Positions 1 to 64,000 of a stretch of 64,000 nucleotides of DNA are shown here, piece after piece; position 1 is the first letter of the stretch; the number at the start of each line of letters is the position of its first letter. The notes below the pieces were generated by a model. That model had not been told where the DNA came from and did not search any database. It saw only the letters and a program-made list of their open reading frames with translations. Source of the DNA: Holdemania massiliensis AP2. GTDB lineage: Bacteria > Bacillota_I > Bacilli_A > Erysipelotrichales > Erysipelotrichaceae. A program made the position numbers and the translations under genes. The stretch is taken from NCBI RefSeq assembly GCF_000327285.1, contig NZ_HE998567.1, positions 1,379,649-1,443,648 on the forward strand, given 5' to 3'.

Positions 1-26
1 TACTTTTTTAGATGACGAGCCGAAAA

Positions 27-623
27 CTAAGCTTGCCGCTTGCACCACCGCAAAAAGGTTTCGTGCGAAACGCCAAGCTGCGAGGCCGCCTGCCGTGATG
101 AAATCTCTTGATTTTTCCACTGCTGACGTAGTTCATTGAATTGATCGGGAACCGGAATCTTCGGTCTTCCGAATTGAACACCTTTGCGTTTTGCGGCTTG
201 AATTCCCTCTTTTTGCCGCTGCCGGATATTTTCACGTTCAGTCTGCGCGACATAGCTTAACAGCTGCAGCACCAGATCGGCAATCAAAGTGCCGGTGAGG
301 TCTTTTCCTTCCCGCGTATCCAAAAGCGCCATGTCCAAAACCACAATGTCAATGCCTTTTTCTTTCGTCAGATGCCGCCACTGCTGAATAATTTCTTCAT
401 AGTTGCGGCCCAGGCGGTCAATGCTTTTAATTACAAGCAGATCGCCCTTTTTCATTTTGCGGATCAGCCGCCGGTAACGTGGGCGGTTAAAGTCTTTTCC
501 ACTTTGTTTCTCGATGACGATGTTCTTTTCAGGGACCGGGAATTCCAACATCGCAATCATCTGTCGATCTTCGTTTTGATCCTTCGTCGATACTCGTACG
601 TAGCCATAGATTTGGCAAGTCAT
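27..623 (-). CDS. Serine recombinase (resolvase/invertase family)
   Basis: A small serine recombinase of 198 aa that cuts and rejoins DNA through a 5'-phosphoserine link. The N-terminal catalytic domain opens with YGYVRVSTKDQNEDRQ, with the nucleophile at Ser12. RLGRN and a TERENIRQRQKEGI segment (the family's long E helix) follow. The last 35 residues form a helix-turn-helix (SSRQAASQLGVSHETFLRW). This is the size and order of Hin/Tn3-type resolvases, not of the large phage integrases. An ATG exists 14 codons upstream (665), but AGGAGG at 630-635 sits 6 bases before the ATG at 623, so I use that. No transposase, invertible segment or partner gene is visible; the gene lies at the window edge, so its left-hand context is unseen. 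Confidence 0.9.
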   Translation of the reverse strand: MTCQIYGYVRVSTKDQNEDRQMIAMLEFPVPEKNIVIEKQSGKDFNRPRYRRLIRKMKKGDLLVIKSIDRLGRNYEEIIQQWRHLTKEKGIDIVVLDMALLDTREGKDLTGTLIADLVLQLLSYVAQTERENIRQRQKEGIQAAKRKGVQFGRPKIPVPDQFNELRQQWKNQEISSRQAASQLGVSHETFLRWCKRQA

Positions 624-644
624 GATCTTTCCTCCTTTTTCCAT

Positions 645-677
645 TCTATATAAAACCCTATACAAAACGCAATTATA
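645..677 (-). promoter_or_regulatory. Probable recombinase promoter with tandem TATA-AAAC repeats
   Basis: On the minus strand a TATAAT lies at 672-677, about 50 bases before the recombinase start. Between it and the gene, the plus strand reads TATAAAACCC followed by TATACAAAAC. These two near-direct repeats could be recombinase half-sites used for autoregulation. No good -35 box is visible. Confidence 0.35.
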
Positions 678-714
678 CGCTAAAGGTAAAAATTTCCAGC
701 ACTTTTAGTAAAAA

Positions 715-742
715 TAAAAAACACAGATTTCTCTGTGTTTTC
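715..742 (-). terminator. Terminator of the tldD-pmbA operon
   Basis: AAAACACAGA and TCTGTGTTTT form a near-perfect short hairpin. It is flanked by A- and T-rich runs and lies just after the pmbA stop codon on the minus strand. Confidence 0.75.
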
Positions 743-768
743 AATGAATGTAATAATTAATGGAGTAA

Positions 769-2097
769 TTACTCGCCAGATATCGCCAAATTTTCTACAT
801 ACAGCGAGCTGCAGCGCACACCGTTTAAATCCTGCCGGCCGTCATTGCCCACAGCCACGATCGAATTCATCATTTCCAAATAATTGGCAGCGATCGTAAT
901 TAAGTGAATCGGATAGGCAATTTGACCTTTTTCAATTTTAAACCCGCTGGCCTGCAATGAGAAATCTGTCGTCAGCGGATTCAATCCTGCATGCAGTCCC
1001 TGCAGATCAGTGATCAGCACGCCTTCCTCGATCTGAGCCATCATGGCGTCCAGGGATTGATCTCCCGGCTCGACAAGCAAATTCGTCGGTGAAATCTGAA
1101 CCGGACTGCTGCAGCCATTTTTAAATCCATTGCCAGTCGAGGCTCGGTTCGCTTTCAGCGCACTTTTCCGATCATAAAGCGCTTCTTTAAACACGCCCTT
1201 TTCAACCAAGACTGTGCGTTGGGTCGGGACGCCTTCATCATCAAAGTCACAGCTGACAAAACCATCAGGAAGCTGCGGATCATCGACAATCGTGATCAAC
1301 GGACTCATAACCGCCTGTCCCTGACGATCCTTCAATACCGAAAGGTCTTTCTGAATCTGTTCCGAACTGAACATCGACCACAGAGAACCCAGCAGATCTG
1401 TGGCGACATCATAACGCAGGATCGCCGGATAACGGCCGGAAGGAATCCGTACGGCAGAGAGCTTGGACACCGCCTCCTGTACCGCTTCTTCGACCAGCTC
1501 ATCCGCATCCTGGGATGTCAGATCCTTGATGGAACGCCAGCTGAACCCATTTGTTTGTTCCTTGCCGTCCGACGCAATGACGCTCAGCGTGATCAGACCT
1601 AAAGTAGAACTGCGGGTTCCCTGTAATCCCTGGGTGTTGGCCAGAGTCGTCAGGGAAGCGACCTCTTGATAGCCGCAGGCAGATACCCGCTGAATTCGGG
1701 AATCTTTTTTCAAGGCGGCTGCTTCAATCTTTTTCATGAATTCAATTTTTTCCGATGCCGTATGCTTGGCCAGCGTCTTATCGCTGCGATCATCCGTCAT
1801 CGGTGTCTGGCCCGGTGTAAACAGAACGGTATCCTCGGTTTCCAAAGCATCCGCCAGTTCACGACATTGTACTGCCAAGGCCTGCAGTGAAGCCTCGTCT
1901 GTTTTTTCGCTGTAAACACTGGCGCAGCGCCCCTTCCGGGTTCCCCGCAGCGAAAGTCCGCTTGAATCCGAGACGACAAACTGCCGTGACTGCTGATCAA
2001 GGATATCAAAGCGCAGTGTCTGAGTTTGACTTTGATAGACCTCAGCCTCTTCCAGGCCCTCTTCCCGGGCAAATTTCAAAAGTGTTTCTGCGATCAT
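769..2097 (-). CDS. pmbA: PmbA/TldE-type metallopeptidase-like protein
   Basis: Partner subunit of the TldD/TldE (PmbA) system, about 442 aa. In well-studied bacteria the two proteins form a heterodimeric protease that degrades unfolded peptides and matures some modified peptides. TldE has the fold but no zinc motif, and none is seen here. Family traits include the FKNGCSSPVQISPTNL segment and the C-terminal ISGE end. The open frame runs to 2193, but the ATG at 2097 is preceded by AAAGGAGG and overlaps the tldD stop as ATGA, the usual sign of translational coupling, so I take it as the start. It is the last gene of the operon and a terminator follows at 715-742. Confidence 0.9.
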   Translation of the reverse strand: MIAETLLKFAREEGLEEAEVYQSQTQTLRFDILDQQSRQFVVSDSSGLSLRGTRKGRCASVYSEKTDEASLQALAVQCRELADALETEDTVLFTPGQTPMTDDRSDKTLAKHTASEKIEFMKKIEAAALKKDSRIQRVSACGYQEVASLTTLANTQGLQGTRSSTLGLITLSVIASDGKEQTNGFSWRSIKDLTSQDADELVEEAVQEAVSKLSAVRIPSGRYPAILRYDVATDLLGSLWSMFSSEQIQKDLSVLKDRQGQAVMSPLITIVDDPQLPDGFVSCDFDDEGVPTQRTVLVEKGVFKEALYDRKSALKANRASTGNGFKNGCSSPVQISPTNLLVEPGDQSLDAMMAQIEEGVLITDLQGLHAGLNPLTTDFSLQASGFKIEKGQIAYPIHLITIAANYLEMMNSIVAVGNDGRQDLNGVRCSSLYVENLAISGE

Positions 2098-3491
2098 TTC
2101 AGTTTTCCTCCTTTGCCGCCGACGGTCATTGAACGGACACGGATTGTCGGCTGTCCCACATCGGTGGGAATGGAACCGCTCTTGGATCCGCACATCCCCT
2201 GTTCCCGTGAACCGTTATCTGCGATTTTATCAATTTTAAACAGGATTTCAGCTCCGTTGCCGATCAGTGTCGCACCTCTTACTGGTTCGGCAATCTGACC
2301 GCCGCGAATCATGTAGGCTTCCAGTACCGCAAAGTTGAAATCACCGGTAACCGGATTGACTGAACCGCCGCCTAAACGCTTCGCATACAGGCCCAGCGGG
2401 GTATCCGCAATGATTTCTTCCATCGTCGAGGTTCCATTTAACAAAAATGTGTTAGTCATCCGGGAAGTCGGCTCAAACGTGTAGTCCTGACGGCGCGAAG
2501 AACCGGTCGCTTCCATCCCCATCCGCCGAGCGTTCAGCGGATCGATTAGATAGCCCTTGAGGATCCCGTTTTCGATCAGCAGGTTCCGTCGGCATGGGTA
2601 ACCCTCATCATCGATGTTATTGCTGCCCCAGGCGTGCGGAATCGTTCCGTCATCGACGGCGTTGACCAGCTCACTGGCGACTTTCTGCCCCAACTTACCG
2701 CAGAAGACTGAATTGCCGTAGGCGACACTGGTGGCTTCCAGCGAATGTCCGCAGGCTTCATGGAAGATGACGCCGCCGAAGCCATTGTCAATGACCACGG
2801 TCATTTCTCCGCTTGGACATTCATCGGCGTTCAGCATCACCTTGGCTGTGCGGGCAGCATCCTGAGCCATGGCTTCGATGTCGATTTGATCATAGAATTC
2901 ATATCCGGCATGAGCGCCCGGCGCTTTCGCGGAGTTCTGCATCCGATCTCCCTCGACGGCTACCGCCTGCATGCGCATCCGTGTCCGCTGACGGTTGTCA
3001 CGGACAAACTTACCTTCACTGGACGCGATGATGACGGTTTGATCTTCATCGGCAAGATTAACCATGGCTTTTTTAATCACAGGATCATAGCTTAAAAGGG
3101 CATCGTTGGCGCGCTGCATTAACTGGCGGCGCTGCTTTAGGGTCACGCTTTGAACCGGGATTTCCGGTGCATGCTGATCTGCGATTTCCTGCGGCTGAAG
3201 AAGCCGGCACTCCGCCTGCCGTTTGCGGCCGATGGACTCGGCCAGCTGATCGATCACCGCCATGATTTTTTCATCGTCCTGTTCGTTGGTATAGCCATAG
3301 ACTGTGCGTAATCCGTCAAAAATCCGGATTGACAAACCCCAGCGTTCACCGCTGTTAGCCGCTTCAATTTTGCCGTTGAGCATGGAAACACTGCACGTCC
3401 ATTTTTCCTCTTCAAACAATTCTGCGAAATCTCCGCCCCGAGCCAAAGCCCGATCGAGATATCGCTGTGCTTTTACCGTATCTAAAAACAT
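2094..3491 (-). CDS. tldD: TldD zinc metallopeptidase
   Basis: Catalytic subunit of the TldD/TldE protease, 465 aa, the usual family length. The zinc motif HEACGH is at residues 244-249 within GGVIFHEACGHSLEA, the family signature. The conserved C-terminal part with GSVNPVTGDFNFAV and a final SMTVGGKGGKLK-type tail is intact. It is the first gene of a two-gene operon with pmbA. Upstream, 100 bases of divergent regulatory DNA separate it from an HD-domain gene; an inverted repeat lies there. No RiPP precursor or modifying enzyme is next to it, so a housekeeping peptide-turnover role is more likely than peptide maturation. Confidence 0.95.
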   Translation of the reverse strand: MFLDTVKAQRYLDRALARGGDFAELFEEEKWTCSVSMLNGKIEAANSGERWGLSIRIFDGLRTVYGYTNEQDDEKIMAVIDQLAESIGRKRQAECRLLQPQEIADQHAPEIPVQSVTLKQRRQLMQRANDALLSYDPVIKKAMVNLADEDQTVIIASSEGKFVRDNRQRTRMRMQAVAVEGDRMQNSAKAPGAHAGYEFYDQIDIEAMAQDAARTAKVMLNADECPSGEMTVVIDNGFGGVIFHEACGHSLEATSVAYGNSVFCGKLGQKVASELVNAVDDGTIPHAWGSNNIDDEGYPCRRNLLIENGILKGYLIDPLNARRMGMEATGSSRRQDYTFEPTSRMTNTFLLNGTSTMEEIIADTPLGLYAKRLGGGSVNPVTGDFNFAVLEAYMIRGGQIAEPVRGATLIGNGAEILFKIDKIADNGSREQGMCGSKSGSIPTDVGQPTIRVRSMTVGGKGGKLK

Positions 3492-3526
3492 AGTTTTCCC
3501 TTTCTTTTTCTGTTTTTCAGCAATTA

Positions 3527-3570
3527 TTCACACAGGATAACTTGTTTTTCTGTGTGAACCTTGTTATTAT
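3527..3570 (+). promoter_or_regulatory. Promoter with 9-bp inverted repeat between tldD and the HD gene
   Basis: TTCACACAG (3527-3535) and CTGTGTGAA (3550-3558) form an exact 9-bp inverted repeat with a 14-base gap. A plus-strand promoter overlaps it: -35 TTGTTT at 3542-3547, a 17-base spacer, and -10 TATTAT at 3565-3570. A regulator bound to the repeat would cover the -35 box. It could also affect tldD on the other strand. The regulator is unknown. Confidence 0.6.
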
Positions 3571-3603
3571 GGGACTTGTAGTTTTTCAAAAGGAGTGATT
3601 TCA

Positions 3604-4152
3604 TTGGAAAAACCCATTGGATCCCGTAAAAATTTCGCCGATTCCGAAGAAACGCTGGTCAGCGAATTCATGGAACTGGTTCAGGATATTCTGCATATTG
3701 ACGACGTTCAGGAGCTGCGCGATTATGTTCAGCATTGCAAGACCACCCGTCTGCAGCATTGCGTTAACGTCGCTTATTATACCTTTTTAATCAGCCGCCG
3801 CTTGGAGCTGAATGTCCGCAGCGCTACGCGCGGGGCACTGCTTCACGACTTTTACCTGTATGACTGGAAAAACAACGAACAGCCGATCGAAGGCCGTCAC
3901 AGCGTGGTTCATCCGCAGGTTGCCCTGGCCATGGCCAAACAGTATACGCAGGTCGATTCCATTATGGAAGACTGCATCCTCAATCACATGTGGCCGATGT
4001 CCCGGCAGCGTCCGCAGACGAAGGAAGGCTGGGTTGTCCAGGGCGTAGACAAGCTGTGCGCCGCGATGGAAATGGGAACCCAGTCCGTTCGCCGCGTCAG
4101 CCCGGTAAAGCTGAAGGCCCTGATGGTTTCCGCCATCGCTGCCCGTTATTAA
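3604..4152 (+). CDS. HD-domain phosphohydrolase-like protein
   Basis: A single HD-domain protein of about 182 aa. HD proteins are metal-dependent phosphohydrolases acting on nucleotides or second messengers; the substrate here is unknown. The signature is GALLHDFYLYDW, with a His earlier at LQHCVNVAYYTF and another at ILNHMWPM, matching the H...HD...H pattern. The frame opens at a GTG at 3595, but that GTG overlaps the ribosome binding site AGGAG (3591-3595). TTG at 3604 has an 8-base spacing and is the better start, giving MEKPIGSRK. The gene is monocistronic, with its own promoter and a terminator at 4193. No partner domain (RelA, GGDEF) is fused. Confidence 0.85.
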   Translation: MEKPIGSRKNFADSEETLVSEFMELVQDILHIDDVQELRDYVQHCKTTRLQHCVNVAYYTFLISRRLELNVRSATRGALLHDFYLYDWKNNEQPIEGRHSVVHPQVALAMAKQYTQVDSIMEDCILNHMWPMSRQRPQTKEGWVVQGVDKLCAAMEMGTQSVRRVSPVKLKALMVSAIAARY

Positions 4153-4192
4153 TTTCTGCCCTTTTTCTGTCAGGTTTAAAACATACATTCAG

Positions 4193-4217
4193 CACACCCT
4201 TGCGGTGTGTTTTTTTA
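4193..4217 (+). terminator. Rho-independent terminator of the HD gene
   Basis: CACACC and GGTGTG form a stem with a CTTGC-type loop, followed by eight T residues. It lies 40 bases past the HD gene stop. Confidence 0.9.
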
Positions 4218-4258
4218 TGCCTTTGCAATCCGGTGGCTCTGTTTTCTTTTTAACAAGC

Positions 4259-4285
4259 AAAGGCTTACCACTGCGGCAAGCCTTT
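4259..4285 (-). terminator. Hairpin after the amidohydrolase operon
   Basis: AAAGGCTT and AAGCCTTT pair around a CC...GG-extended loop, 11 bases past the stop of the minus-strand amidohydrolase at 4297. The T run after it is weak. Confidence 0.55.
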
Positions 4286-4296
4286 CCTGTTTGGGA

Positions 4297-5457
4297 TTAT
4301 GCTTGGTAGACAATCTTGCCGTCGATGATCGTGCAGAGATTTCTGGCTTCGGTATCCACTGCCGGCATGCCGTCAAAAATCAGCACATCGCCGTCTTTGC
4401 CGGCTTCCAGAGAGCCAATGCGATCGTCGCAGCCGATGATTTTGGCCGCGTTGATCGTAATCATATGCAAAGCCCGGATTTCATCCAGACCAGTGCGGAC
4501 GGCCTCGCCAGCCTGGGTTATGATCATGTATGGAACAAAGCATGGGCCATCGGTCATGATGGCGCAGCAGACTCCGCGCCGATCCAGCTCCGCCAGACAG
4601 TCGATATCCACCTTGCAGCCTTCCCCGCCAAATAACGGAGCCCCTAACGGCCCGTAAATCACACCGCGGACATGCTTGCTGGAAGCAAGCTCGTCATAGA
4701 AATCACTGGAACCTAACGCATGATCCAGCGTCACATCAAAATCAAACTCCTCGGCCAGCTGCAAGAGCGACATCATATCATGCTGATAACAATGAACTTT
4801 GAGCGGAATTTTCTTCTCCAGCACCAACAGACCGTTTTCCAGCCCCTGATCGAACTTCGGCATTTTTTCCGGATCCGTTTGACCCTGAGCTTTTTTAGCC
4901 TGATAGTCTTTCACCTTTAGAAAGTAATCACGAAATAAATCCGCAACCCCTAAGCGCGACATCGGCATCGCTGTCCGCGGTCCGTAAACACCTTTGGGAT
5001 TGACGCCCATTGCGGCTTTTAAAGCGATGGGATTGCGCAGTGTTCGGCTGGCCAGCGACGTTCCGGCGGATTTCACGGCACAGGCTAATCCGCAGATCAC
5101 GTTGCCGCTGCCGGGGGTAATCGCGCTGGTTGTGATTCCGGCCTTCGCTGATTCCATAAATGAACGATCCAGCGGATTAATGCCGTCGTAAGCCTGAATT
5201 TCAGGTGTCTGCGGCTTGGTCAGCTCATTGAGATCCTGAGCGCCGGTGTCCGTATCAAAACCGCCGATATGGGAGTGGGCATCGACAATTCCCGGCATGA
5301 CAATCCGGCCGGACGCGTCGATGACCTGAGCGGCTTCGGCTTCAATCGCCGCGGCGACTTTTACAATTTTGCCGTCATCGCCGATCAGCACATCAGCCTG
5401 TTCCAAAACACCCTGCGGCCCCATCGTCAGCACTTTCCCGTTTTTTATAAGAAGCAT
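4297..5457 (-). CDS. Amidohydrolase (imidazolonepropionase-like)
   Basis: A 386-aa metal-dependent hydrolase of the amidohydrolase superfamily. The opening small beta domain (MLLIKNGKVLTMG) is followed by the metal motif in MPGIVDAHSHIGG. Later ligands are visible in PLKVHCYQHDMM, VTLDHALGS and MTDGPCFVPY, so the TIM-barrel site looks complete. The C-terminal GSLEAGKDGDVLIFDG segment is also typical. The natural substrate cannot be named from sequence. The start overlaps the end of the upstream gene by 13 bases, so the two are translated together. That upstream protein is a paralogue that lacks these ligands. This copy is therefore probably the catalytic member of the pair. Confidence 0.85.
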   Translation of the reverse strand: MLLIKNGKVLTMGPQGVLEQADVLIGDDGKIVKVAAAIEAEAAQVIDASGRIVMPGIVDAHSHIGGFDTDTGAQDLNELTKPQTPEIQAYDGINPLDRSFMESAKAGITTSAITPGSGNVICGLACAVKSAGTSLASRTLRNPIALKAAMGVNPKGVYGPRTAMPMSRLGVADLFRDYFLKVKDYQAKKAQGQTDPEKMPKFDQGLENGLLVLEKKIPLKVHCYQHDMMSLLQLAEEFDFDVTLDHALGSSDFYDELASSKHVRGVIYGPLGAPLFGGEGCKVDIDCLAELDRRGVCCAIMTDGPCFVPYMIITQAGEAVRTGLDEIRALHMITINAAKIIGCDDRIGSLEAGKDGDVLIFDGMPAVDTEARNLCTIIDGKIVYQA

Positions 5458-6605
5458 TTCATCGCATCTCCTTTCCGATACAAAATTTCACCGTTGGCGA
5501 TCGTCATTTCGACTGCGCCCTTGTAGCTGGTGATCGGATTGGCACTCCACAGGACAAGATCGGCACGCTTGCCTTCTTCCAGCGAACCTGTCAGGTTTTC
5601 AATTCCCAACAGTTTGGCGGCATTGTAGGTCAGCATTGTCAGCACCGCCTCATCATCGTGGATCACTTTCTGCATTTCCAAAGCCGACCACAACAAATCC
5701 TCACGGCCGCCGAAACCATTGTCAGCGGCGCTGAAAGCCACCGTCGCTCCCTGTCGGGCCAGCTCGGCAATTCCGGCATAATCGGTATTGCGCGTATATT
5801 TATTAAACCCATTGGCCGGATTGGCGACGATCAGACCGCAGTGCTTCTCTGCCAGTTCGGACAACGTACCATCGACGCCAAACCCGCCGCAGAAAACCAA
5901 GTCCAGGTCATACTCAGCGGTTGCCCGCAAAACCGAACGAATCTCCGTCGGCGTATTGCAGCTGACAAACAACGGCATCCGCTTGTCAACGACCTGTTTT
6001 AAAGCTGCCAGTTTTTCATCTCGTTCTGTCTTTTCATCTTCTGGATTATAATTTTTGGCTGCCTCCAGCTTTTCCTTGAACATCGCAAAAATGCCCATTT
6101 TGGTCATTGGCGCCAGATTGCGGGATCCATACGCCTCTTTCACCGCTTCGGTTACCGAAGCTTTCATGCCTGTCTTTTCCTTGATCAGCATCTTCATCGG
6201 ATTGACGCCATGAACGTCAAAAGCCGCCATCTGTCCGCCGAACACATTGTTGTTGGCCGGAGCGACGCCCACCGCCGTAATGCCGAAAGCATAGATCTGC
6301 TGCCGGGTAATGCCTCGGCCGTTAAAGGCATACTTGACATCCAGCTGCGGCGTGAAGACGTCGGAGCGTTCATCATTGTCATTGGCATTGCCGCGGATTT
6401 CCCGGCCTGGGCCTAAAATTCCCCAGTCGCTCAGCGGATCAATAAAGCCTGGAAACACCTGCATCCCTGCCGCATCGATCACCTCGGCTCCGCTGGCCTT
6501 TAGATGCTCACCGATTTGAACGATCTTGCCGTCTTCGATCAACAGATCCGTGTTTTTTACCTGTCCCCGGCCGTTATGGACACAGCCGTTTTTGATTAAA
6601 ATCAT
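5445..6605 (-). CDS. Amidohydrolase-fold paralogue without metal ligands
   Basis: An amidohydrolase-fold protein of about 386 aa, clearly paralogous to the next gene: MILIKNGCVHNG against MLLIKNGKVL, and SLEEGKRADLVLWSANP at the C-terminus. Where the paralogue has the metal motif DAHSH, this protein reads FIDPLSDWG. The later His positions are also replaced (FVSCNTPTE, LVFCGGFGVDG). It therefore looks like a non-catalytic partner, perhaps forming a hetero-oligomer. The frame opens at 6644, but a TATAAT at 6634-6639 puts transcription start near 6627, so the start must be internal. The ATG at 6605 matches the paralogue's N-terminus; 6614 is the alternative, 8 bases after AGGG. An unusual substrate chemistry cannot be excluded. 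Confidence 0.8.
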   Translation of the reverse strand: MILIKNGCVHNGRGQVKNTDLLIEDGKIVQIGEHLKASGAEVIDAAGMQVFPGFIDPLSDWGILGPGREIRGNANDNDERSDVFTPQLDVKYAFNGRGITRQQIYAFGITAVGVAPANNNVFGGQMAAFDVHGVNPMKMLIKEKTGMKASVTEAVKEAYGSRNLAPMTKMGIFAMFKEKLEAAKNYNPEDEKTERDEKLAALKQVVDKRMPLFVSCNTPTEIRSVLRATAEYDLDLVFCGGFGVDGTLSELAEKHCGLIVANPANGFNKYTRNTDYAGIAELARQGATVAFSAADNGFGGREDLLWSALEMQKVIHDDEAVLTMLTYNAAKLLGIENLTGSLEEGKRADLVLWSANPITSYKGAVEMTIANGEILYRKGDAMKCFL

Positions 6606-6735
6606 CGAATTCATCATCCTTTCCCTGATGTTCATTATACTCATTTAACGCAGAGTCTTCCAGCGATTTCCGACAGAGAATGCACAAAGTCATCAAAACG
6701 AGAGAGTTGAGTCATTTTCAAGAAAAATACAAACT

Positions 6736-6777
6736 AAAAAAGGCTGATCCTGCGGCCAATGGATCAGACCCTTTTTT
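6736..6777 (-). terminator. Terminator of the XRE/membrane-protein operon
   Basis: AAAAAAGG...TGATCC pairs with GGATCA...CCTTTTTT across a short loop. On the minus strand this ends the operon 7712-6835. Confidence 0.8.
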
Positions 6778-6834
6778 GATTTTCTGATGTCTGATGAAAC
6801 AGGGCCAGGCTTCACCCTTAAGCATGGAGGCAGA

Positions 6835-7014
6835 TCATCCCCGACAGCGGCGGTTTTCCACAATTCCCCATAACATCAAACCGATCGCAATCAATTCGAT
6901 GAGAATGAATAATCCATGCGGCAGCTCCTCAACAAGACCATTCAGCATCAAAGCGAAAGCATTAAGGAATAATCCCAGCGTTAACGGCCAGGCTTGTTTT
7001 TGACGGCGGCACAT
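6835..7014 (-). CDS. Small membrane protein, 59 aa
   Basis: A 59-aa frame below the usual reporting cutoff. It starts at ATG 7014, with AAGGAGG nine bases upstream, and ends in TGA at 6835. The protein begins MCRRQKQAWP and has two hydrophobic stretches, roughly residues 10-28 (LTLGLFLNAFALMLNGL) and 34-51 (GLFILIELIAIGLMLWGI), then ends ENRRCRG. Two short membrane helices with positive ends are likely. It starts 16 bases after the preceding membrane-protein gene and precedes the operon terminator, so it is the third gene of an XRE-controlled operon. I do not recognise a family. The strong ribosome binding site and position make it a real gene. Confidence 0.8.
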   Translation of the reverse strand: MCRRQKQAWPLTLGLFLNAFALMLNGLVEELPHGLFILIELIAIGLMLWGIVENRRCRG

Positions 7015-7030
7015 AATCTCAGGCCTCCTT

Positions 7031-7510
7031 CTAAATCCGACGGCTGTAGTAGGTTTTACAGCCGATCATGACGACTAACAGCACCACCAGCACCGCTAAC
7101 AGAGTAAAGAATACCGTGGAATTAAACATTCCGCTTAATAACAGCGCAAAATATTCCAATCCCATCATGATCATCAAGGTCGAAGCACTGGTCTTCATGC
7201 CGATCAAGGCCTGACGTTCGTCCTTTTCTTGAATTTTGCTTCGCTTCAGCTGTTCAGGATTTTTCAGCAGCTTCATTTTTTTATAGACGTCAAATGCACC
7301 AATGATGACTAAGCCTGTTCCTGTTCCCATATAAACTCCCTTTAAAAAAGAAGCAAATTCCAGTTCACCCGAAGGCTTCCACAGACTGGCGATCACAATC
7401 ACGATGATCCCCAACATGACCCCCAGAATCGAAAGATTTCGGCGATTTTTTATCGTTTTCGTATACTCTGCATCGCTGAGCAGAGCCTGACTTAATGCTT
7501 TTGCCAACAT
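7031..7510 (-). CDS. Multi-pass membrane protein of an XRE-linked operon
   Basis: About 159 aa with four predicted membrane segments: LGVMLGIIVIVIASLW, GVYMGTGTGLVIIGAF, STLMIMMGLEYFALLL and FFTLLAVLVVLLVVMIG. A charged loop (KNPEQLKRSKIQEKDERQ) lies between the second and third. This layout is common for uncharacterised membrane proteins encoded after small XRE regulators in Firmicutes. The frame extends to a TTG at 7528 inside the regulator gene. The ATG at 7510 is best, because GAGGAGG lies 9 bases upstream and the regulator stop is only two bases away. No catalytic motif is visible. A stress-sensing or transport role is only a guess. Confidence 0.75.
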   Translation of the reverse strand: MLAKALSQALLSDAEYTKTIKNRRNLSILGVMLGIIVIVIASLWKPSGELEFASFLKGVYMGTGTGLVIIGAFDVYKKMKLLKNPEQLKRSKIQEKDERQALIGMKTSASTLMIMMGLEYFALLLSGMFNSTVFFTLLAVLVVLLVVMIGCKTYYSRRI

Positions 7511-7511
7511 T

Positions 7512-7712
7512 TCATTCATCCTCCTCAAATAAGAAAATATCCTCGATCATCAAGCCGAAATACCGGGCAATCTTGTGCGCCAAGGTCAGCGAAGCATTGT
7601 ACTTCCCATTTTCCAGCGAGATGATGGTCTGACGGGTGACCTCGACCGCATCGGCCAGTTCACTTTGCGATAAGCGGCGCTGTTTGCGCAGCTCCTGAAT
7701 TCGATTTTTCAA
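7512..7712 (-). CDS. Small XRE-family transcriptional regulator
   Basis: A compact Cro/CI-type DNA-binding protein of about 66 aa consisting almost only of the helix-turn-helix: RIQELRKQRRLSQSELADA then VTRQTIISLENGKYNASLTL. It ends FLFEEDE. An ATG at 7727 opens the frame but has no ribosome binding site and abuts a TATACT. The TTG at 7712 has GGAG 9 bases upstream and gives MKNRIQELRK, the usual N-terminus of this family, so I choose it. It is first in an operon with two membrane proteins and very likely represses its own promoter through three 23-bp-spaced repeats just upstream. Confidence 0.85.
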   Translation of the reverse strand: MKNRIQELRKQRRLSQSELADAVEVTRQTIISLENGKYNASLTLAHKIARYFGLMIEDIFLFEEDE

Positions 7713-7727
7713 TTTATCACGCTCCAT

Positions 7728-7792
7728 AGTATAGCTAGCTTTACATTTATAGTATAGTCAGCTTTACACATTTTGTCAAGCGAACTTTACAC
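7728..7792 (-). promoter_or_regulatory. XRE operon promoter with three phased operator repeats
   Basis: On the minus strand: -35 TTGACA (7774-7779), 17-base spacer, -10 TATACT (7751-7756), a near-consensus promoter. Plus-strand repeats AGCTTTACAT (7737-7746), AGCTTTACAC (7760-7769) and AACTTTACAC (7783-7792) are spaced exactly 23 bp apart, about two helical turns. They flank and overlap the promoter boxes. AGTATAG recurs with the same 23-bp step (7728 and 7751). This looks like a cooperative autorepressor site for the adjacent XRE protein. Confidence 0.75.
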
Positions 7793-7993
7793 TTTTTCTG
7801 CAACTGACTTTATGACCTTCCTTTTTGAGGATTAATCGTTGACATGCTTCCCTCAGCTCGCTGCAGTCTGCCGAAAAAACCAAACGCTGTCAAAGTCGGC
7901 GGATGCTTCTTCCGACTTTCTTTCGTCATGAAGAAGAGAACAGATATTGCCTTGATCGGCATTATAAAAAGGGCATTTCTGCCCTTTATCAGA

Positions 7994-8257
7994 CTATTCC
8001 GGTTTTGAGGAATCTTCTTTTTTCTGCGTGTTCTCTTCCAAATGATTCAGCCGCCAGACCAGCGCACTGCCCAGAATCAGTCCGGCCAAGATCAGAAAGA
8101 ACTTCCACAGAATAAACGGATTGGATCGGTCATGAATCATATAATCATCATACAAGGCGACATTAAAGCCCATATCCAGATAATTCACAAACAGCAGGAT
8201 CAGAAATAAGACAACGATCGCGGATCCCAGCCAGCGTGTGACTGTTATTTTTTTCAT
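7994..8257 (-). CDS. Small two-helix membrane protein
   Basis: An 87-aa protein with two membrane segments, LGSAIVVLFLILLFVNYL (residues about 10-27) and LWKFFLILAGLILGSALVW (about 50-68). A charged C-terminal tail with NTQKKEDSSKPE follows. It begins 16 bases after the pyrophosphatase stop on the same strand, so it is probably co-transcribed. The ribosome binding site is weak, which fits translational coupling. I recognise no family. The stretch between the two helices (LYDDYMIHDRSNP) should face outside if the N-terminus is inside. Function unknown. Confidence 0.65.
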   Translation of the reverse strand: MKKITVTRWLGSAIVVLFLILLFVNYLDMGFNVALYDDYMIHDRSNPFILWKFFLILAGLILGSALVWRLNHLEENTQKKEDSSKPE

Positions 8258-8273
8258 AGGTTTACCGTTAGTC

Positions 8274-9905
8274 TTACATCTGTTTCAAAATGACAGACAG
8301 CTTCGGCATCAGCTGCTGCTTGCGGGAAATGATGTCATGATCATATCCTGAATGATCATCAAACTTCGTGTCGATGATTTCATTCATCACATAAGAGAGC
8401 GGTCCGCTGTAAACGAACATGGTTCCCTCCGCCATGATATGCGAGAACATCATGACCATCAGATCAAACTGCTTGGTTGTCTGTTCCTTTTCCAACTGCT
8501 CGCGGAAAGCCGGCAGGATTGCCTGAATGTCTTCAATATTTTTATAGTTGGTCTGCCCGATCGCTATCTTGTATTTTCCCATATCATAGGTTTTCAGGTC
8601 GCGGTTGAGAATCTGGGTCGGCGTCGACTCCTTAAGCGCCACCGAAGCGCTCAGCATTTCATCGGCATAGTGATCCAGATCTACTCCGGCAATTTCCGCC
8701 AGACCGTAAGCGATATCCTTATCCAGCTGCGTTGTCGTTGCGGATTTGAAATGCAATGTATCGGAGATAATCGCACTCATCATAATTCCAGCCATCTGAG
8801 CGGACGGCGTAATCCCGTTTTCCTTATACAGCTGCGCGATAATCGTACAGGTACAGCCGCAGCGCTGATTGCGGTAAAAGATCGGATACGAGGTTTCAAT
8901 GTTGCCGATGTGATGGTGATCAATAATTTCTTCAATCTCGGCATCTTCAATGTTGTTGATCGCCTGATTCTTTGCGGAATGATCGACGAGAATAAACTTC
9001 TTGCGCCGATAATTCAGCAGATGATAGCGGGATACGGCGCCGACCGCTTTGCCTTCGATATCCAATACCGGATAGCTGCGGTAACGGGTATTCGCCATCT
9101 TCTTGGCGACATCATCCACATATTCATCATCCTGGAAGGTAATCGGATTGCGGCTCATCAGACTTTCCACCGGGAATGCCTCGTTGATGACCTTGGCCAC
9201 CTTCATCGTGTCCCATGGTGTACGGATGACAGCACAGTCCTGTTTGCGCGCCAGCTCCAGATTGTCCGGGCTGATCTGTTCGTTGCATGTAATAATCATG
9301 CAGCGGGTTCCCATTTCCAGCAGTTGCCGTTGTTTGCGGTTGCCGTCTGAAAGGATCGTGATGGAATGCTTGAAGTTTTCTTCAAATTTTGTGCCGTCAT
9401 TGAGCGTCACAATGAAAACTTTGCCGTTGGTCTTGAAGTTTTTAGGTTCGTAATCAATTTCACCGTTGATCGTTTTAGCCAGCGCTGATAACGATGCGGT
9501 TTTCATCAGTTTCTGCATCAGTTCATCGCTCATCATCCGCGGGGAAGCCAGATTGGAAGTGGAAACGATCCCGGTCAGTTTCTGCTGCTCATCCAGGACA
9601 AACAGTGACTTGTTGCGAGCCTTGAACAAGACGTCCCAAGCTTCTTTCAGTGAGGTTTTCGTTGAGATCAGCGTGGGTTCATCAATGTCAATGTCCCGCA
9701 GCTGAGAACGCGCATCTTTCAACAACAACGGATTCTCCAGACCGAAGCGTTTTAAAACATATTTGGTTTCTTCGTTGAGGGGGCCTAAGCGGCACGGAAT
9801 CGCATGGACGCCCAGCCGCTGCTTGAGTTCAGCATAGGCCAAGGCAGAACAAATTGAATCGGTGTCCGGATTCTTATGACCGACGATATAAACATATTGC
9901 TGCAT
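8274..9905 (-). CDS. ppaC: CBS-domain manganese-dependent inorganic pyrophosphatase
   Basis: A family II inorganic pyrophosphatase that hydrolyses diphosphate to phosphate with Mn2+ or Co2+, pulling biosynthetic reactions forward. It is 543 aa rather than about 310 because a regulatory insert splits the DHH domain. The N-terminal part has GHKNPDTDSICSALAY. Two CBS halves (around residues 75-125 and 245-300, with SRNPITFQDDEYVDD) flank a DRTGG-like domain. The catalytic DHH motif appears as DHHHIGNIETSYP and the C-terminal substrate motif as SRKQQLMPKL. CBS-PPases of this design bind adenine nucleotides: AMP and ADP inhibit, and ATP or diadenosine polyphosphates activate. It is transcribed from an extended -10 promoter at 9967 and is followed by a small membrane-protein gene. 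Confidence 0.95.
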   Translation of the reverse strand: MQQYVYIVGHKNPDTDSICSALAYAELKQRLGVHAIPCRLGPLNEETKYVLKRFGLENPLLLKDARSQLRDIDIDEPTLISTKTSLKEAWDVLFKARNKSLFVLDEQQKLTGIVSTSNLASPRMMSDELMQKLMKTASLSALAKTINGEIDYEPKNFKTNGKVFIVTLNDGTKFEENFKHSITILSDGNRKQRQLLEMGTRCMIITCNEQISPDNLELARKQDCAVIRTPWDTMKVAKVINEAFPVESLMSRNPITFQDDEYVDDVAKKMANTRYRSYPVLDIEGKAVGAVSRYHLLNYRRKKFILVDHSAKNQAINNIEDAEIEEIIDHHHIGNIETSYPIFYRNQRCGCTCTIIAQLYKENGITPSAQMAGIMMSAIISDTLHFKSATTTQLDKDIAYGLAEIAGVDLDHYADEMLSASVALKESTPTQILNRDLKTYDMGKYKIAIGQTNYKNIEDIQAILPAFREQLEKEQTTKQFDLMVMMFSHIMAEGTMFVYSGPLSYVMNEIIDTKFDDHSGYDHDIISRKQQLMPKLSVILKQM

Positions 9906-9966
9906 AAATTCACCCTATCATATTTTCTGCGCCGTTATCCAGAACGGCGGTCTTTCTTACAGCGTT

Positions 9967-9994
9967 ATTATAGCATAAAGCCGTCCCTCGCCAA
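9967..9994 (-). promoter_or_regulatory. Pyrophosphatase promoter (extended -10)
   Basis: Minus strand: -35 TTGGCG at 9989-9994, 16-base spacer ending in TGC, -10 TATAAT at 9967-9972. The leader then contains CGCCGTT and AACGGCG (about 9929-9950), a 7-bp hairpin before the start codon that may influence expression. Confidence 0.7.
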
Positions 9995-10112
9995 CGGTCA
10001 ATGCTCAATTTTTTACGATGAAAGCGCATTTTTTTGACTGGGACAGTTGACGAAAAAGCGCAGAAAACCTAGAATGAATGTTAAATCAAAACAGAGTTGG
10101 GGGATTTTTCAA

Positions 10113-10865
10113 GTGAGAAGCGAAAACAGTTTAGGATGGAAACAGGGGGCTCGGGATGGACTGCCGATTGCATTCGGATATTTATCCGTGTCGTTTACCT
10201 TCGGCATGGCTGCCGCGGCGGCCGGCTTGTCGGTCAGCGAAGCCGTGATGATTTCAGCGACAAATCTGACTTCTGCCGGTCAGTTTGCGGGCTTAACCTT
10301 GATTCAGGCTCAGGCTTCCTTCATGGAAATGGCGCTGACGACGCTGATCATTAATTTGCGGTATGCCTTAATGTCGCTGTCGCTGGCCCAAAAACTCGAT
10401 CCTGCCTTATCCCGATGGCAGAAGGCGATCCTGGCCTTCGGCAATACCGATGAAATTTTCGCCGTTGCCGTCAGTCATCCCGTTGTCTATTTCCGGTATA
10501 TGCTGGGGTTGATTTTGACGCCAATGGCTGGCTGGGTCGGGGGTACTTTTCTGGGCTGCGCCTTTAGTGCCTTGCTTCCAACGGCAATCCGCTCCGCATT
10601 TGCGGTTGCGATCTACGGAATGTTCATCGCGATTATCGCGCCGGTCGCCCGGCAGCTGAAATCGGTAGCCGTCGTTATTGGCATCGCTGTCATCCTAAGC
10701 GTAACCCTGCGGATATGTCCGTGGTTCAGCTGGATTTCTGAGGGCTTTTCAATCATTCTCTGCACGATCATCGCAGCCGCGTTAGGAGCATGGCTGTTTC
10801 CGGTTCAGGAAGCTGAATCCACAGTCATGCACGACTCATCATCAAACGGCCAAGTTGAAAATTGA
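10113..10865 (+). CDS. azlC: AzlC-family branched-chain amino acid exporter, large subunit
   Basis: Integral membrane protein of the AzlC family, 250 aa. AzlC works with the small AzlD to export branched-chain amino acids. Typical features are the opening GARDGLPIAFGYLSVSFTFG, ATNLTSAGQFAGL and a run of eight or so helices. A GTG at 10113, 9 bases after GGGGGA, gives MRSENSLGWKQGARDG. The frame is open up to 10047, but no ribosome binding site supports that. The usual adjacent azlD is missing here: the only AzlD candidate in the window lies 3 kb away at 13856, beyond three genes on the opposite strand. A terminator follows at 10942. Confidence 0.85.
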   Translation: MRSENSLGWKQGARDGLPIAFGYLSVSFTFGMAAAAAGLSVSEAVMISATNLTSAGQFAGLTLIQAQASFMEMALTTLIINLRYALMSLSLAQKLDPALSRWQKAILAFGNTDEIFAVAVSHPVVYFRYMLGLILTPMAGWVGGTFLGCAFSALLPTAIRSAFAVAIYGMFIAIIAPVARQLKSVAVVIGIAVILSVTLRICPWFSWISEGFSIILCTIIAAALGAWLFPVQEAESTVMHDSSSNGQVEN

Positions 10866-10941
10866 ATTTTACACGCAGATTAAAGAAAGAATAAAGCAAG
10901 CAAATTTTCAGTGCTGAATCAAAAATCATCTGACAATTAAG

Positions 10942-10991
10942 AACCGGCCGAATCCGAAAAACTTCAATATTGGGATCAGGCCGGTTTTTTT
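10942..10991 (+). terminator. Terminator after azlC
   Basis: AACCGGCC and GGCCGGTT pair, followed by a run of T. It lies between the convergent azlC and MATE genes and may serve both. Confidence 0.85.
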
Positions 10992-11003
10992 CGTGTTTTC
11001 AGA

Positions 11004-12380
11004 TCAAGAAATGGACGCATGAAGCTGCATATTTTGACTGGCTATCCGCTTCATGGATTTTACTGACAAAACACAGATCAGCAAAGTAAGCAGATCCGCT
11101 GCTGGCTGGGCAAAATATATTCCATTAACCCCCAGCCAAGGCGGCAGGATGAGAATAAATGGTACATAGAACAAGCCTTGTCGAATCAGAGATAGAAACA
11201 AGCCGTATCGGCTGGACCCGATCGTCTGAAACGTAATCGTCATCATATAACACAGCCCGAATGCCGGATACAGTACAACCTGAGAAATCAGCAGTTTTGC
11301 ACCATACTCAATCACCGCCGGATTGGAATTAAACAGTTGAATCAACGGTCTGGCACTGACAATATAAAGCGCGGCTACGATGATCGTCAACAACAGCGAT
11401 GCCTTTAAGGCAAACTGCACGCACGCATGAAACCGATCTTCGTTCTTCGCACCAAAAGCATAGGATGCGACCGGCTGGTATCCCTGCATAAAACCCATGA
11501 TCACATAACAGCCAATCAGCACTAAACGTTGAACCACACCATAGGCTGCAATAATCAAATCAGCATCTGCCATCGGTTTAGCCGCCATGTTGGTTAATGA
11601 AGTTGCAACTGCCAAACAGATCTGAATGACCGCCGTTGGAATTCCGATCAGGGTTACTGTTTTTATCAAATTCCAATTTGGTTTAAAGTATTGAGGATGG
11701 ATTTTGATCAGTGATTTTCCACTGACATAAAAGATGATTAGGATCGCAAAAGTGACAAACTGAGAAACCGTCGTCGCCAGCGAAGCCCCGCCAACCCCCA
11801 TTCCCAAGCCCCAGTCGAACATGAAAATTGGATCTAAAACAACATTGAGCACCGCTCCGGTAATGACCGCAATCGAGGAAATGCGCACGGATGATTCCGC
11901 TCTGGCGGCACAATTCAGACTCTGTGCCGGTAAATTTGCCAGCGCAGCGATGAACATCCAGAACGCATAATCCTTGGCCTGCGGCAGAACCGCGGAAGAA
12001 GCGCCAAACGATCGTAACAGCGGTTCCATGAAGAAGATTCCGCCAACACATAACAGAATACCGATCAGAATCGAGATTCCAATTATGGTAGTAACCGTAG
12101 TATTGGCCCCTTGCTTATCCGCTGCGCCTAATTGCCGGCCCGCCAGCACCGCAGCCCCGGCGGCAAAGATATTTTCTACGGACACCATGATCAGCAAGAG
12201 CGGCAGTGTCACACCAACGGCAGCCAGCGCGATATCAGAGTGTAGCATACCGATATATGCCGTATCTACGATGTTATAAACAGCCTTTGCCAGCAATGCG
12301 ATTGTGGCCGGAACCGCGAGCTTTACAATCGCTTTTGATGGCTGCATAGCGCTTAAAATTGAACTCTGGGTCTGACTCAT
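11004..12380 (-). CDS. MATE-family multidrug efflux transporter
   Basis: A 458-aa MATE (multi-antimicrobial extrusion) cation antiporter with about twelve membrane helices. The start LAVPATIALLAKAVYNIVDTA is the classical first-helix pattern. ALAAVGVTLPLLLIM and the duplicated half-repeats around residues 20-230 and 250-450 fit the family. The frame opens at 12440, but ATG 12380 has AAAGGAAAGG upstream and overlaps the TetR stop as ATGA. The gene is thus coupled to a TetR-type repressor, the standard arrangement for drug-induced efflux. Substrates cannot be inferred from sequence. Confidence 0.9.
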   Translation of the reverse strand: MSQTQSSILSAMQPSKAIVKLAVPATIALLAKAVYNIVDTAYIGMLHSDIALAAVGVTLPLLLIMVSVENIFAAGAAVLAGRQLGAADKQGANTTVTTIIGISILIGILLCVGGIFFMEPLLRSFGASSAVLPQAKDYAFWMFIAALANLPAQSLNCAARAESSVRISSIAVITGAVLNVVLDPIFMFDWGLGMGVGGASLATTVSQFVTFAILIIFYVSGKSLIKIHPQYFKPNWNLIKTVTLIGIPTAVIQICLAVATSLTNMAAKPMADADLIIAAYGVVQRLVLIGCYVIMGFMQGYQPVASYAFGAKNEDRFHACVQFALKASLLLTIIVAALYIVSARPLIQLFNSNPAVIEYGAKLLISQVVLYPAFGLCYMMTITFQTIGSSRYGLFLSLIRQGLFYVPFILILPPWLGVNGIYFAQPAADLLTLLICVLSVKSMKRIASQNMQLHASIS

Positions 12381-13003
12381 AAGCCTTTCCTTTCTGCGTC
12401 GACGACGCCGTACAGCAGAATTGCCAAGGCTCTTTGACAAAGCTGCTCACGTTCTTTTCCGTTTTCCGGATCGGTTTGACCTTGGCCTGCATATTGCGCA
12501 TTGATGAAGTCCTGGGTCTGACGAAACAGATCAATCACTTCCTCACGAGAAAAATCCGGCCGCAGCGTAAGCTGGCCCAAAATCGTATCCAAGACCTCAA
12601 TGTTATATCGATCAAATTCAACACGTACTTCAGCGATCGCTGAGCGCAGATGCGACGGAGCTGATAAAAGTGCCTCACAGAATAATCGAAGCTGATGCGG
12701 GTGTTGATCAAAATAATCCCAGCGTGCTGCAAAATATTGATCCAGCTGGGCCTGAACGCTGGCTTCAGCCTTTGATAAAGCAAGCTTTAGATAAGCAGTT
12801 AATCCATCAAAACAATCCTGAATGCACGTCAGATATAATTCATCTTTATCCTTAAAATAGTGATATAGAATTCCCTTTGAGATATCACCCTCCGCACAGA
12901 TCACATTGATTGAGCTTAATCCGTAGCCCTTTTCCGCAAATTCCTTCGCTGCGCTCTCCAGTATCCGCTGACGGCTGATCTGATTTCTTTCTTCTCTTTT
13001 CAT
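12377..13003 (-). CDS. TetR-family transcriptional repressor
   Basis: A TetR regulator of 208 aa. The N-terminal DNA-binding domain reads QRILESAAKEFAEKGYG, with the recognition helix near DISKGILYHYFKDKDELY. The ligand-binding C-terminal domain is variable, as usual. ATG 13015 opens the frame, but GGAGG lies downstream of it; ATG 13003, 5-6 bases after GGAGG, gives MKREERNQISRQ and is the likely start. It is encoded directly before, and overlapping by four bases, a MATE efflux pump, so it probably controls that pump and itself. Candidate operators are in the promoter at 13019-13077. Confidence 0.9.
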   Translation of the reverse strand: MKREERNQISRQRILESAAKEFAEKGYGLSSINVICAEGDISKGILYHYFKDKDELYLTCIQDCFDGLTAYLKLALSKAEASVQAQLDQYFAARWDYFDQHPHQLRLFCEALLSAPSHLRSAIAEVRVEFDRYNIEVLDTILGQLTLRPDFSREEVIDLFRQTQDFINAQYAGQGQTDPENGKEREQLCQRALAILLYGVVDAERKGL

Positions 13004-13018
13004 TCTAGCCTCCATAAA

Positions 13019-13077
13019 ACAAACTATCTAGTCTGTTTTTCATAAACGATCCTACCACAAACAGACCAAGTGGTCAA
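13019..13077 (-). promoter_or_regulatory. TetR/MATE promoter with two palindromic operator candidates
   Basis: Minus strand: -35 TTGACC (13072-13077), 17-base spacer, -10 TAGGAT (13049-13054). One inverted repeat, ACARACTA-GA-TAGTTTGT (13019-13036, 7 of 8 pairs), sits just downstream of the start point. A second, GACC-AAGT-GGTC, overlaps the -35 box. Either or both could bind the TetR protein. Confidence 0.7.
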
Positions 13078-13172
13078 TCTTTAAGAAATAAAGATTGACA
13101 AATTTCCTTTTTTGTATACGCTATACTTTTTCTGTTTTACAGGCCGAACTGATTTAGTCTTTCAGCCACAAT

Positions 13173-13200
13173 AAAACCGTGCGTTTTTGTGCACGGTTTT
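13173..13200 (-). terminator. Terminator overlapping the MarR stop codon
   Basis: AAAACCGTGC (13173-13182) and GCACGGTTTT (13191-13200) form a perfect 10-bp stem. The stop codon at 13199-13201 overlaps it. Confidence 0.85.
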
Positions 13201-13678
13201 ATTGTGAATCATTTTGATCTGTTAAATCAACATCAGCCAGGCGCTGAATATTCTGAATCAGCTGTTTATTGACTCGCTTATAAGTTTCCAGATCCGATTG
13301 AGATATCTCTTGTGTGATCCATTGGGAGAACTTTGCCCGGTTTTCCTGCAGCAGCTGAATAATCGGAGCCGCTTTGTCCGTTAACATCAGATGCACAATA
13401 CGACGATCACGCTTATCCACTTCTCCACGAAGATATCCCTTTTGCGTTAATGAATCAACACTGCGGCAGATCAACCCCTTAGACACACCCAGTGTAACGG
13501 TCAACTCTTTAGCCGTATCCATCTGTGGATTATTGGACAAAAAAATCAATAAATTCATTTCATTTGGGGAAAAAGGCTCCTTGATGATCGCGCGGCAGCA
13601 GTATTTACTGTAAGCTTCACGATAACGAGCATACCATTGCAGCATTTCGCCCGCTTTTAAATCAGAAACTGAGATCAT
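13199..13678 (-). CDS. MarR-family transcriptional regulator
   Basis: A 159-aa winged-helix regulator. The recognition region is DTAKELTVTLGVSKGLICRSVDSLTQKGYL, and the wing DKRDRRIVHLMLTDKA contains the family-typical DxRD/R pattern. MarR dimers usually repress nearby genes and are released by small aromatic ligands. The start at 13678 has AGGAGG seven bases upstream. It has its own terminator and is oriented away from azlD, with a 177-base divergent region holding a CTGTTTTAACAG palindrome. It probably controls itself and perhaps azlD. A direct role in MATE control is possible but not shown. Confidence 0.9.
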   Translation of the reverse strand: MISVSDLKAGEMLQWYARYREAYSKYCCRAIIKEPFSPNEMNLLIFLSNNPQMDTAKELTVTLGVSKGLICRSVDSLTQKGYLRGEVDKRDRRIVHLMLTDKAAPIIQLLQENRAKFSQWITQEISQSDLETYKRVNKQLIQNIQRLADVDLTDQNDSQ

Positions 13679-13698
13679 GATGTATCCTCCTTTACAGT

Positions 13699-13710
13699 CT
13701 GTTTTAACAG
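13699..13710. promoter_or_regulatory. Palindrome in the marR-azlD divergent region
   Basis: CTGTTTTAACAG is an inverted repeat 20 bases upstream of the MarR start. A plus-strand extended -10 (TGCTAAAAT, ending 13770) for azlD lies 55 bases further. A similar CTGTTAAAACAG occurs before the oxoacid oxidoreductase operon at 19514. Confidence 0.45.
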
Positions 13711-13855
13711 TGATTTCTTTTGATCAATTCTTTCAATGTCTGCCTTATTTCTTTTATTCTATGCTAAAATAAGTACAAATTCCAGTTTTGAATCATTTCC
13801 AACGCGATTAACAGAACGGAAGAGTCAGCATTGCAACAAAAGGGAGAGAATTTTT

Positions 13856-14164
13856 ATGCGTTTATCTTTAATTTGTTATACCTTAATCATGGCCGGTGTG
13901 ACCTATCTTCTGCGGGCAGCGCCCATTCTTATTTTTCAAAAAAAGATTGAAAATGCCTTCATTCAAAGCTTCCTGTTTTATGTTCCCTATGCGGTACTGG
14001 CGGCGATGACTTTCCCAGCGATTTTGATGAGTACACGCAGCGGGCTGAGTGCGGCGGCAGGTCTGTTGATCGCTCTGATCTTAGGCTGGCGTGGCAAAGG
14101 CCTGTTAACGGTGGCACTGGCAGCCTGTGCTGCGGTGTATCTTGTTGAACTGATTATCTTATAA
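13856..14164 (+). CDS. azlD: AzlD-family branched-chain amino acid exporter, small subunit
   Basis: A 102-aa membrane protein with four helices, the AzlD size. The motif YLLRAAPILIF and the following FLFYVPYAVLAAMTFPAIL match the family pattern (LPR...P and YVP.AVLAA). AzlD partners AzlC in export of branched-chain amino acids. The open frame extends to 13736, but ATG 13856 is preceded by GGGAGAG and fits the family N-terminus. It is separated from azlC (10113) by MATE, tetR and marR on the other strand. It is followed 36 bases later by a peptidase E gene and may be co-transcribed with it. Confidence 0.8.
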   Translation: MRLSLICYTLIMAGVTYLLRAAPILIFQKKIENAFIQSFLFYVPYAVLAAMTFPAILMSTRSGLSAAAGLLIALILGWRGKGLLTVALAACAAVYLVELIIL

Positions 14165-14200
14165 AAATAAAAGTGATCTATTGTTAAAGAAGGTGATAGG

Positions 14201-14824
14201 ATGCTCATGCTCTGTTCTAACGGTCTGACCTGCAGAGCACTCCGGGATCAGGTGCGTCAGGAACCCCATAAACTGCACAAAGAAAAACCGCGGGCAGCTT
14301 TGATCGTTACTTCTGATCCAATTTATAAAGAAAAAAACTATCATGTTGCGCGCTGCCTTCAGGAATTGGAAAGTCTGGGTTTCAGCGTGGATCTGTATGA
14401 TTTTGATTATCAACGTGCTGAGATGCTTCTGGCCTATGATTGTGCCGAACTGATCGGTGGTAATCCTTATACTTTGCTTCAATCTCTGCGCAAAAGTCAG
14501 GCTCAGCCTATACTTAAAGAATTAGCGAAGCATCATATTTTGATTGGCTGGAGTGCAGGGGCACTGGTTTTAGGACCAACAATCGACTTGATTGAACAAT
14601 ATTTCCCTGAGATGAACACGCTTAATCTTACGGATTTGACAGGAATGAATTTGACAAGCAGACAGATATTACCTCATTATCATCAATTTTTAAACCGTGA
14701 TCCACAATATGAAATACTTTGTCAAGCCTACGAGCAGGATCATCACTGTGAAATTATCCGGCTTAGTGACGGTGAAGGGATCATTATCGATTCAGAAAAT
14801 GACTCTTTCATACGGATTCAATGA
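14201..14824 (+). CDS. pepE: Peptidase E-like serine peptidase (family S51)
   Basis: A 207-aa S51 peptidase. Peptidase E cleaves Asp-Xaa dipeptides in the cytoplasm. The N-terminus LMLCSNGLTCRALRD and the nucleophile elbow LIGWSAGALVLGP (Ser118) are typical, as is IGGNPYTLL. The later DGEGIIID stretch is probably part of the same fold. The ribosome binding site AAGGTGAT precedes ATG 14201. It follows azlD closely, so peptide breakdown and amino acid export could be linked. Another S51 activity, such as cyanophycinase-like cleavage, is less likely at this length. A shared terminator follows at 14891. Confidence 0.85.
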   Translation: MLMLCSNGLTCRALRDQVRQEPHKLHKEKPRAALIVTSDPIYKEKNYHVARCLQELESLGFSVDLYDFDYQRAEMLLAYDCAELIGGNPYTLLQSLRKSQAQPILKELAKHHILIGWSAGALVLGPTIDLIEQYFPEMNTLNLTDLTGMNLTSRQILPHYHQFLNRDPQYEILCQAYEQDHHCEIIRLSDGEGIIIDSENDSFIRIQ

Positions 14825-14890
14825 CTTTTATGGAATTTAGAATTTTCATTATTCTGACAATAATACTTCTTTCATTTTCAACATAAAAAG

Positions 14891-14932
14891 AAAACCACGA
14901 TGCGATCCGGTATGATCAAAACGTGGTTTTTG
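14891..14932. terminator. Bidirectional terminator between pepE and Mn catalase
   Basis: AAAACCACG and CGTGGTTTT pair around a 22-base loop, with T runs on both strands, between convergent genes. Confidence 0.8.
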
Positions 14933-14993
14933 CTTTATGGGAGAAAAGCCTGGGATTTGGCCTTATCGAATACAGCGTGAATTTCAGAGAACT

Positions 14994-15656
14994 TTATTCC
15001 TTGAACTCCGGTGGATTTTTACGGGCTGGATCGAAGTGCTGACCATCTCCGGACAGATCAAAATAAATTCGGGAATCGGACGTGACGCCCCAGTCCTTTT
15101 GCGAACCGCTGTCCACAATCCGATTAAAGGCCTGACGGAACATCGTGTTGTGCGCTTCCTCGCGGTTCAGCAGAAAGTCAATGACTTCGCGGACGCCTTC
15201 ATCCTCAATCTGACGGTACAGATACTGATACACAACTTTTGCCCGCTGCTCGGCCGCAATATCGGAAAGCAAATCGGCCGCCAGATCGCCGGTTTCATTG
15301 ACATACGCCGCTGTCCACAAATAGCCTGAAGCATTCGCCAGCAGCGGTGTTAAACCAGTCAGCACATGCGCTTCCATGCCTCCGACAGTAGCATCCTTAG
15401 CGTTGAGCTGATCACCGTTAAGCTGATTGATCATCTCGGCGACGATTTCCATGTGACATAATTCTTCGGCTGCAATATCAAGAAATAAATCTTTGATTTC
15501 CTTATCCTGAATCCGCAGGCTCTGAGCAAAATACTGCATAGCCGCTTTCATTTCCCCCTGCGGACCGCCTAACTGTTCCTGCAGCAACGCAGCATAGGTT
15601 GGGTTGGGTTTCTTCACTTTGACCGGATGCAGCAGCTTTTTCTGATGTTTAAACAT
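14994..15656 (-). CDS. Manganese (non-haem) catalase
   Basis: A dimanganese catalase of 220 aa that disproportionates hydrogen peroxide in the cytoplasm or spore coat (CotJC-like relatives). It is a ferritin-like four-helix protein. Metal-ligand glutamates and histidines are visible in LGGPQGEMKAAMQYF, AAEELCHMEIVAEMI, AAEQRAKVVYQYLYR and NREEAHNTMFRQAF. The frame opens at 15728, but ATG 15656 has GGAGGAAACATC upstream and gives MFKHQKKLLHPVK, the known family start. It lies downstream of the nitroreductase gene but is separated from it by a terminator, so it probably has its own promoter. In an anaerobe it would be an oxygen-defence enzyme. Confidence 0.93.
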   Translation of the reverse strand: MFKHQKKLLHPVKVKKPNPTYAALLQEQLGGPQGEMKAAMQYFAQSLRIQDKEIKDLFLDIAAEELCHMEIVAEMINQLNGDQLNAKDATVGGMEAHVLTGLTPLLANASGYLWTAAYVNETGDLAADLLSDIAAEQRAKVVYQYLYRQIEDEGVREVIDFLLNREEAHNTMFRQAFNRIVDSGSQKDWGVTSDSRIYFDLSGDGQHFDPARKNPPEFKE

Positions 15657-15753
15657 GATGTTTCCTCCTTCGTTATTTTTGAACTTTGTTCGTTTGGTAT
15701 TAGGATGAACCGAATTGAGAAAAATCAAACGTGAAAAATCAAAAATAAGAAAA

Positions 15754-15784
15754 ACCGCGGGTCAGGAACAACATCTGCCGCGGT
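15754..15784 (-). terminator. Terminator of the nitroreductase gene
   Basis: ACCGCGG (15754-15760) and CCGCGGT (15778-15784) form the stem, followed by T-rich sequence on the minus strand. Confidence 0.8.
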
Positions 15785-15816
15785 GCTCAGAAAAAAATAA
15801 ACGATAAGAAAAACGC

Positions 15817-16323
15817 CTAAACCACAACCGTCATGGTTTCAGGATTGACCGGATGGGCGTCCGGCTGCTGCGCCGGGGTACCAATAACCAGCGATCCCAC
15901 GCAGAAATAATTCTCCGGGACGCCTAAGGATCGGGATAGACCGGCAAATTGCGGATGGTTAAAAACATGCCGGCTGTAATCAATCCAGCAGGAACCCAAG
16001 CCCAGCGCCTGGGCTGCCAGCATCATGTTGCCCATCGCCAGCGCTGCGTCCGTGATCGGCGAATACGCCTTCTTATCGGCAAACACAACGATTAACAAAG
16101 GTGCATTATAATACGGATCTTCCTCTACATTCAGCAGCGAAGCTAGCTCTTCGATCATCTCCTTGCGCTGGATTGCGACAAAATACCAGGGCTGCTGATT
16201 CATCGCACTCGGCGCTGCCTGCCCTGCTTTCATCAAAATATCCAGCTGTTCGCGGCTGACCGGCTGTTCCGTATAGCTGCGAATGCTGCGGCGGTTAAAA
16301 ATGGCGTCTAAAACTTCACTCAT
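15817..16323 (-). CDS. Nitroreductase-family FMN oxidoreductase
   Basis: A 168-aa flavoprotein of the nitroreductase superfamily, which uses FMN and NAD(P)H to reduce nitro groups, quinones or other acceptors. The FMN-binding N-terminus is intact (FNRRSIRSYTEQPVSREQL), followed by AAPSAMNQQPWYFVAI and LGSCWIDYSRHVF. The C-terminal GSLVIGTPAQQPD resembles the usual G.P.E segment. It is compact, like the 165-180 aa subgroup. The start has GGAGATCC upstream. The natural substrate is unknown. Confidence 0.9.
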   Translation of the reverse strand: MSEVLDAIFNRRSIRSYTEQPVSREQLDILMKAGQAAPSAMNQQPWYFVAIQRKEMIEELASLLNVEEDPYYNAPLLIVVFADKKAYSPITDAALAMGNMMLAAQALGLGSCWIDYSRHVFNHPQFAGLSRSLGVPENYFCVGSLVIGTPAQQPDAHPVNPETMTVVV

Positions 16324-16434
16324 CCTTGGATCTCCTTTCGGCTTTTATCTGATTTCTGCTGATTCAGCCCACGCTTTCCGCCTGGGACTGTAACAAAAAT
16401 CATTGAAACAGAATTCACAGAAGCCGCCGGCAGT

Positions 16435-17313
16435 CTAATAAGTCAGAATCTGCGGGCCATCCTCCGTGATCAAAATCGTATGTTCCCATTGTGCAGACGG
16501 TTTGCCATCCTGGGTGTAGATCGTCCAGCCATTGTAGCGATCCATCTCGACGCGGGCGCTGCCCATGTTGATCATCGGTTCAACCGTCATAACCATCCCC
16601 GGCACCAGCAGCATCCCGGTATTTTTCTTGCCGATATGGGAAACAAACGGATCGTCATGGAATTTCAAACCGACGCCATGACCGCCCAATTCGCGGACAA
16701 CCGAGTAGCCGCAGCTCTCTGCATAACTTTGGACGGCCGCCCCGATATCACCGACAAAATGCCAGGCCTGTGCAGCGGCAATACCGCGGTTCAGGCATTC
16801 CTTCGTTTCTTCAACCAGACGACGATTTTCATCGCTGACCTCACCGATCATAAACATCCGCGAAGCATCGGAATAAAATCCATTGTAAATCGTCGATACA
16901 TCCACGTTGACGATGTCGCCGGCTTTCAACTTGCGGCGATGACTCGGAATCCCATGGCAGACCTCATTGTTGACGGAGGTGCAGACACTTTTTGGGTATC
17001 CCTCATAATTCAGCGGGGCGCAGATCGCTCCTCGTGCGGTGGTCGTGTCATAGACAATTTTATCAATTTCCTCAGTGCTCATGCCCTCACAGATTGCGGC
17101 GGCCACCGCATCCAGCACTGCCGTGTTAATATCAGCACTGGCTTGTATGCCGGCAATCTCCGCCGGAGTTCGGATCAGACTGTGAGAGGGGACGATGTGA
17201 CCGCGCTTTTTATAATACGCAATTTTCTGATCCAGCGGCTGGTGGCACTCACTGTATAGATGACCACTGCCGCACCAGCATGGATCTTGGGGTTTAAGAT
17301 GAATTCGTTTCAT
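16435..17313 (-). CDS. map: Methionine aminopeptidase type I with SEC-C zinc motif
   Basis: Removes the initiator methionine from new proteins at the ribosome. It is 292 aa, longer than the 250-aa basic form because of an N-terminal SEC-C zinc motif: CWCGSGHLYSECH at residues 12-24. The catalytic domain then carries the five metal ligands: DVSTIYNGFYSDASRMF (two Asp), GHGVGLKFHDDPFV (His), MTVEPMI (Glu) and the final QWEHTILIT (Glu). Substrate-binding His is in NEVCHGIPS. The gene stands 14 bases after an HD-domain gene on the same strand. Because it is outside a ribosomal-protein operon, it may be a second map copy. Confidence 0.95.
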   Translation of the reverse strand: MKRIHLKPQDPCWCGSGHLYSECHQPLDQKIAYYKKRGHIVPSHSLIRTPAEIAGIQASADINTAVLDAVAAAICEGMSTEEIDKIVYDTTTARGAICAPLNYEGYPKSVCTSVNNEVCHGIPSHRRKLKAGDIVNVDVSTIYNGFYSDASRMFMIGEVSDENRRLVEETKECLNRGIAAAQAWHFVGDIGAAVQSYAESCGYSVVRELGGHGVGLKFHDDPFVSHIGKKNTGMLLVPGMVMTVEPMINMGSARVEMDRYNGWTIYTQDGKPSAQWEHTILITEDGPQILTY

Positions 17314-17327
17314 ACTTCGCCTACTTT

Positions 17328-17987
17328 CTATAAAATGATCTGATCATTAATCACTAAGGAAAAAGTCAGACCTAACTTTTCCGCCGCTTTGCGGCACAGC
17401 AGCATCCGCTGCATAAAGATTTCAAAATAATCCATCACGGCAGAAATCTGCGTGTCGATTTTCAAATCCAGCACAATCTTTTTGCGATCCGGTGTGATTT
17501 CTGTGCGCGACTGATGCACAGCATAATTGACCCGGTCGTGAATATCAAAGGTGGCAAAATCACGATTGCGGACACGCGTGCGGCGGACATCGGTTTTGTC
17601 TGCCAGAATCAAGGCCGCAGCAATCGGATTAACGGGGTAGGCAGTGCTTTCATCATGATTGCCGATGGCGCTGATTATCGTTGAGATTTCCTCAGCTTCC
17701 GCTCCCAGCTTGTCAAGAATCCGAAAAGCCATAACCGCTCCGCTCTGCGCATGATCGACACGGTTAATCACGTTGCCGATATCGTGCAGCCAACCGGCAA
17801 TTTCCGCCAGTTCCACCTCTCTTTGACTATATCCCAATGTCAAAAGGATTTCCCGCGCTTCTTTCGCGACCTTGCCGACATGCGCAAAACTGTGCTCAGT
17901 ATAGCCCAGCGCCGCCAAAGCTTCATCCGCTTTCTGAATGTACGTTCTGACCTGGGGATTATTTCTGACCTCTTCAACGGTGATCAT
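17328..17987 (-). CDS. HD-domain phosphohydrolase-like protein
   Basis: A 219-aa HD protein. The metal motif is AEIAGWLHDIGNVINR, with a preceding His in TEHSFAHVGKVAKEA and later ISAIGNHDEST and ALILADKTDVRR, a complete H-HD-H-D set. The C-terminal half (DRKKIVLDLKIDTQISAVMDYF) is conserved in this subfamily and unlike that of RelA-type enzymes. It is encoded just upstream of map. Family members hydrolyse phosphate esters of nucleotides, but the substrate here is not evident. The start has AAGGAGGAACGCG upstream. Confidence 0.85.
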   Translation of the reverse strand: MITVEEVRNNPQVRTYIQKADEALAALGYTEHSFAHVGKVAKEAREILLTLGYSQREVELAEIAGWLHDIGNVINRVDHAQSGAVMAFRILDKLGAEAEEISTIISAIGNHDESTAYPVNPIAAALILADKTDVRRTRVRNRDFATFDIHDRVNYAVHQSRTEITPDRKKIVLDLKIDTQISAVMDYFEIFMQRMLLCRKAAEKLGLTFSLVINDQIIL

Positions 17988-18056
17988 CGCGTTCCTCCTT
18001 TTCCGTCCTTTGCAGGATTTCCTTCTCTGCCTTTACTATGGACCAATACCGGCATT

Positions 18057-19373
18057 CTAATCGGCCTGCTGGATCAGCACGCCCTCCTGCGGCATGGATC
18101 TGTGGGTACTGTAAAACCGCTGGATCGCCAGGATCATGGCTTCGCTGTCCTCGACTCCGGCAGTTTCATTGCAGGAATGCATCGCCAGCTGAGCTAATCC
18201 GATATCGACGGAAGCGATGCTGACCTGAGAAGTGCTGATGCTGCCCAGCGTACCGCCGCCTTTTAAATCAGAACGATTGGTGAAATATTGCGTTTTCACT
18301 CCAACTTCAGCGCAAAGCTCCTTGAATAAAGCCGCGCTGATCGCGTCCGAGGTATAACTCTGATTAGCATTGTATTTGATCACGATGCCCTGATTCAGAT
18401 AAACACGATTAGTCGGATCGGATTTCTCTGGAACATTGGGATGCACGGCATGCGCGTTATCCGCAGAAATCATCAGCGACGAAGCCAGCGCCCGCTGCAG
18501 ATCCTCCTCCGTCAATGCCATTGCCTGCGTTATTCGGCGCAAGGTATCGATCAAAAAGGTCGAAGCCGCGCCCTGGCGTGTCCGGCTGCCGACTTCCTCA
18601 TTGTCAAAGCAGCAGTAGACATTCAATGAACGGCGGCTGCGGCCCTGCAGAAAGCCCTGCAGCGTCGTATACGCACACTGCAGATCATCCAGATGCGGAC
18701 TGGAGATAAACTCTTTGTTCTTGCCCCAGACATAGCCTTTCTGCAAGCAGGTTAAGTACAGATCAAAACTGAGTACCGCCTCCGGTGCGACCTTGAGCTC
18801 TTCTGCCAGCAGCGTCTTGATATCAAACGGCTCCTGACCCAAGCCCAGTAATGGAAGCATATCTTTTTGAGCATTGTAGCTGGCGTTGGTATTGGCTTCA
18901 CGGTTCATGTGAATCGCCAAAGAGGGAATCGTCAGCAGCGGACGGTCAATGTTCAAATACCGGCTGACAATCTTCTCTCCATCCCGCACGATCACCCGGC
19001 CAGCTAAGGACAGCGGGCGATCCATCCAGGTGCTGCACAGCATTCCGCCATAACCTTCGGTGTTCAGCTTCAGATAACCGTTTTCCTGAATCACGGCGTT
19101 GGGCTTAAGCTTGAAAGTCGGCGCATCACTGTGGGACGCTGCGATATTGAAACTGAGATCTTCTGTTGTTTCTGGCATTTGCCAGGCCAGCAGACTGGAA
19201 TGATTGCGGATCGTAAAATACCGTCCGCCGGGCGTCAGCGACCAGCGGGCACTCTCAATCTGTTCTTCATATCCAGCCTGGATCAGCCGTTCACGCAGCT
19301 GATCGACGGCCTGAAAACAGGTGGGGCTGGCTGCGATAAAATCAAGCATGTCTTGAATTTGTGTGTTTGTCAT
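18057..19373 (-). CDS. M18-family zinc aminopeptidase
   Basis: A 438-aa cytoplasmic aminopeptidase of family M18 (aspartyl aminopeptidase-like), usually a dodecameric tetrahedral particle. Di-zinc ligands are seen in NIAASHSDAPTFKLKP (His-Asp), CCFDNEEVGSRTRQGA (catalytic Glu-Glu), MISADNAHAVHPN (Asp) and the late MHSCNETAGVEDSE (His). SSPHLDDLQCAY carries another conserved Asp. It releases acidic or neutral N-terminal residues from peptides. It follows a run of peptide-processing genes (map, HD) but has its own upstream region with a TATAAT about 80 bases before the start. Confidence 0.93.
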   Translation of the reverse strand: MTNTQIQDMLDFIAASPTCFQAVDQLRERLIQAGYEEQIESARWSLTPGGRYFTIRNHSSLLAWQMPETTEDLSFNIAASHSDAPTFKLKPNAVIQENGYLKLNTEGYGGMLCSTWMDRPLSLAGRVIVRDGEKIVSRYLNIDRPLLTIPSLAIHMNREANTNASYNAQKDMLPLLGLGQEPFDIKTLLAEELKVAPEAVLSFDLYLTCLQKGYVWGKNKEFISSPHLDDLQCAYTTLQGFLQGRSRRSLNVYCCFDNEEVGSRTRQGAASTFLIDTLRRITQAMALTEEDLQRALASSLMISADNAHAVHPNVPEKSDPTNRVYLNQGIVIKYNANQSYTSDAISAALFKELCAEVGVKTQYFTNRSDLKGGGTLGSISTSQVSIASVDIGLAQLAMHSCNETAGVEDSEAMILAIQRFYSTHRSMPQEGVLIQQAD

Positions 19374-19580
19374 TTCTTCACCTCATTAAAATTGATCCGG
19401 AAAATCCGGGGTTTTTAACCAACAAAACTTAGCCGCAGAAAACTGCGTCATCTCAATTATACTCATTTTCATGCCAAGCGACACATAAAAACATGAATTC
19501 CCGGCAGATTTCCCTGTTAAAACAGCGCAAATCGGACAGAATGACTATCAGAATCATAAGTCATTGAAGGAGGAAACAAC

Positions 19581-20672
19581 ATGACCATCCAAACCACTCT
19601 GCCCCGGATCAATGAACTGGGGTACTATGAAATGCGGCTGGAAAGCATCGGCGGCCTGGGCGCAAATCTGTGCGGCAAACTGTTGGGCGAGCTGGGGGCT
19701 GTTCAGCTGGGCCTGAATGCGGCCAGTTTTTCCAGTTATGGCTCGGAAAAACGCGGCTCTCCGGTGAAAGCCTTTATTCGTTACAGTGCGCCGACTCAAG
19801 AAATCCGCATCAATTCCCCCGTCCGGCATCCCGACTGTCTGGCCTTATTTCATGAAGCCATGGCAGGAAAGCTGCCGGTTAACGCCGGGGTACAGCGGCA
19901 TTGCCGGGTTGTCATCAATACGGCGTTGGACGGAGCCGCAATCCGGGATCGGATGCAGCTGTCAGCGCGTGATATCTACTGTGTTGATGCCCTGACTCTG
20001 GCGCTGCAGTCGAAGTCGCGTGTGAACATGGTCATGCTTGGGGCGATTGCCCGCGCCACTGGCTTTATACCGTTAGAGGTCGCAAAGCAGGCAGTGATCG
20101 CGACACTGGGCAGCAAAGCACCGGAGCTGTTGGGCGCTAACTTAGAGGGTGTGCAGCGCGGCTATGATGAAGTTCAGCTCTATCATTTTGATGATGAACG
20201 CTATCCGGAAATTCCATTTGACAGCGAAAGTGAAGGCTGGGGCTGGAAAACCGCTCCGATCGGCGGGGTTAACCCGATCAGCGGCAGTTCTGTACGCAAT
20301 GATCTCTCTGCCAGCCGTGAAGGTTATCTGCCGCTGTTTGAGCCGGAAAAGTGCATTCATTGCGGCCTGTGCGATTCCACCTGTCCGGATATGGTATTTC
20401 AATTCTTTCCTGGGGAACTGAAAGGCCGGAAAACGATGCTCAACCGCGGACTTGACTATCGTTTCTGCAAAGGCTGTCTGCGCTGCGTTGACATCTGCCC
20501 GACTCATGCCTTAACCCGCGGAGTTGAGAAAGAACATCCGCATCCAGACTATTTCACTCCGGTTCGCGATCTGTTAACACCCGATCTGCAGCAGACCCAT
20601 GTCGGCGCCAACAGCTGGGTTACCAGTGAATCACCGAATGAAGAAATTTTGAAAAAGGGAGGAAATGTGTGA
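19581..20672 (+). CDS. 2-oxoacid:ferredoxin oxidoreductase, fused gamma-delta subunit
   Basis: A 363-aa fusion of the gamma subunit and the delta ferredoxin of a pyruvate/2-oxoacid oxidoreductase, which converts a 2-oxoacid and CoA to acyl-CoA, CO2 and reduced ferredoxin. Residues 1-190 are the gamma domain (GIGGLGANLCGKLLGE is close to the usual GxGGQG motif, here GGLG). Residues about 245-325 carry two 4Fe-4S sites, CIHCGLCDSTCP and CKGCLRCVDICP. AGGAGG precedes the ATG. The stop overlaps the next gene (TGATG), which holds alpha and beta, so the complex is made from two polypeptides. The exact oxoacid (pyruvate, 2-oxoglutarate or branched) is uncertain. Confidence 0.88.
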   Translation: MTIQTTLPRINELGYYEMRLESIGGLGANLCGKLLGELGAVQLGLNAASFSSYGSEKRGSPVKAFIRYSAPTQEIRINSPVRHPDCLALFHEAMAGKLPVNAGVQRHCRVVINTALDGAAIRDRMQLSARDIYCVDALTLALQSKSRVNMVMLGAIARATGFIPLEVAKQAVIATLGSKAPELLGANLEGVQRGYDEVQLYHFDDERYPEIPFDSESEGWGWKTAPIGGVNPISGSSVRNDLSASREGYLPLFEPEKCIHCGLCDSTCPDMVFQFFPGELKGRKTMLNRGLDYRFCKGCLRCVDICPTHALTRGVEKEHPHPDYFTPVRDLLTPDLQQTHVGANSWVTSESPNEEILKKGGNV

Positions 20673-22894
20673 TGAAAAAACAGATCAGCCTGTATGAAAG
20701 CGGCAATGAACTGGCTGCGGTTGCCGCCAAACAGATCAACTATCATGTCATGGGTTACTATCCGATTACCCCTTCAACCCAGATCGCTGAAAATCTTGAT
20801 CTAATGAAAGCTCAAGGACTGCACGATATTTCCCTGATTGCTGCCGAAGGCGAACACAGCGCGGCTGGAATCTGTTACGGCGCCAGCACCGGCGGCGGCC
20901 GGGTTTTCAATGCCACCAGCGCCAACGGTTTGCTTTATGCCCTGGAACAGCTGCCAGTTCAATCCGGCACTCGCTTTCCGATGGTGATGAATGTTGCCTG
21001 CCGGACGGTATCCGGCCCCCTGTCCATCAAAGGCGATCACAGCGATATTATGATGATGCTGAACTGCGGCTGGATCATCCTGTTCGCCAACAGCGTGCAA
21101 ATGGTATACGATTACAACCTGATCGGACTCAAGCTGGCTGAAACTGTCAATCTGCCGGTTGCGGTCGCCTTTGACGGTTTCTTTACCAGCCACCAAAAAC
21201 GCCGCTGCATGATTTTTGAGAAGGATCAGGACGTTCAGGACTACATCGGACCCGTGAAAAAACGTACGGATATCCTCGATACCGAACATCCGGTAACCAT
21301 TGGTTCCTATATGAACGAGCCGGATTTAATCAATAATAAGTATCAGCTGCATGAAGCAATGGAACAAGTGTTCAATGAGATTGAGCCGCTGTTTGAAGAA
21401 TTTAAAGAATTGAGCGGACGGCCGCAGCACCTTGTGGAAACTTATCGGGCGGAGGAAGCCAAAGTGGTCATCTTTGCGCTGGGCTCGACTTATCACACAT
21501 TAAAAGAAGCTGTCGATCAGCTGCGGAAAGAAGAAATTGAAGTCGGCGCTGTCACACTGACGATGATCCGCCCGTTTCCCAAAGCTCAGCTGATTGAAAA
21601 GATCGCCCATGCTGAAACCTTAATTGTCTTAGATCGGCAGGACAGCTATGGTGCCCAGGGCGGCAACATGTCACTGGAAATCCGTGCGGCTCTGCAGGAG
21701 GCGAAACTGGATTGCGAGGTCTATACACGAATCTATGGTTTGGGCGGCAAAGACTTCTACTATGAGGAAGCTGTAAAACTGGTGAAGGATTGTCTTGGGC
21801 AGGATCTGCCGCGATTTGATTACCTGCAGATAAGCGAAGGTCAGCCTGTTTCCAATCCGGAATACTTTAAACCGCTGACGGCGGAGGATACAGAGTTAGG
21901 GCTCACCCAATGCCGGCTTAATGATCAAGGCCAGCTGCAGGTGCAAGGCGGTCAGATCGCTGCGACGACCGCGATGCCGAAGCGGCTTGCGCCGGGGCAT
22001 GGAGCCTGTCCGGGATGCGGAATCCCAGTCAATGTCAATTTACTGCTTCGGGGGATTGAGGGCGTGGTTGTCCTGTTATTTCAGACGGGGTGCGGAATGG
22101 TTGTTACGACTTCTTACCCAAAAACTTCATTTAAAGTTCCCTACCTTCATAACTTATTTCAGAATGGCGCGGCTACGGTTGCAGGCCTGGCGGAAATGTT
22201 TCATCAGCGGCAGAAGCGCGGAGAATTGCCTGAGGGGGATATCACATTCATCATGATCAGCGGTGATGGAGGGATGGATATCGGTTTGGGTTCAGCTATT
22301 GGTGCAGCCCTGCGCAACGATGCATTCATTTTGATGGAATATGATAACGGCGGATATATGAATACAGGGTATCAGCTTTCTTATTCGACCCCGATGGGAG
22401 CGCGGAGTTCCACCTCGCACATCGGCAAAACTCAGTATGGAAAGACCTTTGTCAACAAAGACACGCCGCAGATTATGGCAGCCGCAGGGGCTCAGTATGT
22501 AGCGACGGTGGCAGAATCCCAGCCGGCAGACTTTTTAAAAAAGGCGGCAAAAGCTCAGTATTATGCAAAGAATAAAGGCTTTGTTTATCTGAAAGCTCTA
22601 TCAGCCTGTCCGTTAAACTGGGCAGATGTCCCGAGTCAGGAACGGAAGGTGATTCAGGCTGCCGTTGACTGCGGATATTTCCCGCTTTATGAAATTGAGG
22701 AGGGGATCACGTTGATTAACTACAATCCGGAAAAGAACGGAAAACAGATTCCAGCAATCGACTGGCTGAAGATGATGGGACGGACGCGGCATTTAGGAAA
22801 GCCGGAATATGCGGAAGTCGTTGGGCATATCCAGAAAGAAATTGACAAACGTTGGACACGTTTGAAAGCGCGGGCCGAAAGTGATGTTTTGTAA
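20672..22894 (+). CDS. 2-oxoacid:ferredoxin oxidoreductase, fused alpha-beta subunit
   Basis: A 740-aa fusion. Residues 1-400 are the alpha subunit (HVMGYYPITPSTQIAENL, then GEHSAAGICYGASTGG). From about 430 the beta subunit follows, with GHGACPGCGIPVNVN (iron-sulfur cysteines) and the thiamine diphosphate site ISGDGGMDIGLGSAIGAAL...DNGGYMNTG. Beta and alpha are normally separate or fused in other orders. Start: GTG 20669 is possible, but ATG 20672 lies 9 bases after GGAGG. Both subunit genes overlap and so should be made in equal amounts. In this anaerobe the enzyme feeds reduced ferredoxin to fermentation. PITPSTQIAE is shared by 2-oxoglutarate, branched-chain and pyruvate enzymes, so the substrate is left open. 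Confidence 0.9.
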   Translation: MKKQISLYESGNELAAVAAKQINYHVMGYYPITPSTQIAENLDLMKAQGLHDISLIAAEGEHSAAGICYGASTGGGRVFNATSANGLLYALEQLPVQSGTRFPMVMNVACRTVSGPLSIKGDHSDIMMMLNCGWIILFANSVQMVYDYNLIGLKLAETVNLPVAVAFDGFFTSHQKRRCMIFEKDQDVQDYIGPVKKRTDILDTEHPVTIGSYMNEPDLINNKYQLHEAMEQVFNEIEPLFEEFKELSGRPQHLVETYRAEEAKVVIFALGSTYHTLKEAVDQLRKEEIEVGAVTLTMIRPFPKAQLIEKIAHAETLIVLDRQDSYGAQGGNMSLEIRAALQEAKLDCEVYTRIYGLGGKDFYYEEAVKLVKDCLGQDLPRFDYLQISEGQPVSNPEYFKPLTAEDTELGLTQCRLNDQGQLQVQGGQIAATTAMPKRLAPGHGACPGCGIPVNVNLLLRGIEGVVVLLFQTGCGMVVTTSYPKTSFKVPYLHNLFQNGAATVAGLAEMFHQRQKRGELPEGDITFIMISGDGGMDIGLGSAIGAALRNDAFILMEYDNGGYMNTGYQLSYSTPMGARSSTSHIGKTQYGKTFVNKDTPQIMAAAGAQYVATVAESQPADFLKKAAKAQYYAKNKGFVYLKALSACPLNWADVPSQERKVIQAAVDCGYFPLYEIEEGITLINYNPEKNGKQIPAIDWLKMMGRTRHLGKPEYAEVVGHIQKEIDKRWTRLKARAESDVL

Positions 22895-22935
22895 CTGAGA
22901 AGTTTCCTGATTTCATTCTTTTCTCCAGCATAAAG

Positions 22936-22994
22936 AAAACGCAGTTCTCTTCCCTTTCATAGTTCTTGTGTTAGAGAGGAAAAACTGCGTTTTT
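22936..22994 (+). terminator. Terminator of the oxoacid oxidoreductase operon
   Basis: AAAACGCAGTT and AACTGCGTTTTT pair across a 36-base loop between convergent genes. It may also end the dut transcript. Confidence 0.75.
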
Positions 22995-23003
22995 ATATAC
23001 GGC

Positions 23004-23528
23004 TTAGAAAATTTTACTGTTAGAGGTACTGCCGAAACCACCATTTCGCAGCTGATCGACTTCATCATCTACCGTGATGCCGTATTCTACAAAGATTCCC
23101 TGCATAAAGCCTTCCCCCTGAGTAAGCGATAGTTGTTTTTCTTCACGGGAATCATTGAGCAGCTTGCAGAAAATATGGCCTTCATTGTCGGAATCATAGT
23201 AGTCGGAATCAATAATTCCCACGGTGTTGTTAAACTGCAGCCGATATTTAAAACCCAGACCGCTGCGCGGATAGCATTTTAAGACCCATCCGGCTGCGAT
23301 CTGAACCCGAATACCGGTTGGTATTTTGATAGATTCTCCTGGTTTGAGGATAAAACTCTGGGGGGCAAAGAAATCATAACCAGCGGAACCGATGGTTGCC
23401 CGCTTTGGCAGCTGAAGCTGATCATAGATCTGAATGGCTTCCGCTTGTGTCGCTGTTGTAAACGTATCAAGCCAATCCTGAACAAATTGTTTTTTACTTA
23501 CTTTTTCAAATTTTGCGATTTTCTGCAT
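23004..23528 (-). CDS. dut: dUTPase (deoxyuridine triphosphate nucleotidohydrolase)
   Basis: Hydrolyses dUTP to dUMP and diphosphate, keeping uracil out of DNA. It is 174 aa with an unusual 40-residue N-terminal extension before motif 1. The five trimeric-dUTPase motifs can be followed: IGSAGYDFFAP, PRSGLGFKY, GIIDSDYYDSDNEGH, LTQGEGFMQGIFVEYG and the C-terminal NGGFGSTSN that closes over the active site. Motif 4 lacks the common aromatic (GERFAQ becomes GEGFMQ). AAAGGA precedes ATG 23528; the eight extra codons upstream lack support. A TTGACA/TACAAT promoter lies at 23573-23602, next to the end of a TnpB element. Confidence 0.9.
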   Translation of the reverse strand: MQKIAKFEKVSKKQFVQDWLDTFTTATQAEAIQIYDQLQLPKRATIGSAGYDFFAPQSFILKPGESIKIPTGIRVQIAAGWVLKCYPRSGLGFKYRLQFNNTVGIIDSDYYDSDNEGHIFCKLLNDSREEKQLSLTQGEGFMQGIFVEYGITVDDEVDQLRNGGFGSTSNSKIF

Positions 23529-23572
23529 GGAATTTATTCCTTTCTTCAACATGTCTGACCTGAATTGTACCT

Positions 23573-23602
23573 ATTGTAAAGAAAAGGATCGGCTTTTGTC
23601 AA
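23573..23602 (-). promoter_or_regulatory. dut promoter inside an inverted repeat
   Basis: Minus strand -35 TTGACA (23597-23602), 18-base spacer, -10 TACAAT (23573-23578). The -35 box is in the loop of a stem formed by AAGGATCGG (23584-23592) and CCGATCCTT (23616-23624). That stem could act as a terminator for transcription arriving from the TnpB gene. Confidence 0.65.
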
Positions 23603-23629
23603 CTCCAGGACTTAACCGATCCTTGCACA

Positions 23630-23760
23630 CTTTGAGATCCCCCTTATCTCAAAGATTATTATTGGGTTCAAACCTCACAGCGTGATTGAGATAAGGGCAC
23701 GCAAAAACCCGTCCTGACACAGAACATATAGTTTGCCAGGCTATCCAGTCACAGGACTGG
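23630..23760 (-). ncRNA. Candidate omega (reRNA) guide scaffold at the 3' end of tnpB
   Basis: TnpB nucleases use an RNA made from the 3' end of the element. Here three blocks of complementarity lie after the stop codon: TTGAGATAAGGG (23686-23697) pairs with CCCTTATCTCAA (23641-23652), and ATCTCAAAG (23646-23654) can instead pair with CTTTGAGAT (23630-23638). A further hairpin, CCAGTC-CTGT-GACTGG, covers the last codons of tnpB. Guide sequence would follow on the minus strand below about 23630. This is structural inference; the ends are not mapped. Confidence 0.5.
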
Positions 23761-24799
23761 ATTCAGGTGCATGAACAATATTCATCGCACCGACGATATC
23801 GCGATGACAGTGGAAGCCGCAGACACATCGATAAAAACGCTTGTCAGGGGTATTGAGTCTGCCGCAGCGCGGACATCGTTTGGATGTATAGCGAGGATCA
23901 ACAAAAACTAAACGGAGTCCTTCGCGCTGTGCTTTATAACGGACGTTGTCAATCAAACGGTAATATGACCACTGGTTCAGCTCCCGCTTATCTCTGGATT
24001 GTTTCATTTCTCGTTTGCCAATTCCGTGAAGCTGCTCTACACAGAGCACGCCAACATTCTGATCGACTGCAAACTGAACAATCTGAGAGCTGATGAGATG
24101 ACATTGCGTAATCATCCAGCGGTAAAGACCATGATTCAATTCTTTAATTTTTGAATAGTCTTCCTTTTTTTGAAGTTCTGTAAGTTTTGCATAAAAAGCA
24201 TTGCGGCGAAAACGGGACTCTCGTCCATTTCCGAAAAAGTGGATTTTTCCATCTTCTGTGAAGGCAACCGCAGGAACTTTAATTCCCAGATCAATGCCCA
24301 TTCTTTTTGTCGATATGGATTGCGGTTTTTCCGGCACTTTAACATTAAGTTCAGCAGCCCACCATTGTTTGTAGGGATGAATGGTCAGTTTGCCTAATTC
24401 CATGCTGAGAAAACGTTGTTGATATGGCTCGGCCATGATTGGTAATTTCAGCGTGTCACCGATACCGAAGCGGCCGCCAACCTGAATTTCTAATTCATTA
24501 TCCACAATTTTGAAGTTTGGCTGATGCCAGCAGCATTGCGATGTTTTCAATCTCAGTTTTAGATTGTTAAATTTTTGAACATGTTTGAAGATTTGCTTTG
24601 CATCCTGAACGACCATTGCACGACTCCAGAAAGGGATGAAAGTGCAGAAGTCGCCATAGGATACATAAACAGGATGTTTGTTTTTGATATAAAGCTGAAG
24701 TAAGTTGTTAACCTCATTTTGATAGGCCTTTGCCATAATTGTAAGAATTCTTGATGTATTTTCATCAGTTTTTAATAAGATCCGACAAGTAAGATAAAT
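23741..24799 (-). CDS. tnpB: TnpB RNA-guided endonuclease with apparent ATT start
   Basis: An RNA-guided DNA nuclease, ancestor-like to Cas12. The RuvC parts are visible: MGIDLGIKVPAVAF (Asp), GVLCVEQLHG (Glu), and the four-cysteine zinc ribbon CPRC...CVCG followed by HRDIVGAMNI (Asp). The first ATG (24736) gives only 331 aa. The frame is open upstream and encodes YLTCRILLKTDENTSRILTI, the family's usual beginning, right after an optimal AGGAGGTG (24805-24812, spacing 7). At that position the codon is ATT (24797-24799), not ATG. Either it uses a rare AUU start or the start codon was lost by one mutation. The catalytic residues look intact. Codon use resembles its neighbours. Confidence 0.85.
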   Translation of the reverse strand: MYLTCRILLKTDENTSRILTIMAKAYQNEVNNLLQLYIKNKHPVYVSYGDFCTFIPFWSRAMVVQDAKQIFKHVQKFNNLKLRLKTSQCCWHQPNFKIVDNELEIQVGGRFGIGDTLKLPIMAEPYQQRFLSMELGKLTIHPYKQWWAAELNVKVPEKPQSISTKRMGIDLGIKVPAVAFTEDGKIHFFGNGRESRFRRNAFYAKLTELQKKEDYSKIKELNHGLYRWMITQCHLISSQIVQFAVDQNVGVLCVEQLHGIGKREMKQSRDKRELNQWSYYRLIDNVRYKAQREGLRLVFVDPRYTSKRCPRCGRLNTPDKRFYRCVCGFHCHRDIVGAMNIVHAPESSPVTG

Positions 24800-25007
24800 A
24801 TTGTCACCTCCTCAGAGTTATTATTCCCTACACTTATAATATTGCGCATTTTTGAAAAAAGCCCCACAAAAAAAATAAAAATTTTTTAAATGCTTCCAAC
24901 TGCTTTGAAATTTACAGAATTTCGGATCCTTCTCAAGTCCGGCAGAAGCGTCCGATTTGGACAATCTCTACTTTTTTTGTTTTTTTCAAATTTTTTTAAA
25001 AAAAGAC

Positions 25008-25036
25008 TTGTCAAATGTACTTCTTCATGATAGTAT
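25008..25036 (+). promoter_or_regulatory. Promoter of the tRNA operon
   Basis: -35 TTGTCA (25008-25013), 17-base spacer, -10 TAGTAT (25031-25036), 25 bases before the first tRNA. AT-rich DNA lies upstream, as in strong stable-RNA promoters. Confidence 0.7.
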
Positions 25037-25061
25037 ATAAAAGCGCTGTGAGTTACCAAGT

Positions 25062-25152
25062 GAAGAAGTACTCAAGAGGCTGAAGAGGTGCCCCTGCTAA
25101 GGGCATAGGTCGCGAAAGCGGCGCGCGGGTTCAAATCCCGCCTTCTTCGCCA
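25062..25152 (+). tRNA. tRNA-Ser (GCT)
   Basis: Acceptor GAAGAAG pairs with CTTCTTC, discriminator G and encoded CCA. The anticodon loop is CTGCTAA (GCT). It has the long variable arm (TCGCGAAAGCGG) expected of serine tRNA, and GGTTCAAATCC in the T arm. Confidence 0.95.
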
Positions 25153-25184
25153 CATTACAGTGCGCGCGCCGAAACAACGATATT

Positions 25185-25260
25185 GGTCTGGTGGTGTAGT
25201 GGTTAACATGCCTCCCTGTCACGGAGGAGATCGCGGGTTCAAGTCCCGTCCGGACCGCCA
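25185..25260 (+). tRNA. tRNA-Asp (GTC)
   Basis: GGTCTGG pairs with CCGGACC (one G-T pair), with encoded CCA. The anticodon stem is CCTCC/GGAGG around CTGTCAC, anticodon GTC. The T arm reads GGTTCAAGTCC. Confidence 0.95.
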
Positions 25261-25265
25261 TTATC

Positions 25266-25339
25266 GCAGGTGTAGTTCAATGGTAGAACGCAACCTTGCC
25301 ATGGTTGACACGAGGGTTCGATTCCCTTCACCTGCTCCA
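25266..25339 (+). tRNA. tRNA-Gly (GCC)
   Basis: GCAGGTG pairs with CACCTGC, with discriminator T and encoded CCA. The anticodon loop TTGCCAT has anticodon GCC. The D arm is short (AGTTCAATGGTAGAAC), as in glycine tRNA. Confidence 0.95.
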
Positions 25340-25350
25340 TTGCGATATCA

Positions 25351-25381
25351 ATGACCTTGATTCAATCAAGGTCATTTTTTA
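25351..25381 (+). terminator. Terminator of the tRNA operon
   Basis: ATGACCTTGA and TCAAGGTCAT pair with a short loop, followed by T residues. Confidence 0.95.
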
Positions 25382-25631
25382 TACTTTCCGCTCCCTGTTT
25401 CGCAATCCCCAATTACAAAAGTCTCCGGGCCTCTCTCCCTGTTCCAAATTCATGGCAAGGTCAGCGGCTTTGACTGTCATCCCCCCTGCTTTTGGCTTCA
25501 GACTCTATCTTGGTCCTTTCCCCGCACTCCCCCGCGTTCCACCAGCCCTCTGTTCCGAATTCGCGACCTAAGCCCATCGCAAGACAAACCCGCAGCCGCA
25601 GCAGAAGATAACTAAACGTGCAATTTAAAAT

Positions 25632-25660
25632 AAAAAGGCCGCTGTAACATGGCGGTCTTT
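25632..25660 (-). terminator. Terminator after mazF
   Basis: AAAAAGGCCGC and GCGGTCTTT form a stem just past the mazF stop, with a T run on the minus strand. The roughly 250 bases between here and the tRNA terminator hold no gene that I can support. Confidence 0.75.
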
Positions 25661-25663
25661 CCT

Positions 25664-26008
25664 TTACATGAGCTCTAGCCCCAGACTGACGCACAAAGCT
25701 TCGTCTATCGCCTGTAAGGTCTTTCGATCTAATGTGCAAACCCATTGTCCTAATCGCTGCTTATCAATCGTCCGAATCTGTTCCAGCAGTACGATCGACG
25801 CCTTTTCTAAGGAATCGGCCGGCAGAATTACATGAGTCGGAATCGGCGGTTTAGTCAGCCGGCTGGATATCGGCGCCACAATCAAAGTTGGCGAAAATCG
25901 ATTTCCTTTGTCATTTTGAATAACCACCACCGGCCGCAATCCGCCCTGTTCACTTCCGATACTCCCCGCCAGGTCCGCATAATACACATCCCCTCGGCGC
26001 ACCATCAT
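25664..26008 (-). CDS. mazF: MazF/NdoA-type mRNA endoribonuclease toxin
   Basis: A 114-aa member of the PemK/MazF family, which cuts mRNA at short sequences. The family pattern is clear: VRRGDVYYADLAGSIGSEQGGLRPVVVIQND, then SPTLIVAPISSR and LLEQIRTIDKQRL. It is close in pattern to Bacillus NdoA. The start overlaps the stop of the YdcC-like gene as TAATG, with no ribosome binding site of its own, so it depends on translational coupling. In Bacillus the same neighbourhood holds ydcC, alr, the antitoxin gene ndoAI and ndoA. Here alr and any antitoxin gene are missing between the two, and none is seen downstream. Confidence 0.9.
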   Translation of the reverse strand: MMVRRGDVYYADLAGSIGSEQGGLRPVVVIQNDKGNRFSPTLIVAPISSRLTKPPIPTHVILPADSLEKASIVLLEQIRTIDKQRLGQWVCTLDRKTLQAIDEALCVSLGLELM

Positions 26009-26994
26009 TATTTCATGACCGATACTTGCATGCTTTCCACAACCTGCATCATCTCCTGCGGCGTCAGATCGTTGGAGTATACAGAATATTCAACCTGACT
26101 GTTGGTAATTGTAAGCCGATTTCCGTCATAATATCCGACCAACCCCAAACCTTCGATCAGATCGCCGTTCACTTCCGTGACAGTCAGTTCTTGACTAGGC
26201 GCTCTTTCTGTCTGTACAACCGTGAAATCCCGATCACCGCTGAATTCCAGAATGTGCTGAGGCTGACCGTTGACTGAGGAGACCGTTGATGCGACTAGCT
26301 TGGAATCAAAAACTGTCATTGGATACAGCGGCAATTCAATCAGTCCAGTGTAGCTGCTGGTCGGTGTTTCAATCGAGTTCTTCGGCGTATCAAAATAGCC
26401 AGCTTCAAAGCCTTCATTATAACTGACCGCCGTAAATTCCATGGTTAATGCCGGAGCGTTGTTTGCATCATAGGCAATCAGATATAATGGCTTCGTGTCT
26501 TTGTTGAACTTGATTTCCTGGCGGACGAGCTGAGCGGCACTTGGATATTTAGCCTCGGCGCTGATCAGAATCCCATCCTTTTCTTTTTTCGTTTGATGGT
26601 CATTCTTCAGGACTTCCATCATCGTCTGAAGCAGATAAGGCTTCGGCGAGTTCATCGGCCATTCGCCTTGGAACTTAAAAACCTGGTTCAATGAAGGAGT
26701 AACAACAAAGACACCTTCTTTATTCTTAAGAATAATCTGTTCCTGGTTCAGCGACTTATCGATCATACTGACCTTAAAGTACTCGTCTTCGCCCTCCTTC
26801 ATCCATGAGGATGTAATCGCGTAGTTCTTGAATTCTTCGCCGCTGGAAATTTCCATATTCCCTTCCAGCTTGTAGCTGGTCAGCTTCTGCATGGTTTTGT
26901 CCGCCTTCTTCTCAAATGAGCTGGGTTTCAGCACAAGAAATAACGCGACAACCAACAAAAGGACCCCAACGATCACTGCGACTTTCTTCTTCAT
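26008..26994 (-). CDS. YdcC-like envelope protein (LolA-type fold)
   Basis: A 328-aa exported protein. It starts MKKKVAVIVGVLLLVVALFLVL (a membrane anchor or uncleaved signal), then SSFEKKADKTMQKLTSYKLEGNMEI, the LolA/YdcC-type beginning of a lipid-binding beta fold. There is no lipobox cysteine. The ATG at 26994 has AAAGGTGG upstream; the frame opens 17 codons earlier without support. Related Bacillus proteins sit beside alr and mazF, and a mazF gene follows here in the same operon. Its C-terminus has LTPQEMMQVVESMQV, a family trait. The function is probably envelope- or sporulation-linked, but no direct evidence is visible. Confidence 0.75.
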   Translation of the reverse strand: MKKKVAVIVGVLLLVVALFLVLKPSSFEKKADKTMQKLTSYKLEGNMEISSGEEFKNYAITSSWMKEGEDEYFKVSMIDKSLNQEQIILKNKEGVFVVTPSLNQVFKFQGEWPMNSPKPYLLQTMMEVLKNDHQTKKEKDGILISAEAKYPSAAQLVRQEIKFNKDTKPLYLIAYDANNAPALTMEFTAVSYNEGFEAGYFDTPKNSIETPTSSYTGLIELPLYPMTVFDSKLVASTVSSVNGQPQHILEFSGDRDFTVVQTERAPSQELTVTEVNGDLIEGLGLVGYYDGNRLTITNSQVEYSVYSNDLTPQEMMQVVESMQVSVMK

Positions 26995-27092
26995 AATTCC
27001 ACCTTTCCTTTTCAACACAAGGTATGCGCTTTTGTGTCGGTTCATGCATAAATCCGCAAAGGTTCGCTATTCTGTAATAGGAGGAATTGTGT

Positions 27093-27287
27093 ATGAAACG
27101 AATTCTCAATCTAGCTCTATTCCTGTCCATTATTGCCTGTCTGTTATACGGCCTGGACGGAATCTTTAATCTGGATCTGATCGCCAGTCTTTCGCTGCAC
27201 TCACCCAGTCTTGCCGTGATGGTAAAGGTTATATTTGCCGCCTGCGGAATGATCAATATTTTATGGTTCTCCGCAGATAGAGATTAA
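27093..27287 (+). CDS. Small DUF378-type membrane protein
   Basis: A 64-aa membrane protein with two helices, LNLALFLSIIACLLYGLDGIF and LAVMVKVIFAACGMINILWF. LYGLDGIFNLDLIASL matches the GLNWGLVGLFNFDLV pattern of the DUF378 family. TAGGAGG lies 8 bases before ATG 27093; the two codons upstream (27087) are not needed. It is monocistronic and divergent from the YdcC-like gene. The family is common in bacteria and has no assigned function. Confidence 0.75.
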   Translation: MKRILNLALFLSIIACLLYGLDGIFNLDLIASLSLHSPSLAVMVKVIFAACGMINILWFSADRD

Positions 27288-27627
27288 GTTTCTACTTTCT
27301 TTTTTTCTGATTGAAAGCGACAGCCGCCTGATTCAGATTTTTTATCCGGCATATAACTGACCGAAGAATAAAGCATCACAACCAGTCTCATTAAAGAAAG
27401 TGATGTTAATGTTTGAGGTAAAAGAAAAGAGCGCCGGGAAACGCTCTGCCATTTGTTTAGTGTTTCAATCCACGATCATTGAACAGAGTACGATCCCATC
27501 CTTCAATGCGTTGATTGACTTCATGTCCGTGGGGGGATACCAATTTCTCTTTACCCGCCACTGCCATTCATTTTGTTTTTGTGATTCCTCTTTCCACTGA
27601 TCGAGGTGGAAGAATCCTCACTGATTC
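27288..27627. other. Gene-less stretch with hairpins
   Basis: No convincing gene. It holds a GAGCG...CGCTC hairpin (about 27430-27450) and overlapping hairpins near 27592-27620 (TTCCAC/GTGGAA, AGAATC/GATTCT) that may end the HMA-type gene on the minus strand. A minus-strand frame of 49 codons between two stops (about 27613-27465) lacks an early start codon and looks at most like a decayed gene end. Confidence 0.5.
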
Positions 27628-27819
27628 TTATTGAATCGTAAAACCGGCTTCCCGGATCGCAGTTTTTGCGGCGTACACCAAATCGTTAGAGCCCTCGATG
27701 ACCACGGCACCGCTTTCCAGCGCAACTTTATATTCTACGCGAGTATCATCCAGAGCCGCTCGAATGCGGTCTGCCTGATCCTCGGTTTTCATGTCCCGGA
27801 CAAAAATGATCGTTTTCAT
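27628..27819 (-). CDS. HMA-fold small protein without the metal CxxC
   Basis: A 63-aa ferredoxin-like protein of the heavy-metal-associated type. MKTIIFVRDMKTEDQADRI is beta-alpha, then YKVALESGAVVIEGSNDLV and AKTAIREAGFTI complete the beta-alpha-beta-beta-alpha-beta pattern. The metal-binding loop GMxCxxC is replaced by RDMKTEDQ, so copper or zinc transfer is unlikely. AGGAGG is 7 bases before the ATG. It stands alone upstream of a hairpin region. The role is unknown. Confidence 0.75.
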   Translation of the reverse strand: MKTIIFVRDMKTEDQADRIRAALDDTRVEYKVALESGAVVIEGSNDLVYAAKTAIREAGFTIQ

Positions 27820-27891
27820 TTCTCGGCCTCCTGTTCTGCGTGTTCATTATAGCGAGTTTCCGGATCCTTGCCAAGATGGATGTTGAAAGTT

Positions 27892-28746
27892 TCAGGAATT
27901 CTTCAGTTGGGCTGCCGTTGAAATCTGTCTGGCAATGGCAGCGATTTGACAGGCTTGCAGCGGATCTGAGGTCAGCCGCAGATGCCACTGTCTATCATTC
28001 TTCCCCTTTTGTATTTGATCAATCAATATTCGTGTTTCCTGACGGGCATTCTGGAAATGATCCAGTATTTTCTCAGACGCAAGCACTAAGGAATGGTCCG
28101 GCTGCTGCAATAATCTGCAAAGCTGCTCAGCAGTAAGGGATCGATTCAGGATAAGGATCAGATCGGCTTCCACATACGACTCCCCTTCCCAGAGCTGAGC
28201 CTTTCTTATATTGATCTTTATTTCAGGAAGCAGCCTTTCCAGCTGTGTTTGCAGACAGGAAGCCAACTTCACAGGTTGGTTTTTCAGTTTTTTCTCCTGT
28301 CTTTCTGTGCAGACCTCCACTTGCGTCAAAATCGACAGCTGGATCAAAGGCTGCAGCGCCGTCGCAATCATCCAAACTTCCGGCAGTGGTAGTTGGATCT
28401 GCCGCAAGGGCCCGTTTTCCAGTCCTAACTGACAAGGCAGATTTTCCGTGTACTGCGCACTCACCAGTTTAGCCTTCCCGTGTTTGTATTGTTGAATTAT
28501 TTTGTCATTGTCGCTGCAGGGCGGCAAAATCACAATCAGTTCAGCCCGCTCAAAAAGTATCCGGTTCAACGGTTGAGGCCGGATCTCTCCTTCCGCCAAG
28601 GTTAAAGGCCTTAACCCTTTCTGACTGCTTGCCCAATTCAAACTGCACGGACATCCCAATACCGTGCATGCATCAATCAGCCGGCTAAGCTGCGCCGGCT
28701 TATCCGTAACCACTAATGTTCGCAGTCTTCGCATAGCTGAATCCAA
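27892..28746 (-). CDS. Degenerate aspartate-semialdehyde-dehydrogenase-like protein
   Basis: About 280 aa. No strong family call is certain, but the layout follows aspartate-semialdehyde dehydrogenase (ASADH): LNWASSQKGLRP (like LLSSKRSAG), FERAELIVILPP, IQLPLPEVWMIATALQPL where ASADH has NPNCST...VAALEPI, then GESYVEADLILILNRSLTAEQL and RQWHLRLTSDPLQACQ near the C-terminus. The catalytic Cys (NPNCST) is replaced by LPLPEV and the NADP loop GATGxVG is missing, so it cannot be a normal enzyme. It directly follows, and overlaps, the aspartokinase gene. The start is uncertain: TTG 28746 or ATG 28734. It could be a pseudoenzyme that regulates the kinase. The call rests on my alignment by eye. Confidence 0.5.
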   Translation of the reverse strand: MDSAMRRLRTLVVTDKPAQLSRLIDACTVLGCPCSLNWASSQKGLRPLTLAEGEIRPQPLNRILFERAELIVILPPCSDNDKIIQQYKHGKAKLVSAQYTENLPCQLGLENGPLRQIQLPLPEVWMIATALQPLIQLSILTQVEVCTERQEKKLKNQPVKLASCLQTQLERLLPEIKINIRKAQLWEGESYVEADLILILNRSLTAEQLCRLLQQPDHSLVLASEKILDHFQNARQETRILIDQIQKGKNDRQWHLRLTSDPLQACQIAAIARQISTAAQLKNS

Positions 28747-29459
28747 GTTCCCTTTCCAACCTGCAGCGAGGAGCCCACCCAGACACGCAATCGGTGTTCA
28801 CGGGCAAACAGAATACTCTGCCGCTGCATTACGCGGGCTCCGGCATCAATCATGTGCAGCATCTGATCGTAATCAACCTTGTCCCAATGTCGCGCTTCGG
28901 GATTAAGTTTAGGATCCGCATCATAAATTCCGCTGACGTCCGTTAAGATATAGACATCCTTCAGACCTAATGCTTGGGCCAGAAGCATCGCCGTATAATC
29001 ACTGCCGCCTCGTCCCAGCGTCGTGATTTCATGATCGAGTGTGATCCCCTGATAGCCTGGAACAATCAGACAATCGCAGTGATCGAGCTTTTCCAGCAGC
29101 TTCCCCGTCGTGACCGTCAGCACTTCCGCTTCACCATAGTGATCATTAGTGATGATCCCCAATTCCTGCGTACTGAGCGTATCGCTGAGAATTCCATTCT
29201 GCCGGCACAGAGAATTGATGACCAACGTGCTAATCATCTCCCCTGCCGAAACCAGCCGATCGCGCTGCTGAGGGGTCAGATATTTAGCCAGGGACATCAG
29301 TGTATCCGTCGCATAGGGATCGGGATAGCGCCCCATCGCAGAAACCACTGCAATCACTTTCATTTCCGGAATCAGACGACGGATCAGGCGAACAGCTCGA
29401 TTGCGGGCAGCTTCCTCTTTCAGCGAGGTTCCCCCAAACTTAATAACACAGATTTCCAT
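28713..29459 (-). CDS. Aspartokinase catalytic domain without ACT domains
   Basis: Phosphorylates aspartate, the first step to lysine, methionine, threonine and diaminopimelate. Sequence marks: VIKFGGTSLKEEAARNRAV, SAGEMISTLVI, TLGRGGSDYTAMLLAQ and TDVSGIYDADPKLNPEA. The protein is only 248 aa, whereas aspartokinases are normally about 400 because of C-terminal ACT domains for feedback by lysine or threonine. These are absent, and no frameshift to restore them is seen: the downstream frame is the ASADH-like protein. The enzyme could be feedback-insensitive or regulated by that neighbour. Its 3' end overlaps the next gene by 34 bases. Confidence 0.88.
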   Translation of the reverse strand: MEICVIKFGGTSLKEEAARNRAVRLIRRLIPEMKVIAVVSAMGRYPDPYATDTLMSLAKYLTPQQRDRLVSAGEMISTLVINSLCRQNGILSDTLSTQELGIITNDHYGEAEVLTVTTGKLLEKLDHCDCLIVPGYQGITLDHEITTLGRGGSDYTAMLLAQALGLKDVYILTDVSGIYDADPKLNPEARHWDKVDYDQMLHMIDAGARVMQRQSILFAREHRLRVWVGSSLQVGKGTWIQLCEDCEH

Positions 29460-29540
29460 AATCCAGCCCCTTTCGTCTTCAACCTAGACTATGAGATGGA
29501 TCTTCAGGGGACCGGGAACTTGCCCAAATGGAACAAAAAG

Positions 29541-29567
29541 AAAAACCGGTTTTGAGTTTCCCGGTTC
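29541..29567 (-). terminator. Terminator of deoD
   Basis: AACCGG and CCGGTT form the stem, with T-rich sequence on the minus strand past the deoD stop. Confidence 0.75.
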
Positions 29568-29591
29568 TTGCTTATCAATTTAAGGATTTGA

Positions 29592-30302
29592 TTATTCTGC
29601 AGCTTCCAAAGCAATTTCCATCATCTTGGTGAAGGATGTCTGACGCTGCTCTGGGGTTGTCACTTCCGAGGTCACGAATGAATCGGATACCGTGATCAAA
29701 CAGGCTGCGTTTTTGCCTAAGACCTGAGCATTGTGGAACAGCGCAAAGCTCTCCATTTCAACAGCCAGACAGTGATGAACCTCCGTCAGTTCCTGAATGT
29801 AATCGTTGCCGCCTTCGCGATAAAAAACGTCGCTGGAGTGGATGCAGCCGATATGCAGCGGCATTCCCAGTTTTTCTGCCGCATCTTTGATCCGCTGGTT
29901 CAGCGTCTGCGATGGATAGGTTTTATCCTGATCATAGCCGCTCTGTACTTTAGCATAACTGGATTCACTGTAGGCACTGTCCGCCAGGACGACATCAAAG
30001 ACCTTCAAATCGGGTGAATAGGCGCCTGCGGAACCGATACGAATGATGTTTTCGACACCGTATTGACTGAACAGCTCATAGGAATAAATTCCAATACTCG
30101 GCATTCCCATGCCGCTTCCCATTACTGAAATCGTCTTTCCTTTATAAGTTCCGGTATAGCCGAACATATTGCGGACGGCATTGAACTGGACAGGATTCTC
30201 CAGAAATGTTTCAGCAATGAATTTTGCGCGCAGGGGATCCCCCGGCATCAGAACAGTTTTGGCGATCTGCCCTTTTTCGGCACTGTTGTGCGGTGTTGAC
30301 AT
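29592..30302 (-). CDS. deoD: Purine nucleoside phosphorylase
   Basis: A hexameric purine nucleoside phosphorylase of 236 aa that splits purine (deoxy)nucleosides with phosphate into base and sugar phosphate. Signatures: VLMPGDPLRAKFIAE at the N-terminus, VMGSGMGMPSIGIYSYEL, IRIGSAGAYSPDLKV and CLAVEMESFALF. Length and motifs match bacterial DeoD. The start at 30302 has AGGAGG, and a TATAAT lies 35 bases upstream. It is monocistronic, with no deoB or deoC in the window. It serves nucleoside salvage. Confidence 0.95.
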   Translation of the reverse strand: MSTPHNSAEKGQIAKTVLMPGDPLRAKFIAETFLENPVQFNAVRNMFGYTGTYKGKTISVMGSGMGMPSIGIYSYELFSQYGVENIIRIGSAGAYSPDLKVFDVVLADSAYSESSYAKVQSGYDQDKTYPSQTLNQRIKDAAEKLGMPLHIGCIHSSDVFYREGGNDYIQELTEVHHCLAVEMESFALFHNAQVLGKNAACLITVSDSFVTSEVTTPEQRQTSFTKMMEIALEAAE

Positions 30303-30402
30303 AGTTGAGTTCCTCCTTATTTTCCAGAAATATTATACCATGTTTAGACTCAGGAAGCGATGATGAGTTTGTTCAGAAAAAGGAGTCGAACAAGCGTCTG
30401 TA

Positions 30403-30431
30403 TTGACATCTGAGTAACGGTTGAGTATGAT
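30403..30431 (+). promoter_or_regulatory. Strong promoter of the dsbA-like gene
   Basis: -35 TTGACA (30403-30408), 17-base spacer, -10 TATGAT (30426-30431). The start point near 30438 fits the ATG at 30454. Confidence 0.85.
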
Positions 30432-30453
30432 CAGAACAGAAAGAAGGCGCGTT

Positions 30454-31096
30454 ATGAAAATTTCTGTCTATTCTGATTTTGTCTGTCCATTTTGTTATGT
30501 CGGGCTTTACTCCTTATCTCAGGCCATGGCCGATCTCGATGTTGAACTGGATTTCCATCCTTATGAGCTGCGGCGGTTTCCGACTCCCAAAGTTGATCCG
30601 ATGCATGACGAAAAGCGTCTGAAACGGTTTGATGAAGTGCTGAAACCGATGGCGGAAAACCTGGGCGTGGAAATGAATTTGCCCATGATTTCTCCGCATC
30701 CTTATACAACCGATGCCTTTCAGGGTTATTATTTCGCCAAACAGGCTGGAAAAGGGTTGGATTATGTAAAACTGACCTTCGATGTTTTCTTATCAGCAGC
30801 AGAAAGATATCGGCAATCCTGTGGTACTGCGGGAAATTATGGATCAGCTGGGATTGGATGGAGCTGCGTTTTTAAAGGCTCTGGAAGCAGGAACTTACCG
30901 GTCCGAAGTCGATCGGGATTGGGAAGCCAAGGCGGAACTGGGGATCCAAGGAATTCCGACTTATCGAATCCATGGCGAAGAAATTCGAGGATATCACACA
31001 CCGCAGGAATGGCGGACAATCATTTTGGATCAGTCTGAGAAAACAATGGCTGGGATGGTCTGTACTTCGGAAGGCTGCGGTCCAGCTGCGGAATAA
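30454..31096 (+). pseudogene. DsbA-family (FrnE-like) oxidoreductase gene with a frameshift
   Basis: Encodes a DsbA-like protein acting on thiols, of the FrnE type. The first part reads MKISVYSDFVCPFCYVGLYS, with the redox site CPFC, and runs to KLTFDVF. The second part, YQQQKDIGNPVVLREIMDQL through GIQGIPTYRIHG (a cis-proline loop), is in the next frame up to 31096. The two frames meet between about 30779 and 30797 at a T-rich stretch (GTTTTCTTATCAGC). One missing base there would restore a continuous protein of about 213 aa. The first frame instead ends at 31038 with unrelated residues. This may be a true mutation, a sequencing error or a slippage site. The promoter and ribosome binding site are intact. 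Confidence 0.8.
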
Positions 31097-31169
31097 GTGT
31101 TTTGCCTTCTCTTTTCCCACGATCAGCATGATTTTCAATAAACCAAACAAATTCTGAGTTCTTCATAAA

Positions 31170-31207
31170 ACAGCGTTCACAGATTAAACCGAGGGCTGTT
31201 TTTTTAA
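31170..31207 (+). terminator. Terminator after the dsbA-like gene
   Basis: ACAGC and GCTGT form a short stem across a 20-base loop, followed by a T run. Nothing else stands out in the 290 bases before the next gene. Confidence 0.6.
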
Positions 31208-31386
31208 GTATCTTCTGCTCTGCTGTCTAAAAAAAACAAGACTTGTTGTTCCTAGAATTTTTCGAGATAATAAGACTCAGTTCTTTTATCAACAATTTTT
31301 ACAAAGAACTGCTTACAGCCTTGCATCCATGAAAATAATTCGTCTGATCTTAGGCGACAGGCAAGAAAAAGGAGAAGAGAAGATTC

Positions 31387-32316
31387 ATGAGAAAAACAAC
31401 ACGCAAACGTTCAGTACAGCGATCTAAAAAGAGAACGCCGCTCACATGGGGTTCTTTAATTGGAGCGATCCTTTTAGCGGGTTTGGGATATTTCAGTCCG
31501 CAACTGCTTCCTGAATCTGCCTCCCCATTCAAAAACACACCTTCCCCAGTTCATACCCAGGTCAATTCAGCCCTGACTGTTCATTTTATTGATGTCGGGC
31601 AAGCGGATGCGATTTTGATTCAGTCCGGGGAGGAAGCGATGATGATCGATGCAGGAAACAACGCTGATGCCAAGCTGGTCACCGATTATCTTCAGCAGCA
31701 GGGCGTCACACACCTGAAATACGCGATTGGTACGCACGCGCATGAGGATCACATCGGCTCATTGGACGCCGTATTGTACTCCTTTGACGTCGATACGGTC
31801 ATGCTACCAAAGCGAACGCTGGAATCCAAATCGTATAAAGATGTGATTCAGGCTATCGAAACCACTCAGACAGCCCTGATTCACCCCCAGCCTGGGGATA
31901 CGTTTTCTTTAGGCGAGGATCAATTTGTTGTCTTGGGACCATTAAGTGAAGACTACTCTGAAGTTAACAACTCCTCTCTGGTCTTGCGCTATGTTCATGG
32001 CCAAACTTCCATTTTATTCACCGGTGATATGCAGGCCAAATCAGAAAAAGATATCCTGGACAGCTACGCACCCGTTCAAGCCGACATCCTTAAAGCTCCT
32101 CATCATGGTTCTGATACTTCTTCCACCCAAGCGTTTTTGGAAGCGGTCAATCCCCAGGACGTAATTATCTCAGTCGGCTTAAACAACGACTATCGGCTGC
32201 CTTCTGAAGATGTTTTAAAACGGTATGAAAAGCTGGGATTCTCTGTTTACCGCACAGATCAGTTAGGGACCATTCTGATTGAAAGTGATGGGGTTCATTA
32301 TACGATTCATAACTAA
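31387..32316 (+). CDS. ComEC/Rec2-type metallo-beta-lactamase-fold hydrolase
   Basis: A 309-aa extracytoplasmic or membrane-anchored hydrolase. The N-terminus has a basic run and one hydrophobic segment (WGSLIGAILLAGLGYFSP), then the metallo-beta-lactamase domain: TVHFIDVGQADAILIQ, MMIDAGN, the zinc motif THAHEDHIGSL, LFTGDM and LKAPHHGSDTS. This is the soluble domain arrangement seen in ComEC C-termini and stand-alone exported relatives, some of which act as nucleases or phosphatases outside the cell. GGAGAAGAG precedes the ATG. The gene is monocistronic. The substrate is unknown. Confidence 0.85.
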   Translation: MRKTTRKRSVQRSKKRTPLTWGSLIGAILLAGLGYFSPQLLPESASPFKNTPSPVHTQVNSALTVHFIDVGQADAILIQSGEEAMMIDAGNNADAKLVTDYLQQQGVTHLKYAIGTHAHEDHIGSLDAVLYSFDVDTVMLPKRTLESKSYKDVIQAIETTQTALIHPQPGDTFSLGEDQFVVLGPLSEDYSEVNNSSLVLRYVHGQTSILFTGDMQAKSEKDILDSYAPVQADILKAPHHGSDTSSTQAFLEAVNPQDVIISVGLNNDYRLPSEDVLKRYEKLGFSVYRTDQLGTILIESDGVHYTIHN

Positions 32317-32390
32317 GGCTTTACGCCAGCTGTTTCCGGATTGTTCTATTCGAAAACAAGCATTTCCATTCTCAAATTTCAGCATAAAGA

Positions 32391-32446
32391 AAACAGTTTG
32401 CCTGTCTGCTTAACAAAATCAAGCGACAAGAATCAAACTGTTTTTT
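32391..32446. terminator. Terminator between the MBL gene and ddl
   Basis: AAACAGTTTG and CAAACTGTTTTTT pair across a long loop between convergent genes. Confidence 0.75.
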
Positions 32447-32579
32447 ACTGATTTCCTAGCTTTTATCAATGATTACTTTTATCAGAAAACCGACTCAAAA
32501 TCCAATTTTACTAAAAAAGTATTTGAATCGGCCATCGGGATTTTTTGAAAGAGAAACGATTCAGCACGCCGGAGCTGCT

Positions 32580-33815
32580 TTACTTTGTGCCTTTGGTTCC
32601 TTTGGTGCCGCCGCTTTTCTTATTTGCGCTGTAGCTGGCAAGCAAGTTTGTTTCGTAGGAAAAGATCATTTTCTCCCGTCTGCGCTGCCGATCAATCGCC
32701 TGGGTGATCAAGGCATCCATCAGCTGAGTGAAGCTGACTCCTACCGGCTGCCACAGATAGTAAGCCAAAGAGCCTGGAATGGTATTGATTTCATTCACAT
32801 AAATTGCCCCGGAATCTCCATCCATCATAAAATCAATCCGGCAGACACCGCTGGCGCCTAACACTTTGAACGTTTCGATAGCCAAATTTCGGATTTTTTC
32901 CGTCGTTGCTTCATCCACTGGAGCCGGCACGATGCGCGCCGCATTGGCCATTCCGCCTTCAGCACTCTTGGCTCCTCCCTTAGATCCGCACTTAGAACCG
33001 CCCTTTGCGGCAGACTGTCCTAAATACTTATCCTTAAAGCTCATAATCTCATCCTGTTTGCCGACTTCTTCAAGCACGCTGGCCTGGCAGTCAAAACAGC
33101 TGCCTAAAACGGAACAGTTGATCTCCCGCAGATTTTTGACCATCTGTTCAACCACGATTTTGTTATCATACTGTCGGGCATCTTCAACACCGGCAATGAA
33201 TTCTTCATCATTATGGGCAATCGTTATCCCCACCGAAGATCCCAAGCACGCCGGTTTCATGACAACTGGATAACCCAGTTCATGAACCTTAGCTAAAATT
33301 TCATCCTGTTTTTGTGCAAATTCATGTCCATAAAGCCACAGCCATGGACAGACCGGAAGGCCGCTGTTCTGCAGAATATGCTTCATCACTGCTTTGTCCT
33401 GGCCCGCGGCCGCACCGATGACATCACATCCAGCATATGGAATCTTCAGCATCTCCAAATATCCCTGAATTGTTCCATCCTCACCATTGGTTCCGTGCAT
33501 GATCGGAACAATCACATCGACAGTGCCGATCGGCTTGGTGAACAGGCCTTTTTTTATAGGTTCAACAATCACTTCCTTGCCTTTTTTCACCAGAACAACC
33601 GGCGTTGCTTTTTGAATGAGTTCGTTAAGATCTTTATAGTTTTCGATATCCAATAATGCCGGGGATGAATAAAAATCCCGCTGTTTTGATACATATAACG
33701 GAATTACTTCATAACGTTCTTTATCCAGAGCTTCGATGCCCTGCAGAGCAGAAATCACGCTGACCTCATGCTCGACGGATTCACCGCCGAAAACTATTCC
33801 AACACGAATTTTCAT
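32580..33815 (-). CDS. ddl: D-alanine-D-alanine ligase
   Basis: Makes the D-Ala-D-Ala end of peptidoglycan precursors using ATP-grasp chemistry. It is 411 aa. Motifs: GIVFGGESVEHEVSVIS, IMHGTNGEDGTIQGYLE, YPVVMKPACLGSSVGI, VCRIDFMM and YVNEINTIPGSLAYYLW. Between FKDKYLGQSA and ARIVPAPV there is a Lys/Gly/Ser-rich loop (AAKGGSKCGSKGGAKSAEG) in the omega-loop region. A similar but shorter loop is typical of many Firmicute Ddl enzymes. The C-terminal tail SGGTKGTKGTK repeats a three-residue unit and is unusual. An extended -10 (TGATATAAT) lies about 80 bases upstream. A MurF-like ligase is encoded 3 kb away. Confidence 0.93.
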   Translation of the reverse strand: MKIRVGIVFGGESVEHEVSVISALQGIEALDKERYEVIPLYVSKQRDFYSSPALLDIENYKDLNELIQKATPVVLVKKGKEVIVEPIKKGLFTKPIGTVDVIVPIMHGTNGEDGTIQGYLEMLKIPYAGCDVIGAAAGQDKAVMKHILQNSGLPVCPWLWLYGHEFAQKQDEILAKVHELGYPVVMKPACLGSSVGITIAHNDEEFIAGVEDARQYDNKIVVEQMVKNLREINCSVLGSCFDCQASVLEEVGKQDEIMSFKDKYLGQSAAKGGSKCGSKGGAKSAEGGMANAARIVPAPVDEATTEKIRNLAIETFKVLGASGVCRIDFMMDGDSGAIYVNEINTIPGSLAYYLWQPVGVSFTQLMDALITQAIDRQRRREKMIFSYETNLLASYSANKKSGGTKGTKGTK

Positions 33816-33993
33816 ACTTCACTCTCCTAATCTGACCTCTTCTTACTGTATGCCGGAAGGGGTCCTCCATTTCCTTGATTTCCAGGAAATCCTTGTTTAT
33901 TATATCAGATTTTCATCAGGTTGACCTTGTATTTTAAGCTTAATCATTATAATCTATAACTAACCGTGATTTATTGATGGAAAGGATAAGATT

Positions 33994-35259
33994 ATGATTC
34001 CTAAAGATATCTTAAAAAAGATCAAGCCCTGGATGTGGCTGTCCACGTATATTGTACTGCTGCTTTTTGCGATGTTACACTTTCAGGATCTGATGAGTGT
34101 TCTCCGCCGCTTGTTTCATCTGTTAACTCCCTTGTTTTATGCCATCGGCATCGCCTTCGTATTAAATCAGCCGATGAAAGCGATCGAAAAAGGATTAATC
34201 AAGTTGATTCAGGCTCTGCCGCATAACAAAAAAACCAAACCTCAGCAAGAACCAAAGGTGCGGGGCATTTCAATTTTTCTGACTTTGCTTTTAGCGTTGG
34301 CTGTCCTATTTGTTTTGTCGAGTATTATTTTCCCACAGCTGATTGCTTCCATCGTTCAGTTGTTCAACAACTGCGTTGTTTATTTAGGCAACATTGTGGA
34401 AAACATCAACAGCTTATTAGCCAGTTTGCATTTGGAAAACATTGAATGGGATTTCGATACCGTGAAAGTGCAGGCTGCTTTAGATCAACTTGGATTGAGC
34501 GCAGATAAACTTCTCCAAACTGCTACCAACTGGGTCGGCGGTACAGGCATGACCGTGATTAACAATATCTCGGCGATCACCGTTGGTTTAAGTAATTGGG
34601 TTATGGGTTTTATGTTAAGTCTTTATTTGCTTTCCAGCAAAGAAAAATTCATTCGGCAGCTAAAAAAACTAATCGGGGCCTTGCTTCCATTATCGGCTGC
34701 CAACCGAGTTTTGACCTTGGGTAGAAAAACAAACCAGACATTCTCCAACTTTATCTCTGGTCAACTGCTGGAAGCTTGTATTTTAGCTATGTTGTACTAC
34801 GTTTCCATGACTTTATTCAAGATGCCTTATGCGATGTTAATCAGCACTGTAATTGGAGTCACCAGTATTGTTCCTATGTTCGGAGCAATGCTTGGCATGG
34901 CCTTCGGCTGTGTTCTTATCTTTGCGATCAATCCATGGATGTCCTTGTTTTTCATGATTTACTTCCAAATTGTTCAGCAATTTGAAAACAATCTGATTTA
35001 TCCCCGAGTTGTAGGAAACTCAGTAGGCCTTCCAGGAATCTGGGTTCTGCTTTCCATCGTGGTGTTCGGCGGTTTATTGGGATTATTTGGCATGTTAATT
35101 GCTGTTCCAGCAACAGCTGTACTGTACACTTTATTAGGTGAATTCGTTAATAGCCGGATGCGGAAAAAAGGACAGGTTCTAGATGAGTCAGGCTTACTAA
35201 GTGTGAAGTCAAAGGTAAAAGAAGAAGCTTCACCTACTGCTGAGGATGAAATCAATTAA
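33994..35259 (+). CDS. AI-2E-family transporter (YtvI/PerM type)
   Basis: A 421-aa membrane protein with about seven or eight helices. Family marks are LFYAIGIAFVLNQPMKAIEKGL near the N-terminus, the glycine-rich middle, and FISGQLLEACILAMLYYVSMTLFKMPYA through FENNLIYPRVVGNSVGLPGIWVLLSIVVFGG, the conserved AI-2E block. Members export varied small molecules, and some are Na+/H+ antiporters; the name does not prove autoinducer transport. GGAAAGGAT precedes ATG 33994. A TATAAT lies at 33948-33953. Confidence 0.9.
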   Translation: MIPKDILKKIKPWMWLSTYIVLLLFAMLHFQDLMSVLRRLFHLLTPLFYAIGIAFVLNQPMKAIEKGLIKLIQALPHNKKTKPQQEPKVRGISIFLTLLLALAVLFVLSSIIFPQLIASIVQLFNNCVVYLGNIVENINSLLASLHLENIEWDFDTVKVQAALDQLGLSADKLLQTATNWVGGTGMTVINNISAITVGLSNWVMGFMLSLYLLSSKEKFIRQLKKLIGALLPLSAANRVLTLGRKTNQTFSNFISGQLLEACILAMLYYVSMTLFKMPYAMLISTVIGVTSIVPMFGAMLGMAFGCVLIFAINPWMSLFFMIYFQIVQQFENNLIYPRVVGNSVGLPGIWVLLSIVVFGGLLGLFGMLIAVPATAVLYTLLGEFVNSRMRKKGQVLDESGLLSVKSKVKEEASPTAEDEIN

Positions 35260-35282
35260 ACTTTAAATATTAGAATTTCACT

Positions 35283-35310
35283 GCAAGGCTTTTAAAAGTC
35301 TTGCTTTTTT
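35283..35310 (+). terminator. Terminator of the AI-2E transporter gene
   Basis: GCAAGGCTTTT and AAAAGTCTTGC pair directly, followed by a T run. Confidence 0.9.
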
Positions 35311-35471
35311 ATACTTTAATCCAGTGCGAACCTGAGGTGAACATGAAATCCCTAGGAGGTTCGCACCGGAAATATGTGAAAAATGAAGAAAGTATTGTAA
35401 GTACAACGATGTTTAGTTATGATAGAGATACGATAAGAATCATATGGGTACCTTTTAGTTTCTTATTAACT
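35311..35471 (+). promoter_or_regulatory. CRISPR leader with inverted repeat
   Basis: An AT-rich, gene-free stretch directly before the first CRISPR repeat. GTGCGAACCT (35324-35333) and AGGTTCGCAC (35357-35366) form an exact 10-bp inverted repeat with a 23-base gap. Similar GTGCGAAC...GTTCGCAC elements are known to me downstream of cas2 in type I-C loci. Transcription of the array is expected from here, on the plus strand. Confidence 0.65.
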
Positions 35472-35841
35472 GTCGCATCGCTCACGCGGTGCGTGGATTG
35501 AAATCTGAATCTCCCGTTAGTGGAGATCCGCAGCAGGGTCGCATCGCTCACGCGGTGCGTGGATTGAAATACTAGCCCCTGGTTTTGTTACTAATTTGCC
35601 ACCGGTCGCATCGCTCACGCGGTGCGTGGATTGAAATAGTGCAGGCCGATCAAGACGGTTAAGTATAATAGGTCGCATCGCTCACGCGGTGCGTGGATTG
35701 AAATAAGTAATGGCGGTTTTTGCGAATTTTATGGTGGCGTCGCATCACGCAAGTGGTGCGTGGATTGAAATAGTGTAAAGAGTGTGGCAACATCAGCACT
35801 GAAGTTAGTTGCATCGCTCAAGCTGTTTCTTGCATTAAGAT
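35472..35841 (+). CRISPR. Short CRISPR array, type I-C-like repeats, no adjacent cas genes
   Basis: Four identical 33-base repeats begin at 35472, 35538, 35605 and 35672. Each starts GTCGCATCGC and ends GCGTGGATTGAAAT, the type I-C pattern. A fifth (35739-35771) differs at four bases, and a sixth (35808-35841) is badly decayed, as expected at the trailer. Spacers are 33, 34, 34, 34 and 36 bases. Repeat positions 3-10 and 15-22 form an 8-bp stem with a TCAC loop. Neighbours are a permease gene and an asparaginase gene; no cas gene is in the window. The spacers have no match that I can see in this window. Confidence 0.95.
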
Positions 35842-35923
35842 TGTTCCATTTGTCTTTGTTAATTTACAAATCAGTATTGCTTAGCAGCTAACCAGTTCTT
35901 ATCTCATTCAAGGATATACATCG

Positions 35924-35962
35924 AAAAAAGCCTGTCTTCATTTTAATATGAAAACAGGCTTT
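35924..35962 (-). terminator. Terminator of the hydrolase-MurF-asparaginase operon
   Basis: AAAGCCTGT and ACAGGCTTT pair with TTCAT/ATGAA extension, with a T run on the minus strand. Confidence 0.85.
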
Positions 35963-35976
35963 GCTACTTTTTCTAA

Positions 35977-36894
35977 CTAATCTACATCTTGGTCTGCAAC
36001 ATTCCAAGGACGAATTACACACCCCTCCGATGTCAGTTCGGCAACACAGACCTTCGCAGAATGATCTTGATCACTGACAACAAAGGCAAATTTGATATTG
36101 GTTCCAACACCCCAGCGGCCATCTTTATCTACACAGATTAAGGAAATCGCCTCAGCTTGTCCACGCTTACGAATCAACTTTTGGGTAAATTCTGCAACTA
36201 AAGTTGAGGCCGCCTCTTGGGGCTCCTGCCCCTGCTGCATTCTACGCACTACTTCATAGCTCAGACAGCCTTTCATAATTTCCTCGCCAACCCCCGTCGC
36301 TGCCGCGGCTCCAATATCGCTGTCTGCATAGAAACCACTTCCGCAAATTGGAGAATCACCCACACGCCCCGGCATCTTCATAAATAAGCCCGATGTTGAT
36401 GTTCCAGAAGCTAGCGTTCCTCGGCTATCCAAACAACAGACACCCACAGTATCATGTCCTTTATAGCTGGATAAGGACTCTGGCTGCGCTTTTCGCTGCT
36501 CATAGATCATCTGCGCTTCTGGCGTTAACAATTTCTTCATTTCTAATCCAGATTGAATCGCATATTGCCGAGCGCCCTCACCAACCAGAAAATTATTAAA
36601 CTGATAGTCGGCACACTGTTTGGCCAAAGTGAAGGCTGACGCTACATTTTCAACACAGCCAACCGCACCGACCGATAACGTGTCTCCATCCATATATCCC
36701 CCATCCAGTTGAACCACGCCTGCTTGATTGGGCAAACCTGAATAACCAACCGAATGAAAGCGAGGATCATTCTCTACGTTCGTAATTACAGTTGTCAAAG
36801 CTGCCTCAGCCGTTCCTGCTTCCCGCAGCGCTGTTTCAGCCAGCTTAACCCCTTCTGCAGCCATTTTCCAGGTTGCAATCACAGTCCATTTCAT
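35977..36894 (-). CDS. N4-(beta-N-acetylglucosaminyl)-asparaginase / isoaspartyl peptidase family
   Basis: A 305-aa N-terminal-nucleophile hydrolase. The precursor should cut itself before Thr149 in the motif YKGHDTVGVCCLD, making alpha and beta chains. The substrate loop SGTSTSGLFMKMPGRVGDSPI and the GAGFY-like CGSGFYADSDIGAAAATGVGEEI are the family pattern and favour the glycosylasparaginase branch. Bacterial members may instead cleave isoaspartyl dipeptides. It is the last gene of a three-gene operon after an alpha/beta hydrolase and a MurF-like ligase; the gap to murF is only 12 bases. Confidence 0.88.
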   Translation of the reverse strand: MKWTVIATWKMAAEGVKLAETALREAGTAEAALTTVITNVENDPRFHSVGYSGLPNQAGVVQLDGGYMDGDTLSVGAVGCVENVASAFTLAKQCADYQFNNFLVGEGARQYAIQSGLEMKKLLTPEAQMIYEQRKAQPESLSSYKGHDTVGVCCLDSRGTLASGTSTSGLFMKMPGRVGDSPICGSGFYADSDIGAAAATGVGEEIMKGCLSYEVVRRMQQGQEPQEAASTLVAEFTQKLIRKRGQAEAISLICVDKDGRWGVGTNIKFAFVVSDQDHSAKVCVAELTSEGCVIRPWNVADQDVD

Positions 36895-36906
36895 CCTTTT
36901 CTGCCC

Positions 36907-38514
36907 TTATTGATTAAACGCATCCGGCAAATCATTCTCCAACAGGATTGTATCGGTATAAGACGCTTTTTGATAGACCAAAGCAAACGCTTCCTTGACT
37001 GTCGCTACGACATGCACATGATCCATATCAAAACCGCATGCCTGCAAGCCCTCGACAATCGGCTCAGTCTGCCGCTTGCCTACCAGAATCACTTCGTCTG
37101 CACAATCCTTCACCTTCATACCAAACTGCTTGTTGATCTCATGCTGGCGCGGTCCTAAATCGATCATGCCCGGAGTTACGATAAACCGCGTTCCCGGCAT
37201 CGTCTTTAATACCTGCAAGGACATCGCAGAACCTACCGGATTGGAGTTAAACGCATCATCAATAAAGGTATAACCATTGATCTTTTTAACTTCCAGCCGA
37301 TGTTCAACATAACGCACCTGTGCTATTGCACTCTGCAGCTGCTCCCAGCTTACTCCCAAATGCCGGCCAACGGCAACCGCGGCCAAAATATTGGCAATAT
37401 TGTGTTCACCCAAAAGACGGGTTTTAAACGGAATATCGGCTCCTTCCCGAGTATGAATATCAAACGTTGACCCCTGCGGACCAAAACTGATATTCACAGC
37501 GCGGTAATCCACATCCGTTTGCTCAATCCCATACCAGGCAATCGGGCATTTATTTTTAATATAGTAGTTCCGAATCAACTCGTTATCCTTATTCAATACT
37601 CCGAAACCCGTAACCGGCAGCTTCTCGATCATCTTCATTTTCTCTGTGATGATATTTTCCTGAGAACCGAAAGTATTCAAATGCTGCGGTCCAATCGAAG
37701 TGACCAAGCCAATCTGCGGCTGAACAAAATCCATCAGCTGTTCGATATCACCCACATGATCCGCTCCCATTTCGCAGATGAAAACCTCATGCGTGGGTTT
37801 CAGCTGCTGACGAATTGTAATCGTAATGCCCATCGGTGTATTGAAGGATGCGGGAGTCGGCAAGGAGTAGAATTTCTCAGAAAGAATCTGCTGCAGAATA
37901 TTTTTAGAAGAAGTCTTGCCATAGCTGCCAGTGATCCCGATCTTAATCAGCTGGTCATGTTTCTTTAAAATATCTTTTGCCAATTTCATATAGTGCTTTT
38001 TTATCAGCTTCTCAAACGGGCTTGTAATCCATGCCATCGGAAAAATGAAAAGCCAGTTGATCCAGCAGGCCGCAACCACCCAGACAACCCAGACAGGATA
38101 ATCAGTGAACATCACAGCCGGGATTAACCAAAGACAGTTCAATATAAACATCACTGCAATCTGACGCTTAACCCGCGCTGTCATCGCCAGAGGTTTGATA
38201 TAGTTTTTCTTCTTTTCCAAATACAGCATCATGCCGCCGATCAAGACCGCCAGCCACACTGTCGCGATTTTACCCAGACGATAATCCGGAATGATGATGC
38301 ACCCCAGCGCCAATACAATGATCAACACAGGAAACAGCCAGTGCTTCCATACTTTCAGCTGATCTTTTCCCCATTGAATATAGCGGCCAGGCTCATAGCG
38401 GTTCTGCTGGAACATATGCAAGGCATGTTTCCAGGGAACGACCATCATACACAAAAGCAGTGCTGTAAACAGCACTTTTTCTAACAAATCCTGAATCTGT
38501 CGTAAAAAATCCAT
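36907..38514 (-). CDS. MurF-like Mur ligase with N-terminal membrane domain
   Basis: A 535-aa Mur ligase. Residues 1-170 carry about four to five membrane helices (LEKVLFTALLLCMMVVPW, LFPVLIIVLALGCIIIP, IATVWLAVLIGGMMLYL, WVVWVVAACWINWLFIFP). The ligase begins near 190 with the ATP loop IGITGSYGKTSSKNIL, then FICEMGADHVGDIEQLMDF, LGEHNIANILAAVAVG and DDAFNSNPVGS. This matches UDP-MurNAc-tripeptide:D-Ala-D-Ala ligase (MurF) most closely, but MurF is normally soluble and about 450 aa. It could modify a lipid-linked substrate. It lies one base after an alpha/beta hydrolase gene and 12 bases before an asparaginase gene. Confidence 0.85.
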   Translation of the reverse strand: MDFLRQIQDLLEKVLFTALLLCMMVVPWKHALHMFQQNRYEPGRYIQWGKDQLKVWKHWLFPVLIIVLALGCIIIPDYRLGKIATVWLAVLIGGMMLYLEKKKNYIKPLAMTARVKRQIAVMFILNCLWLIPAVMFTDYPVWVVWVVAACWINWLFIFPMAWITSPFEKLIKKHYMKLAKDILKKHDQLIKIGITGSYGKTSSKNILQQILSEKFYSLPTPASFNTPMGITITIRQQLKPTHEVFICEMGADHVGDIEQLMDFVQPQIGLVTSIGPQHLNTFGSQENIITEKMKMIEKLPVTGFGVLNKDNELIRNYYIKNKCPIAWYGIEQTDVDYRAVNISFGPQGSTFDIHTREGADIPFKTRLLGEHNIANILAAVAVGRHLGVSWEQLQSAIAQVRYVEHRLEVKKINGYTFIDDAFNSNPVGSAMSLQVLKTMPGTRFIVTPGMIDLGPRQHEINKQFGMKVKDCADEVILVGKRQTEPIVEGLQACGFDMDHVHVVATVKEAFALVYQKASYTDTILLENDLPDAFNQ

Positions 38515-38515
38515 G

Positions 38516-39274
38516 TCAATCCTCCCAGTCTTCCTTTAAAAAGACATCCAAACACCGGTTAAACCGAGCGCTCTGGTTAAAATAAGCGAAATGATCATCA
38601 CCTTCAAAAATTGCCAGTCCGGCATTTTTCATCTTCGCTTCCATTTGTTTCCCCATCCAAAGCGGTGCGGCTTCGTCGTTTTCTCCCCATACTAATAAGA
38701 CTGGAACTGTAATGTCTTCCAGCATATCGCTGACGTCATCGTTGACAACTTTAACGAAGGTTTCACGCATGACGCCGGTCGCATTGCGGTAATCATCAGA
38801 TCCGGATTTGCGCTTAAATTCTTCCAGCATGGCTTCGTTGCCTGTCATTGAAATTGCTTTTTTTGCTGCCTTATAACCCGCAATTTTTATTTTTGCCTGC
38901 CAACTCTGCTTCGGCCGAATTCCCGCGGCGCCCGTCAGCACCATTTTATGCACAGGATTTTTTGCAGCGTAATGGATCGCCACTCGGCAGCCAAAGGAAT
39001 GGCCGATGAGAATCGGATCCTGAATGTCAAAAGACTGACAAAAGGCCTCCAGAAATTCCCGGTATTCCGGTACGCCCCAGGCAGCTGGCGGTTCATCGCT
39101 TTGACCAAAGCCAGGAAAATCGAAATTAAAAACCCGGAAATGCTTCTTCAGATGGTTATAAGCAGGTTCCATCATGATCATACGCTGCCGCCACCCATGC
39201 AAAAGCACGACATCGCGGCCCTGCCCTTCTGTCGCAACTTCGATATTCAGTCCGTTAATTTTTATTTGCGGCAT
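38516..39274 (-). CDS. Alpha/beta-fold hydrolase
   Basis: A 252-aa hydrolase. The oxyanion region is VVLLHGWRQRM, the nucleophile elbow LIGHSFGCRVAIHYA, the acid LLVWGENDEAAPL and the His FEGDDHFAYFNQ, so the triad looks complete. The family ranges from esterases to haloalkane dehalogenases and peptide hydrolases, so the substrate cannot be inferred. It is first in an operon with a membrane MurF-like ligase, which hints at an envelope substrate. Confidence 0.88.
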   Translation of the reverse strand: MPQIKINGLNIEVATEGQGRDVVLLHGWRQRMIMMEPAYNHLKKHFRVFNFDFPGFGQSDEPPAAWGVPEYREFLEAFCQSFDIQDPILIGHSFGCRVAIHYAAKNPVHKMVLTGAAGIRPKQSWQAKIKIAGYKAAKKAISMTGNEAMLEEFKRKSGSDDYRNATGVMRETFVKVVNDDVSDMLEDITVPVLLVWGENDEAAPLWMGKQMEAKMKNAGLAIFEGDDHFAYFNQSARFNRCLDVFLKEDWED

Positions 39275-39425
39275 AAAAATCCTCCATTGTTTCTACTTTA
39301 TTATATGCAATCTTCACAAGCTTGGAAAGTACAAAAATAATATTCAGAATAAGCAAAATAAGATATTGAAGATTTTGAGGATTCAGCGTATAATAGAGAC
39401 ATGTAAAAGAAAGGAGATCGAAGTC

Positions 39426-39791
39426 ATGTTTGAGTGGGTTAAGGGCAACGCCTACACGATGTTAGTGACCTTGTATCCAAACAATTTCACATTGAACAAC
39501 GTAGCGGCTGCCTATTTTGAAGATATTCGATGGTGCTGTATCGGACTGGACCGAGAAGAACGGAAAGTTGCGATCCGCCCCGTAACCAAGCGAGAAGTAG
39601 ATTTAAAACTCATCCCGCTGGAGCAGCTGCATAAAGTATCCATGGGAAAGGGATATGCCCGCATCAGCAACAAAGCGCTGATTGAGGAAATCGCCCAGCT
39701 GACAGGCATCGAATGCAACGGGATTAAAGTTCCCGCGCAGTTTGATGAACGCGAAAAAATGCTGATTATTGATCTGAACAATCCCGTATAA
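39426..39791 (+). CDS. Conserved small protein upstream of NfeD/stomatin genes
   Basis: A 121-aa soluble protein, MFEWVKGNAYTMLVTLYPNN..., with no membrane segment. The frame extends to 39174, but AAAGGAG is 8 bases before ATG 39426. It contains FEDIRWCCIGLDREERKVAIRP and a lysine-rich middle, with no catalytic motif that I recognise. It is translated first in an operon with an NfeD-like protein and a band-7 protein, so it may assist membrane-microdomain proteins. The function is unknown. Confidence 0.75.
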   Translation: MFEWVKGNAYTMLVTLYPNNFTLNNVAAAYFEDIRWCCIGLDREERKVAIRPVTKREVDLKLIPLEQLHKVSMGKGYARISNKALIEEIAQLTGIECNGIKVPAQFDEREKMLIIDLNNPV

Positions 39792-39805
39792 GGAGGTGAG
39801 GAAAA

Positions 39806-40237
39806 ATGTATTTCGGTTTATGGATTTTAGTATTCTTGGGGGCTTTAATTGTTGAACTGGCGACCGCAACCAGTCTTGTCAGTATCTGGTTCTGTGTCGG
39901 AGCTTTGTTCGCCTTAGTTGCAATGGCGCTGAATCTGGCATTCATCTGGCAGGTTGTCATCTTCTTTGCGGCATCGCTTGTCTGTCTGGCAATGATCCGA
40001 CCGATGGCCTCGCAGTATCTGCGCGGCAACATTGTGGCCACGAACGCTGATCGTGTGATTGGCCGGCATGTCCAGCTGCTGAAAGACATTACCGGGGAAA
40101 CCTGGGGGGAACTCAAGGTGAACGGTGTCGTCTGGAACGCATCCAGTGTTGACGGACATCCGATTGACGGCGGTTCTTTAGTCGAAATTGTTGCAATCGA
40201 GGGGGCTAAACTCCTCGTGAAAAAATTAGAGGACTGA
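39806..40237 (+). CDS. NfeD-family membrane protein
   Basis: A 143-aa protein with two or three helices in the first 80 residues (WILVFLGALIVELATATSLVSIWFCVGALFALVAMAL, VVIFFAASLVCLAMI). An OB-fold domain follows (IGRHVQLLKDITGETWGELKVNG through GSLVEIVAIEGAKLLVKKL). This is the short NfeD form. NfeD proteins are paired with stomatin-like proteins in membrane microdomains, as here with the next gene. AAGGAGGTGAGG precedes the ATG. Confidence 0.9.
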   Translation: MYFGLWILVFLGALIVELATATSLVSIWFCVGALFALVAMALNLAFIWQVVIFFAASLVCLAMIRPMASQYLRGNIVATNADRVIGRHVQLLKDITGETWGELKVNGVVWNASSVDGHPIDGGSLVEIVAIEGAKLLVKKLED

Positions 40238-40264
40238 ATACTCAGTCAAGAAAGGAAATAAATT

Positions 40265-41179
40265 ATGAATGGGTTCTTACAGATTTTGATCTTCTTAGTT
40301 GTCTTTTTGATTGTGATTGCAGTTATCTGCTACTGCGTGCGAATTGTGCCGCAGGCTAAGGCTTACGTGGTTGAACGATTGGGGGCTTACCACAGCACAT
40401 GGCATACCGGTCCGCACTTTATGGTTCCGTTTATTGACCGGGTTGCCAACAAAGTTTCTTTAAAGGAAATCGTTAAGGATTTCGATCCGCAGCCGGTTAT
40501 CACGAAAGATAACGTTACGATGCAGATCGACACTGTCGTTTATTTTCAGATTACTGATCCGAAGTTATACACTTATGGTGTTGAACGTCCGATCAGCGCA
40601 TTGGAAAATCTGACCGCGACAACCCTGCGTAATATCATCGGTGAATTGGAGCTGGATGAAACGCTGACTTCCCGCGATATCATCAACACCAAGATGCGGG
40701 CAATTCTAGACGAAGCGACAGATCCTTGGGGCGTTAAAGTCGGCCGTGTGGAAGTTAAAAACATCATCCCGCCGCGCGATATTCAGGAATCCATGGAAAA
40801 ACAGATGCGGGCTGAACGTGAACGCCGTGAGGCAATTCTGCGGGCGGAAGGTGAGAAGAAATCCGCAATTCTGACTGCTGAAGGTGAAAAAGAATCGATG
40901 ATTCTGCGCGCTACAGCCAAGAAAGAAGCCATGATCGCGGAAGCGGAAGGCCAGGCTCAGGCTACCGAACGGTTATATGCCGCTCAGGCTAAAGGTATTG
41001 AGATGATTAAGAATTCAGATCCAAGCATGGAATTCTTAACTTTAAAGGGCTATGAAGCCTTGCAGAAAATGGCAGATGGCAAAGCAACAAAGCTGATCAT
41101 CCCAAGCAACCTGCAGGATATCGCCGGAACCTTAGCTTCCTTATCCGAAGTTATTAAACCGGTTGACAACAAAGATTAA
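40265..41179 (+). CDS. Stomatin/prohibitin-type band-7 (SPFH) protein
   Basis: A 304-aa SPFH-domain protein anchored by one N-terminal helix (LQILIFLVVFLIVIAVICYCV). The SPFH domain follows: AKAYVVERLGAYHSTWHTGPHFMVPF, VTMQIDTVVYFQITDP, ALENLTATTLRNIIGELELDE. A long coiled coil of alternating charged repeats (RAEGEKKSAILTAEGEKESM) comes next. This is the slipin/QmcA type that forms large membrane rings with NfeD. Third gene of the operon; a terminator follows. Confidence 0.95.
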   Translation: MNGFLQILIFLVVFLIVIAVICYCVRIVPQAKAYVVERLGAYHSTWHTGPHFMVPFIDRVANKVSLKEIVKDFDPQPVITKDNVTMQIDTVVYFQITDPKLYTYGVERPISALENLTATTLRNIIGELELDETLTSRDIINTKMRAILDEATDPWGVKVGRVEVKNIIPPRDIQESMEKQMRAERERREAILRAEGEKKSAILTAEGEKESMILRATAKKEAMIAEAEGQAQATERLYAAQAKGIEMIKNSDPSMEFLTLKGYEALQKMADGKATKLIIPSNLQDIAGTLASLSEVIKPVDNKD

Positions 41180-41185
41180 TGGAAT

Positions 41186-41212
41186 AAGGCGCCGTCTTGA
41201 CGCCTTTTCTTA
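41186..41212 (+). terminator. Terminator of the NfeD/stomatin operon
   Basis: AAGGCG and CGCCTT form a stem followed by TTCTT. Confidence 0.7.
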
Positions 41213-41345
41213 TTCAGCAGTAAGTTTATCAATTCAAATCCGAAGTTGACCAAACGGAAGTATCCGCTGGATGGCTTTGTCTGAGATTGGATTTTTGCAC
41301 ATTCGTTTTACTGCCATAGATGGAAGTAACTAAAAGAGGAGTCCT

Positions 41346-42089
41346 ATGATTATGGAAAAACCAAGTTCAGCCACTATCCGTTTATTCTTTCTGACGCTAA
41401 GCTTGATCGGCCTTGGAATTTTAAGCGCTATCTTGAAAATAACAATTTTATGGTTCATCTTATTTGCCGTCCTTTGTCTTTATTTCCTGATTCGCTATCA
41501 TCGCAACATACGACGGGCCGACATTATTTTGGGTGCTGTTATGGCATTGACTGCCATGGTTTCCAATCCGCTAATGGGATTCTTTGTCTTTCCCGGCTAT
41601 GTCGCCGCGATGGCAAAAATACGTGACGCTCAGCATCCGATCGTCTTGTTTCATCATCAAAAACAAGAGCTCTGGAAAACCATTGGCTGGATCCTAGTCG
41701 CAGGGTCTGGTTTGGGAATATTCAATCTTGGACTGGGCTTGGGTCATTTAACCGCGGCCCCTTCCTTTCGGTTCATTTTTCTGTTTGATGCCCTGCGGGC
41801 GGGTTTATTTGAGGAAATCTTATTCCGGGTTCTTCTGTATGCCTTTTGCATTGAAGTTACCGGCGGCACTGAGCTAAACCGCGTACAATCGTTCTTCTGT
41901 CTGGTTAGCATGATCATGCCGCATGTGCTGATTCATTTTTCAGGAACGATTGAAATCGGCAGTTTAATCGTCATGACGTTGGCTTTTGGGCTGCCGTTTG
42001 CCTTGCTGCAATGGAAAGTAAATCTGACCTCTGCGATTGGAGCCCATGCCCTGGTCGATTTCATTCGTTTCCTTGTTTTTGGCGCGTAG
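41346..42089 (+). CDS. CPBP-family intramembrane metalloprotease
   Basis: A 247-aa membrane protein with about seven helices. The Abi/CPBP signatures are present: LFEEILFRVLLY (EExxxR), MIMPHVLIHF (FxxxH-like) and SAIGAHALVDFIRF (HxxxD/N). Members cleave CAAX-like or signal proteins, or act in bacteriocin self-immunity. AGGAG precedes two nearby ATGs (41346, 41352); either may be used. The gene stands alone, with no bacteriocin gene nearby that would suggest immunity. Confidence 0.85.
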   Translation: MIMEKPSSATIRLFFLTLSLIGLGILSAILKITILWFILFAVLCLYFLIRYHRNIRRADIILGAVMALTAMVSNPLMGFFVFPGYVAAMAKIRDAQHPIVLFHHQKQELWKTIGWILVAGSGLGIFNLGLGLGHLTAAPSFRFIFLFDALRAGLFEEILFRVLLYAFCIEVTGGTELNRVQSFFCLVSMIMPHVLIHFSGTIEIGSLIVMTLAFGLPFALLQWKVNLTSAIGAHALVDFIRFLVFGA

Positions 42090-42167
42090 TCCCGTTATCC
42101 TGCTTTTCTAAGTTCCACTGTTCTTTCTTCTTTCTGTGATATCGTTCCCTTAATTCTTTCCGCAAGC

Positions 42168-42200
42168 AAAAAGGAATACCGTTTGGCAGTATTCCTTTTT
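42168..42200 (-). terminator. Terminator of the glycerophosphodiesterase gene
   Basis: AAAAAGGAATAC and GTATTCCTTTTT form a perfect 12-bp stem just past the minus-strand stop. Confidence 0.9.
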
Positions 42201-42203
42201 AGC

Positions 42204-44297
42204 TTATTCTTCCCAATCATATACTGGATATCCTGATCCTTCAAATTCATAATATTGCGGATACCGTTCCTTGTAGGCATCGACTTCTGCTCGTGCCAGA
42301 TCCGGATAATTAGTAATCAGTCCGCTGACGCCCATATCCAGATAGTTTCTCATTTTATCATAGTCATCCACGGTCCAGACATACACCGGCATCCAGGCCC
42401 GTCCCGCCTGTTCGAGAAAGCTCACCGAAATCTGACTTTCCTCCACAGCCAGAAAATCAATATTCCAGTTCCAAATTCGATAGTCCATTTCGCCGGCTGT
42501 TCCATAAACACAATATCCAATCCACCATTGTGGACGAAGCCGCTGCAGGATCTGTACTGCTTCGTAGTCGATCGACATAAAAATAGCCCGCGATACAAAA
42601 TCTTCTTTTTCCACGACATCAATAATTTTCTTAGCCATTTCTTTTTGATTGCCGTTTACGGGTTTCAATTCAATTAACAGCCCGGTTTCCTCTTCCCAGG
42701 TTTTCATCGCCGCGATCAGCTGCTGCAGCGTTGGAATTTTCCCTAACTTGCCATCGGTATCCGTCAATGTCAGCGCCTGCAGCTGTTCCACTGTCAAATC
42801 CGCAACTTTTTTATTCACTCCCGCTAACCGTGACAACGTTGCATCATGGAAAACAACCGGAATCCCATCAGCACTCAGCTGGATGTCAATTTCCGCATAA
42901 TCCGCCTGAGCGATAGCTGCCTGGCGAACGCTTTCAATCGTATTTTCCAGGGCATAAATAGATCCGCGGTGACCAATTGACCAGGGCTGATGTTCACGGG
43001 ATAAAGGGCGAAGATAGAGATCAGCGCTGTACAGCACGGTTAAAATCATCAGTATCCGGATTAGCCAAGGATGCCGCTGCACAATCCGTCGCCGGCTTAA
43101 CCAGCCATGAATTTTTTGATAGACCCAATCCAGCTTGCTGAAAGTCGTCAAATGCAGCTTCTGCACCATATATCCTAAAAGATACAGCACGCCGGCAATA
43201 AGAATAATTGGCAATAGAACAGAGATGAAATCAGGAAAGACTGCGGAAAGGAAAAAGTATAAGATAAAGACCGCTGTCAGACCGCTAAGCCAGGGATGAC
43301 GATGAATCCATTGATGGAAGCCCTCCCAGGATTTCACCTTCTGAACACTCGCTGCGGTTACCCCGCGAACACGCTGTACAGCTTCATTGAGTTTCTCCGC
43401 TTCTTCGCTTTCCGGTTCTTCTTCCAGCATAACCACGCCCTGTGCAGAAACCAGACGAACCAGAAAATACAAAAATGCCAGACTCATCAAGAAAAAGCCG
43501 AACTGAATTAATAATGACTGCGTTAAATAGAGGCGAAAGGTCGGCGACATAATTAAATTTTTCAAAAAAAACCGATTGAAATCAGAGTTGATCAGCAATG
43601 CCTTTGGCAGGAAGTTGACGATCAGCCATTCCGCCAAAAACCAAACGCCGCATCCTAGCGCCAGCTTAGTCTTTGCCTTGTTGGTCAGCTGCTTCCATAT
43701 CTGGATATTTTTACGAACAGCCTGGCTGAGTTTCAAACGCTGAAAGATCATCAACAACGGCACAAAGATCAGAAAAATGCCGGCACCATACAGACAAATC
43801 CAGAAAGCACCGACGAGCATCCGGCCTGCGGCTGTCAGCTGTAATTCGCCGATGACAAAGTCTGGTACACGCAACCGCGGAATCAGCGCATTGATATAAA
43901 CCAGATGGACAACGGGCAGAAACAGGGCATAATACAAGGTGCATAAAGGCAGCTGCAGATTGCGGATTCCTTTCAATGAGAATACAGACTGTCGGCAGGC
44001 TTCACGAATAGAGAGCGATTCTTGACGTTGGCCTTTATCAATCAGATGAAGGATAACGCCCAATTCAAAAACAATCAGTCCCGTGCCGACCAGCATATAA
44101 AACAATGCCAGCAAAATACCGGGCACCGATAAAAATCCCATTACAATCTCGGAGTTAAAGGTCATTCCTGAACGAGCCCGACTGAGATAAAGACGAAGCA
44201 GCTGTCCCAACAGCGGATTGACAAACAAATATAAACAAATTCGATAAATAATTTCAAACTGAATAATTTTTCCCAGCCACGGACACTTCTTTCTCAT
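42204..44297 (-). CDS. Membrane-bound glycerophosphodiester phosphodiesterase
   Basis: A 697-aa protein. The first 440 residues hold about eight membrane helices interrupted by soluble loops, including an [17 protein letters not shown] segment. From about residue 450 the GDPD domain begins: [18 protein letters not shown], then [24 protein letters not shown] and LLIELKP, giving the metal and catalytic His residues. It hydrolyses glycerophosphodiesters to glycerol-3-phosphate and alcohol. The membrane-anchored form is common in Firmicutes and may act on lipoteichoic-acid or lipid head groups. The gene is monocistronic, with a perfect terminator and a TATAAT at 44324-44329. Confidence 0.9.
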
Positions 44298-44620
44298 TAT
44301 TGGAATCTCCTTTAAGCTGTCTTATTATACCACGTTTGCTTTTAAAGATTTCAATCAGATCCATTTTCCGATAAAAAGGGATCCTTCATTCTTAGATTGA
44401 TTATTGAAATGACATCATAGTGACAAAAAAAAACGTCAGCTTATTTACTGACGTTAAAGAAGCGAGAAAGGATTGGAGTTTCTGCAGAAATTGGCAATCC
44501 TTTTTTTGATCATTCAGCATTTTTCATATTGCTTCCGAAATCCATTCTCAGGCTTTCTCAGACTGTGCAGCGAAATTGATTTCAGCTTGATCTGCCAATC
44601 TGTCCAACATGGCGGATTGA
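44298..44620 (-). other. Gene-less intergenic region with the terminator of the two-component operon
   Basis: No gene. AACGTCAG (44432-44439) and CTGACGTT (44448-44455) form a hairpin with a nine-T run on the minus strand; this ends the RR-HK-ceramidase operon. A second stem, GGATTG/CAATCC (about 44470-44500), lies nearer that gene. The glycerophosphodiesterase promoter occupies the left end. Confidence 0.75.
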
Positions 44621-45778
44621 TTAGGCCTGTGACAATTCCTGAATGACATTCAAAAATTCCAGCCGGTTATCAGCGCTTAAGGTATCCTGCAGCGATTCAT
44701 AAGTCATTCCATCAAAGGAAGGCCCTGCAACGTAATGACTGTATCCCTGCGAATAACAGATCAGAGCACTGCGGCCTGGAATTGTGGCGGTATTGTATTC
44801 GCTGAACAGTTCAAATTCACTGAAAATCAAACGGAAAGGGCCAATTTTCCAGGCTGTAAACGTCGTTTCATGACGCAGTTTTTCCGGATGAGCCAGGTTT
44901 TCGCGGCTTCGTTCTATCCCATATTGCAGCGTGATGCGTTCCCGCTCACTGTAATACTCAGGGATCACAAGCTCCGAGGGATCTTTCAGCTCATGATTCA
45001 GCTTAACAAGGCGTTCACTGTAACCCAACTCGACTGGAAACAAAGGTACTGGTTTATTTAACAGACGATCAAATTCTTCGGCCATCCAAAAACCGAATTG
45101 TTCCATCTGTGCCGGTGTTTGTTCCTTACGGGTAAACCGGGTACTGACGTCGCCTGCCGCTGACTGCAGAAACGAAAAGAATTCATCCGGATACTGCGCA
45201 TCCAGCTGCCGCATGGCATAGCCTGGGTATTCTGAAGTGAAAAAGGGTGTATCCCCATTCAGTGATGTAGGATGACAGTTATAAATCAACAGAGAAGCAA
45301 TTCGTTTTTCATTTTCATAAAAACACAGTGCATGCGCAAAAATTTGATCCGTTGTCCAATGACTGATGCGGCTTTGGCCAATTCGGATAAACGGTTCAGC
45401 CACATAGCTGCACGTCAGCTCAGCTTCACGCAGGGTCAGCGGAATTAAGGCTTCACACACCTGATCCCGCACCTGATGGCGATAGCTTTCTACCCGCATG
45501 TCCGGCGCAAAATGGGTATGCGTCCCGCTGATGATGACAACCGTCGGAAGGCCCCAGGCTTGTTCCAAACGCTCGCGAACATCCTTGACTAAGGTGATTG
45601 GTGCCTGCAGGGAATCCAAAGCGATATGCACATAACGGCTGCCGTTTTGTTCCAGCACGAGGATCCGCGCATACAGCGGATCACGCACAGTGTCCAAGGG
45701 CTGAACCTGCTGCGCAAAGCCCGCCGCCCGTATCGGTTCACGGGGATTGATGTTGAGTTTAACTGTTTGAATTTTCAT
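44621..45778 (-). CDS. Neutral ceramidase-like hydrolase
   Basis: A 385-aa protein like the N-terminal domain of neutral/alkaline ceramidases. The zinc-site patterns are VVIISGTHTHFAPD (HTH), LLIYNCHPTSLNGDTPFFTSEYPGYA and LQSAAGDVSTRF. Full ceramidases are about 650 aa with a C-terminal beta domain that is absent here. There is no signal peptide, so the substrate is intracellular or delivered inside; it may be another amide or ester. The start overlaps the histidine kinase gene by 20 bases with GGGAGG as ribosome binding site, so it belongs to the two-component operon and may be regulated by that pair. Confidence 0.8.
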   Translation of the reverse strand: MKIQTVKLNINPREPIRAAGFAQQVQPLDTVRDPLYARILVLEQNGSRYVHIALDSLQAPITLVKDVRERLEQAWGLPTVVIISGTHTHFAPDMRVESYRHQVRDQVCEALIPLTLREAELTCSYVAEPFIRIGQSRISHWTTDQIFAHALCFYENEKRIASLLIYNCHPTSLNGDTPFFTSEYPGYAMRQLDAQYPDEFFSFLQSAAGDVSTRFTRKEQTPAQMEQFGFWMAEEFDRLLNKPVPLFPVELGYSERLVKLNHELKDPSELVIPEYYSERERITLQYGIERSRENLAHPEKLRHETTFTAWKIGPFRLIFSEFELFSEYNTATIPGRSALICYSQGYSHYVAGPSFDGMTYESLQDTLSADNRLEFLNVIQELSQA

Positions 45779-47180
45779 TCTTTTCCTCCCTGATTTTTTC
45801 CTTTTTCCCTTTCAGTTTCCCTTCCAGCTTACGCGGCTTTTCCCGTTTCAGGCCGCCCGGCCGGGAAATCCTGAAAATAACGCCATTATTAAGATTTTCA
45901 GCTTCCGCCCGATAACCATACGTTGTGCAGACGCGGTAGACAATTGACAATCCGAGCCCGAATTTCCCATCCGTGCCTTTTTCATACGGTTTAAACAGTT
46001 TGCTTAAACGTTCTTCACTCATAAGCGGTCCGTCATTCGCCACGGTCAGTTCTTTTTCATTCAATGTGATTACAATTTCATGCGTAGCATAACGAATGGA
46101 GTTATCCAGCAGATTTTCAACAACGACCCGCCATGGATCCTCTTCGCCATGGAAATAAATCTTTTCCAGCTGAGTTGAAATTTCCAGCTCGGGCCGGATC
46201 ACTTTTAAGGAAAGAATCGCTTTATTGATCACAGCGCTCATATCCAGCGTATCCCCTGCCATCCCATCATCCGTCAGATAGCCCAGTTTGTTCAGCATGA
46301 TCAAGCTGTACACTTTCTTTTCCAGACGATCGGCGTGTTCAATGATCACATCTACGCTCTTCTCCAGCGTTTCATACGGATAGATTCCATCCTTGATGCT
46401 TTCGCCATAGGATTTAATCGTTGCGATCGGGGTTTTCAGATCATGCGAGATATTCTGAATCATTTCTTCCTTAATCTTTTCCTGCTTATCCAGCTCCTCT
46501 TTCATCGCGACCAGGGCCTGCGCCACCTGTCCGATTTCATCCCGCCGTTCGATATGCAGCTCGGCTTCCTCACCGCGGCTGACCTTCTCAATGTAATTAC
46601 GGATTTGATTCAGCGGATGGATCAGCGAGCTGATCCACAGCATCAGGCAGACAAACAACAGGGAAACAACCAGCACATTGAGATTGATGACACTGTTCAG
46701 CAGCATATTTTTAAAATCACTGCGATAACTGTCGCTCATTAACGAAATTAAGATCGTGTGCGAATCCAATCGTGCCAGCGAATAAAAATACGTCTTGCGA
46801 TCCTGCACATAGGCTCGATCAGCAACCTCCTGAGCCAATCCATCCCCTTCTTCCAGCAGATGGGAAATCAGCTGCGGATCCAGCGATGTCGTGCCAATTT
46901 TGGAAAACTGCCGTGTTTCCTTATCGTAAAACAGGTGAATAATGCTGGGATCTGTATTCTCGGCAATTTCCTCAATATCCATATTCATCGAATAGTTGAA
47001 AGCAATATTGTTCTGTGCCCGATGCAGCATACTGTACATTTGCTTTTCTACAAATTCATTCACATTTTCTGACAAATAAACAAAGAAAAACACGGTGAAG
47101 ACAGTGACGACCAGGAAGATCAGCGTCAGCAGCTGCTGGGACAGCGACAGCTCTTTGAGCCAGATACGTAATCGTTTCAT
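45759..47180 (-). CDS. Sensor histidine kinase
   Basis: A 473-aa two-helix membrane kinase. One helix is at residues 15-35 (QQLLTLIFLVVTVFTVFFFVYL) and another at about 165-185. Between them is an external sensor of about 130 aa. After the second helix come a HAMP region (YIEKVSRGEEAELHIERRDEIGQVAQAL), the phospho-acceptor ISHDLKTPIATIKSYGES and an ATPase domain with DNSIRYATH, GLGLSIVYR. The C-terminal tail is very basic (LKREKPRKLEGKLKGKKEK). It is encoded directly after its response regulator and overlaps the ceramidase-like gene. Confidence 0.95.
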   Translation of the reverse strand: MKRLRIWLKELSLSQQLLTLIFLVVTVFTVFFFVYLSENVNEFVEKQMYSMLHRAQNNIAFNYSMNMDIEEIAENTDPSIIHLFYDKETRQFSKIGTTSLDPQLISHLLEEGDGLAQEVADRAYVQDRKTYFYSLARLDSHTILISLMSDSYRSDFKNMLLNSVINLNVLVVSLLFVCLMLWISSLIHPLNQIRNYIEKVSRGEEAELHIERRDEIGQVAQALVAMKEELDKQEKIKEEMIQNISHDLKTPIATIKSYGESIKDGIYPYETLEKSVDVIIEHADRLEKKVYSLIMLNKLGYLTDDGMAGDTLDMSAVINKAILSLKVIRPELEISTQLEKIYFHGEEDPWRVVVENLLDNSIRYATHEIVITLNEKELTVANDGPLMSEERLSKLFKPYEKGTDGKFGLGLSIVYRVCTTYGYRAEAENLNNGVIFRISRPGGLKREKPRKLEGKLKGKKEKIREEKNENSNS

Positions 47181-47846
47181 TTATCCCAGCCGATATCCGA
47201 ACCCATAAATCGTATGGATACTCAAATTCGGCATCTTTTTCCGCAGCCGCCGCAGCGTATCATCCACGACCCGATCGGAACCAAAATAATTGACATCCCA
47301 AACCTGTTCAAGTATCTGTTCACGTAAAAACGCGGTTCCCTTATTCTTAACAAACAGCATTAACAAATCGAACTCTTTCGTTGTCAAATCCAGTTCGCGG
47401 CCTTTTTCAAAGACGAGCCGTTGAGCTTCATCAATTTCATAACCATCAACGACAATCCGATTCGCATCTTCCTTATAGGTTCGCTTCATAATGTTATTGA
47501 TCCGCAATACAAGCTCTTTCGGTGAGAAGGGCTTAGTAATGTAATCATCACTGCCTTTTTCCAAACCGATGATGCGGTCGAACTCCTTATCCCGCGCCGA
47601 CATGAAAACCACCGGCACTTCCGGAGACTGCATTCGAATTTCTTCAATCAGATCAAAGCCGCTTTTATCATCAAGCATAATATCCAGAATCCAACAATGA
47701 ACATCATCGTCCGAGGTATGGGCAGAAGCTTCCTCATAGGTCAAATAAGAACGGACTTCGTAGCCTTCCTTTTCCAAGTATCGCTTGACCAGTTCATTGA
47801 GATCTTTTTCATCTTCCACAATCGCTATTACTTTCTTCACTTGCAT
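47181..47846 (-). CDS. OmpR-family response regulator
   Basis: A 221-aa transcription regulator. The receiver domain has IVEDEKDLNELVKRYL, phospho-acceptor Asp in VHCWILDIMLDD, FMSARDKEFD and DYITKPFSPKELV. The C-terminal winged helix reads ELDLTTKEFDLLMLFVKNKGTAFLREQILEQVW. ATG 47846 (MQVKKVIAIVED) is the likely start, six codons inside the open frame. Its stop abuts the kinase start, so the two are coupled. It probably controls its own operon, which includes the ceramidase-like gene. Confidence 0.95.
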   Translation of the reverse strand: MQVKKVIAIVEDEKDLNELVKRYLEKEGYEVRSYLTYEEASAHTSDDDVHCWILDIMLDDKSGFDLIEEIRMQSPEVPVVFMSARDKEFDRIIGLEKGSDDYITKPFSPKELVLRINNIMKRTYKEDANRIVVDGYEIDEAQRLVFEKGRELDLTTKEFDLLMLFVKNKGTAFLREQILEQVWDVNYFGSDRVVDDTLRRLRKKMPNLSIHTIYGFGYRLG

Positions 47847-47937
47847 CTCACCCCACGTTTCCATTGTATCAAATTTAACCCTGGAAATCCATGAAACCCG
47901 AAACGGGATCGGAATAAAAAGAAAACGAAGCCGGTCT

Positions 47938-48672
47938 TTACCGTTTCTTCGCTTTAAAAATAATCATCATCGGACGATGCCGTTCTTCTTCCATTTTCGG
48001 TACTTCGCGGATCAATTCCGCCGTTGGCTGCGGCTCTTGGATATCCTCCAGCTCAAAGCCATTGTGGATCAGCGCCTGTACGATCGTCGTCAAGGAATGA
48101 TGATATTTCACAACTGGCGCCCCTAAGAAAATTGAATCCCGTCTTCCATCAAGAAAGTAACGCGTAACCGGCCATACTGGATCTGGATCGGAAGTTTGAT
48201 CAAGCCATTGCTGACTGCCTTCAGCTGTAAAAATCGGATGTTCCATCGAAAAGATGAATTCTCCGCCTGGCCGCAGGGTTTTCGCAATCTGTTGAAACAA
48301 GGCACCCAGATTTTCAATATAATGCAGCGTCAGCGAGCTCAGAACCACGTCAAAACTTTCGCTTGGATAAGCATAGTCTTCAAGCGCTCCCTGCTGATAT
48401 TCAATTCCTTCCAGCTGATTGATCGTGCGGGCTTGATCCAGCATCTTCTCTGAAAGATCCATTCCCAAGACTGAAACCGCGCCGTTTTCCATCGCATATC
48501 GGCAATGCCAGCCATAACCGCAGCCCAGATCCAGAACCTGTTTATTTGTGAAATCCGGAAGCATAGCCTGCAGCACTGGCCATTCGCCAGCCCCTGCCAA
48601 GCCTTTCTCCGATCTGCTCATATGACTGTATTTTTCAAAAAAATCCTGATCATCATAGCGATTCTCTTTCAT
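47938..48672 (-). CDS. SAM-dependent methyltransferase (class I)
   Basis: A 244-aa methyltransferase of the class I Rossmann fold. SAM motif: KQVLDLGCGYGWHCRYAMENG, then VLGMDLSEKMLDQA and FDVVLSSLTLHYIEN. The substrate cannot be deduced; small-molecule methylation of this UbiE-like type is common. Monocistronic. The stop lies 91 bases before the response-regulator gene on the same strand. Confidence 0.9.
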   Translation of the reverse strand: MKENRYDDQDFFEKYSHMSRSEKGLAGAGEWPVLQAMLPDFTNKQVLDLGCGYGWHCRYAMENGAVSVLGMDLSEKMLDQARTINQLEGIEYQQGALEDYAYPSESFDVVLSSLTLHYIENLGALFQQIAKTLRPGGEFIFSMEHPIFTAEGSQQWLDQTSDPDPVWPVTRYFLDGRRDSIFLGAPVVKYHHSLTTIVQALIHNGFELEDIQEPQPTAELIREVPKMEEERHRPMMIIFKAKKR

Positions 48673-48825
48673 AATTTATCCTTCTTTCCTTTCCTGTCAG
48701 CGAATTTAACGCTGCTTTAATCCTTCTTTATTTTATCCCGATCATTCCTGAAAAGCGATGTTTTTTTGCATTAGATCTTCTTGGTCAAGACAGTATCAAG
48801 AGCATTATGAACTATGTTTTTTAAG

Positions 48826-48855
48826 AAAAAGGAACACCGCGCAGCAGCATTCCTT
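48826..48855 (-). terminator. Terminator of the cdaA-cdaR-glmM operon
   Basis: AAGGAA and TTCCTT form the base of a stem with an inner GC-rich part; T-rich sequence follows on the minus strand after the glmM stop. Confidence 0.65.
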
Positions 48856-48874
48856 CTCATCTTTTTTTCTTCGA

Positions 48875-50209
48875 TCACAAACCGGATTGTTCAATCAGAT
48901 CGACAACACGGTAAACATAGTGGTGACACAGCTCATCGCTTTCGGCTTCAACCATCACACGAACCAGCGGTTCAGTTCCGGATGGACGAACAAGAATCCG
49001 TCCGTTGCCCTGCAGCTCTTCATTGATTGCCGCAACTTCTTTCACAATCGGATCAGCCTGCATCGCCGCTTCCTTATCTTTCACCGGTACGTTGATCAGC
49101 AGCTGCGGATAAATTTTCAGGCCATCCTTGAGCTCCACAATCCCCTTGCCGGTTTTATGCATAACTTCCAACAGCTTCAACGCCGTCAGCAAGCCATCCC
49201 CCGTCGTCGCATGTTCCTTAAAGATAATGTGTCCGGACTGTTCGCCGCCCAGCATGTAATCCTTCTTCACCATACATTCGTAGACGTATTTATCCCCCAC
49301 CTGTGTGGATTCGGTTGCAATGCCAAGCTGTTCCATGGCTTTAAAGAATCCCAAATTGGCCATCACAGTGCTGACTACGGTATTGCCGCGCAGATGCCCG
49401 GCTTCCTTCAAATACTTGCCGCAGATATACAGCACATAGTCGCCGTCGATCAGCTCACCATTCGGATCCACCGCGATCAGACGATCAGCATCGCCGTCAA
49501 ACGCCAAGCCTAAATCGAAGATTCCGCTTTTCATCAGTTCCTGCAATGAACCCGGATGCGTGGATCCGCATTGCGTGTTGATGTTAATGCCGTTGGGTTC
49601 GCTGTGAATGACTGTGCAGTGGGCGCCCATGCGCCGCAGCAGCTTCTCCGCGGTTGTGGTTGCCGAGCCGTTGGCCAGATCCAAAGCCAGATGGAACGAT
49701 TCAAGACGGAAGTCAAACAGGGATTCTATCCAGTCCAAATAATGCTCCAGCCCTTCGTCATAACGCACGATCTGACCAATCTTATCGCCGCTGACCAGCG
49801 GAATTTCCGTCAAGCCGTCGATATAGTCCTCAATCAATCCCTCGATCTCTGCCGATAGCTTAATCCCTGCCTGCGAAAAAACCTTGATTCCGTTGTCATA
49901 GTACGGATTGTGGCTGGCGGAGATCATCACGCCGCAGCTGAATTGTTCACGTTTTACCAAATAGGCCACGCTGGGTGTCGGGCAGGTTCCCAACAAATAC
50001 ACATCCGCACCGCTGGCGGAAGCTCCGGCCGCTATCGCATTTTCAAACATCCCGGAAGATAAACGCGTGTCCTTGCCGACCAGAATCCGGCCTTTTCCGG
50101 TTTTGGAGAAATAATATCCCAAATACCGTCCGACCTGGAAGGCACGCTGCACATCCAATGTTTCATTGGCTTTGCCGCGAATGCCGTCAGTTCCAAAATA
50201 ACGTCCCAT
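48875..50209 (-). CDS. glmM: Phosphoglucosamine mutase
   Basis: Converts glucosamine-6-phosphate to glucosamine-1-phosphate for UDP-GlcNAc and the cell wall. It is 444 aa. The catalytic phosphoserine loop is CGVMISASHNPYYDNGIK, the metal loop GLAFDGDADRLIAVD, the sugar loop LGGEQSGHIIF and the phosphate loop VRPSGTEPLVRVMVE. It starts on the stop of cdaR (TAATG overlap), in the conserved cdaA-cdaR-glmM order. In other Firmicutes GlmM and CdaA bind each other, tying c-di-AMP production to wall synthesis. Confidence 0.97.
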   Translation of the reverse strand: MGRYFGTDGIRGKANETLDVQRAFQVGRYLGYYFSKTGKGRILVGKDTRLSSGMFENAIAAGASASGADVYLLGTCPTPSVAYLVKREQFSCGVMISASHNPYYDNGIKVFSQAGIKLSAEIEGLIEDYIDGLTEIPLVSGDKIGQIVRYDEGLEHYLDWIESLFDFRLESFHLALDLANGSATTTAEKLLRRMGAHCTVIHSEPNGININTQCGSTHPGSLQELMKSGIFDLGLAFDGDADRLIAVDPNGELIDGDYVLYICGKYLKEAGHLRGNTVVSTVMANLGFFKAMEQLGIATESTQVGDKYVYECMVKKDYMLGGEQSGHIIFKEHATTGDGLLTALKLLEVMHKTGKGIVELKDGLKIYPQLLINVPVKDKEAAMQADPIVKEVAAINEELQGNGRILVRPSGTEPLVRVMVEAESDELCHHYVYRVVDLIEQSGL

Positions 50210-51630
50210 TAATTCGTCCCTCCATCACTGTCATTATCGTCTGACGCTGCAGAATTGCTTGGATCCGTAACGTTGACGGTCAAGGATGCCTGCTGCAGGG
50301 TGTACTTCACATAGGTTCCAGTATCCTGATTGACCTGTAATGTCACTTCCTGTTCCCCTGGCTGCAGATCCTTCATATCAAAATATACATAAATGTCGCT
50401 GGCGGTGATTTTATCAACATTGGCCTGCGTTCCATAAACGGTAACGCTGACCGCAATCTGATCATCTTTGGTCTGAACGTTGTAACGTTTAGTATTGTTG
50501 ATGGCATTGATCGCAACGTTGTCGATGGTTTTGGATACGGCATCGCCCAGCTTGATATCCATATTGACGCGTGCTGGATTGATCTGGCGAACACCCGTCG
50601 GCAGTGTGATCGTCTGATACATCTTGGTATCGGAGGTTAGCTTCGTCGCATCCAGCTGAACTGAAACCTTATCAAGCTTATCCAGTACAGACTGCTGCGC
50701 ATAAATTTTAACGGAGGAATGATCGAAAATGATCTCCTCAATCGCCTTGCCGTCCGGAATCTCACCCTGCAGTTCCACCGCAACAGGTACATCCTTGCTT
50801 GGCGAAGTAACTTTGACATTGACCTTTACCGTGCTTGGAATGATATCCGCTTTGACCGGCGTTCCTGTCTGATCGTAAGCGACCAATACAGCATCCTGTT
50901 CAAAATCAGCGGTTTTGCCGGAAACATCGATCAGCGCTTTTACAAACGCGATGCTGTCAAGCGTATCAGAAGCCGCACGAACATTAACCTTGGTCGCTTC
51001 AAACTGCGGATCTCCCAGGATGTAAATGTTGTCAAGCTTGTCGGTATTGATAAAATCATAACTCAGATCAAACTGTGTCGTGACTTTTTTCTTGATCGTA
51101 ACCAAAGCCGTAGACGGTTCTAGTTTTACATTGACCCGTTCGGAAAAATCCTTTGGCTGCAGCTTCACCTGATAGGTTCCTTCGGTCAGACCCGAAAGAT
51201 CGGCGACAACGCTGTAATTTTTCTGTGTCCGGACTAACTGGACATCCGACATTTCACCCATGACATAGGCCGCAGCTTCGCTGGGCAGACCGGAAATTTC
51301 AAACATATCGGAATTGTAATTGATGGTGACCGGAACAGATGGGATCTCATGGACACTCTGGATGTTGTTGGATAAGCTGGTGTCGGTGTAATTGACAGTC
51401 AGATACAGCAGCACAGCCAAGGCCAGAGAAACGACTTTGCCATACCGCGGATTAAACAGGATCCGATCAATCCAGGAACTTAACCAGCGTACACCTTTAA
51501 ACAATCCGTCTTCAATCGTAGCGTAAGTCTTTACAACTTTTTTGCTTTGGCGGGCGATTTTGTTTGCCAGCTCCAGCTTGGACTCGGAATCCTTCATCTG
51601 CGGATTCTGTCTAGGATCGTTATTCTTCAT
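50209..51630 (-). CDS. cdaR: CdaR (YbbR-domain) regulator of diadenylate cyclase
   Basis: A 473-aa single-pass membrane protein with repeated extracytoplasmic YbbR domains. The helix is at about residues 70-90 (VVSLALAVLLYLTVNY). Then come four beta-rich YbbR repeats with phrases such as VPVTINYNSDMFEISGLP and VPVAVELQGEIPDGKA. It binds and controls CdaA in the same operon. A GTG at 51639 opens the frame but overlaps the ribosome binding site; ATG 51630 has AAGGAAG 8 bases upstream. The C-terminus ends in an Asp/Ser-rich tail (SNSAASDDNDSDGGTN). Confidence 0.92.
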   Translation of the reverse strand: MKNNDPRQNPQMKDSESKLELANKIARQSKKVVKTYATIEDGLFKGVRWLSSWIDRILFNPRYGKVVSLALAVLLYLTVNYTDTSLSNNIQSVHEIPSVPVTINYNSDMFEISGLPSEAAAYVMGEMSDVQLVRTQKNYSVVADLSGLTEGTYQVKLQPKDFSERVNVKLEPSTALVTIKKKVTTQFDLSYDFINTDKLDNIYILGDPQFEATKVNVRAASDTLDSIAFVKALIDVSGKTADFEQDAVLVAYDQTGTPVKADIIPSTVKVNVKVTSPSKDVPVAVELQGEIPDGKAIEEIIFDHSSVKIYAQQSVLDKLDKVSVQLDATKLTSDTKMYQTITLPTGVRQINPARVNMDIKLGDAVSKTIDNVAINAINNTKRYNVQTKDDQIAVSVTVYGTQANVDKITASDIYVYFDMKDLQPGEQEVTLQVNQDTGTYVKYTLQQASLTVNVTDPSNSAASDDNDSDGGTN

Positions 51631-53182
51631 GCTTGTCACTTCCTTCCTGATCGGCGGAGTTCACCGCTTCTTCCAGGGAGTGTTCACTGACTTCCTCGGA
51701 AGCGCTAAATTCCAGCTTGACATCATCAATCGGGGAATGATTTTGATTTTCTGCAGTGATGTCGGCGGAGGCCGCATCGGTTTTCACAGCGGCTTCCGTA
51801 TTTTCATTTTCAGTAGTCATCTTTTCTTCTTCCGACTTCTTCTTAGTGCGCTTAGCCTTAGTTTCGGCAGGATCTTCCGTTTCCTTTGGCTTCTTGGCCC
51901 GCGCCGTTTTCTTCTTGGTCTTCGTTTCTTCTTCGCTTGAAGCCGTTTTAATTTCGAGAACTTCGGTTACTGCCGGCTGAACCCGCTCCTCTGCTTTCTC
52001 AGTGACGGCCTCGGCCTGCGCCTGCTTTTCTGCTTCCTGAGCAGCGATCTGCTGCTCTAAAATTTCTGGTTCCTCAAACATCGAAGAAGACGGCGCTTTC
52101 TTCTTTTTCTTTTTCGGCAGCTTGATATTTTCTTCTTCTTTTTCAAGCTCGCTCAGCCGATCCGGAGTTTCGGCGTCCTTCTTTTTATTAAAGATTCCGG
52201 TAAACAGATTGCCTTTATGGTCCGCAGGTTTTTTCTGAACTTCAGCGGTTTCTGTACCGTCCTGCTTCTTGACCGCAATCTTGTTCAGCAGGCCTTTTTC
52301 ATTCTTCTTTGTTTCAATTTCTTTCTCTACAACCAGCTGCGGTTCATCGATAACAAAATAAGATTTTCGAGTTTCCTTCTTCGGTGCTTTTTCACGAACC
52401 ACCGTTTCCTCATTGCAGACAACACGCAGCAGATAATCGCGCAGTTCCTTCTTCGAGACGGTTGTGATTTGTCCGCCTTCCGCAATCGAAATATTCCCGG
52501 TTTCTTCAGAAACAACAATCGTTACTGAGTCCGTAATTTCACTGATGCCGATCGCTGCCCGGTGACGTGCGCCGTAACGCGACGGCAGTTCCTGATTGGT
52601 CGGCGGGAAATAGGCGCTCGCACAGGCCAGGCGGTCACCCTGAATGATGACTGCGCCGTCATGCAGCGGCGTCGATGTAACGAAAATCGAAGTCAAAAGT
52701 TCTGCGGTAACCATGGAATTCATCGGCGTTCCCGTTTTGACATAATCATTCAGCGAATGAGATTGTTCCAGAGAGATCAGAGCGCCGGTCTGATCCTTTG
52801 ACAAAATCATCACGGCTTTCACTAATTCATCTACCAAATGCTCCTTCTCGTTTCCAGAAAGCGTGGAAATCCGTGAGAAAACATTGGATTTCCCCAGCTT
52901 TTCCAATAAGGATCGGATTTCCGGCTGGAAGATGATAATGACGGCGATAAATCCCCACGAAACAAACATATCGGCAATCCAGCCGACAGTATTGAGCCCA
53001 AAGACATTGGCAATGGCTTTAATGATGAGAATCAGGACAATTCCCTTAAATATCTGAATCGTTCGTGAATTATTCCGAACGATTTTTATTGTGTAATAAA
53101 GTAGCAGCCACATGATCAGGATGTCAAAAAACATCCGGGTGTAGTTTAGGATCGACTGAATGGTAGTGTAATAATTAACCAT
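51620..53182 (-). CDS. cdaA: CdaA diadenylate cyclase with long charged C-terminal tail
   Basis: Makes c-di-AMP from two ATP. The N-terminus has membrane helices (FDILIMWLLLYYTI, IVLILIIKAIANVFGL), followed by the DAC domain with VTSTPLHDGAVIIQGDRLACASAYFPP and LPSRYGARHRAAIGIS, the DGA and RHR active-site motifs. Typical CdaA proteins are about 270 aa. This one is 520 because about 250 extra residues follow, rich in Lys, Glu and Ala (LPKKKKKKAPSSSMF, KTKKKTARAKKPKETEDPAE). The tail is predicted to be disordered and its role is unknown. It heads the cdaA-cdaR-glmM operon behind an extended -10 promoter at 53208. Confidence 0.95.
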   Translation of the reverse strand: MVNYYTTIQSILNYTRMFFDILIMWLLLYYTIKIVRNNSRTIQIFKGIVLILIIKAIANVFGLNTVGWIADMFVSWGFIAVIIIFQPEIRSLLEKLGKSNVFSRISTLSGNEKEHLVDELVKAVMILSKDQTGALISLEQSHSLNDYVKTGTPMNSMVTAELLTSIFVTSTPLHDGAVIIQGDRLACASAYFPPTNQELPSRYGARHRAAIGISEITDSVTIVVSEETGNISIAEGGQITTVSKKELRDYLLRVVCNEETVVREKAPKKETRKSYFVIDEPQLVVEKEIETKKNEKGLLNKIAVKKQDGTETAEVQKKPADHKGNLFTGIFNKKKDAETPDRLSELEKEEENIKLPKKKKKKAPSSSMFEEPEILEQQIAAQEAEKQAQAEAVTEKAEERVQPAVTEVLEIKTASSEEETKTKKKTARAKKPKETEDPAETKAKRTKKKSEEEKMTTENENTEAAVKTDAASADITAENQNHSPIDDVKLEFSASEEVSEHSLEEAVNSADQEGSDKHEE

Positions 53183-53207
53183 TGGTGAATCCTCCTTTCA
53201 TTGAATT

Positions 53208-53216
53208 ATTATAGCA
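53208..53216 (-). promoter_or_regulatory. Extended -10 promoter of cdaA
   Basis: Minus-strand TGCTATAAT (TGn plus TATAAT) 26 bases before the cdaA start; AAAGGAGG lies between. Confidence 0.7.
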
Positions 53217-53364
53217 CAGTTCTAAAAGCCTTGAAAACTGAAATTGCCTGAAACCCCACGCGCTTGTTTCATCTGTTTTCAACAGTCTGATTCCGCGGTC
53301 TGCAAATTTCCTGCCGATTCTTTGTTTTTGAAGTTGATCCTGTGACAATCGTCAAGCTCCAAAG

Positions 53365-53393
53365 AAAAACACAGATCCACCCGGGGTCTGTGT
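53365..53393 (-). terminator. Terminator of the 235-aa membrane-anchored protein gene
   Basis: ACACAGA and TCTGTGT pair around CACCCGGGG, with T residues after the stem on the minus strand. It lies just past the stop at 53396. Confidence 0.8.
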
Positions 53394-53395
53394 CA

Positions 53396-54103
53396 TCATG
53401 GCTGCTTATTTTGCAGCAGCAGGGTTTGCGGAACGGTGCCTTCAAAGCGCAGAGCTTCATCGTCAAGACTGAACACACTGATCTGTAACCCCTCCATCTT
53501 ATCTAATATACTTTTTAAATTTTTATTCACAGCGGTATTCGTAGATTGAATCAAAGCCGAAGGCAGATCGACGCCCGCCAGGCTGATCCGCTGCAGATCC
53601 ACAGTGATTTCATCCTGCTGAGCGGCCAGCTTGGCCTCCACCGCAACACGGCAGCCTTTCGCCAGATTCAGCAGTCCGCCGTATTCCTTGAGTTTGGGAA
53701 ACAGCTGAACCAGCGCTTGGGGATCATTGACGGTCACCTCCAGCACCGCTTCGTTGCCGTTTTCCAGCGTAAGCTTAGGATTGGAAAGCCAATCTCCCAC
53801 CGCGGCACTCAACAGTTCGCTGAGCTGCTGCCCGGTTAAATTCACCTGCAGCTGCTGTGTTCCCTGAGCCGTAAACTGACCCTTGGCAATCTGCGTCAGC
53901 TGACTGATCAACAGCTCGCCCTCCGGCAAAATACCGGACAATTCCGGCGGCAGCGAAGCCGCAGGCGCGGCACTGGGAGCCGGCAAAGCAGCGGGATCGG
54001 GACGGCGGCTCCAATAAGCCCCCAGCGCAAGCGAACCGGTTATGACGATCATCACCCAGCACAGGGCCAGAAGAACATTGAATATTCGTGATGTTGGTTT
54101 CAT
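53396..54103 (-). CDS. Membrane-anchored lipid-binding-like protein (YpmS-type)
   Basis: A 235-aa protein with one N-terminal helix (VLLALCWVMIVITGSLALGAY) and an Ala/Pro-rich linker (PAPSAAPAASLPP). A beta-rich extracytoplasmic domain follows with LQVNLTGQQLSELLSAAV and AVLEVTVNDPQALVQLFP. This resembles Firmicute DUF2140/YpmS proteins, which have a barrel fold like lipid-binding domains. I am not certain of the family. The gene stands alone between convergent hairpins. An envelope role is inferred from topology only. Confidence 0.6.
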   Translation of the reverse strand: MKPTSRIFNVLLALCWVMIVITGSLALGAYWSRRPDPAALPAPSAAPAASLPPELSGILPEGELLISQLTQIAKGQFTAQGTQQLQVNLTGQQLSELLSAAVGDWLSNPKLTLENGNEAVLEVTVNDPQALVQLFPKLKEYGGLLNLAKGCRVAVEAKLAAQQDEITVDLQRISLAGVDLPSALIQSTNTAVNKNLKSILDKMEGLQISVFSLDDEALRFEGTVPQTLLLQNKQP

Positions 54104-54234
54104 AAATACGGCTCCTTTCTATCCAGAAGTATGCTCGTCAGCGTTCTTTTTATCCTCAAACTGCAGTTTGAATTTCAAAAGATGGAAAAACCATGTCGGT
54201 TGCGGTACAATAAACAGGAAATGAGGTTAGTTTG

Positions 54235-55410
54235 ATGGATAAACAATGGACAACTCTGCGGACGCAGGGAAAAGAAATCACCTTGATCGGCACTGCGCAT
54301 GTTTCCAAAGTCAGCGCTCAGGAAGTCAAGGAAGCACTGGAGGAAATTCATCCTGACAGCATCTGCATCGAACTGGATGAAGATCGCTACCAGTCGCTGC
54401 TGCATCCCGGACAATGGGAACAAACCGATATCGTACAGGTCATTAAGCAGAAAAAAACAGGATTTCTGCTCGCTAATATTATTCTAAGCTCGTACCAGAA
54501 GAAAATTGCCAAAAAAATGGATATCAGCGCGGGAGCGGAAATGCTGCAGGGCATCCAAAGCGCCAAAGAATTAAACGCTGAGCTGGTTCTGGCAGACCGG
54601 CGAATTCAAACGACATTTTCGCGGATCTGGCGCAAACACAGCTTCTGGCAGAAATGCAAACTGCTGACCAGCATCATCTTCTCCTTGTTTGATGATGAGG
54701 ATATTACCGAAGCGGACCTGGAACAGCTCAAGCAAAGTGATATGCTGGAAAGCGCGCTGAAAGAAGTCGGCGACAGCTTCCCGGTTGTGGCTGAAGTACT
54801 GATCCATGAACGGGATCAATATCTCGCCGCCAAAATTGCCCAGGCTCAGGGGCCCAAAATTGTCGCTGTGCTGGGAGCCGCTCATGTTCCGGGTGTCGCG
54901 GCGCAGATCGAAAGCGGAAATCTGGCGGATCTGAAGGAACTGGATTCGTTACCCCCCAAATCGATTTGGGGGAAAGTGATCGGCTGGGGCATTCCGATTG
55001 CGATCATCGTTGTGATTGTGGCTACTTTTCTGAATTCGCACAGCGCAGGCTGGGAACAAATTCAGAGTTGGATTCTGTGGAACGGAACATTATCCGCCCT
55101 CGGCACGCTCTTGGCCGGCGGTCATGTGCTCTCGATTCTCACGGCTTTCATCGCCGCTCCGATCACCTCGCTCAATCCGTTATTAGCAGCCGGCTGGTTC
55201 GCAGGCTTAGTCGAAGCATCAGTGCGAAAACCCAAGGTCAGGGACTTTGAAAATCTGACCGAGGATGTCAATTCGGTAAAAGGCATGTGGAAAAATCGGG
55301 TAACACGGATTCTGTTAGTCGTGATCCTTGCTAATGTTTTCAGTTCATTGGGCACCTTCATCGGCGGCACGGACATTATCAAAACTTTCTTAGAAACCGT
55401 ATTCAGATAA
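54235..55410 (+). CDS. TraB/PrgY-family membrane protein
   Basis: A 391-aa protein of the TraB family. The TIKI/TraB hydrolase-like domain has LIGTAHVSKVSAQEVKEALEE, ICIELDEDRYQSLL, LADRRIQTTFSRIW and VAVLGAAHVPGV, with conserved GTAHVS and GAAHVPG His. The C-terminal third is four helices. In enterococci TraB shuts down peptide pheromones; distant members may be peptidases. GAGG is 8 bases before ATG 54235; a TTG one codon earlier is not needed. No pheromone gene is adjacent. Function here unknown. Confidence 0.85.
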   Translation: MDKQWTTLRTQGKEITLIGTAHVSKVSAQEVKEALEEIHPDSICIELDEDRYQSLLHPGQWEQTDIVQVIKQKKTGFLLANIILSSYQKKIAKKMDISAGAEMLQGIQSAKELNAELVLADRRIQTTFSRIWRKHSFWQKCKLLTSIIFSLFDDEDITEADLEQLKQSDMLESALKEVGDSFPVVAEVLIHERDQYLAAKIAQAQGPKIVAVLGAAHVPGVAAQIESGNLADLKELDSLPPKSIWGKVIGWGIPIAIIVVIVATFLNSHSAGWEQIQSWILWNGTLSALGTLLAGGHVLSILTAFIAAPITSLNPLLAAGWFAGLVEASVRKPKVRDFENLTEDVNSVKGMWKNRVTRILLVVILANVFSSLGTFIGGTDIIKTFLETVFR

Positions 55411-55425
55411 GATGCGGTTTTTTTC
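55395..55425 (+). terminator. Terminator after the TraB gene
   Basis: AACCGTAT and ATGCGGTT form a stem with one G-T pair, overlapping the end of the gene and followed by a T run. Confidence 0.8.
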
Positions 55426-55491
55426 TATGTTTGAAGCGGAATACGAAAGTCCATACTAAGAAAGAATAGAAATGCTCAGAGGTGACAGAAT

Positions 55492-56967
55492 ATGCAGAAA
55501 TCATACTGGCAGAAACAGCGCCCGCAATGGGAAGCAGCACAGCTGAATGAAGATCAGGAAACGGACATTGCGATTGTCGGCGGCGGGTTAACCGGCTTGT
55601 TATGCGCCTGGCTGCTGAAAGACAGCGGCAGGCATGTTACCGTCGTTGAAAAACGGCGTTTTCTGGAAAACAACTCCGTACGCAACACCGGCAAGGTCAG
55701 CGCGCTGCACGGTGCTTTTTATCATACGCTGCCTTCAGAATTAGCGCAGTCGGTGTTTGAGATCAATCGACGGGCTGTCGATCAATACGAACAGCTGATT
55801 CAGGCTGCGGATATTCAGTGCGGCTGGCAGCGGACAAGTGCTGTTCTGGCAGCCCAGAGTGAGGAAGGGACCGCGATCCTGAAGCAGGAAAAAGCCGCGT
55901 TGAATGCAATTGGCGCACAGCTGGCAAATCCGCCGGCATGGGATCTTCCCTTTAAGCAGCAGGATGAAGTGGTCTTAGCCCAACAGGCTTTGCTCGATCC
56001 CTGGCTGTTTCAAAAGGGATTGCTGGAAGCCTTACAGGATAAAGTGACGCTTTATGAAGAATCTCCAATCATTGAAATTCAGGACCATTGCCTGATCAGC
56101 GACGGCAGCTATGTTTTGCGATTTCAAGATTTGATTTTAACCACCCAATTTCCGGCCTTTGACCGGCTGCAGCTGTATGCGGCGCGGTTTCACTACCAGC
56201 GTGAAGCGGTTGCCGCTTTCCGCTGCGATCCGGCGTTGAACGGCTTGCTTCTCAATACCGTCGATCCCAATGAAGCCTTGTCGCTGCGGTTTGCGCAGAA
56301 AGAAAACGAACCGGCTTTGCTTCTAGCCGGTCCGGCCATCGGAATACATCATTATCCCAAAGATCCTTACGCCCAGCTTTTACAAACCGCCAAAACGTTG
56401 AATGTTCATCAGCCGCTGGCATGCTGGACAGCCCAAGATTTAATTCCGCGCCACCACCTGCCGTTTATCGGTCAGATTCAGGATCATTTCTGGGTTGCGG
56501 CGGGTTATTCCAAATGGGGTTATACCTGGGCTATGGCTGCCGCTGAGATGATCAGCACCCAGCTGCAGGATGCCGCCTATGTCATTCCTGATTATCTGCG
56601 GGCCCGGCGCAAGGGAGATTTGTTCAGTCTGTATACCTTAGGCAATGCAGGAACACTAACCGAAGCGTTTTTCAAAGACCGATTCTCTGTCAGTCCCGAC
56701 GGCGAACCGCTCCGTACCGGAAGCATCGTGCGCCTGCGTGGCCGCCGTTACGGCGTCGTCATTCCTGAACAGGGACTACAGTTCATGGTGGATCTGACCT
56801 GTCCGCACATGGGATGTCCGCTGCATTACAATCCCGCAGATCAAACCTGGGACTGTCCCTGCCATGGTTCCCGCTTCACGCTGGACGGCCGCAGTCTTTA
56901 CTCCCCCTCCAATGTTTCGCTGCAGCATTATCCGGGAATCAACAGCCTGCATCCGAATCTGAAATAA
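55492..56967 (+). CDS. FAD-dependent oxidoreductase with C-terminal Rieske domain
   Basis: A 491-aa fusion. The N-terminal DAO-like domain has the FAD motif ETDIAIVGGGLTGLLCAWLL, then NSVRNTGKVSALHG and HHLPFIGQIQDHFWVAAGYSKWG. The C-terminal 90 residues are a Rieske 2Fe-2S domain: CPHMGCPLHYNP and CPCHGSRFTLDG. Such enzymes pass electrons from a flavin to an iron-sulfur centre, and the substrate is usually an amine or unknown metabolite. Monocistronic, with GAGGTGACAG before the ATG and a terminator at 57006. Confidence 0.92.
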   Translation: MQKSYWQKQRPQWEAAQLNEDQETDIAIVGGGLTGLLCAWLLKDSGRHVTVVEKRRFLENNSVRNTGKVSALHGAFYHTLPSELAQSVFEINRRAVDQYEQLIQAADIQCGWQRTSAVLAAQSEEGTAILKQEKAALNAIGAQLANPPAWDLPFKQQDEVVLAQQALLDPWLFQKGLLEALQDKVTLYEESPIIEIQDHCLISDGSYVLRFQDLILTTQFPAFDRLQLYAARFHYQREAVAAFRCDPALNGLLLNTVDPNEALSLRFAQKENEPALLLAGPAIGIHHYPKDPYAQLLQTAKTLNVHQPLACWTAQDLIPRHHLPFIGQIQDHFWVAAGYSKWGYTWAMAAAEMISTQLQDAAYVIPDYLRARRKGDLFSLYTLGNAGTLTEAFFKDRFSVSPDGEPLRTGSIVRLRGRRYGVVIPEQGLQFMVDLTCPHMGCPLHYNPADQTWDCPCHGSRFTLDGRSLYSPSNVSLQHYPGINSLHPNLK

Positions 56968-57005
56968 CAATCGTTCCCTATTCTTGACTCCTTTGATTCC
57001 TATGC

Positions 57006-57048
57006 AAAAAGGACAGATGCTAAAGAAACTTCAGCTCTGTCCTTCTTC
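57006..57048. terminator. Terminator between the Rieske gene and the nucleotidyltransferase
   Basis: AAGGACAGA and TCTGTCCTT pair with an inner loop GCTAAAGAAACTTCAGC that pairs further; T-rich on both sides. Confidence 0.8.
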
Positions 57049-57072
57049 TGTTTTAATTTTAACTCAGTGTCC

Positions 57073-57984
57073 TTATTTCCACAAATCAAAGGGGTACAGT
57101 CCCTGATCTTTGTATTCTTTCAAACACTGCATAACATACGGCTTATCTTCTTTATAAGTAACACCGAACCAGCGATCATTGGATGTCAGCACCTTTACCG
57201 TACAGGCCTTGCGCTCCAGCAGCGTACCGATCGCTGTCGGAATGACATGCTCGCACTTCATCGGATTTTCAACGATGCCCTTGCGGATAAATTCTTCAAA
57301 AATGGGTTCGCACTGAGCAAAGATTTTTGGCGTAAAACCCCAGAAATTCATCGAGACCACCGCGCCTTTTTCAATCGGTTCCCAAGTCTTTCCATCATCC
57401 TGAGTCAGCTTCGCATGATCGCCGTCCTTCGCAATCTTCGGACATTCCACGATCTTCTGCAAGAAGCCGTGTTCATCCCGTTCACAGATAGCGCGGGAAA
57501 CCGTGCCATGATCGGTCAGGGTATTTTCCAGCACATAGCCGACCATTCCATATTCGCCGTCCTTCACTTCGTTGGACAGAAAATTATAAATTACGCGGAA
57601 AGCGTCCTTGCCATAGTAATCATCGGCATTGATGATCGCAAACGGAGCATCCAGATTACGGCAGGCCAGTAACGCATGCGTCGTTCCCCAAGGCTTCTCG
57701 CGGCCTTCCGGAACCGTAATCCCTGCAGGGACATCCGCCAGATCCTGATAAGCAAATTCCACTTCCATATGCTTGGACACTTTATCAGTCAGATTTTTAC
57801 GGAAAGCTTCCTCGTGTTCCTTACGGATGATCAGCACGACCTTGTCGAAGCCGGCTTCATGAGCATCGTAAATCGAGAAGTCAATGATCGGCTCGCCATT
57901 GCTGCCAACCGCATCAATCTGCTTCAGTCCGCCGTAGCGGCTGCCCATACCGGCAGCCAGAATGACTAAAACTGGTTTTTTCAT
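57073..57984 (-). CDS. NDP-sugar pyrophosphorylase-like nucleotidyltransferase
   Basis: A 303-aa sugar-phosphate nucleotidyltransferase. The nucleotide loop is LVILAAGMGSRYGGLKQID, the metal motif INADDYYGKDAF, and WGTTHALLACR and VVSMNFWGFTPKIF are conserved in an uncharacterised subfamily. It would activate a sugar phosphate with a nucleotide triphosphate, but the sugar is not clear. Monocistronic; the start has GGAGA upstream. Confidence 0.85.
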   Translation of the reverse strand: MKKPVLVILAAGMGSRYGGLKQIDAVGSNGEPIIDFSIYDAHEAGFDKVVLIIRKEHEEAFRKNLTDKVSKHMEVEFAYQDLADVPAGITVPEGREKPWGTTHALLACRNLDAPFAIINADDYYGKDAFRVIYNFLSNEVKDGEYGMVGYVLENTLTDHGTVSRAICERDEHGFLQKIVECPKIAKDGDHAKLTQDDGKTWEPIEKGAVVSMNFWGFTPKIFAQCEPIFEEFIRKGIVENPMKCEHVIPTAIGTLLERKACTVKVLTSNDRWFGVTYKEDKPYVMQCLKEYKDQGLYPFDLWK

Positions 57985-58128
57985 CTTATTTCTAATCTCC
58001 TTTTTTATCTTTCGTTGGTTTCATTATATCATGCTTTTCACTGTTTGAGACACCGATTTGGCACAGGCTTGAAATCCCTTACGGCCAGATCAACCCCCTT
58101 CGTTTTAAAAAGAGTCAAGACTTATATT

Positions 58129-59400
58129 TCAGCGCCGACTCCCGCTTTGAATCGGCCCCTTAAGAAAGCCAATCGGGTGAATTGTCTGATCTTGTTTGGG
58201 ATTGAAATGGGTCAGTGGTTTATCCAGCAGCAAGCTGCAGCGCTGGATTTTCTCAAAGCCGAATCGGCGGCGAATTCCATCGACGGTCTTTTCCAGCTGC
58301 AGCAATGACTGACGCTGTTGTTCGTCAACGAACAAATCCAACTGTTCCCCAGTCTGATCTGAACTTAGATCAAACACGCTGATCCCGATACTGCGCAGCG
58401 GCAGCGCGTTCTGCCAGGCTTGACGCAAAAGGATTTGGGCTTCCTGCAGAATTTCTTCCGCCAGCTGCGTCGGTCGGGAACGCTGATGCTGCCGAGTCCA
58501 GCGATAGAGATGGATATCCCGCAGCCCCAGCGCTATGCCTTTGCCTTTTAGACCCTGATCCCTTAGACGCGAAGCCACCGATTCCGCCAACACTCTTAAT
58601 ACCAGCACCGCTTCTTCATGGGTATGCAGATCATGAACTGCCGTAACACTGTTGCCGACCGATTTCACTGGAATCGCCTCGCTGCTCAAAGCGACTTCGC
58701 TGATATCCTCGCCCAGCGCAAACCAATGCAGCATTTCCCCCACTTTGCCGAAATGACGGCGCATAAACTGCCGGTCCTGAGCCGCCAGATCACCGATCGT
58801 CAGAATTCCCCATGCCTGCAGCTTTTTCTGGGTTGCGGCTCCGACATAAAATAATTCCCGCACCGATAACGGATAGATTTTTTCCTGAAAATTTGTCCGG
58901 TTCACGGTCACAAATCCGCTGGGCTTCACAAAATCTGAAGCCATCTTGGCAAAAATTTTATTAAACGATAATCCGATCGAGATCGTTAATCCTAGTTCAG
59001 TATAGACGCGCTGCTGGATCGTCTGCGCGATCTCTTGTGCGGGGCCAAACAGACGCTGCGAATCTGTTAGATCCAGCCAGGCTTCATCCAGTCCATACTC
59101 TTCAACCCGATCCGTATATTGTCGGTAAATCGCTTTAACCTGATCGGTAATCTGCTGATAGCGATGGTAATCCGGCGGCAGAATAAGCAGCTGGGGACAT
59201 TTCATCCGTGCTTCATCCAAAGTTTCACCTGTTTGAATTTTGTATTTCTTGGCATGCAGATTCTTTGCAAGAATGATTCCATGCCGTTCTTCCTGACTGC
59301 CGCCGACGGCCATCGGCTGCTTTTTCAGCTCAGGATTCAGCATTTCTTCGATTTGCGCATAACAATGGTTAATATCACTGTGGACAATCGCCCGTTCCAT
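58129..59400 (-). CDS. dinB: Y-family DNA polymerase (DinB/Pol IV type)
   Basis: A translesion DNA polymerase of 423 aa. The catalytic carboxylates lie in AIVHSDINHCYAQIE and EEYGLDEAWLDLTDS. The little-finger domain follows from about residue 240 (VKSVGNSVTAVHDLHTHEEA). Firmicute DinB-like proteins of this kind have HSDIN...YA where canonical Pol IV has D..F.A. GAGGTGATAG precedes ATG 59400; 14 open codons upstream lack a ribosome binding site. CTTGAAT/ATTCAAG in the leader is an inverted repeat, but I cannot call it a LexA box. Expressed as a single gene. Confidence 0.9.
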   Translation of the reverse strand: MERAIVHSDINHCYAQIEEMLNPELKKQPMAVGGSQEERHGIILAKNLHAKKYKIQTGETLDEARMKCPQLLILPPDYHRYQQITDQVKAIYRQYTDRVEEYGLDEAWLDLTDSQRLFGPAQEIAQTIQQRVYTELGLTISIGLSFNKIFAKMASDFVKPSGFVTVNRTNFQEKIYPLSVRELFYVGAATQKKLQAWGILTIGDLAAQDRQFMRRHFGKVGEMLHWFALGEDISEVALSSEAIPVKSVGNSVTAVHDLHTHEEAVLVLRVLAESVASRLRDQGLKGKGIALGLRDIHLYRWTRQHQRSRPTQLAEEILQEAQILLRQAWQNALPLRSIGISVFDLSSDQTGEQLDLFVDEQQRQSLLQLEKTVDGIRRRFGFEKIQRCSLLLDKPLTHFNPKQDQTIHPIGFLKGPIQSGSRR

Positions 59401-59516
59401 ATCTATCACCTCTGTCTTGAATTTTACAAGAATAATATTCAAGTTACGTTCTTGACATTCTTCCTGGTGAATGTTATGTCACGCTTTCCAGTTTCTGGCG
59501 ATTCGTGAAACAAAAG

Positions 59517-59551
59517 AAAATCCCGGTGAAATGGAAGTCATTTCCGGGATT
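59517..59551 (-). terminator. Terminator of the small AT-rich unit
   Basis: AAAATCCCGG and CCGGGATT pair, with AAATG/CATTT extending the stem. T residues follow on the minus strand. It ends a transcript arriving from the right. Confidence 0.8.
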
Positions 59552-59571
59552 ATCCATCTTGAAAGATGTTT

Positions 59572-59850
59572 TTATTTATCTTTAGAATTCATTTTCTTTA
59601 ATTCATACAAAATCATGCCCGCTAGCACACATAAAGGAACATTACCAGCATTCATTATACTAAGAAGAAAGAGGTCAACGAGCAAATAAGGGTTAGAGCA
59701 ATGACACGTTGTTTCATTAACAAGCCGCAACTTTTCAATTTTCACCATTATTGAAATTCAGCGAGGATAAAAAGAATGCAAGAAGAAATAAGATCAAGAT
59801 TTTTTAATCATTGGATTATCCCCCTTTTGTTTTACAATTGTATTATATCA
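59572..59850 (-). other. Small AT-rich transcription unit with decayed secreted-peptide frame
   Basis: Minus strand. Extended -10 TGATATAAT (59842-59850), then AAAGGGGG and ATG at 59811 with spacing 8. The frame MIKKS stops at once, but one extra A in the six-A run (59800-59805) would give MIKK-ILILFLLAFFLSS-LNFNNGEN, a signal-peptide-like 25-mer. A second frame on the same strand (59748-59572) encodes 58 aa, ending VLAGMILYELKKMNSKDK, without a clear ribosome binding site. The terminator at 59517 follows. It is either a decayed peptide gene or a small RNA. The rest of the gap, 59851-60216, is very AT-rich and holds nothing I can name. Confidence 0.35.
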
Positions 59851-60216
59851 GTTACTCAACAAAAAGAATGATTTAGAAAGAATGAAACAGAAAACTATGT
59901 TTATAACACAAATTTTAAAATAATCATTCAAATTCGCGCACAAATTCATGAGATGGTCTATAATGTTCATTAGAGTTTTTTAATATCAATTTCCATTATT
60001 TCTTAAACACATTAATTCTTATTGGATTTTTCTCTTTTTTAGTTCTGGAATGAGTATAATGTTAATATAAACACCTAAATTTTTCATTGTGCTTTTTAAG
60101 TTATATTTACTTATAAATCATGCATATAATTCATCGAATGGCAGAAGCAGAGATGCAGTAATAAAACATTTAAAGGGCTTGGAACAAGGCTTCTCACTTT
60201 TTGATACCATTTATAT

Positions 60217-60657
60217 TTACTGTTTGATAGCTTTTTTATTTAAGCTAACCTCAATTAAATCCAAGTAGCATTGTTTTAATTGATCATAATAAAAGGAAGA
60301 TGTTTTAAATAAAGCATGAACACGATCTAAAATCATTTCTGCTTCATTCAAATTTAAAGTTTCAAAATAATGTATGCATTGTTGATTCAAGTCAGGCAAG
60401 ACATGGTCTAATGCTGTATTTTCCTGAAATGAATATCCCAGACGATGAATTAATTCATGATAAATCACATCATCTCTTATAATTTGCCCGGCTTCCAACC
60501 GATGAAGAGTTGATACAGAACAAATTTGTCCCTGACTTGGATCTTGAATACATTCTTTTTGTGACAAACCCTGGCTCTCGCGTTCGATTTTAATTAAAAG
60601 GCCAAGTATTTGCTTATTGCTATCGCTGACCGGAGTAAATTTTGCTGATTTCATCAT
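60217..60657 (-). CDS. Short XRE regulator, possibly a truncated Rgg/PlcR type
   Basis: A 146-aa protein. The helix-turn-helix occupies residues about 15-60 (LLIKIERESQGLSQKECI then CSVSTLHRLEAGQIIRDD). Afterward come two or three helices (NLNEAEMILDRVHALF, YYDQLKQCYLDLIEVSL) like the first TPR-type repeat of peptide-sensing Rgg/PlcR regulators, which are about 290 aa. The protein stops there. GGAGGG precedes two adjacent ATGs. It lies 34 bases after the histidine kinase on the same strand and is richer in A and T than its neighbours. It could be a full small protein; truncation is my inference. Confidence 0.6.
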   Translation of the reverse strand: MMKSAKFTPVSDSNKQILGLLIKIERESQGLSQKECIQDPSQGQICSVSTLHRLEAGQIIRDDVIYHELIHRLGYSFQENTALDHVLPDLNQQCIHYFETLNLNEAEMILDRVHALFKTSSFYYDQLKQCYLDLIEVSLNKKAIKQ

Positions 60658-60691
60658 TAAATCCCTCCTTATAACCTTATTTTATCATAGA

Positions 60692-62545
60692 TTAGGAAGG
60701 AACATTCAGCATCTTTAGCCGCACCAAAAACACCGTGCCAGCCTTGCTCGTCGCTTCGACTTCAATCGTTCCTCGATGCGCTTCGACAATTTCCCGGGCA
60801 ATGGCTAAGCCTAAACCGCTGCCTTGGGAACGATTTCCCGTATAAAAGGCATCAAACAGATGCGGAAGTTCTTCTTGCTGGATTCCCTCACCAGTATCGC
60901 AAACCCGAATTTCTGCCTGATCCTGATTGATTGTGCATTCCAGTCCAATCGTTCCCTGTTCAGGAGTATGAGCGATCGCATTGCGCAGCAAATTATCAAA
61001 GACTCGCTGCAGCCGCAGGTCGTCCGCCCATACCCAAATCGGTTGCGCCGGTACAATCAGGTTCATCTGGATTTGCTTCTGCTGAGCACTGATTTGATGC
61101 GCCTCAGCCAAATGGATTAAAAGTTCATTCAAACATACCTCATCAAAAACAAAAGCCAGTTCATGGTTTTCCAGTTTAACGCTGAGAAATAAATCGTCGC
61201 TCAAGCCTTCCAGCATCTCTAAACGTTGCCGCATCGTCGTAAGATTTCTTCTCTGTGCGTCATCTTTGGCTTCCATCTGCTGCATGCAGCCCTTTAGCAC
61301 AAAAATCGGTGATCGTACATCATGCAGTACCTGCATGATCATCTGCTGCTTTTGAGCCTGTTCCCGTTGCAGCTGCTGCGTCCGTTCTTCCACCAGATGA
61401 TCTAGATTGGCATTCAGCTGTTCCAGCTCTCGATTCAACGACTCGGATTCAACAAACTTCGCTGCAAATTTACGATTGATAACCAAGGCCGCCATCATCA
61501 TAAAGAAGAGAAAACCGAACTGCGGAAGCATGTAGATGATCATCAACTCCCCTGCCTGCATCGCTCCACGCTGATAGATCAAATAGTAAAACACCAAAAT
61601 ACTTTCCCAAAGCGCATAACCGCAGAGTAAGGGAAAAGTTCCCGGAAGTTTTCGCTGATCGGAGCGCAGAAACAAAACCAAAATTGGAATCACTGCTAAG
61701 ATACGAATTAACATTTCTATTCCCTGGGGTATCAGATACTGCAAAATCATCAAAATTCCCGTGATCAATGCGATCTTCCGCGGTGTCAGCCAACGCTGTA
61801 ATCCAGAAGGAATTGCCGGTTTCAGTAACATCATGATGATTAATAGCTGGCACAATGTTGTCAGCAAAAAGATCGCCGGCATGATTACTGAACAAAAATT
61901 ATAGCTGAGCGGAAACAGCGGAAAGGCAGACAGCACCAATACCCGCAACAGGGAAACACAAGAAGCCGCCGCCAGCAACAACAGGTAGCTTTCTTCTTTT
62001 TTCTTTTGGAACAATGTCAATGAGGATAATAACAGCAGTATATAAAAACCGGCATAAAACATCGTGATCCCAAAGGCTATATGCGAAGCAGAACGCGCTG
62101 CCTGCTCCCCAGCCAATAACATCCCCGGCGGGGAGTAAGGCTGAACTGTGGATACCGCATCGTTTTTCTGCAGTTCGCTGGGGGCTAAAGAAACAGTTAT
62201 TATTCCTGTACTTTCCGGCAGCTCAACAAACTGAATCCGCTGATAAGAATCCTGACTAAAGGATTGATAAATACGCTGATCGTTAACCCAGACCTGAACG
62301 GGGCCGGCATTATCCAGAATCAAGGTCAGCGGCGGGCTTTCTGCAGGAGCCTGCAGTGTGATCAAGCATCGCTGCTGATCCGTACTCATCTCACTGATCA
62401 GCCGCATCGGTTGCGTTTTAATGGACATCGGAATTTCATCCTGATTCATTAAGGCTGCCGTACTGTGATTGATTCGCAGAAAAAGTCCCAGCGGAAGCAG
62501 CAGTAAGGTGAAAAATAACAGAAGTACCCTAAATCGTTTGAACAT
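60692..62545 (-). CDS. Sensor histidine kinase with 7TMR-type membrane domain
   Basis: A 617-aa kinase. A first helix (LLLFFTLLLLPLGLFL) precedes an external beta-rich domain of about 130 aa (LTLILDNAGPVQVWVNDQRIY). Seven helices follow (about residues 155-355), then a coiled coil (ESLNRELEQLNANLDHLVEERTQ), the phospho-acceptor VLHDVRSPIFVLKGC and the ATPase domain (DNLLRNAIAHTPEQG, GSGLGLAIAREIVEAH). The layout matches 7TMR-DISM sensors. It is divergent from its probable response regulator; only 38 bases separate the starts. A short XRE regulator follows downstream. Confidence 0.9.
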   Translation of the reverse strand: MFKRFRVLLLFFTLLLLPLGLFLRINHSTAALMNQDEIPMSIKTQPMRLISEMSTDQQRCLITLQAPAESPPLTLILDNAGPVQVWVNDQRIYQSFSQDSYQRIQFVELPESTGIITVSLAPSELQKNDAVSTVQPYSPPGMLLAGEQAARSASHIAFGITMFYAGFYILLLLSSLTLFQKKKEESYLLLLAAASCVSLLRVLVLSAFPLFPLSYNFCSVIMPAIFLLTTLCQLLIIMMLLKPAIPSGLQRWLTPRKIALITGILMILQYLIPQGIEMLIRILAVIPILVLFLRSDQRKLPGTFPLLCGYALWESILVFYYLIYQRGAMQAGELMIIYMLPQFGFLFFMMMAALVINRKFAAKFVESESLNRELEQLNANLDHLVEERTQQLQREQAQKQQMIMQVLHDVRSPIFVLKGCMQQMEAKDDAQRRNLTTMRQRLEMLEGLSDDLFLSVKLENHELAFVFDEVCLNELLIHLAEAHQISAQQKQIQMNLIVPAQPIWVWADDLRLQRVFDNLLRNAIAHTPEQGTIGLECTINQDQAEIRVCDTGEGIQQEELPHLFDAFYTGNRSQGSGLGLAIAREIVEAHRGTIEVEATSKAGTVFLVRLKMLNVPS

Positions 62546-62566
62546 CCGGCATCGCTCCTTTATAAT
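62538..62566 (+). promoter_or_regulatory. Response-regulator promoter overlapping the kinase start codon
   Basis: -35 TTGAAC (62538-62543), 17-base spacer, -10 TATAAT (62561-62566). The kinase ATG is at 62543-62545 on the other strand, so the -35 box overlaps it. Confidence 0.75.
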
Positions 62567-62583
62567 AAATTCAGGTGATCATT

Positions 62584-63282
62584 ATGGATCGTATATTGCT
62601 CGTTGAGGACGATAAAGAAATCGCCCGCATCATCCGTTATTATCTCAGTCAGGATAATCTATACGAAGTCGTCAGTGCCGCCAGTGCTGAAGAAGCCTTG
62701 TTTTTAGCACGGGATGCTTTCGATATCATTCTGCTGGATGTCGGTCTTCCGGATCAGAGCGGGATTGATCTGTGCGCTCAGCTGCGGCAATGGCATGACT
62801 GCCCGATCCTGTTCATCAGCTGTCTGGATGACAATAACACTATTATATCAGCTTTACAGCAGGGCGGGGATGATTACATCGTTAAGCCGTTTGACAATGC
62901 GATTCTGCAGGCTCGGATTCAAGCCAACCTGCGCCGCTGGCGAAACGATCGGCAGCAGAAGAAAACGGTCAACGAACTGCATTGCTCATCCTTTACGCTT
63001 AATGCTCAGACCCATGTTCTGACCAAGACGGATGGAACGCAGTATTCATTAGTCCCGATGGAATTCAAGATCCTGGCCTTTTTGATGCAGCATACCGGAC
63101 ATTGTTACAAGGCCAGCGAGCTCTATAATCACATCTGGGGAAAATCGAGTTATGGCGATCATCGGACGGTAGTTGTCCATATTCACAATCTGCGCAAAAA
63201 GATTGAGAAAGATCCTGCAGATCCTCAGCTTTTGCAAAGCGTGTGGGGAAAGGGGTATTGTTTTACGGACGATAATTCATAG
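62584..63282 (+). CDS. OmpR-family response regulator
   Basis: A 232-aa response regulator. The receiver has ILLVEDDKEIARIIRYYL, Asp in FDIILLDVGLPDQSGIDL and DDYIVKPFDNAIL. The winged helix ends QYSLVPMEFKILAFLMQHTG and HRTVVVHIHNLRKKIE. GTG 62575 opens the frame; ATG 62584 is preceded by AGGTG and gives MDRILLVEDD. It is read away from the histidine kinase, the presumed partner. Target genes are unknown. Confidence 0.93.
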   Translation: MDRILLVEDDKEIARIIRYYLSQDNLYEVVSAASAEEALFLARDAFDIILLDVGLPDQSGIDLCAQLRQWHDCPILFISCLDDNNTIISALQQGGDDYIVKPFDNAILQARIQANLRRWRNDRQQKKTVNELHCSSFTLNAQTHVLTKTDGTQYSLVPMEFKILAFLMQHTGHCYKASELYNHIWGKSSYGDHRTVVVHIHNLRKKIEKDPADPQLLQSVWGKGYCFTDDNS

Positions 63283-63354
63283 AGACTTTGGCGGGTAAAC
63301 GCATTTCTCAGTCCGATGGCACAGAAAACAGAAAGAAAGTGAGGAATCAATCCG

Positions 63355-63846
63355 ATGGATAAGTCAGAAAAACTTCAGCAGTGGATGGAATCAGCCATTG
63401 AGGATCCGCTGTTATTTCAACGACGGAAAAGAGTATATACCCATTTGTTAGGTACCGCTCATTTCGCTGCATTGTTAGCGATGAAACGAGGTGTTGACAG
63501 CGAGATGGCAGAACTGGCGGGTCTGCTTCATGATATCTCTGACTATCTCACGGGAGATCATAACGATCATGCGCGCAAAGGTGCTGTTCTTGCCTTGCGG
63601 ATTCTGAATGAATTAGAGCTGGGCAGCAATGATCAGCAGGAACAAATTGCCCTGGCCATTCAGCATCACAGTGATAAGGAACAAATCGGGACACCGCTGG
63701 ATGAGGTATTGAAAGATGCCGACGTGCTGGATCATGTCTTCAATTATAAAATGGTGATTCGGCGAGAAATTCCGCGCCTGCATGCGTTGGAAAATGAATT
63801 GGGATTGACCTTTCCATTCTGGCAGCAGCTGCAGGAAGGTGAATGA
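63355..63846 (+). CDS. HD-domain phosphohydrolase-like protein
   Basis: A 163-aa HD protein. RRKRVYTHLLGTAHFAAL carries the first His, ELAGLLHDISDYLTGD the HD pair, and ALAIQHHSDKEQ with LKDADVLDHVF complete the H-HD-H-D set. The size and motifs resemble stand-alone cytoplasmic HD hydrolases such as the one at 17328 and differ from that at 3604. AAAGTGAGG precedes the ATG. It follows the response regulator by 72 bases and may share its transcript. Confidence 0.85.
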   Translation: MDKSEKLQQWMESAIEDPLLFQRRKRVYTHLLGTAHFAALLAMKRGVDSEMAELAGLLHDISDYLTGDHNDHARKGAVLALRILNELELGSNDQQEQIALAIQHHSDKEQIGTPLDEVLKDADVLDHVFNYKMVIRREIPRLHALENELGLTFPFWQQLQEGE

Positions 63847-63914
63847 TTGCTCTAAGAAAGCGGTTCTTTAAAAAAGGCATTGGTTTTCACCAACATTCAA
63901 CTTTATTTATAAAA

Positions 63915-63973
63915 AAGTCTGTTTTTTAATCGGTTCAGATTGGGAAGCCGGTTAAAATTACAGACATTTTTTT
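63915..63973 (+). terminator. Terminator after the last HD gene
   Basis: AGTCTGT and ACAGACA pair at the base, with CGG/CCG inside, followed by T residues. Confidence 0.7.
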
Positions 63974-64000
63974 GACTTTCTTCTCAGCTTTGCAAGGAGA

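Follow-up and report, generated by a model that had tools for sequence, protein, structure and literature searches.

The window analysed here, a stretch of 64,000 nucleotides from Holdemania massiliensis AP2, encodes on its minus strand an aspartokinase (AK) without ACT domains and, overlapping its end, a partner protein that structure prediction and profile comparison support well as a catalytically dead descendant of aspartate-semialdehyde dehydrogenase (ASADH), the next enzyme of the pathway. The partner is maintained by selection, and ASADH-derived genes occupy the same position in two further genera. That the coupled partner serves the AK as a non-catalytic subunit is a reading which we judge to be evenly poised between right and wrong.

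Organization of the locus

The features discussed below are all encoded on the minus strand:

29592..30302 (minus strand), purine nucleoside phosphorylase of the DeoD type (PF01048, 7e-39), upstream neighbour
28713..29459 (minus strand), ACT-less (catalytic-domain-only) aspartokinase, 248 aa (Pfam AA_kinase, 4.4e-40; motifs intact)
28713..28734 (minus strand), 22 nt shared by the end of the AK gene and the beginning of the partner gene, whose start codons align among the four Holdemania genomes
27892..28734 (minus strand), partner, predicted ASADH-derived pseudoenzyme, 280 aa from ATG 28734 (AlphaFold2 model, profile score, dN/dS)
27628..27819 (minus strand), HMA-like protein, 63 aa, CxxC lost, conserved next gene after AK or AK plus partner
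26008..27045 (minus strand), putative lipoprotein or secreted protein, found downstream of ACT-less AK across genera
25664..26008 (minus strand), MazF/PemK-like protein (PF02452, 7e-33), by synteny the end of the conserved locus

The order AK, partner (where present), HMA-like protein, putative lipoprotein and MazF recurs across the family. A purine nucleoside phosphorylase gene lies near the AK also in genera g46, g21 and g13, and no riboswitch was found at the AK/partner locus.

The start codons of the partner genes are in register, with ATG at position 28734 of the window and ATG, ATG and GTG in the three other Holdemania genomes, the GTG belonging to the most distant one. The length of 284 aa given in the sequence-only reading stems from a mechanically called reading frame beginning at TTG 28746 and has to be shortened to the 280 aa that follow from the conserved ATG. 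The same reading described the two proteins as fused by coupling; the genes do overlap, and the 22-nt overlap suggests that they are translationally coupled, but they are not fused.

The putative lipoprotein has no Pfam match and belongs to a family of proteins of 330–345 aa, which in many genomes is followed by a MazF-like gene. The CxxC motif of the HMA-like protein is kept only in a few relatives (L061, L087, L088 and L090), and relatives that keep it match the Pfam HMA model at 1e-8 to 1e-9. Elsewhere in the window, a TnpB-like protein with a Cas12f1-like TNB zinc-ribbon domain (7e-21) is encoded at 23741-24736 on the minus strand.

The short aspartokinase

Aspartokinase is a textbook example of an ACT-regulated enzyme. 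The open reading frames of both genes were confirmed, and the product of 28713-29459 combines the AA_kinase fold with the catalytic signatures KFGG[TS]S, GRGGSD and TDVxG[IV]Y, the motifs KFGGTS, GRGGSD, TDVSGIY and DPK all being intact. Aspartate-kinase models are matched over the first ~245 of ~405 positions only, with the alignment ending at profile position ~249, and no ACT domain was found after the catalytic part, in agreement with the earlier claim that these domains have been lost. Scores against the models for full-length monofunctional aspartokinases fall far short of the required values (TIGR00656, 217.7 bits versus 402; NF006068, 229 versus 474). These DapG-type models nevertheless represent the best family for the catalytic domain, from which the window AK differs by lacking the ACT domains that the 412-aa version of the sister family has at its C terminus. 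Within Holdemania, the AK is 94–96% identical in two other species and 64% identical in a third.

The absence of ACT domains is no peculiarity of the window gene but is common to an entire group of related AKs: when 315 genomes of the order were searched, ACT-less AKs with open frames of roughly 240–310 aa came to light in about 17 Erysipelotrichaceae genera. Moreover, true copies of both pathway enzymes, whose presence elsewhere in the genome had been raised as a point to check, were found in the window genome: a hom-lysC-asd operon encodes a full-length AK and a live ASADH, and a second live asd lies upstream of a dapF-like gene (the names hom and dapF being read from sequence).

Fold and ancestry of the partner

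Sequence searches with the partner gave no significant match in Pfam, NCBIfam or the PDB, only chance matches. An AlphaFold2 model was calculated from an alignment of the four Holdemania proteins alone, with no ASADH rows. Although this model is modest, with a pLDDT of 64, ASADH structures rank first among its Foldseek matches (E 3.4e-11), the VIA-align Z-score to ASADH is 17.4, and the C-terminal domain fits H. influenzae ASADH over 157 residues at 2.6 Å. A second model, to whose alignment the homologues from genera g41 and g48 as well as true ASADHs were added and which thus leans on ASADH rows by design, reached a pLDDT of 81.7 and a VIA Z-score of 26.1. The predicted fold comprises the Rossmann plus the dimerisation domain of ASADH; an unrelated fold, which would have spoken against the sequence-only reading, did not turn up.

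At the profile level, the Holdemania partners align with a combined profile of ASADHs and intermediates over 273 collinear columns with a score of 30.2, whereas the maximum among shuffles was 23.3 and none of 300 column shuffles reached the observed score. Only this combined comparison is convincing. The smaller ones were not: set directly against ASADH, the four partners gave a P of 0.057 in hhalign, a score equalled or exceeded by three of 100 column shuffles, and a direct comparison with the g41/g48 homologues, both being small sets, was not significant. Identity between the Holdemania partner and ASADH amounts to 10–15%, and the partner is about 50 residues shorter, with a gap around the substrate-binding segment. 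Taken together, the model built without ASADH rows, the profile comparison and the syntenic intermediates of other genera uphold the ASADH-like layout noticed earlier.

Loss of active-site residues

In all four Holdemania partners the cysteine of the NPNC motif, the glutamine of STYQ and the active-site histidine are absent, and the GxxGxxG loop has T, P and L/V/F in place of its three glycines. The lack of the catalytic cysteine and the NADP loop had been recognized from the window sequence; the loss extends to glutamine and histidine as well. Counting all genera, the histidine is lost in each of the 11 partner genes found and the cysteine in all but one. Thus, a dead enzyme paralogue, its death being judged from residues, is coupled to a short enzyme of the first pathway step.

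The one exception is the homologue of g48, which keeps the cysteine, and the substrate arginine is kept in g41 and g48. These residues could speak for a partner that still acts on a related acyl phosphate, but with the histidine missing from every homologue and cysteine, glutamine, histidine and dinucleotide loop all gone in Holdemania, continued catalysis is highly improbable.

Occurrence in other genera

ASADH homologues of 334–336 aa begin 4 bp after the ACT-less AK in six genomes of g41 and one of g48 (HMM E-values 1e-26 to 1e-41; one copy ends at a contig end). Their homology to ASADH extends over the whole length. The active-site histidine is lost in seven of seven and the cysteine in six of seven, and of the loop glycines the second and third are missing; the Pfam match of the dimerisation domain is 1e-14 to 1e-16, that of the NAD-binding domain staying below the cut-off. 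A true asd is present in five of the seven genomes with the pair, the assemblies of the other two being 66% and 83% complete. In the ASADH tree the pseudo-Asd clade sits on long branches.

In Holdemania as in g41 and g48, the partner is inserted between AK and the HMA-like gene, which are directly adjacent in most other genera. This shared syntenic slot ties the Holdemania partner to the g41/g48 homologues, a link that otherwise rests on the fold and a modest profile score. The two groups are not joined in the AK tree, which leaves room for repeated loss as well as for two separate origins in one slot; since the slot is shared, loss is favoured.

All 11 partner genes adjoin an ACT-less AK, and among about 316 genomes of the order none was seen apart from such a kinase. 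Outside the genus, proteins of the Holdemania type were detected neither in these 316 genomes nor in a collection of 84,980 species; the genus is represented, besides the window genome, by genomes such as H. filiformis DSM 12042 and Holdemania sp. Marseille-P2844. The g41/g48 type was not encountered beyond g41 in 395 genomes of the class, a sample which may have lacked g48.

Most genera with an ACT-less AK have no partner. The ACT-less enzyme is the only AK found in eight genomes (G001, G022, G023, G074, G075, G161, G164 and G257), among which G001 alone has a partner. G074 is a single-contig genome. The short AK evidently can work alone, and the use of ACT-less AKs without partner in many genera, in several as the only AK, argues that the partner is no obligate activator. 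Its role is more likely to be regulatory or lineage-specific than a general requirement for activity.

Selection on the partner

Purifying selection maintains the partner, which is a fast-evolving protein. Its frame is intact in four of four Holdemania species despite near-saturated synonymous divergence, and dN/dS amounts to 0.14–0.19 between three of them, values that are approximate as dS is near saturation. Between close g41 pairs dN/dS is 0.05–0.11. For the AK the ratio is lower still; in Holdemania the partner's rate of evolution is about tenfold that of the AK, which is unusual for a tightly bound subunit and counts against the subunit reading.

Fast evolution, together with the patchy distribution and the truncation by some 50 residues in Holdemania, would also fit a leftover asd copy of an AK-asd operon that is drifting towards loss. 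However, four intact frames and a dN/dS of 0.05–0.2 indicate selection on the protein, and such a vestige is very unlikely.

Proposed role of the partner

By analogy, the likeliest role of the partner would be that of a non-catalytic subunit of the kind found in HisGS/HisZ, where the short, feedback-insensitive HisGS is activated and regulated by HisZ, itself the dead paralogue of a different enzyme (PMC10795190). The partner would keep the ASADH dimerisation domain and bind the AK, which it may stabilise or regulate as HisZ does the short-form HisGS. The pair may descend from an ancestral AK-asd operon, comparable to that of the sister family, in which a live asd stands directly behind the gene of an AK of ~412 aa with ACT domains. 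The asd of this operon would have turned into a pseudoenzyme and subsequently been lost in many lineages.

In a more far-reaching form, which we put forward as a tentative possibility, the Erysipelotrichaceae would have given up the ACT domains, and control of the AK would have passed to a dead version of the enzyme next in the pathway, translated from the same message, perhaps jointly with the HMA-like protein. HMA and ACT domains share a ferredoxin-like fold, so that the HMA-like protein may itself be a small partner of this kinase.

Two alternatives assign the partner other tasks. It could enter mixed oligomers with true ASADH and thereby bring this enzyme to the AK, so that the labile aspartyl phosphate is passed on. 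Retention of the dimerisation domain next to an eroded NAD-binding signature would suit such a tether, as do the true asd genes, which the window genome has and which occur in five of the seven genomes of g41 and g48 that carry the pair; an identity to ASADH of only 10–15%, however, makes a conserved ASADH interface in Holdemania doubtful, and we regard the proposal as unlikely. Also improbable is that the ASADH-derived protein has acquired a new role of its own, for instance as a sensor of ligands or in binding nucleic acids, and has no more than the operon in common with the AK. Rapid divergence, the loss of all catalytic residues and the ability of the AK of sister genera to manage without a partner would be in line with this, but the partner was not seen parted from the ACT-less AK among about 316 genomes of the order, and it is tightly coupled to it in every case.

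Comparison with known systems

The proposed subunit arrangement resembles HisGS/HisZ in that the enzyme opening an amino-acid pathway is short and is combined with an enzyme paralogue devoid of catalytic activity (PMC10795190). It differs in that HisZ derives from HisRS whereas the partner derives from the next enzyme of the pathway, in that the action of HisZ is proven whereas the partner is known from genes and models, and in that the short AK also occurs without its partner.

The closest relative by predicted fold, and for the g41/g48 versions by whole-length homology, is ASADH itself (Asd; TIGR01296, asd_B; PDB 2gyy and 2r00), from which the partners are set apart by the absence of the active-site histidine, the dinucleotide glycines and, in all but one, the cysteine. 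USG-1-type proteins (PDB 2hjs) are likewise ASADH relatives annotated apart from Asd, and they are generally regarded as non-catalytic; their genes are not known to lie beside an aspartokinase. Although 2hjs is among the matches to the partner, the g41/g48 homologues are nearer to Asd (2gyy, 3e-38, versus 2hjs, 1e-20), whereas the Holdemania partner is too diverged to be placed. AspKin_pair of Pyrococcus (TIGR02078), whose title calls it a putative aspartate kinase subunit, may represent another split aspartokinase. This model, however, is itself an aspartokinase relative, unlike the ASADH-derived second protein of Holdemania, and the window AK reaches 104 bits with it, the cut-off being 242.

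Dead enzymes beside live ones are a known theme, as are ASADH-like proteins apart from Asd such as USG-1. The literature searched, which covered few of the subscription journals, did not describe an ASADH pseudoenzyme tied to an AK without ACT domains. If the proposed role is correct, the aspartate family would possess an arrangement like HisGS/HisZ, and a kinase that has dropped its ACT domains while a dead next enzyme is kept beside it would offer a natural test of the takeover of regulation by a pseudoenzyme. The graded series, from a live asd in the sister family over the near-intact pseudo-Asd of g41 and g48 and the worn partner of Holdemania to no partner elsewhere, makes this evolution directly testable. 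As Holdemania are gut bacteria, the way in which they control the making of lysine and threonine may also be relevant to cross-feeding.

Two further AK genes deserve mention. One genome (G254:C23:77527-78717) encodes an additional full-length AK besides the asd-adjacent and the ACT-less one. In genome G052 of the sister family, the gene of a 365-aa AK without Pfam ACT match overlaps a dihydrodipicolinate synthase gene (L056:1486-3433), possibly a second lineage in which an altered AK is coupled to a pathway gene.
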